Positions 1 through 38,116 of a stretch of DNA of 38,116 nucleotides are shown here, one piece after another. A program made the position numbers and the translations under genes. Numbering within the stretch: position 1 is the stretch's first letter; each line of letters opens with the position of its first letter. Source of the DNA: Gammaproteobacteria bacterium (GTDB lineage: Bacteria; Pseudomonadota; Gammaproteobacteria; Pseudomonadales; Azotimanducaceae); assembly GCA_002725285.1 (NCBI GenBank), contig PBRC01000056.1:1-38116 (forward strand), given 5' to 3'. The notes under the pieces are model-generated. The model searched no databases. It was not told the origin of the DNA and worked only from the letters and a program-made list of their open reading frames with translations.

Positions 1-22
1 AATCGATTTCACGCTGTTCATC

Positions 23-150
23 GAACTTGTTACATCACGAATCCGGCAGTCCAAACACACTTTTGGCTATGATGATTAACAGCATAGAACTTGTTACATC
101 ACGAATCCGGCAGTCCAAACACACTTTTGGCTATGATGATTAACAGCATA
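23..150. repeat. Perfect 64-bp tandem duplication
   Basis: Two identical 64-bp units lie head to tail (23-86 and 87-150), each starting GAACTTGTTACATCACG and ending GATTAACAGCATA. I compared them base by base and found no mismatch. No ORF of note crosses them. The perfect identity means either a very recent duplication or an assembly artefact near a contig end. They sit about 90 bp upstream of the VOC gene and so could change its promoter region. Confidence 0.95.
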
Positions 151-238
151 ACGCATCGTTGCCACTTTGAGGAATGAGCGACCTCATGTTAACTTTCATT
201 AAATACGAGATCCCGGGCAAGAGAGGAGGGAGACAAAA

Positions 239-1078
239 ATGAGCACAGGGACGATACCTGAACAGACAGATCGGGTGGCATTGGCCGTACCCAATGCAGA
301 CAGGGTGGCTGGTGATTTCAATTCGATATTTGATACAGAGGTTGTCGATGACACGAGGGATGAAGTCGCAGTTGCCCGTCGAGTGACTCTGCAATGGGGA
401 CATGACCAGGTGGAACTGTTCGAACCACTGGGTGATGGTCCGGCGTCAAATTTTCTCAAGAAGGGACATGGAGGCCTCTTTGCAGGGGGATTTTCACTTT
501 CTGATCCAGCTGGTCTTGCGGCACACATGGCTGATCGAGGCATAAAGGTTCATGAGCAGGGTGCGGATCGGTTCCTTGTCCTGCCGGATGAGTGTCGTGG
601 GACCGGAATTATCCTGTCTCGTAAAGAGGAACGAGCGCGCGTTGGTCTCTCCGACCGGATCTGGCAGATCACTTTTGCGGGGCCGAATCTTGACGATATG
701 TGCGACTTCTACATCGACACACTCAACATGGGCAGCCTTTTCACAAGCAGATATCACAGTGATCTCTTTGGCTATGATGCGGGAGTCAGCTGGTTTGACG
801 CCAGGGATCGTGCTCCTCTCGATAGTCTCGAATATCTGGAACCTACTGACATGAAAGAAGCAGTGGCACGCTTTGTTAAACGTAACGGTCAAGGTATCTA
901 CATGTGCGCAATCGTGACGGACGACATTCCGCAAATCAAGGAACGAGTAGAAGCAAACGGCCCTGGCTGGACTCATGCGGATATCGGGGGGTACATCCAT
1001 CCTAGACGACTTGGAGGCATGCTGCTTGGTATTTGTTATTTCGATATGTACAACAGCACTAGGCCTCTACCAGAATGA
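239..1078 (+). CDS. Two-domain VOC (glyoxalase/bleomycin-resistance fold) protein
   Basis: A 279-residue cytosolic protein with no signal peptide. The length and internal layout fit two successive VOC modules (about residues 10-128 and 138-270): each opens with a strand followed by a D/N-rich turn and helix (VPNADRVAGDFNSIF and GPNLDDMCDFYIDTL). A QVELFEP segment sits where VOC proteins often place a metal-ligand glutamate. The start is well supported by GAGAGGAGGGAG seven or so bases before ATG. VOC proteins include dioxygenases, isomerases and lyases, so the reaction cannot be read from sequence. Its neighbours are a decayed D-aminoacylase and an intact HisD-family enzyme, which suggests a small-molecule catabolic locus. 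Confidence 0.8.
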   Translation: MSTGTIPEQTDRVALAVPNADRVAGDFNSIFDTEVVDDTRDEVAVARRVTLQWGHDQVELFEPLGDGPASNFLKKGHGGLFAGGFSLSDPAGLAAHMADRGIKVHEQGADRFLVLPDECRGTGIILSRKEERARVGLSDRIWQITFAGPNLDDMCDFYIDTLNMGSLFTSRYHSDLFGYDAGVSWFDARDRAPLDSLEYLEPTDMKEAVARFVKRNGQGIYMCAIVTDDIPQIKERVEANGPGWTHADIGGYIHPRRLGGMLLGICYFDMYNSTRPLPE

Positions 1079-1148
1079 CGAAAACTCTCAGCTGATTTCA
1101 TTGATCTCCCAGGTTTACTCTGGCACTTTACTCTGACCTAATGATCCT

Positions 1149-1374
1149 ATGCCGTCCGAGTATATTGGTCTTGAAGGTCCGGGTCGGTTACACGCTAACT
1201 ATCATGTTGATATCGGTGTGCTTGGCTCGGTTGCCATAGAGTGTCGTTGTGATATCGGCAATTAACTCACCAGTGCCGGTGGTCGAACATGTGTTGGTCA
1301 ACGGTAAACCGGCCATGCATGATGGGAAATGCACCAGTCTGTATCCCGGTGTTGTCATCAAAGAGTTTGGTTAG
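1149..1374 (+). pseudogene. Remnant of N-acyl-D-amino-acid deacylase (C-terminus)
   Basis: The gap between the VOC gene and the HisD-family gene holds the last ~75 codons of a D-aminoacylase-type amidohydrolase in two frames. Frame one (1149-1265) reads MPSEYIGLEGPGRLHANYHVDIGVL, matching the family pattern PAerlGLkdRGrlapGyhADivvfD. Frame two, open from 1240 to the stop at 1374, reads VVEHVLVNGKPAMHDGKCTS, matching the terminal GVEHVLVNGxxxxxDGxxTGaxPGrvL. At least one frameshift joins them, and the catalytic N-terminal ~400 residues are gone. The ATG at 1149 is an internal codon of the ancestral gene, not a start. The gene is non-functional. Confidence 0.8.
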
Positions 1375-1389
1375 TCGACGGAGGCATCA

Positions 1390-2697
1390 ATGGAGTACCT
1401 GAAGAAGGCAACTTTGGATAGAGAAGCTCAGGCTGAAACTGTCAGTGGAACAGTTTCTGACATGCTGCTGGACATTCGTTTAAACCGTGAGAGTGCCGTC
1501 AGAAAGATAGCTCTTAAGCTTGATGGCTGGTCTGGTGAATTTATCCTTTCGGCAGGTGAGCGAGAGGCACTGATCGAACAGGTTCCTGAGCAGGAGAAGC
1601 AGGACATTCGTTTCGCACATCAACAGGTGAAGCACTTCGCCGAAGCACAACGACAGAGTATCAGTGAATTTGCCATTGAAACTGAACCTGGCGTTCGACT
1701 TGGTCAGTCTCTCGTTCCTGTTGAGTGTGCTGGCTGTTATGTGCCTGGTGGTCGATATGCTCACGCTGCTTCTGCCATCATGAGCATCACAACAGCCAGG
1801 GTCGCGGGTGTGCCCTTTATCGTAACCGCCTGCCCGCCCCGGGGTAGCAGCATAGCACCTGCGATTGCTTATGCCATGGACATGGCTGGTGCAGATGTTA
1901 TTTTGCAGATGGGTGGTATTCAGGCTATTGCCACCATGGCATTTGGCCTGTTCGATACGCGCCCTGCAGATATCCTGGTTGGACCGGGCAATGCCTATGT
2001 GGCCGAGGCAAAGCGACAGCTATTCGGTGAAATCGGTATTGATCTTCTTGCTGGACCGACAGAAAGTGCCATCATCGCAGATGATTCAGCAGATGCGATG
2101 ACGGTCGCAGTGGATCTGGCTGGCCAGGCGGAACATGGACCGGATTCCCCGGTCTGGCTGTTCACCACCAGTCGTGATCTGGGGGAAACCGTGTTACGCA
2201 TAATGCCTAAACTTGCTGCCGACATGCCGAGTGGTAATGTAGTCATGCAGGCGTGGAACAATCATGCTGAGATCATTGTTTGTAGTAGTCGCAATGAGAT
2301 ATGTCAGGTCTCTGACAGCTTTGCCAGTGAGCATTTGCAGGTCATTGCGGAAGATCTGGATTGGTGGCGGCGCAATCTCAAAAATTATGGGTCGCTGTTT
2401 CTTGGTGAAGGCTCATCGGTTACTCACGGTGACAAGTGTTCCGGCACCAATCACATACTGCCAACGAAGCGGGCTGCAAGATATACGGGTGGTCTTAATG
2501 TCATGAAGTTCTTAAAGGTTCTTACCTGGCAGCAGCTAAGTCGGGATGCGAATCTACCATTCTCCGGGACCGGGTCTCGCATCAGTCGTCTGGAAGGAAT
2601 GGACGGTCATGCCCGATCCTGTGACTGGAGACTGCGCAAGTACTTTCCTGATCAGGATTGGGACTTCGAGGTCGCTGAACAGAAGCGTTATGACTGA
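1390..2697 (+). CDS. Histidinol dehydrogenase-family NAD-dependent alcohol dehydrogenase
   Basis: A 435-residue member of the HisD family, whose enzymes oxidise an alcohol with NAD+ and Zn2+ to the carboxylate. The expected residues are present: Zn/substrate ligands Q246 and H249 (GQAEHGPDS), catalytic pair E314-H315 (ASEHLQ), D348 (HGDKCSGTNHILPT), and E402/H407 (LEGMDGH). The nucleotide-binding stretch GPGNAYVAEAKR is intact. GACGGAGG precedes the ATG at the right distance. There are no other his genes, and the flanks are remnants of a D-aminoacylase and a DegT aminotransferase. A catabolic role like that of sulfopropanediol dehydrogenase HpsN is therefore more likely than histidine synthesis. 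The true substrate is unknown. Its stop overlaps the start of the following pseudogene. Confidence 0.88.
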   Translation: MEYLKKATLDREAQAETVSGTVSDMLLDIRLNRESAVRKIALKLDGWSGEFILSAGEREALIEQVPEQEKQDIRFAHQQVKHFAEAQRQSISEFAIETEPGVRLGQSLVPVECAGCYVPGGRYAHAASAIMSITTARVAGVPFIVTACPPRGSSIAPAIAYAMDMAGADVILQMGGIQAIATMAFGLFDTRPADILVGPGNAYVAEAKRQLFGEIGIDLLAGPTESAIIADDSADAMTVAVDLAGQAEHGPDSPVWLFTTSRDLGETVLRIMPKLAADMPSGNVVMQAWNNHAEIIVCSSRNEICQVSDSFASEHLQVIAEDLDWWRRNLKNYGSLFLGEGSSVTHGDKCSGTNHILPTKRAARYTGGLNVMKFLKVLTWQQLSRDANLPFSGTGSRISRLEGMDGHARSCDWRLRKYFPDQDWDFEVAEQKRYD

Positions 2698-3075
2698 ACC
2701 GCCACGTTTCAAAAAGCCCTTCACTCAACAGGAAGCAATTCCAGAGCATGGGATTGATGAGGCCATGGATGTGTTGAAGTCTGGGTGACTGCAGGGTTAT
2801 AACCAGTCACTCGAAGAGTCCAGCTAATGCTCATTACCCGAACAGAAGTTCGCCAACTACCAGCGAACACCGTATACGCTTGCACCCGTACCTGCCGCAA
2901 TTCATTCGGTTGGTGCTAATCCTGTATTTGTAGAGACGCAAGACGACTGGCTGATCGATATCGGCGACTTGCGGGAGAAGGTAAGAGAATCCGGTGCTGG
3001 TTTCTGCTGCTATCTCGTATGCGAGGACCTGTCGGCGGCACGGATGAGATCTACGATGTTTGTCGAAAATCCAAT
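2690..3075 (+). pseudogene. Decayed DegT/DnrJ/EryC1-family aminotransferase
   Basis: The ancestral ATG at 2690 overlaps the end of the HisD-family gene, as in an operon. The first 32 codons (MTEPPRFKKPFTQQEAIPEHG) are the usual N-terminus of PLP-dependent DegT-type aminotransferases, then a TGA stops them at 2788. After about 55 bp the frame resumes with FANYQRT joined directly to YTLAPVPAAIHSVGANPVF. The family has about 30 residues between these, so an internal deletion is likely. A further shift gives LLLSRMRGPVGGTDEIYDVC, matching the family's LLLSHMRGH segment. The PLP-lysine half is absent. The gene is certainly inactive. Confidence 0.82.
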
Positions 3076-3365
3076 ACCCGTGCAGTATCCAGATCCTTCC
3101 GGTAATTCCATAACACGCCGGGTTGCCGTTGACCACATTTAGGGGTAGTTTTGTCGTTTAGAGATAGCGGGTTAGTTTTGCAGTTTAACAGCACAATGTC
3201 ATGATTGTTATGAGTGTGCCTGCAGCAAGTGTGTTGGGGCTCGCAACGAACTCAGGTAATTGTATTCCTGCAGGAAATCTATTGAAATCTATTGAAATCT
3301 ATTGTTGCGCTTGGTTTCTCAGTACGTGGTATAAACAACCTTGGAAATACTGATGGGAGATTCAT
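3076..3365. other. Intergenic region upstream of CoA-transferase gene
   Basis: No gene is visible. The stretch holds the tail end of the decayed aminotransferase neighbourhood, a short three-copy decamer repeat (3275-3304) and presumably the promoter of the CoA-transferase gene. I see no convincing -35/-10 pair. Confidence 0.5.
3275..3304. repeat. Three tandem copies of a decamer
   Basis: Three perfect head-to-tail copies of AAATCTATTG lie 62 bp before the CoA-transferase start. The 10-bp period is close to one helical turn, so the copies face the same side of DNA, as iterons or direct-repeat operators do. Replication slippage would give the same picture. Confidence 0.9.
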
Positions 3366-4583
3366 ATGGCCGCGCTGGACGGGATGAGAGTTCTCGACAT
3401 GACACAGTACGAGGCGGGCACATCGTGCACACAGGCTCTGGCATGGCTAGGGGCTGACGTTGTTAAAGTCGAATCGCCTGAATATGGAGATCCGGGACGA
3501 GGTGTGGGCCGGACGGTCAACAAGGATTATTCTGCCTACTTTTGCGCCTGGAATTCAAATAAGCGCAGTATCGCATTAGACCTTAAGTCGAAAGAAGGTC
3601 GCGACGTTTTTATGCAACTCGTACCAAAATTCGATGTGTTTGTTGAGAACTATGGCCCGGGTATTGTCGAAAAACTGAATATCGGCTACGAGGAACTAAG
3701 CGCCGTCAATCCGGGATTGATCTACACCAGAATCAAGGGTTTTGGTACATCTGGTCCCTATTCAGGCTACCGCTGTATGGACATGATAGCCCAGGCTGCG
3801 GCTGGTGCCTTCTCAATTACGGGTGAAGCTGATGGTCCGCCGATGATGCCAGGGTCGACCACCGGAGATTCAGGAACTGGCGTGCAGGCTGCCATGGCGA
3901 TACTTGCGGCCTATGTCCAGAAACAACGCACCGGCGAAGGACAGGAAATCGAGATGTCGATGCAGGAAGCAATGATCTACTTTGTGCGTACACGTGCATA
4001 CATTGGTTCTGAGTGGGGAACTCAAGCCTCCGGACGATACGGAAATGCAGGCGGCGTCCCGCCTGTGAATATCTATCCATGCAAACCCTTTGGCCCCAAT
4101 GATTATATCTACCTGATGCCTGTGAATGAGGGACATTGGGATTCACTGGTTGCAGCCATGGAACGCCCCGAATTGCTCATCGACAAACGTTTCGAGACCA
4201 GCGTTGCACGTGTCGAGAACGGCGCAGCACTCTATGAGGAAATCTGCAACTGGACGGGTCAGCGGACAAAATACGAGGCAATGGAAGCCATCGCCGGTGC
4301 TGGTGTGCCCTGTTCCGCATGCCTCGATACGGCAGAGATACATCATGATAAACACCTGGTGGAACGTGGCTTTATCCACGAGATGGAACTACCGGTACAT
4401 GGCAAGGTGCCGATGCTTGGATTTGCCCCGCGGATGTCAGAGTCCACAGTGGAAATGAAGCGACCGCCCAGGCTCGGTGAGCACACTGATGATGTACTAG
4501 CCGCTGAGCTTGGTTTTGAGGAACAGCAGATAGATAACTTGCGTCGGACAGGTATTATTGGAGATCCGAAAAGATTCTCATAA
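3366..4583 (+). CDS. Class III (CaiB/BaiF/Frc) CoA-transferase
   Basis: A 405-residue enzyme that moves CoA between carboxylic acids through a covalent aspartyl intermediate. The catalytic aspartate is D168 in TGDSGTG, aligning with the formyl-CoA transferase active-site Asp. Other family hallmarks are the N-terminal LDMTQYEAGTSCTQALAWLGADVVKVE segment, NKRSIALDL, and VENYGPGIVEKL. Length is normal for the family. The start is supported by GGGAG shortly before ATG. Substrate specificity cannot be told from sequence. It could activate an organic acid made by the nearby HisD-family enzyme, but the two are separated by decayed sequence. A hairpin overlapping the stop codon probably ends transcription. 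Confidence 0.9.
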   Translation: MAALDGMRVLDMTQYEAGTSCTQALAWLGADVVKVESPEYGDPGRGVGRTVNKDYSAYFCAWNSNKRSIALDLKSKEGRDVFMQLVPKFDVFVENYGPGIVEKLNIGYEELSAVNPGLIYTRIKGFGTSGPYSGYRCMDMIAQAAAGAFSITGEADGPPMMPGSTTGDSGTGVQAAMAILAAYVQKQRTGEGQEIEMSMQEAMIYFVRTRAYIGSEWGTQASGRYGNAGGVPPVNIYPCKPFGPNDYIYLMPVNEGHWDSLVAAMERPELLIDKRFETSVARVENGAALYEEICNWTGQRTKYEAMEAIAGAGVPCSACLDTAEIHHDKHLVERGFIHEMELPVHGKVPMLGFAPRMSESTVEMKRPPRLGEHTDDVLAAELGFEEQQIDNLRRTGIIGDPKRFS

Positions 4584-4600
4584 AATAGTTGAGAATCTGA
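4572..4600. terminator. Bidirectional intrinsic terminator
   Basis: A 9-bp perfect stem AGATTCTCA / TGAGAATCT with a 9-nt loop spans the CoA-transferase stop codon. On the plus strand it is followed by GATTTTGGG, on the minus strand by TTTTC. It lies between two convergent genes, the CoA-transferase (+) and the aldolase (-), and could serve both. The stem is AT-rich and the T tracts are short, so efficiency may be modest. Confidence 0.6.
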
Positions 4601-4664
4601 TTTTGGGCTTAAGGTTTCAGGAAGATCAGTCATCTAAAAGTATCGCGCCATATGTGATCTGGGA

Positions 4665-5411
4665 TTATCGAATATTCACCAGACCTCGCTGAATCCCCTC
4701 TGATGCCCAGCCGCCCCAGGGCAGGGTGAAGAACTTGTAACCTTTCTCAATCAGCCAGTTCGGTTCAATACCGGGTGGTACAAAAAATACGCCCGGCACC
4801 ACGTCTGCACTTTTACAGGCGGATGCGATCGTCTCCAAAGCGCTTGTGTATTTTGGATTCTGATAATCCAATGGAACGTCGAGGTTGATCGATAAGTCAG
4901 AGGGACCAATCAGCAGGACGTCGATTCCGGGAACTGCAAGGATGCTGTCAATGTTATCCAGACACTCCTCGGTCTCGATCATGGGAATGATCAACAGTTG
5001 GTTATTCACCGCGTCCATGTATTCGCGGTAATTTTTGAATTCGCCCCATTCACCCCGCATGCCAGCTGAGCTCCTGACGCCCTCAAAGGGATATTTACAC
5101 CATTGCACCATGTTGGCGGCTTCCTCCGGGCTATTGACCATCGGAACAATGATGCCTTTTGCACCAATATCCAGTGCATAACAGATCTGATCGGGTCTGT
5201 TATCACCGACGCGTAAAATTGGAATTGCCGGTTTTCCTCGCATGGAGGCAAGTGGGCGCCGCAGTCCCTTGATGTCGTCAGTGGAGTGCTGAGTGTCGAA
5301 GAGCAGAAAATCAAAACCTGAATTTGCTAAGAAAGCCGTTTCGCTGTTGGCTGAAGCAGTTGTTCCGATGACTGTTTCGCCTGCTTGTAGTTTTTCTTTG
5401 ACAATATTCAT
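4665..5411 (-). CDS. HpcH/HpaI-family class II aldolase
   Basis: A 248-residue cytosolic protein of the pyruvate-aldolase family, which cleaves 2-keto-3-deoxy or 4-hydroxy-2-oxo acids to pyruvate plus an aldehyde using a divalent metal. Diagnostic segments are DTQHS (catalytic His42), R67 in ILRVGDN, IPMIET (metal-binding Glu), and GPSDLS (metal-binding Asp). The C-terminal LPWGGWASEGIQRGL is less typical. It has an AGG-type ribosome site before the ATG. It lies 177 bp downstream of the PQQ-dehydrogenase gene on the same strand. A pathway from periplasmic sugar-acid oxidation to cytosolic keto-deoxy acid cleavage is plausible but not proven. Confidence 0.85.
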   Translation of the reverse strand: MNIVKEKLQAGETVIGTTASANSETAFLANSGFDFLLFDTQHSTDDIKGLRRPLASMRGKPAIPILRVGDNRPDQICYALDIGAKGIIVPMVNSPEEAANMVQWCKYPFEGVRSSAGMRGEWGEFKNYREYMDAVNNQLLIIPMIETEECLDNIDSILAVPGIDVLLIGPSDLSINLDVPLDYQNPKYTSALETIASACKSADVVPGVFFVPPGIEPNWLIEKGYKFFTLPWGGWASEGIQRGLVNIR

Positions 5412-5588
5412 GGTTGTACCTCAGCAGATGGGTAAATATTAAAGACTCACTGGAGTCAGCTGAGTTTTGGAGTATAAGCAAAATGGGCAGCGTTTTTAAT
5501 GAATGACGTTGTAATCGGGTTTTCCTTTGAAAAGAGAAATAGGGTGGGCGATTGGAAGTACCCGGCAGATCATGATTACCTGTCAGAT

Positions 5589-7919
5589 CTACTCTGGCAG
5601 CGCATAAGCTATCACTTTGCCACCTGTTTGCGTCCTACCATCGCTGGCACCCTCTGGATCTTCCAGGGGATTGCGCAGAGGTCGTACCTGGCTCGGGACA
5701 GTGACCAATACATATTGGCGACCGGTCTTCGGACTCACATAGCTCATCGGTGTCGCATCTGAGCCGCTACGCAGTGAATCCTGCCAAACCACATCTCCGG
5801 TCAGTGCATCTATGGCGCGAAATTCTCCGTCTATGACTCCCCCGTTAAAAATTAGTCCTCCGGCCGTGATAATAGAGCCTGCTGTGGCAGGGAAGCCAAG
5901 ATTGAGAGAGCCCATGCCGCGTCGCCAGACAATTTGCTGTGTGGTGAGATCGACAACAGCAATCTCACTGTAGGGTGGTTTGAGGCAGGGTATAAATAGA
6001 GGCGAGGCAAACATCTTGACGATCGCCGCGAATGGAGTGCCTCGCTGCGCTCCACCAATACCATAACCAGGATTTATTTCCCCCTCGGTGGTATCCAGAT
6101 CATTTTCCCGTGGGATCATGTGAATGACAAATGGCAGATGCATATTGTTAACGACCATTAACTGGCGCTCTTCATCGACAGCGACACTTCCCCAGTTCAT
6201 CCCTCCTCCAGGTCCGGGATACAGCAGCGTGCCCCGGGTGGACGGTGGTGTCATCGGGCCTTCATAGCGCAATCCTAGAAATGTTTTACGGCAAGCCATC
6301 TGGTCAAACGGGCTGATGCCAAAAAGATCCTGTTCGCGAACGCGTGGATGTGCAAAAGAGGGCATGCCGGTGGAAAACGGCTGCGTGGCACTGGATCGCT
6401 CGTTGGGTATATCTGTTTGTGGTACAGGTTTCTCGGTTACTTCTGCCAGTAACTCGCCGGTGCCTCGATCCAGCATGAACAGTTCACCCCGTTTCGTGGG
6501 GACAATGACCGCTTTGCGACTGACCCCTTCAAGTGTGAGGTCAACAAGGGTCGGTTGCGATGCAACATCATAATCCCAGATATCATGATGAGTGGTCTGA
6601 AAGTGCCAACGGGTCAATCCAGTCTTTGCATCGATTGCCACGATTGAGCTGGCGTACTTGTCCATAATCTCTGTGCGGTGGCCACCAAAGTAATCGGGAG
6701 TGGCGTTGCCGGTGGGTACGTATACCAGGCCTAGTTCATCATCTGCCGAGGTCAGACTCCACACGTTGGGTGTGCCACGAGTGTAGTGATCACCAATGGG
6801 CGGCAAACTGGTATTGCCCTCACGCCCCATATCCCATGCCCAAAGTAATGCACCAGTACGTGGATCATAACCTCTGACTACTCCTGATGGCTCTCCTGTT
6901 TCCTGGTTGTCCAGAACCCATCCACCGACGACCAATGCGCCACTTGCGACCGTGGGTGGAGAAGAAACGAAATAATAAAAGGGTTTGACCTCGCCCATCC
7001 CTGCAAGCAAAGAGATCTGTCCGTCAATGCCGAACTCCTCGCAGGGTTTTCCTGAGGCTTTGTCGACCGCGATCATGCGCGCATCTGTTGTGGCTGTATA
7101 AATACGTTCAGCGCAGTACTCACCCTTGACGCGTTCGGGGATATGGTAGTAAGTCACGCCACGGCAATTACCGAGGATGCCGTAGGGTGGTGTTTTGTTT
7201 TCAGGATCATATCGCCAGCGTTCCGCACCGGTGTCAGGATCCAGCGCGAGTACAACATTTTGAGCTGTACAGAGGTATATGCCATCATCGATCTGGATGG
7301 GTGTTGCGCTGAAACGCCCGACTCTTCTGGTATCTGTCTCCCACACCCGGGTCAGTTTTTCGACATTTGATGTGTCGATTTGTGAGTGAGGTACATAACG
7401 GGTACCGGCATGGCTGCCGCCATATGCCGTCCAATCAGAGGTGTTTTGAGGCGGGCCATAGGTTGTGTTCGAAATAGACACAACGGGCTGATTGACCAGG
7501 TTGAAGGACATCGCTAGCAGCACCGCAACACTGCTGGCTGTGCAAACCTGTACGGTACGCATACTGAAAAGTGAAGGTGCGTCACCATCCCACAGACTGC
7601 GTCGAATCATTGGCATGCACAGCCATAGCGAGAGTAAGCCGACGATCCAGATTCTTGATCCTACCAGCCAGAATTCGTTCCCAGCCTCGTAAACTGCCCA
7701 GGCGAGAGTAAGTAACAGCGTTGCAGCAAAAAAATAAAAACCACGCCTGTGTATTCGCCACAGTTCCACCGCGCTGATCGACATCAACAAGCCTGCGCAG
7801 AGGTAGTAGGGCGTACCGCCCAGTATGGCCAACTCACCGCCGAACAGGGTCATGGGAATCCCGATAACGCCAATTAGTACTGCTGTGATTCTTAACGCCC
7901 ACTTGCCTTTTACTGGCAT
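5589..7919 (-). CDS. Membrane-bound PQQ-dependent dehydrogenase (glucose/quinate/shikimate family)
   Basis: A 776-residue quinoprotein. The first ~140 residues form about five membrane helices, as in E. coli Gcd. The rest is a periplasmic eight-bladed propeller with W-motif segments (GALLWAWDMG, TGLTRWHFQ). TTHHDIWDYDV contains the catalytic Asp region, and GSHAGTRYVPHSQID is the usual first blade. It oxidises a sugar or cyclic polyol in the periplasm and passes electrons to ubiquinone. The ORF track starts at 7931, but GGGGAGGAGC lies immediately before the ATG at 7919 and overlaps the upstream ATG, so 7919 is preferred. Length (Gcd is 796) is normal. Glucose, quinate and shikimate cannot be distinguished here, and no PQQ biosynthesis gene is in view. 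Confidence 0.9.
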   Translation of the reverse strand: MPVKGKWALRITAVLIGVIGIPMTLFGGELAILGGTPYYLCAGLLMSISAVELWRIHRRGFYFFAATLLLTLAWAVYEAGNEFWLVGSRIWIVGLLSLWLCMPMIRRSLWDGDAPSLFSMRTVQVCTASSVAVLLAMSFNLVNQPVVSISNTTYGPPQNTSDWTAYGGSHAGTRYVPHSQIDTSNVEKLTRVWETDTRRVGRFSATPIQIDDGIYLCTAQNVVLALDPDTGAERWRYDPENKTPPYGILGNCRGVTYYHIPERVKGEYCAERIYTATTDARMIAVDKASGKPCEEFGIDGQISLLAGMGEVKPFYYFVSSPPTVASGALVVGGWVLDNQETGEPSGVVRGYDPRTGALLWAWDMGREGNTSLPPIGDHYTRGTPNVWSLTSADDELGLVYVPTGNATPDYFGGHRTEIMDKYASSIVAIDAKTGLTRWHFQTTHHDIWDYDVASQPTLVDLTLEGVSRKAVIVPTKRGELFMLDRGTGELLAEVTEKPVPQTDIPNERSSATQPFSTGMPSFAHPRVREQDLFGISPFDQMACRKTFLGLRYEGPMTPPSTRGTLLYPGPGGGMNWGSVAVDEERQLMVVNNMHLPFVIHMIPRENDLDTTEGEINPGYGIGGAQRGTPFAAIVKMFASPLFIPCLKPPYSEIAVVDLTTQQIVWRRGMGSLNLGFPATAGSIITAGGLIFNGGVIDGEFRAIDALTGDVVWQDSLRSGSDATPMSYVSPKTGRQYVLVTVPSQVRPLRNPLEDPEGASDGRTQTGGKVIAYALPE

Positions 7920-8129
7920 GCTCCTCCCCATTGTTATCCGAACACCTCGGTGTTGTTACTGTGAGTCTACTATAGAAAGCGACGCAAGCGGCAATACGAG
8001 ATTGTTGGTGTATCTTCGTGACACTCCGGAAACGTAAATTCAACCCTCCGGGATTGTGGCGATCCTGTTCTTTTCCCTGTTTACTCGCAGGCGATTGACT
8101 TTGTGGATATGCTGTTTTTCAACCAGGAC

Positions 8130-8138
8130 TGCTAGAAT
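8130..8138 (+). promoter_or_regulatory. Possible extended -10 element (TGCTAGAAT)
   Basis: TGC-TAGAAT matches an extended -10 box and ends 6 nt before the ATG of the HemJ-like gene. No Shine-Dalgarno sequence separates them, so transcription would start about at the ATG and give a leaderless message. No good -35 is visible. This is inference from sequence alone. Confidence 0.3.
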
Positions 8139-8144
8139 ATCAAT

Positions 8145-8669
8145 ATGCTGCAATTCGCCCAGAGTTTCCTAGCCGGATACTACCTACAGATAAAATTCAT
8201 CCACCTGGTGTTTGCAGGTATGTGGTTCTGGAGTACATCAGTTGCCTATACCTACTACCTGGTCCCGCTGTTTCGTGACTGGCTGAAGAATCCTGAAGAT
8301 CCTGATCGTATCAGGTTACGCAACTGGGCTATGGAACGATTCGACGAGGGTGCAATCCTCGAACATGTTGCATTTCCCATCCTTCTGATCACCGGACCCA
8401 TGCTGATGATTGCAGGTGGCTGGACACTGGTAAGCAGCTGGCTCGCCATGAAACTAGTACTGGTAGTGCTTGTATTCATTCCAGTCGAGGTAATGGACTA
8501 CTACCTGGCGCACTTCAGTCTCAACAAGGCGAAAATACGTGCGACAGGAACACCGGAAGCGTATGAGAAAGCGATCCGCCTGCATTGGTGGTTTCTCGTG
8601 GTCTCAACACCGATTGTTATCGTTGTCATTACGCTGATATTCTATCTGGCTATTGTGAAACCATTTTGA
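8145..8669 (+). CDS. HemJ/CopD-like four-helix membrane protein
   Basis: A 174-residue inner-membrane protein with four predicted helices. The pattern resembles the HemJ/CopD superfamily. Helix 1 is IKFIHLVFAGMWFWS with the conserved His. A later helix has WLAMKLVLVVLV, where HemJ has W-x-K-L. The protein ends IFYLAIVKPF, very like the HemJ C-terminus VVVKPF. HemJ is protoporphyrinogen oxidase, whereas CopD proteins are linked to copper import, so the role here is open. A heme role would suit the cytochrome-rich neighbourhood. No ribosome site precedes the ATG. It is divergent from the PQQ-dehydrogenase gene and followed 10 bp later by a small membrane-protein gene. Confidence 0.6.
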   Translation: MLQFAQSFLAGYYLQIKFIHLVFAGMWFWSTSVAYTYYLVPLFRDWLKNPEDPDRIRLRNWAMERFDEGAILEHVAFPILLITGPMLMIAGGWTLVSSWLAMKLVLVVLVFIPVEVMDYYLAHFSLNKAKIRATGTPEAYEKAIRLHWWFLVVSTPIVIVVITLIFYLAIVKPF

Positions 8670-8679
8670 GGAGACTGCG

Positions 8680-8940
8680 ATGAATGTTGCGAAGCTACCT
8701 CCTGCTTTCGAGATTTCTCGACAGCCATTTCAAGTCAGGCAGCAAACCATCGATAGAATCTCTTTGGCGATGTCAGTGTATATCCTGCTTGTGCTCTACC
8801 CGGCCTATGAATTAATCAGATGGATGTGGGCTGACTCATCGCCCTCATTGAGTAGTGTCGGTATTGCGTTGCTCATTGCCATCCTGTTCGGGCTGTTTGC
8901 TCGAAATACCATCAGCAGGTACATGGTTAATATACGATAA
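8680..8940 (+). CDS. Small two-helix membrane protein, unknown
   Basis: An 86-residue protein with a charged N-terminal ~25 residues and two predicted membrane helices (about 30-47 and 60-76), ending in a basic tail. A good ribosome site (TGAGGAGACTGCG) precedes the ATG, and its GAGG overlaps the stop region of the upstream HemJ-like gene, so co-translation is likely. I recognise no family. It may be a partner subunit of the HemJ-like protein. Confidence 0.7.
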   Translation: MNVAKLPPAFEISRQPFQVRQQTIDRISLAMSVYILLVLYPAYELIRWMWADSSPSLSSVGIALLIAILFGLFARNTISRYMVNIR

Positions 8941-9007
8941 TCTCAGAGACGTGCGTGGGAATGTCACTCATTGTTCACCGTCGTCGTAGTCAGGCAGGAG
9001 AAGACAT

Positions 9008-9772
9008 ATGAACAGGTTGGAAGGAAAGGTTGCTGTGATCACGGGCGGGGCTGGTGGTATCGGCAAAGCCGTCGGGAAACATTTTGTGGCCGAGGGAGCG
9101 GATGTCCTGCTTGCAGACCTGGATGAAGAAGCGCTCAAATCAGCTTGTGATGAGATCGGCAGCAACAAGGCTAGTTACTGTGTTGCAGATGTCACCAGTG
9201 CCTCAGATAACCAGGCAATGATTGACACCGCTGAAGAGCGTTACGGGGGTGTTGATATTCTACTCGCCAACGCAGGTATCGAGGGCGATGTGACTCCGAT
9301 CGTTGATTATGACGAGAAGCGATTTGAGCAGGTCATGGCTGTTAATGTGAAAGGCCCTTTTCTCGGTTTGAAGGCAGCGATACCTGCCATCAGTAAACGC
9401 GGTGGCGGCAGCATCATCATTACTTCCAGCGTTGCGGGGATCAATGGTGGGCCCAATGTCTCCGCCTATGTAACCTCCAAACACGCGGTCATTGGCATGA
9501 TGAAGTCTGCGGCCAAAGAGTGTGCTCCCATGAACATACGGGTTAATACTGTCAATCCATCACCGGTTGAAACTCGGATGATGCGAAGCCTGGAGGAAGG
9601 ATTCGCGCCGGGACAGGCTGAAGCAGCAAAAGAACTGATGCTGTCGCGTATTCCTCTTGGGCGTTACGCTGAGCCTGTAGACATCGCGAAAATCATGCTG
9701 TTTCTGGCATCCGATGATAGTGCTTTTATCACTGGGTCAGTTTACATGGCGGATGGCGGTTCAACTGCCTAG
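9008..9772 (+). CDS. Short-chain dehydrogenase/reductase (SDR)
   Basis: A 254-residue classical SDR. It shows the nucleotide-binding TGGAGGIG (residues 12-19), an acidic D37/D39 region favouring NAD(H), NAG (88-90), catalytic N113, S140/S141, and Y154-x3-K158 (YVTSK). PVETRMM and the C-terminal SVYMADGGS are usual for FabG-like enzymes. AGGAGAAGAC sits just before the ATG. It oxidises or reduces a hydroxyl/keto group in the cytosol, and the substrate cannot be deduced. It is a stand-alone gene, 67 bp after the small membrane-protein gene on the same strand. Confidence 0.92.
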   Translation: MNRLEGKVAVITGGAGGIGKAVGKHFVAEGADVLLADLDEEALKSACDEIGSNKASYCVADVTSASDNQAMIDTAEERYGGVDILLANAGIEGDVTPIVDYDEKRFEQVMAVNVKGPFLGLKAAIPAISKRGGGSIIITSSVAGINGGPNVSAYVTSKHAVIGMMKSAAKECAPMNIRVNTVNPSPVETRMMRSLEEGFAPGQAEAAKELMLSRIPLGRYAEPVDIAKIMLFLASDDSAFITGSVYMADGGSTA

Positions 9773-9834
9773 TGTTGTATTAAAATAATACCGATTTGAA
9801 CTCGTGTGGAGAGTCAGCTTCCCACATTCGACAA

Positions 9835-10203
9835 TTACGGCAGTTCCTCATCCAGGTGGCATTCAATACAGACACGGGTTGGTCCGCCTTCCTCTCCCGC
9901 CAACTGTTTATCTTCATGGCAACCGCGACATAGATCATGAAATTGAGTCTCCAGCAGTGGCCACACTTCCTGGTCCGAAACATGACAGTTCATACATGGT
10001 CCGCCGCCGGTGTCGTCACTGTAGTTATGGTGACAGTCCAGACAGTTCTCACTTTTGTGAGTCTTGTGAGCAAAGGTCATCGGGAGTATCGGGTCCGGGC
10101 TAAGCCAGCGATTTTGCTTTACCGGCTGTTCACCTGGTAACGGAGTGCCCACTGTAAGTAATACGGTTGTTGCCAGTACCAGTACGCAGAGGAATATCTT
10201 CAT
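9835..10203 (-). CDS. Exported tetraheme c-type cytochrome (cytochrome c3/c7-like)
   Basis: A 122-residue protein from the ATG at 10203. The track's start at 10242 lies inside the upstream gene, and the residue-14 Met begins a clear signal peptide, MKIFLCVLVLATTVLL. Four CXXCH motifs follow: CLDCH (54-58), CMNCH (70-74), CRGCH (92-96) and CIECH (112-116). Additional histidines in FAHKTH, CHH and FHDL could be axial ligands, giving low-potential bis-His hemes as in class III cytochromes. It carries electrons in the periplasm. Its start overlaps the stop of the ferric-reductase-like gene by ATGA, so the two are translationally coupled and probably form one electron-transfer unit. Confidence 0.9.
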   Translation of the reverse strand: MKIFLCVLVLATTVLLTVGTPLPGEQPVKQNRWLSPDPILPMTFAHKTHKSENCLDCHHNYSDDTGGGPCMNCHVSDQEVWPLLETQFHDLCRGCHEDKQLAGEEGGPTRVCIECHLDEELP

Positions 10204-10829
10204 ATTGAAAAATTCCTGATCCCCGCAAACAACCAGACGCAAAGCACACCTGCGACTAGATACATAGCTGAGGGTTGTCGTGTTTCCACTTCGCGTCGGG
10301 TGATTAGCTGATCACCAAACAGTGCTGCAATGATTAACATCACGAACAGCACAACCTGAAATGAAATGCTCAGGTAAAATCCGCTGGCCACAATGTGATA
10401 ACCAGCTCCCGCTATCGTTGCGAATGCAAGACCTCGATGCCAGTACTTAAAGATCGCGTAACGTTTGTGAAGGCGCAGGCGATATTCCGGCAAGCCTGTG
10501 AAAATGAGAACAGTGAGTAGTATGAAGCCAAGGATCCCCGCCCACATGTAAACAGGTGCGCCTGGCTTGATGTACTCGATCACTGCAGCGTCAAAGAGCA
10601 AGAACCAGTAAGCATGTGTCGTTGTTACACCCAGCACAGCGAATCCCAGCAACTGATGTGCCTGCTGGTTTTTGCCTGAGCCCTCGGATCTACCCAAATA
10701 GAGAAGCCCGGCAAATGCGACAAAACCCACTCCATTGCCAGTATCCCAGAGCCAGCCAGCCCCCAATGTTGGTGTTGCGATCAGCGTCACGAACAAGACA
10801 CTTAATAATGTCAGCAATAGTCTCTGCAT
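10200..10829 (-). CDS. Ferric-reductase-like bis-heme b membrane protein
   Basis: A 209-residue protein with a cleavable-looking N-terminus and about six membrane helices. Two helices carry His pairs spaced exactly H-x13-H: HQLLGFAVLGVTTTH and HRGLAFATIAGAGYH. This is the bis-heme b signature of the ferric reductase/NOX transmembrane fold. There is no FAD or NAD domain, so it is the membrane core only. It overlaps the tetraheme cytochrome gene by 4 bp. The pair probably moves electrons across the inner membrane between the quinone pool and periplasmic tetraheme c. The direction and terminal partner are unknown. No ribosome site is obvious. Confidence 0.75.
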   Translation of the reverse strand: MQRLLLTLLSVLFVTLIATPTLGAGWLWDTGNGVGFVAFAGLLYLGRSEGSGKNQQAHQLLGFAVLGVTTTHAYWFLLFDAAVIEYIKPGAPVYMWAGILGFILLTVLIFTGLPEYRLRLHKRYAIFKYWHRGLAFATIAGAGYHIVASGFYLSISFQVVLFVMLIIAALFGDQLITRREVETRQPSAMYLVAGVLCVWLFAGIRNFSI

Positions 10830-10942
10830 AACGCATCAGTATAACGTCAATATCGCATGGTATTTCCCGGTACACTTACAGAATCAAGTACGACAATGCT
10901 TCCATCAAGAGTACCTGACAATAGTGTTTGTTCTCAGTCAAA

Positions 10943-11713
10943 ATGCCTATAGGTCAAAAAGAGGTCACTACCATTCCCGTCTCAATTGAAGAAGCCATAT
11001 CGGCAATTATCGTAATATTCTTTTCATGTGTCATTCAAGGCAGATTCGGTATGGGCGGTGCGTTGCTGGCTGCACCCCTTTTATTGCTTATCAATCCGAT
11101 CTTTGTACCCGTACCCATACTGGTATCAAACATTATTCTGACTGCGCTGGTCTCTCGTGCGGACTGGCAGTCAATCAACTTCCATGATCTGGGCTACCTT
11201 TTTATTGGCCGCCTGACAGGAACGTTCCCAGGTGTTGCTGTTCTGGCCATGGTAAGTGGTCTTGCTTTTGACTTCCTGTTTGGCGTGTTGATACTTATTG
11301 CTGTCGGATTAAGTCTTGTTGGTCGTAAGTTGGCCGTCAATCGCATTTCTCTGGCATTGGCAGGATTTGCCTCAGGTTTTATGGGTACCATCTCATCAAT
11401 TGGGGGACCGCCGGTGGCGCTTCTCTATCAACATCAGGACAGCACACAGTTTCGCGCAACCTTGTCGATGCAACTACTGTTAGGTGGAACGGTCTCGGTG
11501 ATTGCCATCGCCCTTGGCACAGACTTTGGTACTGATGATATTCTGGTTTCTCTGATGTTGGTGCCTGGTGCCATTTTGGGATTTTATGCATCCAGGCTGG
11601 GTATCGGGAATGTGACCCAGAGTAGTATTCGAATAGTGACACTCACGATGTCAGTGCTGGGATCAGTTGTTGTTTTAGTTCGCGCAACTCTTTCATTATT
11701 GAGTGGATCGTAA
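10943..11713 (+). CDS. TauE/SafE-family membrane exporter
   Basis: About 256 residues from the ATG at 10943 (the track's TTG at 10928 is less likely, and neither has a clear ribosome site). It has about eight membrane helices in two homologous halves. Half one carries GRFGMGGALLAAPLLLL and half two carries ASGFMGTISSIGGPPVALLYQ, the family signature G-x-GG-x-x-x-x-P repeated. Members export sulfite, sulfoacetate or other organic anions from the cytosol. No sulfonate-degrading gene is nearby, apart from the HisD-family enzyme at 1390, which could be sulfonate-related. It is divergent from the ferric-reductase-like gene. Confidence 0.88.
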   Translation: MPIGQKEVTTIPVSIEEAISAIIVIFFSCVIQGRFGMGGALLAAPLLLLINPIFVPVPILVSNIILTALVSRADWQSINFHDLGYLFIGRLTGTFPGVAVLAMVSGLAFDFLFGVLILIAVGLSLVGRKLAVNRISLALAGFASGFMGTISSIGGPPVALLYQHQDSTQFRATLSMQLLLGGTVSVIAIALGTDFGTDDILVSLMLVPGAILGFYASRLGIGNVTQSSIRIVTLTMSVLGSVVVLVRATLSLLSGS

Positions 11714-11878
11714 CCGGTTCACGTTTATTCTCCTGTGTCAGCCGCGAGTTATGCGTCGGTAATAGTAGGCGCGCCATGTCCCCTCAGCAAAAAATTATCA
11801 ATAAGATGCTATTCTTTGATCACGTCAATAGAGTGAATAGAGATGGAGATGTCAGAGCGATTGTGAGTTAACATTTAC
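11714..11878. other. Intergenic, nothing recognised
   Basis: There is no ORF with coding character and no hairpin with a T tract. The stretch is AT-rich towards its end and may carry the promoter for the following small ORF. Confidence 0.4.
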
Positions 11879-12106
11879 ATGAGATTCATAATGCTGCTCA
11901 CTCTTATCAGTCCTGCGTTGTACTTACAGCCCGCGCAGATTATTGCGGAGCAAAGTGAAGTTCTGACTCTTGATCATGCCAGTCCGGGGTATTTCGTTCG
12001 GTTACGAACGCCTGAAGGAGGTATGATGGGCATTAACTATGCGACAAATGACTCAGTAATCGAGTTTCATACAGGTGCCCAGGTACCTATCTATGGATAT
12101 GGTTAG
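11879..12106 (+). CDS. Small secreted protein, unknown (tentative)
   Basis: A 75-residue ORF with a convincing signal peptide (MRFIMLLTLISPALYLQPAQ) and a short mature part of about 50 residues, VRLRTPEGGMMGINYATNDSV, ending PIYGYG. No family is recognised. There is no Shine-Dalgarno sequence, and 160 bp of apparently non-coding sequence follow before the next gene. It could be a true small periplasmic protein or the truncated front of a longer one. Confidence 0.4.
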   Translation: MRFIMLLTLISPALYLQPAQIIAEQSEVLTLDHASPGYFVRLRTPEGGMMGINYATNDSVIEFHTGAQVPIYGYG

Positions 12107-12270
12107 GGCACGAACGAGCGGCCATCATTCATGCGACAGTCTGAGATATATAACGGTATGGTCAGGCATCTTGGTCTTGAAAGATGATTTCGATTTATTC
12201 TGAAACAGGAACCAGTGCATTTTCGACGAGTTACTTAGTGTCCAACCCTAAGCTTGCCGGGTATCGCTAA

Positions 12271-13485
12271 TTGAAGCTCTTTATCATTCTCATTTTCCTC
12301 TGGCTCGCCTGTGATCTGCTTCTCCAGCCTGCAGTGGCTGGCGATTCTCTGTCGCTTAAATCACTGAAGACAGAAGGCACCCTGTTGCGACTGAGAGGTG
12401 ACTTTGATGCGGCCAACCGAATAAGCGATCAGCTCAAAGAATCTTTCCCGAAGAATGCCATTGGTTATACATTTAACCTGAATACGCTGATGACTCGACT
12501 CTCATGGGATGAGAATGACCCCAGTTTTGATCAGACTATTCTGGATGATGGGGCGGCAGCGCTCAGCCTTTGCCAGAATGAAATAGAGGAAAATCCACGG
12601 GACTTCCATGGCTATTATAACTGCGGTCAGGCACATTTTATCCTTACTTACCTGCATGCGGTGAGAGGGAACTACTACAGGGCAGGGACAAATGGTTCCG
12701 AAACCATTTATTACCTTGAGGAAACACTCCAGCTTAACCCCGCTCTCTCTGACGCCAAGTTACATCTTGGTATTGCCTACTATTTTGCGGATAACCTTCC
12801 CCCCTTTGTTAAAGTGTTTAGCAAGTATCTGTGGTTCATTCCGACCGGAAACTCAAGAAAAAGTTTACCCTACGTTAAGAAAGTCACTGAAGAGGGAGAG
12901 TTCTTCAAGGATGTTGCCAAATATATCTACGTTGATCTTCTCTTAAAGGAAAGTGAAGAGAACAGGCTTGTTGCATCTGAATTTCTGTGGAAACTCGTAA
13001 AGAAATACCCTGAAAACAAGCGGTTTCATATCCGCTATATCTCCCTTCTGGTTGAAATGGAGAAATACAGGGACGCCCAAATTGCGGTTGAGAATTTTGT
13101 TTCAACCTGGGAGAAATATAATCGGGATGAAATTGATATCGTACTTGCCAGGCTATGGGCAACTCGTGCCTTCTTCAGTCTGCAAGATGCATCGGGTGCA
13201 ATCGCAGTATTTGGAGATATTGAAAAAGCTTCTCCGGAAACCAGGGACAGATTACCCTCCTGGGCAAAACCGAGGTTCTCCCTCATTCATGCTCAGATAC
13301 TTGATCTTCGGAATCAGAGGGCTGCCGCAGTTGAACGCTATCGGAAAGTTGTCAGCATGGGAGAAAAGTATGTTGGCAGTAAAATTCTGAAAGCAGCCAA
13401 AAAGGGCCTTAAGGTCCCATTTTCCCTGACTGCTGAAGGAAATGCCGGGGACTCAGGGATTAGGCAGATACCGAATAGCCCATAA
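12271..13485 (+). CDS. Exported TPR-like repeat protein, unknown function
   Basis: 404 residues starting at TTG: a TAA directly precedes it in frame, and the next Met lies far inside the fold, so TTG is forced. The first 23 residues form a signal peptide (MKLFIILIFLWLACDLLL). The rest is all-helical with TPR-like A/G-Y-A patterns: YYNCGQAHFILTYLHAVRG, ETLQLNPALSDAKLHLGIAY, and a C-terminal repeat. It is probably a periplasmic scaffold or adaptor. There is no catalytic domain. The gene is somewhat more AT-rich than its neighbours. It precedes a TonB-dependent receptor with a 266-bp gap, so a functional link is possible but not shown. Confidence 0.7.
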   Translation: MKLFIILIFLWLACDLLLQPAVAGDSLSLKSLKTEGTLLRLRGDFDAANRISDQLKESFPKNAIGYTFNLNTLMTRLSWDENDPSFDQTILDDGAAALSLCQNEIEENPRDFHGYYNCGQAHFILTYLHAVRGNYYRAGTNGSETIYYLEETLQLNPALSDAKLHLGIAYYFADNLPPFVKVFSKYLWFIPTGNSRKSLPYVKKVTEEGEFFKDVAKYIYVDLLLKESEENRLVASEFLWKLVKKYPENKRFHIRYISLLVEMEKYRDAQIAVENFVSTWEKYNRDEIDIVLARLWATRAFFSLQDASGAIAVFGDIEKASPETRDRLPSWAKPRFSLIHAQILDLRNQRAAAVERYRKVVSMGEKYVGSKILKAAKKGLKVPFSLTAEGNAGDSGIRQIPNSP

Positions 13486-13704
13486 AAGACTTCGATGGGT
13501 TAATGTAAGTTAGGTCTGTTTCCCAGCGATCCAGGTCTTTCCTTCCAACGTGGGTCAGGTCGACGTCCTGGGTGTTCTCTTTCTTTGCTATTCCTCACCC
13601 TTTCGCTGGAGAGACCAAAGATATTGCCGCTAAAGGGGTTTGTTTTGATGAATAACTGTTTTAGTTTCAATGGTTATTCTTTAAGATCAGCGATTAGCCA
13701 GAAT

Positions 13705-13720
13705 AAAAAAATATTTTTTT
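13705..13720. promoter_or_regulatory. 16-bp A/T palindrome upstream of TonB-dependent receptor
   Basis: AAAAAAATATTTTTTT is a perfect palindrome 37 bp before the receptor ATG. It could be an UP element, a bent-DNA or nucleoid-protein site, or half of a regulator operator. It does not match the Fur-box consensus. No clear -35/-10 pair is seen around it. Confidence 0.4.
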
Positions 13721-13757
13721 CAGAAGTAAATCCAAACGTAACCAGCGGGTATTGTTT

Positions 13758-16640
13758 ATGACTGTAATGAATAAGAAATCCAACCTGTTGATCTTCGGTG
13801 TTGCCAGCATTTTATCGGTTTCGATAATGGCCGCAGAGCAGCGACAGATAGAAGAAGTGGTTGTTACTGCTGAAAAGATCGAAGCTACTGTCTCAGACAC
13901 TTCCATATCGATCACTGCATTTTCAGCAGACGCTATTGAAGAGTTCGGCATGCAGGGTGCAGACGATATGGTTAACTACATTCCGGCAACAACCCGGGAT
14001 GCTTACGACATCAGGATTCGTGGTGTTGGTCGAAATTTCAGAGCCCTGGGCGGTGACCCGGGTGTCGCAACGTACTATAACGGGGTGTTCTCTCCCGACT
14101 TTGGTATTGCGGCCTCAGAGAACGCGCTGTATGACATTGAGCGCATTGAGGTGTTGCGTGGTCCGCAGGGTACGCTGTACGGTCGAAACGCGATTGGCGG
14201 TGCACTCAACTATATTACCAAGAACCCGACATTTGACTGGTCTGCTGATCTGCGCACCCAACTGGGTGACTACAATGATCGCGAGATCTACGGTGTGGTT
14301 TCCGGTCCCCTCATAGAAGATGTACTGGCGTTTCGAGCGCTTGGCATCAAGCGTGATATTGATGGAGTGCAGCAGGGTATCAACGGCTCCAAAGATACGA
14401 GTTCGACCGATGATAGCAACTTCTCACTGGCTTTGACCTGGAATGTAACTGATGACATCACAGTGAAAATAAGGAGTAATGATCGTGACTCGAACAGGAT
14501 AATTGGCTCAAGCGCGTTAATTACTGAAGGCCCGACGCCAATACGCGGCACACGCAGCTCAGATGTCTATGCAACCGGCCTGAAGACAGTGGATGCAGAC
14601 TATCCTGGCGCGATGGCCTTCACAGACCCGGCAGACAACAGTACCGTATGGGGCGCATATGTCATACCAGGAGTCGATAGCGCAGCTGGATGGGTTGTTA
14701 ATGCTGCTTACAACCGACCTGAAACAGCGGCTCTTATGGCAGGGTCATCTGTCAGTAATCCCAAGAATCGAACTAATATCAACGCAGATGGTGAAGGTTG
14801 TGCATTCCCATACATCACTGCTGACTGCAACCATGAAAGATTTGAACATCGCGCAAGCCAGAATGAGATTAATTGGGATATTAATGACGATCTGTCTTTG
14901 AAATATGTTTTTGGCACTAATGACTTCAAGTATACCTTTAATATAGACACTGACTATGCAAATAACGATATTACCAAGGGGCGAATTACAGTTCTTGAAG
15001 ATGTGCAGAGTAAATCACATGAACTCCAGATCTTCTGGTCGCCAACGGACAATATCAGTATCACCTCCGGTTTGTACTACTTCGATGAAATTCGTCAGCA
15101 GGATTACAGCATAACGGACAGTACCCCGCGATTTACCCAGGCGGCAAATTACGGCACCCTAGATCTGCCCAATGCAATGCTGGGTGGGTTGAACTACTTT
15201 GGTGCAATCGGATTTGGTACCGAACACGTCAACCTAGGTGATGCGGCTGAAGGAACCTCTATTTCAGGTCGTTGGTTAGGCAACGAAAGAGGTGACTGGT
15301 ACCACCACACGAACACCAACAAGAACGAGGCAGTCGCGATTTTCACCCAGGCAACCTGGGAGATTAACGACAAATTTGCGCTGGTGTTTGGCTTGCGTTA
15401 TGCAGAAGACGAAAAAGCTGTCAGGGAGATTCGAGGTGGATACTTTGAACTCAGCCACTATGGCATTGACGCACTTTATGCTTTTGGCGGCGCAGGTGTA
15501 GTGGCCGGTGCTGGTATATACACACCTGGTGCTGCGGTGGCAGGTGGTTTCGCGGGCTTCCATACCCCCGGTATGACAGATCTTGCCTGGATCAACATTG
15601 CGATGGGTAATGCCACTTACTCAGGAGATCCAGATAATCCGCTGACACCGACGTGTGAGTTGACAGACGCGAGCTGTACCACACCACTTCGAATTTATGA
15701 GGGAGTTCCAATCAGCTACACCTCGCATCTGACCGACACAAACACCTGGCGTGATACCAACTATCGCATTAATCTGGACTGGACTCCGAATGACGATATT
15801 CTGGTGTATTTATCGCTGACCACGGGTTACCGTTCTGGCGGTTATTCGTTAGGTATTGTAAGCGCGCGCTTTGAGGATCCCGTCACCGGTGGTCTTGTGC
15901 CAGTCGATTATGACGAAGAAACAGTGACTGCTTATGAGATCGGATACAAGGGATTGCACTTTGATGGCACGATGCAGGTCAATATGTCGATTTATACATA
16001 TGACTACGAAGGTTACCAGGATGAGGTCAACGTGTTTGACCCTGCAAGGAACTCCATCGTGGGTATTGTCCAGAATGCGAATGGTGCACGTAACAGTGGA
16101 TTCGAAATCGAAGGGCTGTGGCTTGCAACGGATGCTTTCACGGTCGGGGGAAATTTAAGTATAACCCGAACCAAATATGCTGAAGGTTACCTCATTGCAG
16201 TCAACGATGATCCGTCTTTACCAGCCTCGTTGTTTGGCGACGCAACGTCGCGACCTGACCTCTTTTCTCAGAACAGCAAGGGTGCGCCGCTCAAAAGAAT
16301 TCCTGAAACTAAATACACCGTCTGGGCAGCCTATGAGGTACCTACAGAGATGGGCAACTTTACGTTCAGGGGCAGCTATGCGTATACGGGTGAATTTTAT
16401 AATCAGGCTCTGGAAAGAAAGCTGGATGAAGTGCCGGATCGATTCAGGGCTGACGTTGGTGTGACCTGGCGAAGCCTGGATGACAAATGGTCTGTCCGGG
16501 CGTTTATCAACAACGTAACTGACGAAGAGGCTTTGCGAGGATTTGGCACATCAACTGAATCTGGTAACTGGAAGGTTACTGGCGCGCCACTGACACCCAG
16601 ATTCTGGGGTGTGGATATCCGATATCACTGGGGTGACTAG
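13758..16640 (+). CDS. TonB-dependent outer-membrane receptor
   Basis: About 960 residues. The track begins at a TTG (13752), but ATG at 13758 or 13767 is more likely, and the latter gives the cleanest signal peptide (MNKKSNLLIFGVASILS...MAA). The mature N-terminus has the TonB box IEEVVVTA. A plug domain follows (about 40-165) with IERIEVLRGPQGTLYGRNAIGGALNYITKNP. The 22-strand barrel then runs to a C-terminal aromatic end, GVDIRYHWGD. It is typical of the long receptors for non-iron substrates in marine bacteria, so a siderophore or an organic nutrient are both possible. No TonB/ExbBD genes are in view. A strong terminator follows. Confidence 0.93.
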   Translation: MTVMNKKSNLLIFGVASILSVSIMAAEQRQIEEVVVTAEKIEATVSDTSISITAFSADAIEEFGMQGADDMVNYIPATTRDAYDIRIRGVGRNFRALGGDPGVATYYNGVFSPDFGIAASENALYDIERIEVLRGPQGTLYGRNAIGGALNYITKNPTFDWSADLRTQLGDYNDREIYGVVSGPLIEDVLAFRALGIKRDIDGVQQGINGSKDTSSTDDSNFSLALTWNVTDDITVKIRSNDRDSNRIIGSSALITEGPTPIRGTRSSDVYATGLKTVDADYPGAMAFTDPADNSTVWGAYVIPGVDSAAGWVVNAAYNRPETAALMAGSSVSNPKNRTNINADGEGCAFPYITADCNHERFEHRASQNEINWDINDDLSLKYVFGTNDFKYTFNIDTDYANNDITKGRITVLEDVQSKSHELQIFWSPTDNISITSGLYYFDEIRQQDYSITDSTPRFTQAANYGTLDLPNAMLGGLNYFGAIGFGTEHVNLGDAAEGTSISGRWLGNERGDWYHHTNTNKNEAVAIFTQATWEINDKFALVFGLRYAEDEKAVREIRGGYFELSHYGIDALYAFGGAGVVAGAGIYTPGAAVAGGFAGFHTPGMTDLAWINIAMGNATYSGDPDNPLTPTCELTDASCTTPLRIYEGVPISYTSHLTDTNTWRDTNYRINLDWTPNDDILVYLSLTTGYRSGGYSLGIVSARFEDPVTGGLVPVDYDEETVTAYEIGYKGLHFDGTMQVNMSIYTYDYEGYQDEVNVFDPARNSIVGIVQNANGARNSGFEIEGLWLATDAFTVGGNLSITRTKYAEGYLIAVNDDPSLPASLFGDATSRPDLFSQNSKGAPLKRIPETKYTVWAAYEVPTEMGNFTFRGSYAYTGEFYNQALERKLDEVPDRFRADVGVTWRSLDDKWSVRAFINNVTDEEALRGFGTSTESGNWKVTGAPLTPRFWGVDIRYHWGD

Positions 16641-16683
16641 CTATAGAACTTCAGTTGATAGTGACTGGTTGATTTGAAACAGG

Positions 16684-16717
16684 AAAACCCGAATGGCGTT
16701 CGCTACTCGGGTTTTTT
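16684..16717 (+). terminator. Intrinsic terminator after TonB-dependent receptor
   Basis: A 9-bp stem AAAACCCGA / TCGGGTTTT encloses a 14-nt loop and runs into TTTTTT. It lies 44 bp after the receptor stop. The A-rich upstream arm also gives a T tract on the minus strand, so it may stop the convergent crotonase transcript as well. Confidence 0.85.
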
Positions 16718-16830
16718 CTGAAGTCGATCAGGCACAGCCTGTTATATCTCAAATTTACCAGAATCTCTGTAACCTATTAAATTTCCTACAGCTAACATTA
16801 ATCTAACGTCGCCCTGGTGAATTATCCGGT

Positions 16831-17631
16831 CTAGTTTCCCTTGAATTCTGGTGGTCGTTTCTCAATGAAAGACTGTACGCCTTCCTTAAAATCATTTGAC
16901 TTAAACAGGTTAAGTACTGACATAAGCACATGATGTGAATGGCTTTCAAAATCCTGTGTCAAACCGTGTCTGAACAGTCTCTTCATTTCTGTAATTGCAA
17001 GGGGAGCATTGTTCGCTATCTTGCTGGCCCACTCGGTAGTAATAGTTTCAAGCTCCTCTGCAGGAACAATTTTGTTTACTAGACCGAAATCCAGGGACTG
17101 TTCTGCATTCAGTGTATCGCCAAGCATGGAGATTTCACACGCCTTTGCCCAGCCGACGAGTCTGGGTAAATACCAGGTACCGCCACTTTCCGGAATAACA
17201 CCCATTTTCGCAAAACCCGGCATCAGGATGGCACTTTCCGACATCAACCGCATATCACAGCCGAGGGCAAGATCCAGTCCATAGCCTGCTGCTGCACCAT
17301 TGATTGCTGCGATAACGGGGGTGTCCATCCTCTGCAAAGTAACGGTACAGATTTCTCTGGTGGAAAAATGAGACGCACCACTGGTTCCCGATAGTGCTCC
17401 GCCGATTCCTTCTCCTCGTGATGCCTGCTTTAGATCCAGCCCGGCACAGAATGCGCGACCGGTACCCGTCATTATGACGACTCTCACATCACGATTATCA
17501 TCGGCTGCCTTAAGCTCATCATTCAGTTGCGACAGCATCCGGGGTGTAATCGTATTCATGGCATCCGGTCGATTTAGTTTTATCCATCGGACACCCTTAT
17601 GGTCTTCAATCAGCACAGGTGCTTCACTCAT
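16831..17631 (-). CDS. Enoyl-CoA hydratase/isomerase (crotonase) family protein
   Basis: A 266-residue cytosolic enzyme acting on acyl-CoA. The CoA-binding and oxyanion-hole segments are clear: FCAGLDLKQAS and INGAAAGYGLDLALGCD. The following loop is FAKMGVIPESGGTWYLPRL. The usual hydratase Glu (E144 of rat crotonase, in QPEI) is not conserved, while an acidic residue is present in IPESGG, as in PaaG-type isomerases, and a Glu in ACEISML aligns with E164. Isomerase or another crotonase chemistry is therefore as likely as hydration. GGAGGATTT before the ATG fixes the start. It is divergent from the MFS gene. Confidence 0.88.
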   Translation of the reverse strand: MSEAPVLIEDHKGVRWIKLNRPDAMNTITPRMLSQLNDELKAADDNRDVRVVIMTGTGRAFCAGLDLKQASRGEGIGGALSGTSGASHFSTREICTVTLQRMDTPVIAAINGAAAGYGLDLALGCDMRLMSESAILMPGFAKMGVIPESGGTWYLPRLVGWAKACEISMLGDTLNAEQSLDFGLVNKIVPAEELETITTEWASKIANNAPLAITEMKRLFRHGLTQDFESHSHHVLMSVLNLFKSNDFKEGVQSFIEKRPPEFKGN

Positions 17632-17856
17632 AAATCCTCCAATACAGTTTTGAGCTAGTATAGAAATTTCTCGTTATTCAATAACTTTTGCCCGGACAGA
17701 GCCGCTATCCATCAAATTCTCAGTCAGCGGATCATAGCTGATCGCGTAAGGAAGGATAAGTGTCGATAAACCCCGGGGAACGAGCATTCGTGCATTGCCT
17801 CGGCATAGAGAATAGTAGACACTCCTGTGCAGAAGAATAACAACCCAGGGGAATCA

Positions 17857-19155
17857 ATGACCGAAGATGAGAAAGTAACGGGTGGCAGTTATGCTTTTCT
17901 GGGGTTTCTGGCATTTCTAAACGTCATGAATTTTGTTGACCGTCAGTTGCTTGCAAGTTTTGCTAACTTCATCGTGCCTGATCTGGAATTAACCAATACT
18001 CAATTTGGGCTGCTGACGGGTCTGGTTTTTCTAACATTTTATTCAGCCGCAGGTCTGTTTATGGGCGCACTGGCTGATACTGTCAATCGGACCAGGCTTA
18101 TCGCTGTTGGTCTTGGTCTCTGGAGTATTCTCACTGCAGCATCGGGTGCGGCGCGAGGCTTTTTTAGCCTGGCATTGCCAAGGATGTTTATTGGTGTTGG
18201 TGAGTCAATCATGACGCCAACTTCAATGTCATTGCTGGCTGACCGGTTCCCTTCAAGTCGGTTAGGATTTGCTTCAGGTTTCTACTATATGGGTGTGCCC
18301 ATTGGTGTGGGGGTCAGTCTGCTGGTGGTTGGCTATCTGGGCCCAGCTATCGGCTGGCGTAATTGTTTTTACCTGCTGGGCGGTATCGGCATCTTTTTTG
18401 CTATCGCGATGTGGTTTATCAAGGAAACGCCGCGCCGCCATCTTGCCAGTGGACTCGAAGGGGAAGCGCCAAAGCAGTCTTTTGGTGAGATTATCAAGAC
18501 TTTGCTTTGGGCTCTGCGTACCTCGCCAGCTTTGCTTATGACCATGGGTGGCGGTGTGGCATTTCACTTTATCCTGGGAGCAGCTACATTCGACCAGCTG
18601 TGGTACGTGCAGGAACGTGGTTTCGAAAGAGCCGAGATTGCACAGATTACGGGTTGGATAGGGATCGTGGCAGGACTGGCGGGTAATCTCTTTGGCGGGA
18701 TCGGCGGTGACATATTCCTGCGGAAAACAGGCATTGGACGACCTATGTTCCTGTTCTGGATTATGTTGCTGCTTGCACCCATCAGCCTGGCCTATCGACT
18801 CGTTGACCCTGATACCCCCTGGTTCTGGCTTGGCATCTTTGCAGGATTCTTTCAGCTGGGTTGTTTCTATGGGCCGACGTTCTCGACCGTACAGGAACTT
18901 GTACCGCCACAGATTCGCGGTACGGTTGTGGCACTTTACATTCTGCTGCTTAATATGGCTGGTGTTGCGATCGGTGTAAGCGCCGCAGGTGTCTATGTGG
19001 ATTATCTGATGGCTGCTGGTGCAGCGGAGCCCTATACCACTGCATTGCTCTGGTTCACCGTGATCTCTTTTCTGGCTATTCCGCTGTTCTTCTTTGCAGG
19101 TCGCCGTTACGACACGGATCGGCAGGTTTTGTATCAGGCACTGGCAGAGAAGTAG
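17857..19155 (+). CDS. Major facilitator superfamily transporter (Spinster-like)
   Basis: 432 residues, 12 predicted membrane helices. The N-terminal NFVDRQLLASFANFIVPDLE and NTQFGLLTG segments are typical of the Spinster-like MFS branch (N-[FY]-[IV]-DRQ...DLGLSDTQLGLLTG). The loop 2-3 motif is GALADTVNRTRL. The track starts at GTG 17827, but CAGGGGAATCA just before the ATG at 17857 makes that the better start. The substrate is unknown; related bacterial proteins are usually found beside catabolic genes and annotated for organic acids. It is divergent from the crotonase gene, so shared regulation is possible. Confidence 0.9.
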   Translation: MTEDEKVTGGSYAFLGFLAFLNVMNFVDRQLLASFANFIVPDLELTNTQFGLLTGLVFLTFYSAAGLFMGALADTVNRTRLIAVGLGLWSILTAASGAARGFFSLALPRMFIGVGESIMTPTSMSLLADRFPSSRLGFASGFYYMGVPIGVGVSLLVVGYLGPAIGWRNCFYLLGGIGIFFAIAMWFIKETPRRHLASGLEGEAPKQSFGEIIKTLLWALRTSPALLMTMGGGVAFHFILGAATFDQLWYVQERGFERAEIAQITGWIGIVAGLAGNLFGGIGGDIFLRKTGIGRPMFLFWIMLLLAPISLAYRLVDPDTPWFWLGIFAGFFQLGCFYGPTFSTVQELVPPQIRGTVVALYILLLNMAGVAIGVSAAGVYVDYLMAAGAAEPYTTALLWFTVISFLAIPLFFFAGRRYDTDRQVLYQALAEK

Positions 19156-19210
19156 CTAACCAGGCAACCAACTAACTGTTATTCGAATGCTGTGACTGAC
19201 CTCAGTGTTT

Positions 19211-20284
19211 TCACTCACTCGAGGTCAAATCAGTATTGGCTGCCTGTTCTTCCCGCCATTCCTTCTCCAGCAAACGTGCACCCCGCAGGATATTCCCCAT
19301 GGCGTAGTTGCCCTCATGGCAGGCGTATTCGTAAACATTACTGTCGGGTTTGGACTGCCATTCGTAGCGACCACTCCAGGGGGCCTTCCAGACAGTTTCG
19401 TCCGTCACTGTAAAATCGTAGTACAGGTTGCCGTCTTCCTGACGACTGAATCGCTCGACCACGTGCAGGTTCTCATCCGCACCCGGTAGACCGCTGATAT
19501 TTCTAAAATGCTTGGCTTCAACAACCAGCACATCACCCTCCCAGTGACCGACTGAATCACCCAGCCATTGGCCTTCCGTCAGGGGCAGGTGTTCAGAGTC
19601 AATACGGATAATTCGCGCATCATGTACCATCTCATGCAGGATTATAAAGTGGCTATCTGTCTGGATGATGCGCTTGTAGTTGTTATATAAGCTTGGAATT
19701 GTTGGCACCGTTGCGCCGAATGAAATTAGACAGCGTTCGGAAGGAGCCAGAGACTCGGGACCGTCAAATGGCCCCGGACCTTCATGTCCAAGCCATGAGG
19801 CAGTGCCGGTATTATCGTGTGCGAAACTCTGATAGATCTCGCCCAAGCGCTCGCTCACACCAGGCTGGCTTGGAGGATATCTGCCATCAGGTGGATCGTA
19901 GATGATAGAGGTTGGCACATTACCTTTGATCGTACCAAGTGCACTACCCGGGTCCACCCAGAAGACATTGTATCCACCCACACGACCAGCACCGGCGGCG
20001 TTAGTACCTTCGCCGCCAGCCTCTGGCGCTTCGCGATCAGGATCGCTGTCGCTCCAGATTACCCATTCAGATGCAACGGAGAAGAACCAGTTCAGGGCGC
20101 GGGCTACAAACGGGTAGAGGTATTCGTTGTTATTCAACCACTCGGGTCGCTCGGTCGGCGTAAGGGTACCAGTATCGTAAACACCGGAAAGGTCCGGTTT
20201 ACCTGATGAGGTACGTGGGATATCCGCTACGGCCTGTATATTCAGAGCGGTCAGCAAAAGAAGAAATTGAAGGAATTTGATCAT
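19211..20284 (-). CDS. Secreted protein of unknown function
   Basis: 357 residues from the Met at 20284, which opens a clean signal peptide (MIKFLQFLLLLTALNIQAVA). The track start at 20317 adds 11 basic residues and is also possible. The mature N-terminus, IPRTSSGKPDLSGVYDTGTL, recalls a family of exported proteins with P-DLSGVW-like starts that are common in marine and soil proteobacteria and have no assigned function. The rest is rich in Trp, Gly and Asp and looks beta-structured. One region, LHEMVHDARIIRI, contains two histidines, but I would not call it a metalloprotease HExxH. It is convergent with the MFS gene. Confidence 0.75.
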   Translation of the reverse strand: MIKFLQFLLLLTALNIQAVADIPRTSSGKPDLSGVYDTGTLTPTERPEWLNNNEYLYPFVARALNWFFSVASEWVIWSDSDPDREAPEAGGEGTNAAGAGRVGGYNVFWVDPGSALGTIKGNVPTSIIYDPPDGRYPPSQPGVSERLGEIYQSFAHDNTGTASWLGHEGPGPFDGPESLAPSERCLISFGATVPTIPSLYNNYKRIIQTDSHFIILHEMVHDARIIRIDSEHLPLTEGQWLGDSVGHWEGDVLVVEAKHFRNISGLPGADENLHVVERFSRQEDGNLYYDFTVTDETVWKAPWSGRYEWQSKPDSNVYEYACHEGNYAMGNILRGARLLEKEWREEQAANTDLTSSE

Positions 20285-20496
20285 TGGTGTTCTGCGGCGA
20301 ATTGTGGAATTACTCATTTTAAGCTAATTCGACTGAGTCGACCATACCCCAGTGTGCCAGCATAGTGAACTGAATATTACGATGTGGTATTCACCGATGA
20401 TCTCCGGTCCGCGAAAAAAGTTATCTCGGTATTACCGGGGACTGTTATCATTTGCACCATATCTAATTCCAATAAAAGAAGGTGAATAAATTGACA

Positions 20497-20907
20497 ATGG
20501 TTCAAGTAATAGAAAGTGTTAAGGCCGATGCAAAAGCGGTATGGGATATCCTGGGAGACTTCGGTGGCATAAAGATTGGTGGACCTGTGACTGCTTTCGA
20601 AGTAACTGGTGAAGGAGTTGGTGCGACCCGTTCCATTACGATGGGGGGCGCACTAATTGTTGAGCGGCTTGAATCTTACGACCCGGAAAATTTTACTTTT
20701 TCGTACGCCATCATTAATGAGGATTGTCCGCTTCCTGTTGCCGACTATAGTGCCTTTGTCAAAATAACTGCGGATGAAGATGGTTGTATTGTTGATTGGA
20801 CTGGCAATTTTGAACCAAAGGATGCACCTGAAGAACAGGCTTCGGAAATGGTAAGAGGCATTTACACGGGTGCAATTGCCGGGGCGAGGAAAGCGCTGGA
20901 AAGCTAG
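20497..20907 (+). CDS. SRPBCC-family (START-like) ligand-binding protein
   Basis: 136 residues from the ATG at 20497. TTG at 20491 lies 8 nt after AGAAGG and is an equal candidate, and the track uses GTG at 20482. The fold signature is clear: VIESVKADAKAVWDILGDFGG at the start, GVGATRSITMGG in the middle, WTGNFEP near the end, and a long C-terminal helix. Such proteins bind hydrophobic small molecules or act as cyclases/hydrolases. The closest style is the group related to plant PR-10/polyketide cyclase-2 proteins. The ligand is unknown and there is no clear operon partner. Confidence 0.82.
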   Translation: MVQVIESVKADAKAVWDILGDFGGIKIGGPVTAFEVTGEGVGATRSITMGGALIVERLESYDPENFTFSYAIINEDCPLPVADYSAFVKITADEDGCIVDWTGNFEPKDAPEEQASEMVRGIYTGAIAGARKALES

Positions 20908-20991
20908 TTCCCTGACCATGTATTCCCAGCCTGACAATTCAGCTACGATCAAGTCACAAAAGTAGTGTGGTGCTACGAGCATGATGAGTAG

Positions 20992-21426
20992 CTAACGAGC
21001 TTTAGAAGGGAATTGTATGATCTTCGCCAGGCGAGCTTTTATTCTGCTTTTCGGATTAATAAATTGACGATAGGCGGCTGATATTTTTGGCGCAACTGCA
21101 TCGTATCGTAACCAGTTATCATCTCCATCATAGCCGCAGGCATCATAATCTTTATCGTATTGGCCTTTGAGGAAATAGTGTTCCGCAAATTTCTGTCCTT
21201 CTTCACTGAGATGCCCTGCCTTAAATTCACCATGCAAAACGGTAGTTAGAAATTCCAGTCCATTGAGGTCCTGCATTTGTACGCGAGCGACCGAAGAACT
21301 TGCTTTACGTGTCAATATTGTTTCTAGCAAATTATTCGAGATAATCCACGCAATAAAAGTTCCAATCCGTTCAACATTGCGTTCAGGGCCACCCAATGTA
21401 GCAATGGCATAAATTTCATTCGACAA
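20992..21426 (-). CDS. Conserved-looking protein of unknown function
   Basis: A 144-residue soluble protein that I do not recognise. It starts at TTG with AGGAGA ten bases upstream, which supports real expression. It is mostly helical, with a central tyrosine/aspartate-rich patch (YDKDYDACGYDGDDNW) that could bind metal, and a basic C-terminus. It lies convergent to the SRPBCC gene and divergent from the GST gene. Confidence 0.6.
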   Translation of the reverse strand: MSNEIYAIATLGGPERNVERIGTFIAWIISNNLLETILTRKASSSVARVQMQDLNGLEFLTTVLHGEFKAGHLSEEGQKFAEHYFLKGQYDKDYDACGYDGDDNWLRYDAVAPKISAAYRQFINPKSRIKARLAKIIQFPSKAR

Positions 21427-21664
21427 AACAAAAAATCTCCTGCTTACAGAACCTATAATATAATAGCCATGTAAACATCAGGAAAGATACTCTTTGGTCT
21501 TTTTGTCCGATCCTTGATTCTATGGATTGTTCCGATACATTGGTGAGGCTTTGATCAGTATTCTTTCCCAACCAGCAAATCACTGTCGCCAGGTCTGAAC
21601 CTGGACACCATGTTTGTGCATTCGTACACTGCAACGGTTTTTAAGAATCAAAAGGCAGCTTATC

Positions 21665-22258
21665 GTGAAGCTCTATATTAGTGGCAATTCCCCTTATGCC
21701 AGACGTGCGCGACTTGCTGCTCGGGAAGCAGGGTTAATGGGCATGGTGGAAGAAATTATTATCTCCGGGTTCAATGAACTCGTGAAACTAGGGCCTGGTG
21801 GCAAGATACCCGTACTCATTACTGATGACGGACACTCACTCTGTGAATCACTGATAATCACTCACTACTTTAATGATTTGTCCGAAGGAAAGTTATTGCC
21901 TTCTGATCCTGTCCAGAAAGGAAAGTGCCTGGCCCTTGAGTCAGTCGCTTCCGTATTGATGGATTCATTATTTGTTCGTTCTATGGAAAAAAACTACAGG
22001 GAAGAAAAGAAACGTTCTGCACTTGTCCTGGAGAAGGAAGCAGAACGCTCACGACGTTGTTACGAGAGCCTTGCGGAAATGGTGAGAGAAGAAAGTGAAT
22101 CAGTGAGTCTGGCTTCAATCGCTGTGGCGGCGTCCCTCGGATATGCAGGTTGGCGAACCCCGGAAGATAACTGGCGGGAAGGCAGATCAGGTCTTGAATC
22201 CTATTATGATCGGCTCATGGAACGACCCGCCTTCACGGAGACTATGCCCCGGTACTGA
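21665..22258 (+). CDS. Glutathione S-transferase family protein
   Basis: 197 residues from GTG at 21665 (AAAGG eight bases before). The track's longer start adds 17 residues that do not fit the fold. The thioredoxin-like N-domain (1-78) has KLYISGNSPYARRARLAARE with the usual Ser/Cys active-site position in NSPYARR. Next come GKIPVLITDDGHSLCESLIIT with the conserved cis-Pro and the glutathione-binding E-S, then a helical C-domain. It resembles small bacterial GSTs of the YibF type. The substrate is unknown. Confidence 0.88.
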   Translation: MKLYISGNSPYARRARLAAREAGLMGMVEEIIISGFNELVKLGPGGKIPVLITDDGHSLCESLIITHYFNDLSEGKLLPSDPVQKGKCLALESVASVLMDSLFVRSMEKNYREEKKRSALVLEKEAERSRRCYESLAEMVREESESVSLASIAVAASLGYAGWRTPEDNWREGRSGLESYYDRLMERPAFTETMPRY

Positions 22259-22481
22259 CCATTTTCGGCATTCACGGTTGTTGTGGCCGATACAGATCTG
22301 CAAAGTAGGGAGAAGTCTGGGACATCTGTGATCCAAGTGATTGCTTAAACGGATTGTAGGAGAAGACCTTAACAGGACTTAGGCTAGATCGACTCGTTGG
22401 TCCCGAACTTTGGTGAGGGAGTGGCATTACTTCATCATTTATGCCTAGATGCGCTTTAGCTTTATTTGACTACCTCTTTTT

Positions 22482-23900
22482 GTGAATCAGACTGTCAGCA
22501 CAGACGAAGAATCGAATCGCCCGACAGGTGGAGGCGGAAATTTCACCGAAGGTGCCGTTCATTCTCACCTGATAAGGCTTACCGGGTACATGGTACTCGG
22601 CTTTATATCTATCATGACAGCAAGTCTGATGGAGACAGTTTATATCGGTCGAGTGGGTACGAAAGAACTCGCTGCCATCAGCTTCACTTTTCCACTGGTG
22701 ATGGTAATGCAAGCTATCGCCATGGGCCTAAGTGTTGGTGCATCTTCTGTTGTCGCAAGGATCATGGGGATTGGTGATACAGAGAAGGCGAAGTTGCTCA
22801 ATACTCATTGTGTTGTTCTCGTTCTGAGTTTGACGGTCATCCTGGGTTTCCTGGTCTATTTCAACCTGGAGAGATTTTTCAGTCTCCTCGGTGCTGAAGA
22901 TGAGGTTCTCTATCTTACGGTGGACTACATGCAACTTTGGTTGCTTGGTATGCCGTTCTTTACGATTACACTCGTCGGGATGACGTTGATGCGGGCTATG
23001 GGTGATGCAGTCACACCGGGTTATTTAATGACAATTGGATCCGGTCTTCATATTGTAATAGCCCCGTTCTTCATATTCGGATTACTGGGTTTGCCTGAGA
23101 TGGGACTACAGGGTGCCGCGGTCAGTTTTGTCATAGCCAGAACAGTGAGTTTCCTGTCCTATAGTTACGTAATGATTATCAGAGACCATTTGCTGGCATT
23201 TGAAATGAAGGGATTTTTCTCCTCGTGCCGGGAGATCGCTCATGTTGGCCTGCCAGCAGTGGCGAGTAATCTCATAGCACCGGTGTCAATGGGTGTTATC
23301 ACGAGGTTGCTTGCGGGGCATGGCGCTGTCGTCATAGCGGGTTTTGGAGTAGCGTCTCGTATTGAATCCATGATTCAAATGATTATCTTCGCACTGTCTA
23401 TGAGCCTGGCGCCTTTTGTAGGTCAAAACTGGGGTGCTGGTTACTTCGACAGGGTAAAGCTTGCATTGCGACTGGCTAACTGGTTTGCACTGGCCTGGGG
23501 CCTGTTTGCTTACATCGTGCTTTTTATGTCTGCCGAAATGCTGGTCTCACTGATCAACGATGATCCTGAAGTGGTTCAGGCAGCTGTATACTATCTTCTT
23601 ATCGTTCCACTGGGCATGGGTTTTATGGGGGTTATGGCTAATTCAACTTCCAGCTTTAATGCATTGGGGAAACCGATACCGGCGCTGGTGATCTCTGTCC
23701 TTCAGATGATTGTTGTCTATATACCACTGGCGATGCTTGGGGATTACCTGTGGGGTTATGTCGGGATTTTCATTGCAGGAGCTGCCACGATATCAATGCT
23801 TGGTGCCGTCAGTTGGGCCTGGATCAATAGAGAAGTGGCGACGGGTATTACTCGTGGGCAGAACAGACAACATTTTCAGAAGAGTGTTCAAGAAGAGTAG
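22482..23900 (+). CDS. MATE-family efflux transporter
   Basis: 472 residues, 12 helices in two bundles. The start is GTG (no in-frame ATG before the first helix), with no visible ribosome site, so it is uncertain. Family features are VHSHLIRLTGYMVLGFISIM as helix 1, the MVMQAIAMGLSVGASSVVAR segment and VGQNWGAGYFDRVKLAL at the start of bundle two. It exports cationic or organic compounds by Na+ or H+ exchange. The substrate cannot be told. It is a single gene, 222 bp after the GST. Confidence 0.9.
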   Translation: MNQTVSTDEESNRPTGGGGNFTEGAVHSHLIRLTGYMVLGFISIMTASLMETVYIGRVGTKELAAISFTFPLVMVMQAIAMGLSVGASSVVARIMGIGDTEKAKLLNTHCVVLVLSLTVILGFLVYFNLERFFSLLGAEDEVLYLTVDYMQLWLLGMPFFTITLVGMTLMRAMGDAVTPGYLMTIGSGLHIVIAPFFIFGLLGLPEMGLQGAAVSFVIARTVSFLSYSYVMIIRDHLLAFEMKGFFSSCREIAHVGLPAVASNLIAPVSMGVITRLLAGHGAVVIAGFGVASRIESMIQMIIFALSMSLAPFVGQNWGAGYFDRVKLALRLANWFALAWGLFAYIVLFMSAEMLVSLINDDPEVVQAAVYYLLIVPLGMGFMGVMANSTSSFNALGKPIPALVISVLQMIVVYIPLAMLGDYLWGYVGIFIAGAATISMLGAVSWAWINREVATGITRGQNRQHFQKSVQEE

Positions 23901-23975
23901 TACAGCGACTCGCAAGGACTTGTACGTCAAATGTATTGTGTTAATTTAGATGGGCTATAACGGTATTACATTGTG

Positions 23976-25136
23976 ATGAGCGTCTTAAGCGACCATATAT
24001 TTCCCCGATTTACTATCCTCCGCCTGCTGGCACTGAGTGGTGTATTGTTTGCCTCGTCGGCTATCGCCAACGAGCTTGTACAGCTTGGTGAGGCCCTGTT
24101 TTTCGATACCAACCTCTCCGCCAATCGAACCCAGGCATGTGCATCCTGCCATGATCCTGCAGCGGCATTCAGCGATAGCCGCGACAACGGTATATCAGGT
24201 GCAGTTTCGTTGGGGGATGATGGAGAGTCTCTTGGCGACCGCAATGCACCAACCATCACATATGCGATGCTCATTCCGGTGTTTGGTCGGGACACTCACG
24301 GTGAAATTGCTGGCGGCACTTTCCATGATGGACGTGCAGCCAGCATGTTGGAACAGGCGGGGCAACCCTTTACCAACCCGATCGAGATGGCCCTGTCGGA
24401 TAAGGGTGCAGTTGTTAAACGGGTGCACGAGAATCCGGCCCACGCGGATGCATTGAAACAGCATTTCGGCGAGACGATTTTTGACGACACGGTTAAGGCG
24501 TTTGCAGCAATCACCGAGAGCATCGTGGCATTTGAACAGATGCCGCAGTTTGCGCCGTTTGATTCAAAATATGATCGTTACCTGCGCGGTGAATACAAGT
24601 TATCGAAGCAGGAGGAAGTTGGTCGGAAGCTCTTCTTTTCACAGCTTTTTAATTGTCACAGCTGTCATTTGATAGACACCCGGGAAGACCAGGAATATGA
24701 GGCATTCAGTAATCATCGCTATCACAACATTGGTTTGCCGGTGAACGCTGCTGTTCGGCAAGAGAATGGACTCGGCTCCGCGCATGTGGACCAGGGGCTG
24801 CTTGAAAACCCTGACATTGACGACCCGCTGCAGGCTGGCAAGTTCAGAGTACCAACCTTGCGAAACGTGGCTGTGACGGGACCGTATATGCACAATGGAA
24901 TCTTCAGGGATCTCAGAACCGTTGTGCTTTATTACAATAAGTTCACGCTAAGCAACGCCGAGAGCCAGACAAATCCGGAAACCGGGCAACCCTGGGGTGA
25001 GTCGGAAGTCCCGGATACCGTTAATTTGGATTTACTCTCGCAGGGACAGCCGATTTCAGCCCTGCAGGTTGGAGCAATTGTGGAATTTCTCAATGCATTA
25101 ACCGATCAGCGATATGAAGGGCTGATCGACCAGTAA
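23976..25136 (+). CDS. Di-heme cytochrome c peroxidase (MauG/CcpA family)
   Basis: 386 residues, with a signal peptide in the first ~33. Two heme motifs divide the protein into two cytochrome domains: CASCH (56-60 in the track numbering) and CHSCH (228-232). Other hallmarks are LGEALFFDTNLS at the start, GGTFHDGRA, NPIEMA and VPTLRNVAVTGPYMHNGIF, the last providing a distal Met ligand. It reduces H2O2 or, like MauG, carries out a long-range oxidation on a partner protein. It stands just before a PQQ-type cytochrome c fusion, so that product could be a partner. ATG at 23976 is preferred to GTG 23973; neither has a ribosome site. Confidence 0.92.
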   Translation: MSVLSDHIFPRFTILRLLALSGVLFASSAIANELVQLGEALFFDTNLSANRTQACASCHDPAAAFSDSRDNGISGAVSLGDDGESLGDRNAPTITYAMLIPVFGRDTHGEIAGGTFHDGRAASMLEQAGQPFTNPIEMALSDKGAVVKRVHENPAHADALKQHFGETIFDDTVKAFAAITESIVAFEQMPQFAPFDSKYDRYLRGEYKLSKQEEVGRKLFFSQLFNCHSCHLIDTREDQEYEAFSNHRYHNIGLPVNAAVRQENGLGSAHVDQGLLENPDIDDPLQAGKFRVPTLRNVAVTGPYMHNGIFRDLRTVVLYYNKFTLSNAESQTNPETGQPWGESEVPDTVNLDLLSQGQPISALQVGAIVEFLNALTDQRYEGLIDQ

Positions 25137-25358
25137 CCGCATATCACCAGCTGGATCTAAGAATTTGAGATGAAATACAAAGGCAGCTCTCTTAGCATTT
25201 ATGAAGCTGGTAATCAGAAGAAATGTATTCGATCACCGGCAATCAAGAACCACGGTAAACCGATACTCGCATCAGGACAACAGGGGCATGCCGGCTAAAT
25301 GCGGCTCTGCAGTAATATCAAGAAGGGGGTATGATGTTGTGAAAATAGGTGGGTGCTT
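25137..25358. other. Gap between the peroxidase and dehydrogenase genes
   Basis: A 42-codon ORF (25170-25298, starting MKYKGSSLSIYEAG) lies here but has no ribosome site and no recognisable match, so I do not call it. AAGAAGGGGG occurs before the next gene. No terminator is seen, so read-through from the peroxidase gene is possible. Confidence 0.4.
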
Positions 25359-26894
25359 ATGTCGAAGTTAAAGGTCTTTTTACTTTCATTTGTTGGTTTA
25401 GTAGTGGCTGTCGGCCTTGCCGCTCTATATTTCTGGGAAACTGGTAACCTGGATATGTATGTGCCGATGTTCGCGGCAAATTGTGGCGAGTGTCACGGTA
25501 GTGACCTGAGAGGTTCTGAAACTGCTACTGCATTGATCGAAACGAACCTGGAGTACGGTGATACTGTCGCTGATCTGATTGCGAGTATTAAGAATCGCCA
25601 TGATGGTACAGGTAGTCCAGATTTTGAATCCACATTAAGTCGACAGCAAATAAAAGGCCTTTCTATCTATATTGCAGAACGCAGACTGGGCCAGCGTTTT
25701 ACGGATTTTCGATTCGATACCGAGGTGGTTGTTCAGGAGCAACCGTTGCAGTCAGAGGAACATTTGTTCCGCATTGAGCTGTTTGCTGACAATCTCGACC
25801 CCATGGCGTTTTGTATAGAACCGATGCGCGATGGATCTCTTCTTTTGACCGAAAGGGAACGAGGGCTTTCTATCATTTCCCCTGACGGGATTCAGTCTGA
25901 GTTGATCAGCGGCACGCCACAGACTGGTGATTCGTTGGATATTATGGGGATTAAATACGGGACTGGCTGGTTGCTGGATATTGCCAAACACCCAAACTAT
26001 GAAAACAATAACTGGCTCTATCTGCACTATACGGATTTGTGTCCGACGGATTGCGTGGACAGCGAGCCGCTGGATACCTCGATGAACCGGCTCGACCGTG
26101 GGCGAATTAAAGACGGTGAATGGGTGGAGGTAGAAACGATCTGGCAAACGGACCCAGCCTGGTACACGAGCCGTGCTGATACCGGTGCGGGTGGCAGGAT
26201 CGCTTTTGATGACTCTGGTCATGTTTATATCAGTGTTGGTATGCGCGATGCTTATGGACCACAGGATATGAATAACCCGTCCGGCAAGATCCATCGGGTG
26301 AATGACGATGGAACAGTCCCTGCGGATAATCCCTTTGTCGTCAGTACTGGCAATTCTCCTGACGAACTGCCATTTACCCAACAGACGATCTGGACCTACG
26401 GCCACCGCAGTCCTCAGGGGCTGGAGTGGAACTACAAGCAGCGTAGCGTCTGGAATACGGAGATGGGACCAAGAGGTGGGGATGAAATCAATGAGCTGCT
26501 GGCGGGCAGGAACTATGGCTGGCCGTATTTTTCCCTCGGACTTGAGTACTCCGGCGGGGATGTCGAACGTCACAAGCCAAGAAATATTGAATTTGATACT
26601 TCGACGATTGAACAGACCCTGGTTGACATTACACCATCGCCAGCGATATCGAGCTTTGCATTTTACAATCATGATCGATTCGCCCACTGGAAAGACAATC
26701 TTCTATTGGGCTCCTTGAAGGGGAGTTCCCTGTTTCGCTATGTCTTTGACGGAAACAAGGTAGTGCATAAGGAAACATTGATTAAAGACCTGGCGAGGAT
26801 TCGTGACGTCGAGATTGGCTATGACGGATTTGTGTATCTGCTGCTGGAGGTCAAAAACGGTAGCAAGATTGTAAGGCTGGTACCTGTCGCCTGA
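25359..26894 (+). CDS. Membrane-anchored cytochrome c - glucose/sorbosone dehydrogenase fusion
   Basis: 511 residues from ATG 25359 (AGGTGGG just upstream; the track uses GTG 25353). An uncleaved N-terminal helix (about 5-27) anchors it. A cytochrome c domain follows with CGECH at 42-46, then a six-bladed GSDH/Asd-type propeller from about residue 120. PQQ-site landmarks are present: GHRSPQGLEWN (base His), TEMGPRGGDEIN, NYGWP. It oxidises aldose-type sugars in the periplasm and can pass electrons straight to its own heme. Odd point: the usual distal-Met motif of this cytochrome type (G-M-P-x-F) reads GSPDF, with Ser for Met, so the heme may be five-coordinate or use another ligand. Confidence 0.87.
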   Translation: MSKLKVFLLSFVGLVVAVGLAALYFWETGNLDMYVPMFAANCGECHGSDLRGSETATALIETNLEYGDTVADLIASIKNRHDGTGSPDFESTLSRQQIKGLSIYIAERRLGQRFTDFRFDTEVVVQEQPLQSEEHLFRIELFADNLDPMAFCIEPMRDGSLLLTERERGLSIISPDGIQSELISGTPQTGDSLDIMGIKYGTGWLLDIAKHPNYENNNWLYLHYTDLCPTDCVDSEPLDTSMNRLDRGRIKDGEWVEVETIWQTDPAWYTSRADTGAGGRIAFDDSGHVYISVGMRDAYGPQDMNNPSGKIHRVNDDGTVPADNPFVVSTGNSPDELPFTQQTIWTYGHRSPQGLEWNYKQRSVWNTEMGPRGGDEINELLAGRNYGWPYFSLGLEYSGGDVERHKPRNIEFDTSTIEQTLVDITPSPAISSFAFYNHDRFAHWKDNLLLGSLKGSSLFRYVFDGNKVVHKETLIKDLARIRDVEIGYDGFVYLLLEVKNGSKIVRLVPVA

Positions 26895-26928
26895 ACGCCT
26901 TCGTCTGGGATACGGGGAATTGCCAAAT

Positions 26929-26939
26929 GGGTCAGACCC
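26929..26939. repeat. Dyad GGGTCAGACCC
   Basis: An imperfect-centre palindrome (5-bp arms, 1-nt centre) followed by CGTTTTC, 35 bp after the dehydrogenase gene. The string GGGTCAGACCCC resembles intergenic repeats often seen in proteobacteria, and a related CTCTGACCCC occurs at about 29475. One-nt spacing rules out an RNA hairpin of the whole dyad. Confidence 0.35.
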
Positions 26940-26941
26940 CG

Positions 26942-26970
26942 TTTTCAAGGATGGTTCAGTTAAATATAAT
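26942..26970 (+). promoter_or_regulatory. Sigma-70-type promoter, TTTTCA-N17-TATAAT
   Basis: A consensus -10 TATAAT (26965-26970) stands exactly 17 bp after TTTTCA (26942-26947). The predicted start of transcription falls at 26977-26979, almost on the ATG of the symporter small-subunit ORF. The first protein is then either leaderless or begins at the downstream ATG 27036, which has AGGGCGAGAGGG before it. Confidence 0.55.
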
Positions 26971-26978
26971 TCCTGCAT

Positions 26979-27278
26979 ATGAATGATCGAGAAGAAAATG
27001 AGTCTCCCTTTCCGGAGTACAAGGGCGAGAGGGATATGGATGCCTTTTGGAAAGCTATTACGGTTAAACAGGAGCCCTCGAAACAAAAATGGTTCTTGCC
27101 CGTACTCATTGTTTTGGTCGTGTGTAGTGTTCCCTGGTACCGGAGCGAAGGGGAGATGGGGTATGTCCTGCTTGGCTTCCCGGTCTGGATTTGGACCTCT
27201 ATTGTCTGCTCGCTGGGTGTTGCGATTCTAACTGCGATCGGCATCTTCGGCTTTTGGAAAGACGATGACCCGGGGTAG
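26979..27278 (+). CDS. Small two-helix subunit accompanying a sodium:solute symporter
   Basis: 99 residues (or 80 if starting at ATG 27036, which has a purine-rich AGGGCGAGAGGG upstream). The N-terminus is charged and soluble, and two membrane helices follow (WFLPVLIVLVVCSVPWY and VWIWTSIVCSLGVAILTAIGIFGFW). Small proteins of this layout (YhdT/DUF997, DUF3311 and DUF4212 types) pair with SSS-family transporters, and an SSS gene follows 20 bp later. GFPVWIWTS resembles the GFPLWF stretch in YhdT-like partners. I infer an auxiliary subunit. Confidence 0.7.
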   Translation: MNDREENESPFPEYKGERDMDAFWKAITVKQEPSKQKWFLPVLIVLVVCSVPWYRSEGEMGYVLLGFPVWIWTSIVCSLGVAILTAIGIFGFWKDDDPG

Positions 27279-27298
27279 GGCGATGGGAGTTTCATCGC

Positions 27299-28822
27299 GT
27301 GAATGATGGCGTCCATGAACTCGGTATCACACCGATAGTCTTCCTGGCGGTCTATCTCTTTGTGATGATAGGGATCGGCTGGCTCGGTAAGCTTCGTGCC
27401 AGGGAGAAGTCGCTTCGGGATTTTTACCTTGGTGGATCAAGTTTTGGTGTGTTTGTTCTTTTCCTTACTCTTTTTGCTACGCAGTATAGTGGTAACACCA
27501 TGCTCGGATTTACTGGGCGCTCATATCGGGAAGGGGGCACCTATGTTGTTAGTATCATGTTCATGGTGCTAACTATCACAATGATATCTCTCTATGGACC
27601 GCGTCTGTTTCGTCTCTCACGAAAGTTCGGATACATTACACCAGCTGACTATATTTACCATCGGTTTGGGTCGCACTGGTTACGAATCATTTGTGTTGTT
27701 CTGCTGTGTTGGGGACTTGCTAACTATATCCTTGAACAGCTTGTCGCCATGGGCCATGCAGTGGAGGGATTGTCAGGAGGACGCATCGATTTTATGACTG
27801 GTGTCATCCTGTTGGTAATTGTTATGCTCACGTACGAAACGCTTGGCGGGATGCGCTCTGTCGCCTGGACCGATGCGATTCAGGGCATTCTGCTTGTAGG
27901 GGGTTTCTCGATTATTCTCTACATTATTCTGACCTTTGACGGTGGATTAACAGCCGCGACAGAGAAAATCGCGGCGGAAAATGGGCAGCCCGCGAAATTG
28001 CAGGTGCCAGGCTGGCAGGGTATTCGTACCTGGTTCAGTACCTTGCTTCTACTCATGTTCGGTGTGTCAGTATACCCTCATGCTATCCAGCGGTTTTTCT
28101 CAGCGCGTTCGCTAACAACATTGCGCATTTCCTTGGCAGGGATGGTGTTTATGCCTTTCCTTACAACGATGCTCGCCTTCACCCTTGGATTTATCGCCAT
28201 CAGCCGATTCACAGATCTGTCAACCTTTGAGAGTGACCAGGTCACGTTGCTCATGCTGCTGGATATCATCAACGAGAGTGACTTCATTCGTTGGTTGGTG
28301 ATCACTGTCTTCGTTGCGCTGGTTGCCGCAATTATGTCAACAACAGATTCAGCGCTGCTTTCGATCCAGAGTATGATCACCAAAGACATCTACAGCGTAT
28401 ATATTAACCCGAAGGCAAGCCAGCAAGGCCTGCTCTTGTCAGGTAAGCTTTTTGGGTGGATTCTCATCGCCTTCCTGGTGGGTATGACCTGGGTTTCCCG
28501 GCAGACAGAGAGTTCGATCTGGACCCTTATAAGACTCAAACTGGAATTTATGGTTCAGATTTCTCCCGTTTTTATACTGGGATTATTCTGGCGGCGTTTA
28601 TCTGGCCGGTCAGTGCTCTGCGGTGTGCTGGTGGGCACAGGGATTACGCTCGTGTTGTGGGTTGGTGCAGCTCTTGGGTATTGGGATGCGGCTTCGCGGT
28701 CTCCTCTCGGTATCAGTGCCGGAGTTTGGGGACTTACTGCCAACTATTTAATCTGCTTTATAGGCGGGCTGTTGTGGCCCGAGCCTGAGCCTTCTCAATC
28801 TGTATCTTCAGGGAAAATATAG
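27299..28822 (+). CDS. Sodium:solute symporter (SSS/PanF-like)
   Basis: 507 residues with about 13 helices, GTG start with GGGAG ten bases upstream. Family landmarks: a first helix followed by KSLRDFYLGGSSFGVFVLFLTLFATQYSGNTMLGF (Na+-site region), FGYITPADYIYHRFGS, YETLGGMRSVAWTDAIQG and ISTTDSALLSIQSM with the conserved Ser-Thr Na2 site. It takes up an organic acid, amino acid or vitamin with Na+. It forms a two-gene operon with the small membrane protein before it, under the promoter at 26942. The substrate is unknown. Confidence 0.92.
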   Translation: MNDGVHELGITPIVFLAVYLFVMIGIGWLGKLRAREKSLRDFYLGGSSFGVFVLFLTLFATQYSGNTMLGFTGRSYREGGTYVVSIMFMVLTITMISLYGPRLFRLSRKFGYITPADYIYHRFGSHWLRIICVVLLCWGLANYILEQLVAMGHAVEGLSGGRIDFMTGVILLVIVMLTYETLGGMRSVAWTDAIQGILLVGGFSIILYIILTFDGGLTAATEKIAAENGQPAKLQVPGWQGIRTWFSTLLLLMFGVSVYPHAIQRFFSARSLTTLRISLAGMVFMPFLTTMLAFTLGFIAISRFTDLSTFESDQVTLLMLLDIINESDFIRWLVITVFVALVAAIMSTTDSALLSIQSMITKDIYSVYINPKASQQGLLLSGKLFGWILIAFLVGMTWVSRQTESSIWTLIRLKLEFMVQISPVFILGLFWRRLSGRSVLCGVLVGTGITLVLWVGAALGYWDAASRSPLGISAGVWGLTANYLICFIGGLLWPEPEPSQSVSSGKI

Positions 28823-28951
28823 GAAAGTATCGGACACCCAGGATTCAAGCATCCAGTGCAACCGGTTGCAAGCAATGTATGCAGCAGAAAGTAAGCCAGA
28901 TCGACTTGTTGGATGTCCCGGTCTTTCACTGTCTTTCCCGTTAATGCACTC

Positions 28952-29434
28952 CTACTCCATTTCTTTTCTTGGAAACCAGTAGGTCAGGTATTCCGCGTAG
29001 AGTGCTCGATCTGGCATGTCGTATACTTCGATTTCGTGACAGGTCTTCATCAGGTACTCACCCTTCCCCTTGTCCTGAACGTCGAGCAGGCTTATATGGG
29101 ATCTCAGGCGAACCCCATCACCGATAACCACCGGTTTAAGTACTCTGACTTTATCCAGCCCATAATTAAGTGGGTTCTGACCGTCCTCGGGCCAAAGGCC
29201 TACATCGCGATAGAAGTGGGATAGCAGGGACATCATGTGAAAGCCGTGGATTATTGTGCCGCCATAAGGGCCCTTCTTCGCATAATCGGGATCGCAATGA
29301 CCGGGGGTGCGCCATCGCGTCACTTCTCCGAAAACATTGACCTGAACCTGGTCAATAAACACCCAATCACTGACACCCAGGTTTTCGCCGATATGTTCAT
29401 GGGCATTTGCCAGCAAGAATGGTTCTCCACGCAT
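28952..29434 (-). CDS. MaoC/NodN-like hot-dog protein
   Basis: 160 residues from ATG 29434: GAGGAGGTTGT before it is a near-perfect ribosome site, so the track's 29470 start is too long. The hot-dog pattern is plain: HEHIGENLGVSDWVFIDQ, YAKKGPYGGTIIHGFHMMSLL. NodN/MaoC hydratases have TGDxNxIHxDP with catalytic Asp and His. Here it reads TRWRTPGHCDP, keeping His but with Trp at the Asp position. It may therefore not be an (R)-enoyl-CoA hydratase, despite the fold. It lies 55 bp downstream of the propeller gene on the same strand, and they may be co-transcribed. Confidence 0.82.
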   Translation of the reverse strand: MRGEPFLLANAHEHIGENLGVSDWVFIDQVQVNVFGEVTRWRTPGHCDPDYAKKGPYGGTIIHGFHMMSLLSHFYRDVGLWPEDGQNPLNYGLDKVRVLKPVVIGDGVRLRSHISLLDVQDKGKGEYLMKTCHEIEVYDMPDRALYAEYLTYWFPRKEME

Positions 29435-29489
29435 ACAACCTCCTCTACAGGGATCGGAGTGATTTATCAATGCACTCTGACCCCATCAG

Positions 29490-30434
29490 CTATTTAATGC
29501 TGCCTTCAAAGTTAGGGTAGCGATACTCGAGCGAGTCGTCAGTCGAGACTTTGATATTGGTGTTCGTCTCGATGTCGTGCAGCATGACCTTGCCATTGTC
29601 GGTGTATAGGATCTGTTTGTCATCGGGCGAGAAGCTGGAATACCAGATGATCCGATGGTAATCCGGTTCGTGAATCTCGACTTCATTGGAAATCGATGGC
29701 ACGGAAGGGTCAAAGTCTGCATAGCAGACGATGCCACCCATGTATTCGTCCTTCGGCAGGTCCTCAAGTGTCTGCTTCATGTACGAGATTTTAGTTTCGT
29801 CATGAGAGATGCAGATCTTGTGCAGATGCATCGGATCGTTTTCATAGGCGATCGGTTCATACTTTGGTGCACCGACAGGATCAGGTGTCATCAGGAAATG
29901 TCTTTTCGATCCTCGCAGAACAAAGAGACGTCCATCCTTCAAATGTGAGTGACTGTATTCACGGTAGTATTCCGGATCGTTCGGGTCGGAGAGCATTTCT
30001 TCGTCTCCCGGTGTTGCGTCGGTCGTGGTTCGCCAAATCTTCACCACAGACAGATCCATGGGTTCACCGGAATGATTGGTGATACGAAACCAGACAATGC
30101 GATTGGTACCATCCCGGGTCCAGTGCAGGTTACCGTTGAACTGGTCATCGCCGGTCAGTTCCCGAATATCCGAACCATCCGGATTCATTACACAGGTTTT
30201 TGATTTCCAGAGAGAGACATCGCCTGTCTCCTTGTCCATTTCATTGGTCACGATAAAGAAGGCGATCTTGCTGCCGTCAGGGTTGGTGATCGGCTTGTAG
30301 GCCCAGTACTGCCCATCTGTCAGGTATTCCGTGGTCGAATCGACGCCGTCGCTGGTCGTCTTTGCGATTTGTCGCCCTCGCTCCGGCGAATACACAGAGG
30401 CGTACCAGGTCACTGGTTCGTTGAGCTTTGTCAT
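29490..30434 (-). CDS. TolB/oligogalacturonate-lyase-like beta-propeller protein
   Basis: 314 residues, no signal peptide, so probably cytosolic. Repeated blade motifs NPDGSKIAFF, MNPDGSDIRELT, SHDETKISYM and SPDDKQILYTDNGKV mark a WD40-like/TolB propeller. The layout also recalls oligogalacturonate lyase, which uses several His as metal ligands. His-rich bits here are YSHSHLKDGRL and MHLHKICISHD, but I cannot align them to the lyase site. AAGGAAGGCAGGC before the ATG supports the start. It is divergent from the heme operon and followed by the MaoC gene. Function unknown; a lyase or a sugar-acid enzyme is possible. Confidence 0.72.
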   Translation of the reverse strand: MTKLNEPVTWYASVYSPERGRQIAKTTSDGVDSTTEYLTDGQYWAYKPITNPDGSKIAFFIVTNEMDKETGDVSLWKSKTCVMNPDGSDIRELTGDDQFNGNLHWTRDGTNRIVWFRITNHSGEPMDLSVVKIWRTTTDATPGDEEMLSDPNDPEYYREYSHSHLKDGRLFVLRGSKRHFLMTPDPVGAPKYEPIAYENDPMHLHKICISHDETKISYMKQTLEDLPKDEYMGGIVCYADFDPSVPSISNEVEIHEPDYHRIIWYSSFSPDDKQILYTDNGKVMLHDIETNTNIKVSTDDSLEYRYPNFEGSIK

Positions 30435-30810
30435 GATGCCTGCCTTCCTTATTGATATCTATCGAATAACATACGAACGAGACAAGTTTACTATATTTAA
30501 TTCAGCGCTGAACAACACGAAGCAAGGCGTAGAAGCAGGTTAAGAACGTGAACCCATATTAGAGGTAAATGCTTATGGTGTTAACTCGAATTCTGGTAGG
30601 TAAATAAACTCGGTTCTGATTAAGAGTTCTTAATAACCAGCTGGATACAAGCGGTAACAAGGGCTCCGAAGATTATTAGTGCCGGTTTTCTTACTCTATT
30701 CACAGTTTGAGCAGTTTGAGCAGTTTGAGGTTTTGCTTGATTCGGTAGGCTTGGCCTGTGTAGAGTCTGCATTCCGTTTGGCAAAATTGGCGTAACGACA
30801 GGAGGTTATG
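30435..30810. other. Divergent intergenic region before the heme operon
   Basis: A 376-bp region with no gene, probably carrying promoters for both flanking units. It holds a three-copy nonamer repeat (30703-30729). A weak -35/-10 like pair, TTGATT-N18-TAGAGT, ends 45 bp before the first heme gene. AGGAGG stands directly before that gene's ATG pair. Confidence 0.5.
30703..30729. repeat. Three tandem copies of a nonamer upstream of the heme operon
   Basis: Three perfect copies of CAGTTTGAG stand head to tail about 80 bp before the first gene of the heme operon and just before a possible -35 (TTGATT at 30737). Such iterated sites can bind an activator or repressor, but slippage is an equal explanation. 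Confidence 0.9.
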
Positions 30811-32490
30811 ATGAAGAATTTAAGCGTACGTGTTGGGTTGTTAGCCGCAATCCTTGCAGCTGCACCCGTAAGTGCAGGTGTCGTGACAGGCCAGGTCAAA
30901 GATGTAGACGGTAATCCCATGACTGGTGTCATGGTCAGGCTGACCAGTAAAGACAATGTATCTGAATCAGTTTTTACTAATGCCAGCGGCGAGTATGAGA
31001 TCAAAACCGACCTCGCAGGTGACATTAGCGTGCGTCTGCGCTTACCCTATTATCGAGATGTCAATACTTCGATCGAGTTGGGTGCAACGGCCACTATTGA
31101 GGAAAATATGGTCATGGAAGCGATGACTGGCGAAAGAGAAATTTCTGATAGCCTGCCCGCTGCCTACCACTTTGGTCAGTTGCCATTCGAAGAAGGTGAC
31201 GACAAGGATTTTAATCGCTACCAGTTTCAACGTGACTGTCTTTCCTGCCATCAAATGGGTAATTCATTCACTCGAGTACCTCGTACCGCCAAGAATTGGA
31301 CAGGTACCGTGAAACGCATGCACATGTATATCGGCAACTTCGACGATAAGCTCATTGACCGAAGGTCTGAAATTTTTGCGGAGGGTTTTGATGGCAAACC
31401 TCTGACAGTTCGACCGGAGTTTCCTGTAGACGAGAAAGCACTATCGACGGCTAAGATTTATGAATACCCTTTGCTGACGCAGGGCGTGCCTCATGACACC
31501 ATCGCACACCCCAAGACGGGGATGCTCTATACTGTTGATCAGGCATTGCATCATATGTCGGTTACCGATCCAAAGTCTGGTGTAAGTGAATATGTCGTCC
31601 AGAACGGATCTCAAGCTGACTACTACTACACCACCTCACCCTCCGAAGGGAAGACTGAGAAGTTTGAACCCAAAACAGATGGACCCCACTCATTAGCATT
31701 AGGTCATGATGGAAAGTACTATGTCACCAATACAGGTAGTACCAGCATTGGTATTTTCAATCCCAATACCAACGAGTGGGAACCTTCTCACAAGCTGCCT
31801 GATGCATACAAAGGTCGATATCCTCATACGATTCGTGTCGCCAAGTCAGGTATGGTGTGGTTTACAATGGCCGGTGCAGAACATGTAGGTCAGCTTGATC
31901 CTGTCTCTGGAAAATTCGATATCATCCCGTTGCCCAAAGTCAAGGCCGGGGGTATTTCTGGTGGTACACAACCCTATGGTATTGACATCAGTCCAACTGA
32001 TGACGCCATGTGGTACGGGCGTTTATTCGGTGACAAAATTGGCCGAGTTGATCCGGATACACTTCATGTCACAGAGTTTAATTCGCCAGTTCGTGGACCA
32101 CGCAGAATGTACTTCGATAACAAAGGAATTCTATGGGTAACAGGGTATTCCGAAGGAAAATTGGCACGCATTGATGTTAATGACTGGTTTCACAGTAAGG
32201 TCTACGATATGCCTGAGTTTGCTCCGGGTTACCGTCCCGCACCCTATGCGCTGGCGATACATCCAGAGACACAGGATATATGGCTGAATGAAAATATGAC
32301 CGACCGCTTGTATCGCTTCATTCAGGATGAAGAGCGGTTTGTTGTCTACCCGGTGCCCTTGTCAAATACTTATACGCGAGATACGAGCTTCACACCGGAT
32401 GGGAAAATCTGTACCTCAAATAATCCATTACCCGCTGCATCGCTTGAGGGGGGTGTATTACAGATCTTCTGCATCGATACCGATGCTTAG
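30811..32490 (+). CDS. Carboxypeptidase-regulatory-like / c-heme / Vgb-like propeller protein
   Basis: 559 residues (ATG 30811 is 5 nt from AGGAGG; the ATG at 30808 is only 2 nt away). Parts in order: a signal peptide to about residue 23; a carboxypeptidase-regulatory-like beta-sandwich at 25-105 (GQVKDVDGNPMTGVMVRL, NASGEYEIKT); one c-type heme at CLSCH 144-148 with W-x-x-x-V-x-RM-x-x-Y after it; then a propeller from about 215 to the end with Vgb (streptogramin lyase)-like blades (GPHSLALGHDGKYYVTNTG, YPHTIRVAKSGMVWFT, QPYGIDISPTDD, GPRRMYFDNKGILWVTG). It is exported and probably periplasmic. The reaction is unknown: a redox enzyme or substrate sensor coupled to heme. It heads an operon with SHP and two DHC genes. 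Confidence 0.82.
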   Translation: MKNLSVRVGLLAAILAAAPVSAGVVTGQVKDVDGNPMTGVMVRLTSKDNVSESVFTNASGEYEIKTDLAGDISVRLRLPYYRDVNTSIELGATATIEENMVMEAMTGEREISDSLPAAYHFGQLPFEEGDDKDFNRYQFQRDCLSCHQMGNSFTRVPRTAKNWTGTVKRMHMYIGNFDDKLIDRRSEIFAEGFDGKPLTVRPEFPVDEKALSTAKIYEYPLLTQGVPHDTIAHPKTGMLYTVDQALHHMSVTDPKSGVSEYVVQNGSQADYYYTTSPSEGKTEKFEPKTDGPHSLALGHDGKYYVTNTGSTSIGIFNPNTNEWEPSHKLPDAYKGRYPHTIRVAKSGMVWFTMAGAEHVGQLDPVSGKFDIIPLPKVKAGGISGGTQPYGIDISPTDDAMWYGRLFGDKIGRVDPDTLHVTEFNSPVRGPRRMYFDNKGILWVTGYSEGKLARIDVNDWFHSKVYDMPEFAPGYRPAPYALAIHPETQDIWLNENMTDRLYRFIQDEERFVVYPVPLSNTYTRDTSFTPDGKICTSNNPLPAASLEGGVLQIFCIDTDA

Positions 32491-32549
32491 GTAGACGTTT
32501 TCGGGTAGCAGTTCTGAGATTATCCTGGATTTGCTACTCGTGATTTTTA

Positions 32550-32948
32550 ATGTCAAACAAGTTCAATTTAGCTGTCAGTCTGATCGGCGTCGTAGCTGGG
32601 CTGTCAACAGCTTGTGCGTCAGCTTCAGAAATAAGGGCTGCCATACTAAAGGAGTACGAGGCCATTGTGGGACAAGCCTTTTCTGCAGACTCCGGGAAGC
32701 AGTTTTGGTATCAAGACAATAACGGCCGAAGCTGCACTACCTGTCACACAGAATCCCTGCTGGCAAAAGGTAGGCATGAGCGAACGGGTAAGATAATTGA
32801 ACCCATGGCACCATCAGTTAATCCTAAGAGACTGACCAAGCGCAAGAAAATCAATAAGTGGTTTCTTCGTAACTGCAAATGGACAATCGGACGTGAGTGC
32901 ACAATCCAGGAAAAAGGCGATATCCTGCTGTGGTTAAGTGAACAGTAA
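32550..32948 (+). CDS. SHP-family monoheme cytochrome c (DUF1924)
   Basis: 132 residues with a signal peptide (about 1-26). It closely matches Sphaeroides heme protein: SCTTCH (heme Cys62, Cys65, His66), RTGKIIEPMAPSVNP, then KWFLRNC...IGREC and EKGDILLWL. In SHP the sixth heme ligand is Asn88 in RNC. The same Asn is present here as N108, and C109/C117 match the SHP disulfide. SHP releases Asn on reduction and binds O2 or NO. It is therefore likely a periplasmic gas-binding high-spin cytochrome, reduced by the di-heme cytochromes encoded next. No ribosome site is visible before the ATG. Confidence 0.88.
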   Translation: MSNKFNLAVSLIGVVAGLSTACASASEIRAAILKEYEAIVGQAFSADSGKQFWYQDNNGRSCTTCHTESLLAKGRHERTGKIIEPMAPSVNPKRLTKRKKINKWFLRNCKWTIGRECTIQEKGDILLWLSEQ

Positions 32949-32977
32949 CTTCTACTAAACAGTGGTGGGCGAATAGG

Positions 32978-33565
32978 ATGAATACCAAGTCAAGAAAAGC
33001 TGCTGGAAAATTATTATGGTTCCCCTCGCTGGCACTTTCGCTTGTAGTCAGTGTTTCGGGCCAGGAAATACGTTATCCCGGGGATCGTAGTAACTACGAC
33101 AACAAGATGCCGCCCGTCTTTGAAACAGATCCGGTTTATATTGAAGAGTGTGCCTCGTGTCACCTGGGATACGCGCCAGGATTATTACCTGAGAAAAGCT
33201 GGCAGAAAATTCTTCAGGGGCTCGAAGATCACTTTGGAGAAAATGCAGAACTCGATTCAGAGTCTGTGAATCATCTTGCAGATTACCTAGAGAAAAACTC
33301 TCTGGAATATGAGAAATCAGACCGGATTGCCAAGTTCAAGAAGAATCTACCCAGCGATCCACCCATTCGGATTACGGAACTACCCGCGTTTATTGTGGAA
33401 CACCAGCCAGCTGTCAGGCAAATCGGTCTTGAAGAAGTAGAAGACGGTTTCTTCAGCCCCTGTGAGGATTGTCACAAACAAGGAGCAAGCGGAATTTTCG
33501 ACAAAGAAAGATTATACAAAGGCTACGGTCCCGACTTTCAGTTTGGAGAGAAGAAGGACTTTTAA
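32978..33565 (+). CDS. Di-heme cytochrome c, DHC family (copy 1)
   Basis: 195 residues with a signal peptide. Two heme motifs: CASCH at 58-62 and CEDCH at 162-166. Family landmarks of the DHC cytochromes are all present: YIEECASCHLGYAPGLLP, SWQKILQGLEDHFGENAEL, PPIRITELPAFIVEH and FFSPCEDCHKQG. DHC is the known electron donor to SHP, and the SHP gene is 29 bp upstream, so it very probably reduces SHP in the periplasm. It is followed by a diverged copy of itself two bases after the stop. Confidence 0.92.
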   Translation: MNTKSRKAAGKLLWFPSLALSLVVSVSGQEIRYPGDRSNYDNKMPPVFETDPVYIEECASCHLGYAPGLLPEKSWQKILQGLEDHFGENAELDSESVNHLADYLEKNSLEYEKSDRIAKFKKNLPSDPPIRITELPAFIVEHQPAVRQIGLEEVEDGFFSPCEDCHKQGASGIFDKERLYKGYGPDFQFGEKKDF

Positions 33566-33567
33566 TA

Positions 33568-34143
33568 ATGCCGCGTTGGTTACACATCAGTTTATTCTTT
33601 TATCTAACCGCCAACTGTACTCTATATTGCGTTGCCGCTGAAAAGTCAGTAGCCGCATCGACCAAGATTGACGCAGGCAACCCAGCTGAGCTATTTACCA
33701 AAGATGATTCCTACATCGACGAGTGCGGTACTTGCCATATAGCCTATCCTCCGATGTTACTACCGGCAAAGAGCTGGCTTAAGCTGATGTCGGGAATTGA
33801 GAATCACTTCCAGGAAAATGCCGAACTCGATGCTGAAACTTCCGCACATATCAGTGAGTATCTTACGCAGAATTCTATGGATACTGTGAGCGATTCAACC
33901 GTTAGCCACTGGTTAACGTCAGTCCCAACTGATCCGCCCATTCGAATAACCGAGTTACCGGCCTTTATCACTGACCACGAGGATGCATACAGTCGGATGG
34001 GTGAGAGCGCCAAAGAGGCCGGCTTCTTTAGTCCCTGTAGAGACTGTCACAAAGAAGCGAACGATGGGATTTTCAGCAAAGACAGGTTGTTCAGGGGGTT
34101 TCGGCATGTATTCGATCGTTTCTCCGATAAGGAAGAACCATAA
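33568..34143 (+). CDS. Di-heme cytochrome c, DHC family (copy 2)
   Basis: 191 residues from ATG 33568. The track's 33469 start reads back through copy 1 in another frame; the real ATG is two bases after copy 1's stop, with AAGAAGG inside that gene as ribosome site. It has a signal peptide, then CGTCH (53-57) and CRDCH (157-161). It aligns end to end with copy 1: ENAELD, PPIRITELPAFI and FFSPC-x-DCHK are shared, while the linker and C-terminus have diverged. It arose by tandem duplication. It may hand electrons to copy 1 or to SHP, or serve a different acceptor. Confidence 0.92.
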   Translation: MPRWLHISLFFYLTANCTLYCVAAEKSVAASTKIDAGNPAELFTKDDSYIDECGTCHIAYPPMLLPAKSWLKLMSGIENHFQENAELDAETSAHISEYLTQNSMDTVSDSTVSHWLTSVPTDPPIRITELPAFITDHEDAYSRMGESAKEAGFFSPCRDCHKEANDGIFSKDRLFRGFRHVFDRFSDKEEP

Positions 34144-34554
34144 TTGATCTGGTAAAGAATACTTTTCGAATCTGGGTACTTCTGCGCGGTTTGATTGTTG
34201 GCTGTCGTGGTGGTTATCGTGGTTGCAGATGTTAGTCTAGTGGCTCGTTAACTATTTCTGTTGCGAACATTGCCAATGGCTCTGATTCTGGTATTGATAC
34301 AAATCGCCTTGAGAGAGTGGCCTCTGCTTTAGCTTAAATTAGCAGAAGTGTCTCTTAGCAAGAAGGACCAGGTGGTACCATATAGGCTGACGTCACACAC
34401 TCTCGATTCGCTACTTTGCGATACCGCTAAGAGGCATCGTCGGAACGGGTCCAGTCATAACAACTCAGGTAGCCACACGGCTGGGACACCCTGAAACATT
34501 CGTTGAAGATCGCAGTTTTGGCCAGCAGTGGTCCCCTGCAGAACATCACCTTGT
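34144..34554. other. Gene-free region, possible cytochrome b remnant
   Basis: 411 bp without an intact gene. Just after the second DHC gene, three frames together read FRIWVL, then ARFDCWL, then AVVVVIVVADVSLVAR. This resembles the RVWDLPxRLFHWLLVxLVVxA start of a di-heme cytochrome b561 as found beside SHP/DHC genes elsewhere, but needs two frameshifts, so it is tentative. Later come an 8-bp inverted repeat (CTCTTAGC 34352-34359 with GCTAAGAG 34426-34433) and a 6-bp TCTGCT/AGCAGA hairpin. Neither makes a proper terminator. Confidence 0.35.
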
Positions 34555-36447
34555 CTAATCAGACATGGCCAGATCCATTACCGCTCGATGTGCCTGACCA
34601 ATGGCGGCTTCGCTCATGGCGTTGGCACCTGCATCTGAATTGGCGATCGCTATGCGCCCGAACGGTCGACGGGCGACAACCCAGGGCGCTCTGGCAAGCG
34701 GCACCTCATCGAGCATGTACGCTACGTCTCCTGTTTCAGGATCTTGGCCAAACGCATAACCATGGGGCCATCGATTCACGGTGATAGCTTCGATGTCCCT
34801 TGCCGGATCAAAGCCGCCCGGTGACAGGATTCGACCGAGCTGGTTGCGAATGTTTCTCTCAAAGGTTTCAAATGTGGTCGTGAGCAGATCATTACGTCCC
34901 GCTTTCCACTGTTCCTGAGCTGTCAGGCCAGGGGCAAGTGGCGTGCGATACATATTTACTATCGTTGGTTGGTCGGGCGATCTGGCGTGATGATAGTCAC
35001 CGATACTCATCGGTGTGCTCAGACGGACAGAGTTAAAATAACAACCAGGACAATGCACCCTGTTAACACCCAGGTTTGCAAATGCACGCCAGTTTCGAAT
35101 CATTACGCTGGTATAAACCAACGGTGCTTTTAGAGACTGGGAGAGGGCCAGTTTCTGTTCTGCCGGAAGTTCTTCACATAGATAAGGAATCACCGAGTGG
35201 TAACAGGCGAGCACAGTCTGGCCCGCGCGTACACGATGTGCTCGACCATCTCGCACATAAGTGATCTCAACTTCCTGGGCTGTCTCTGGATCACCGATAT
35301 GGCGCACACCGACAACGGTACTCTCAAGGCGAATACGAACGGCTGAATCTCTGTCGTCGAGCTGCCCGTAATCAAAACGTGCTGATACGACGTCCTCCAT
35401 ACCGATGCCGGGAGCTGCGGCTGGAATCATCGAGCGTACCAGCAGGCGTGCAATCGAAGCATTGCCGTCCGGGAATCGAAAATATAGTCGTTCCTTGGCC
35501 TCTGTTCCGAACCCGAGACCTTTTGTTCCTGGCGCCCCATCTCCGGTTGCCGTCCAGGCTGATAAGGCATCAATTCCGATAGCCCAGTAGCCATCTTTCT
35601 GTAAGATTGCCAAAGACTCAGGATTGATGCCAACCAGATCAACCAGGAAATTCTGGTAACTCATATGGCGCAGACGTTCGCGCTTTTCATCGAGAGTCAA
35701 ACCGGCCAGGTAGTCCACTTCTGTCTCATACAGTCGGGCGATGTCTTCCCTGGCAACCTCAGTAAGCGGTGTCTTTTCAAGGAAGTCACGCCAGGTGGGT
35801 TCACCCGTCCCTGGCACCAGTCGATCCGTACCAAATGTCTCTTCAGCAAAGAAAACGCCGTTGCGAAGACCCATCGAGCGATGGAGGTCCCGATCAATGA
35901 ACTCTGTATAACGTTCTGGGTCAATACCCAGCGACCTGATCATACGTTGCGCTGCCTCGCCATATTGATGAAAGTCCTGAATGTTGATCGTGCCGCCGTG
36001 TGATAAAAGCATCTGATCGCCATGCCAGAACTCGTTGCGCTTGGCATGACCGCCGAAGTCATCGTGATTATCCAAAATCAAAATACGTGCATCCGGCTTG
36101 ATTTCGCGGTAGAACCAGGCGGCCGACAGACCACTTAGACCACCGCCCACGATCACCAGATCGTAGCGCTCAAAGGTATCTTCCACCTTTGAAGAATCCC
36201 ACCGTTTGCCCTGTTGAAGTTGATGTGCGACCTCGAAGGAGCCCGGATGGTTGCCTCGCAGGCCAGTCCGAATCGGTGGATAGGCGACATTTGAATCCCG
36301 CAGTAGCAAAGACGGGGAAGCAGGCATTTCGGTTTCCGACCACGAACATGACATCAGGCTGCCACTCAGAGCCACGCCAATGCCGTTGATAAAATCTCGA
36401 CGGCTAATCGAACGGTTAATACCTAACTTACGATCTCGCTTGTTCAT
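34555..36447 (-). CDS. Tat-exported FAD-dependent oxidoreductase, spermidine dehydrogenase-like
   Basis: 630 residues. The N-terminus carries a twin-arginine signal (SISRRDFINGIGVAL). After a conserved YPPIRTGLRGNHPGSFEVAH stretch comes the FAD-binding GGGLSGLSAAWFYRE with a distal acidic residue (ILILDN), then a Rossmann/amine-oxidase-type fold to a C-terminal FAD segment GRIAIANSDAGANAMSEAAIGQAHRA. This arrangement matches the SpdH group of flavoproteins, which includes bacterial spermidine dehydrogenase. The amine substrate is not certain. AAGGA seven bases before ATG supports the start. Electrons could go to the nearby periplasmic cytochromes. It is convergent with the heme operon. Confidence 0.82.
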   Translation of the reverse strand: MNKRDRKLGINRSISRRDFINGIGVALSGSLMSCSWSETEMPASPSLLLRDSNVAYPPIRTGLRGNHPGSFEVAHQLQQGKRWDSSKVEDTFERYDLVIVGGGLSGLSAAWFYREIKPDARILILDNHDDFGGHAKRNEFWHGDQMLLSHGGTINIQDFHQYGEAAQRMIRSLGIDPERYTEFIDRDLHRSMGLRNGVFFAEETFGTDRLVPGTGEPTWRDFLEKTPLTEVAREDIARLYETEVDYLAGLTLDEKRERLRHMSYQNFLVDLVGINPESLAILQKDGYWAIGIDALSAWTATGDGAPGTKGLGFGTEAKERLYFRFPDGNASIARLLVRSMIPAAAPGIGMEDVVSARFDYGQLDDRDSAVRIRLESTVVGVRHIGDPETAQEVEITYVRDGRAHRVRAGQTVLACYHSVIPYLCEELPAEQKLALSQSLKAPLVYTSVMIRNWRAFANLGVNRVHCPGCYFNSVRLSTPMSIGDYHHARSPDQPTIVNMYRTPLAPGLTAQEQWKAGRNDLLTTTFETFERNIRNQLGRILSPGGFDPARDIEAITVNRWPHGYAFGQDPETGDVAYMLDEVPLARAPWVVARRPFGRIAIANSDAGANAMSEAAIGQAHRAVMDLAMSD

Positions 36448-36659
36448 CCAACATTCCTTTGCTGTAAAAGAATAATGGTATAACTGGCCTGTAATGTCTG
36501 GAATGGCAACATCTTGTTAATAGACATTGTTCTTGTTTGATCAGACTATACACATTTTGAAAGCAACTTGATTTCAAAGCGTGCAGGCTAAACGGAAATA
36601 GCCATCAGTCAGTGGAAAGATAACAGTAGTGTCAATTGTTACGGTCGAGAGGTAGTTTC

Positions 36660-38116
36660 ATGAGATTTGATGCCATCGTCATCGGGGCTGGTCATAATGG
36701 CCTAACCGCCGCGAATTACCTGGCACAGGGTGGATTGAAGGTGTGTGTGCTGGAACAGCGCCATGTTGTAGGTGGTGCTGCTGTCAGTGACGAATTTCAT
36801 CCGGGCTTTCGCAACTCTGTAGCGTCTTTCGTGGTGAGTCTGCTCAGAACCGAGGTTATTGAGGAACTGGAGCTTGCGAACTACGGTTATGAAACCATGA
36901 TCGTGGAAAGTGGATTTTATCCTGACTCGGATGGGAACTACCTGCTTTTGAACGGAGATAAAGCCCATGACAGAGCGGAAGTTGAAAAATTCTCGAAAAC
37001 TGATTTTGACAACCTGCAGGAGTTTGATCAGATTGTAGAGAAGGCAGGTGCAGTCCTGTCGAAGCAATGGTTACGAGAGCCGCCAAAACTGCACAGCGGC
37101 GACCTGGGCGACCTGGTCGGTAGCGCCAGGCTTGGATTGGACATCCTAAAGTTAAACGGCGATGAGCGCTGGCGTTTACTGCAGTTTTTGCTGGGACCTC
37201 CCGATACCATCATTGAACGGTGGTTCGAAAGCGACAAACTAAAAGCGATGATCGCGTCCAGAATGACGCCAGCAAACTACGCCTCGCTGCATCAGCCTGG
37301 GGCCAGTCTTGCCATGTTGCATCATGCCGTTGGTGAAGTTGCTGGTAGCCAGGGAGACTGGGGTCTTGTACGAGGGGGTATGGGTACCATCACCCAGGCG
37401 ATGGCAGCATCGGCGAAAGATAAGGGTGTCGTAATTGAGACAAATGCACCTGTCGAATCTGTCGTTATTGATAGTGGCCGAGCGAAGGGAGTTCTGCTTA
37501 CAACCGGCAGGCAATTGCTTGCGCCGATAGTGGTTGCCAATACAGATCCAAATCGGACCTTCCTCAAACTGGTCGGTGCCGAGCATTTACCGGAGTCTTT
37601 TGCCCGTGACATCGAAGCATTCAGGCAGGAATCAGCTTCATTGCGAATCAATCTGGCGCTGAGCGGTTTACCGGATTTTGACTGTTTGCCCGGAACAGAA
37701 ATGGGGGAACATCACCGCAGCAGTATAATGATCGTCGAGAACAAAGATCATGTGGAGAATGCGTACCAGTCCGCGCGGCGAGGGATTCCGTCAAATCCTC
37801 CCTTTATCGAAGCACTGATTCCCAGCACAAGAGACGATAGCCTCACCGATGAGCCTGGAACCCATGTGATGAGTCTGCTCTGCAAATACATGCCGTATGA
37901 TCTTGCCGATGGGAAACACTGGGACGATATGCGAGAAGTGGTGTTTGAGCAGATTCTAGATTATCTGCAGACACTCATGCCCAATATCAGAGAGATATTG
38001 GTAGGCTACCAGTGCATGTCACCACTTGATTTGGAACGAACATTTGGCATGACCCGGGGAGACATATGTCACGGTAAACTAGAGCCTGACCAGATGTTCA
38101 GCGCCCGTCCCCATCC
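36660..38116 (+). CDS. Phytoene desaturase/PYROXD2-like FAD-dependent oxidoreductase (3' end cut by window)
   Basis: At least 485 codons, running off the window with no stop, which is why the ORF track lacks it. GAGAGG stands nine bases before the ATG. The N-terminal dinucleotide fold is clear: FDAIVIGAGHNGLTAANYLA, then VCVLEQRHVVGGAA. Further landmarks are WGLVRGGMGTITQAMAASAK and a second FAD segment, APIVVANTDPNRTF, with CQCM-like YQCMSPLDLERTFG near the cut end. This is the carotenoid-desaturase-like family to which human PYROXD2 belongs. It is ordinarily about 530-550 residues, so only the last few dozen are missing. Substrate unknown. It is divergent from the SpdH-like gene with a 212-bp gap. 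Confidence 0.85.
   Translation, partial: MRFDAIVIGAGHNGLTAANYLAQGGLKVCVLEQRHVVGGAAVSDEFHPGFRNSVASFVVSLLRTEVIEELELANYGYETMIVESGFYPDSDGNYLLLNGDKAHDRAEVEKFSKTDFDNLQEFDQIVEKAGAVLSKQWLREPPKLHSGDLGDLVGSARLGLDILKLNGDERWRLLQFLLGPPDTIIERWFESDKLKAMIASRMTPANYASLHQPGASLAMLHHAVGEVAGSQGDWGLVRGGMGTITQAMAASAKDKGVVIETNAPVESVVIDSGRAKGVLLTTGRQLLAPIVVANTDPNRTFLKLVGAEHLPESFARDIEAFRQESASLRINLALSGLPDFDCLPGTEMGEHHRSSIMIVENKDHVENAYQSARRGIPSNPPFIEALIPSTRDDSLTDEPGTHVMSLLCKYMPYDLADGKHWDDMREVVFEQILDYLQTLMPNIREILVGYQCMSPLDLERTFGMTRGDICHGKLEPDQMFSARPH

Follow-up and report, generated by a model that had tools for sequence, protein, structure and literature searches.

The window analysed here, a stretch of 38,116 nucleotides from a gammaproteobacterial MAG, contains two overlapping genes that had been predicted to encode a ferric-reductase-like membrane protein and a tetraheme c-type cytochrome (termed b and c3 in the following; Table 1). 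The locus raises the question of where a ferric-reductase-like protein devoid of a flavin domain would pass its electrons when coupled to such a cytochrome, and which enzyme the two proteins would serve.

Table 1. Features of the b/c3 gene pair in the window.
Feature	Position	Strand	Description
b gene	10200..10829	-	ferric-reductase-domain membrane protein, 209 aa, ATG start at 10829
c3 gene	9835..10203	-	121 aa, ATG at 10203, stop ends at 9835; N-terminal signal or anchor
Overlap of b stop and c3 start	10200..10203	-	ATGA

Predicted heme ligands of the b and c3 proteins

In a Pfam search the b protein matched the ferric reductase domain PF01794 with 30.5 bits (cut-off 28 bits), and the sole other match was DUF4405 below threshold. 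No FAD or NAD domain was detected by Pfam at E≤1, the chain ending at position 10200; b was therefore not assigned to the flavin-containing long form of ferric reductases and NOX proteins. Two H-x13-H pairs, H58/H72 and H131/H145, were counted on the translation. As all four histidines were invariant across seven homologues and remained so in a larger alignment, these pairs are not a chance occurrence. The original prediction of both histidine pairs in a protein without FAD/NAD domain was thus borne out.

Hydropathy analysis indicated about seven hydrophobic segments in b. Together with the PF01794 match and the four invariant histidines, this places b in the ferric reductase domain superfamily, which is characterised by a transmembrane domain with heme-spanning His in TM3 and TM5. 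The number of Lys and Arg residues was two in loop 46-57, five in loop 112-130, three in loop 171-189, one in loop 79-91 and zero in loop 152-158. From hydropathy and the positive-inside rule, H58 and H131 are predicted to face the cytoplasm, and H72 and H145 the periplasm, which places the histidine pairs at matching depths. H58/H131 would thus bind a cytoplasmic-side heme and H72/H145 a periplasmic-side heme. An AlphaFold model of b built from a three-row alignment was poor (pLDDT 54, pTM 0.51), and a Foldseek search with it returned no credible match (best E value 0.09, TM score 0.25). In the PDB, no relative was detected by sequence when b itself or the b profile A1 served as query. The b proteins of family f94 and of genome G120 end with a Cys-Cys motif, mostly C-x4-C (e.g. 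PCPAGRCL, LCAVDPCL), which directly follows the final helix and is predicted to be periplasmic; its codons overlap with the 5' end of the c3 gene (loci L119-L130 and L006-L009). The b protein of the window has no such motif.

The c3 protein matched the class III cytochrome c family (PF02085) with an E value of 1.4e-10 and contains four CxxCH motifs, starting at C54, C70, C92 and C112. Residues invariant across seven homologues were H46, H49, C54/C57/H58, H59, C70/C73/H74, F88, H89, C92/C95/H96 and C112/C115/H116. The distal histidines H46, H49, H59 and H89 were kept along with the four CxxCH motifs in the larger alignment, and this invariance argues against a chance set of ligands. In cytochrome c3 of Desulfovibrio an H-x2-H element precedes the first motif, the sequence CxxCHH follows, and a further distal histidine precedes the third motif. 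The ligand order in the window protein (H-x2-H ... CxxCHH ... CxxCH ... FH-x2-CxxCH ... CxxCH) is the same, and the protein is predicted to carry the full class III ligand set and to bind four hemes. It differs from cytochrome c3 by shorter loops, by having all motifs of the CxxCH type, by its N-terminal signal or anchor and by the co-encoded membrane protein.

Relatives of the c3 protein in the PDB, as found by sequence, were high-molecular-weight cytochromes c and cytochromes c3. No NapC/NirT-type tetraheme domain was matched in Pfam at E≤1, and the NrfH model reached merely E 0.63. The MauG model (TIGR03791, diheme peroxidase fold) matched neither b nor c3. The AlphaFold model of c3 from a three-row alignment was likewise poor (pLDDT 50, pTM 0.30). 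A longer open reading frame starting with TTG at 10242 is an alternative for the c3 gene, but this start is not needed because the ATG listed in Table 1 gives a normal hydrophobic N-terminus.

Conserved adjacency and co-inheritance of the pair

The ATGA overlap of the two genes was present as originally described, and translation of b and c3 is probably coupled there. The overlap was placed alike in L003, L004 and on Paracoccus plasmids. A promoter scan yielded background level only.

The adjacency of the two families proved to be conserved: searches started from b and from c3 led to 25 distinct loci in Gamma- and Alphaproteobacteria, all 25 with b directly upstream of c3. The b protein retrieved L003 (Oceanospirillales MAG SZUA-36), L004 (UBA2168) and genomes G314, G213, G120 and G091; a b-profile search added G498, and a four-heme c3 gene was located directly downstream in every locus found via b. 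A c3-profile search of the order detected G787, G750, G844 and G498; in all four, b directly precedes c3, with the b gene of G844 truncated by the end of its contig. The same type of search in the G314 family gave twelve more loci, all with b upstream and with the b stop codon 116-125 nt before the first CxxCH codon. Among 72,556 plasmids, the b search and the c3 search recovered the identical three records, two of which carry one shared Paracoccus sp. SMMA_5 locus while the third is P. aminophilus pAMI4. On Paracoccus plasmids the pair is annotated as 'hypothetical protein' and 'cytochrome c3 family protein'. Outside the pair clade, weaker c3 matches were found in G036, G048 and G299, and no c3 gene adjoined the distant b matches, with or without flavin domains. 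Trees of b and of c3 had their main supported clades in common, namely the clade {window, L003, L004, SMMA_5, P. aminophilus, G787, G750} as well as the clades {SMMA_5, P. aminophilus}, {G787, G750} and {G314, G091}, which indicates that the two proteins are co-inherited.

In most loci, the window included, the pair is isolated among unrelated neighbours. This arrangement would fit a general periplasmic reductase module acting on peroxide or another acceptor, in which case any association with a particular enzyme would reflect a common lifestyle or gene flow. It was also the neighbourhood that bore on the original suggestion of metal reduction. A ferric or other metal reductase with c3 as periplasmic reductant is highly improbable. 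It is favoured by the name of the Pfam family PF01794 and by the presence, about 2.4 to 8 kb downstream of the P. aminophilus pair, of genes for siderophore receptors and iron transport. Against it, the family name is inherited from flavin-containing relatives, and neither porin-cytochrome, outer-membrane multiheme and iron-uptake genes nor other metal-reduction genes recur near the pair at other loci.

Further genes in the vicinity of the pair were seen in individual loci. Nitroreductase-like genes, recognised by eye, are divergent from the pair in two f94 genomes (L010 7775-8398, L013 10118-10744). A 2Fe-2S reductase with NAD-binding domain is encoded near the P. aminophilus pair (L078 13257-14294); its gene is convergent, and the protein is not claimed as cytoplasmic electron donor. 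Another 2Fe-2S reductase gene is located upstream of the G498 pair on the same strand (L039 6716-7666). It was not retained as cytoplasmic donor either, since an adjacent open reading frame resembles by eye the small subunit of a ring-hydroxylating oxygenase, to which the reductase could belong.

Co-occurrence and linkage with TTQ amine dehydrogenase

The light chain of TTQ amine dehydrogenase, for which PF02975 served as marker, is rare, being present in 13 of the 369 genomes of the class (many of them MAGs). All five class genomes that carry the pair were among these 13 (Fisher test, 2.3e-8; 6.6e-7 when the window genome was omitted; 2e-5 when the three genomes of one family were collapsed). 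These co-occurrence figures leave out 11 later genomes of the G314 family without linkage. Pair and TTQ enzyme occurred together in 12 of 14 genomes checked; outside the class set, both were present in G498, G750, G787 and UBA2168. The two exceptions, in which the pair was found without a detected light chain, are the MAGs G844 (83% complete) and SZUA-36. In G940, a relative of the window genome from the same genus, neither the pair nor the light chain was found.

The pair was physically linked to an aauBEDA-cytochrome c operon in three lineages and two arrangements, either inside the operon or divergently beside it; most aau operons seen were without the pair. In G787 and G750 the pair forms the 3' end of a cluster with the order heavy chain (PF06433), MauE (PF07291), MauD (TIGR02661, scoring slightly under the cut-off), light chain (PF02975), monoheme c, diheme c4-like cytochrome, b and c3. 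A plasmid of Paracoccus sp. SMMA_5_TC encodes on one strand amine dehydrogenase large subunit, MauE, a redoxin (MauD), light chain, two c-type cytochromes, b and c3. The G1115 pair is oriented divergently to the genes for heavy chain, MauE, MauD, light chain and c.

In the window genome itself, pair and aau operon are on separate contigs. Contig C68 of this MAG contains an intact operon for heavy chain, MauE, a MauD-like protein, light chain and a small c-type cytochrome, and among PDB entries aromatic amine dehydrogenase was the closest match to its heavy chain (185 bits vs 118 for MADH). The tetranucleotide profiles of C68 and the window correlated with r 0.93, those of the two window halves with 0.91. 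With this match, contamination of the MAG was judged unlikely as a cause of the co-occurrence.

A literature search revealed no description of the b/c3 pair or of an aau gene cluster. The aau cluster of Alcaligenes faecalis reportedly comprises more open reading frames between aauA and hemE, some of them for c-type cytochromes. The linkage may therefore have been seen before, at a time when no function was assigned to it.

Taken over these genomes, the pair is very probably linked to amine dehydrogenase. The general periplasmic reductase outlined above is unlikely. It could account for the isolated loci and for the two MAGs with the pair and without a detected light chain; against it stand the co-occurrence (5/5 vs a background of 13/369), the physical linkage in three separate lineages and two arrangements, and the same-genus relative G940 that lacks both. 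Of the original prediction, the electron conduit is retained on the basis of the flavin-less b protein coupled to a tetraheme cytochrome, the conserved adjacency and the predicted topology. In place of an undefined periplasmic pool, the evidence points to a specific client, the TTQ aralkylamine dehydrogenase encoded on another contig.

Comparison with known redox systems

MsrQ (YedZ) of the MsrPQ system is a short, flavin-less protein with a ferric reductase domain that relays electrons across the inner membrane to its partner in the periplasm, and in YedZ and STEAP proteins the first heme histidine is replaced by arginine (PMC3591440). The b protein resembles MsrQ/YedZ in being short, flavin-less and of the same domain type. 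It differs in that all four histidines are kept, with H58 invariant, and in that all 25 loci pair it with a tetraheme c3, whereas the partner of MsrQ is a molybdoenzyme. Invariant H58 and the c3 partner rule out that b is an MsrQ/YedZ protein.

The inner-membrane proteins of the porin-cytochrome clusters PCC3 and PCC4 are small, contain two H-x13-H pairs and an SGxxG motif on TM4, are encoded beside multiheme cytochromes c, and were proposed to be quinone-reactive diheme b proteins (PMC5566968). In a comparison restricted to motifs, b has likewise two H-x13-H pairs, with AGxxG in place of SGxxG. PCC3 and PCC4 differ by five TM helices, compared with about seven in b, and by the presence of a porin and large multiheme cytochromes; none of the latter two was recognised near the pair among the open reading frames of the window or the listed pair loci.

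FAD-fused long-form ferric reductases share with b the membrane domain and the four histidines. They differ by their FAD and NAD domains and were placed, with weak support, on a branch separate from b. One such reductase is encoded in G036, where the next gene is that of a related tetraheme c3 (L034 1504-3318), giving a flavin-fused counterpart of the pair; this genome is without TTQ light chain.

The mau system of P. denitrificans resembles the aau-linked pair in that it has a membrane redox pair of its own, MauM/MauN (annotated as NapG/NapH), in addition to MauG. The two differ in kind, MauM/MauN being Fe-S and NapH-like proteins and the present pair a c3 cytochrome and a ferric-reductase-domain protein. 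The aau-type operons seen consisted of BEDA and small c-type cytochromes, with no adjoining MauG-type gene. P. aminophilus carries mauFBEDACJGMN on its chromosome (PMC4543880); its b/c3 pair is apart from this cluster, which is a MauG-type system.

TTQ clusters without the pair contained other redox genes. Those of G333 and of G312 (the latter by inspection of open reading frames) encode a b561-type cytochrome b along with a multiheme c (L073 2986-5110 and L074 22-1368 for G333 and G312), which would represent a parallel solution. At the place taken by b and c3 in other clusters, the TTQ cluster of G070 (L072 545-2700) has a MauG-like protein and a heptaheme c. Together with MauM/MauN, these examples indicate that a membrane redox module of one kind or another is part of several TTQ clusters. 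A small c-type cytochrome gene follows that of the light chain in nearly all aau-type operons and not in mau (e.g. L077 11007-11456, L036 6413-6859, L058 about 7541-7900). This small cytochrome is a possible natural electron acceptor or maturation factor.

Proposed function and direction of electron flow

We tentatively propose that the pair is an accessory two-component transmembrane conduit serving TTQ aralkylamine dehydrogenase, with inward flow favoured; it would probably be the private electron wire of this enzyme through the cell membrane. We infer that b and c3 form a complex in which the diheme b protein would reside in the inner membrane and the tetraheme c3-type cytochrome on its periplasmic face. 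Electrons from amine oxidation would leave TTQ through one or more of the small c-type cytochromes encoded in the operon, reach c3 and then enter the quinone pool of the membrane by way of the b hemes. This route would be an alternative to that via azurin or cytochrome c to a terminal oxidase. Against the proposal stand the location of pair and operon on different contigs in the window genome, the aau-type operons that do without the pair, the two MAGs with the pair in which no light chain was detected, and the separation of the P. aminophilus pair from its mau cluster.

Given the link to amine dehydrogenase, the chances that electrons flow inward are considered even. Among class genomes with an operon of the aau plus c type, five of ten have the pair and five of ten do not, so the pair appears to be an accessory, present in half of them. 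Its absence from the other half argues against a general need for it in TTQ formation and in favour of an electron-transfer branch. Flow from TTQ to quinone is favoured by this accessory character taken together with the membrane redox modules of several TTQ clusters.

The main rival to inward transfer is outward flow for TTQ making, in which quinol or a cytoplasmic flavin reductase would deliver electrons via the pair to a periplasmic O2-activating heme protein of aau-type operons. We regard this as rather unlikely, although the lack of an adjoining MauG-type gene in these operons, in comparison with mau of P. denitrificans, speaks for it, and the arrangement in G036 provides a precedent for a path from NAD(P)H via b to c3. 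As a rule, bis-His hemes of the c3 type have low potentials; these would be better suited to outward flow and count against the inward reading. Besides the genomes that have the operon without the pair, outward flow may be opposed by MauG-like diheme proteins encoded elsewhere in most of these genomes; none of these proteins reached the MauG cut-off, and generic diheme peroxidases also match in such a search. The specific version in which b and c3 feed a small c-type heme protein of the operon that activates O2, and thereby direct electrons to MauG-independent TTQ formation, is distinctly unlikely.

The pair bears on the electron hand-off of the aralkylamine dehydrogenases that occur with it and on the formation of TTQ in aau systems without adjoining MauG, and strains with a linked operon give direct access to both questions. 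With the conduit reading, a pair annotated merely as hypothetical protein and cytochrome c3 gains a candidate client enzyme and a candidate task. More generally, the pair suggests that a ferric-reductase-domain protein devoid of flavin can conduct electrons through the membrane on two hemes in connection with a c3 cytochrome.

A second c-type cytochrome cluster in the window

The region 30808-34143 of the window is a second c-type cytochrome cluster. On the plus strand, positions 32550-34143 encode a DUF1924 protein (PF09086, which we take to be the SHP family) and, downstream of it, two similar-looking proteins from genes in tandem; that of the first gene matched dihaem cytochrome c (PF09626) with an E value of 2e-28. 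Adjoining this group, a Vgb-lyase-like protein with one CxxCH motif is encoded at 30808-32490.
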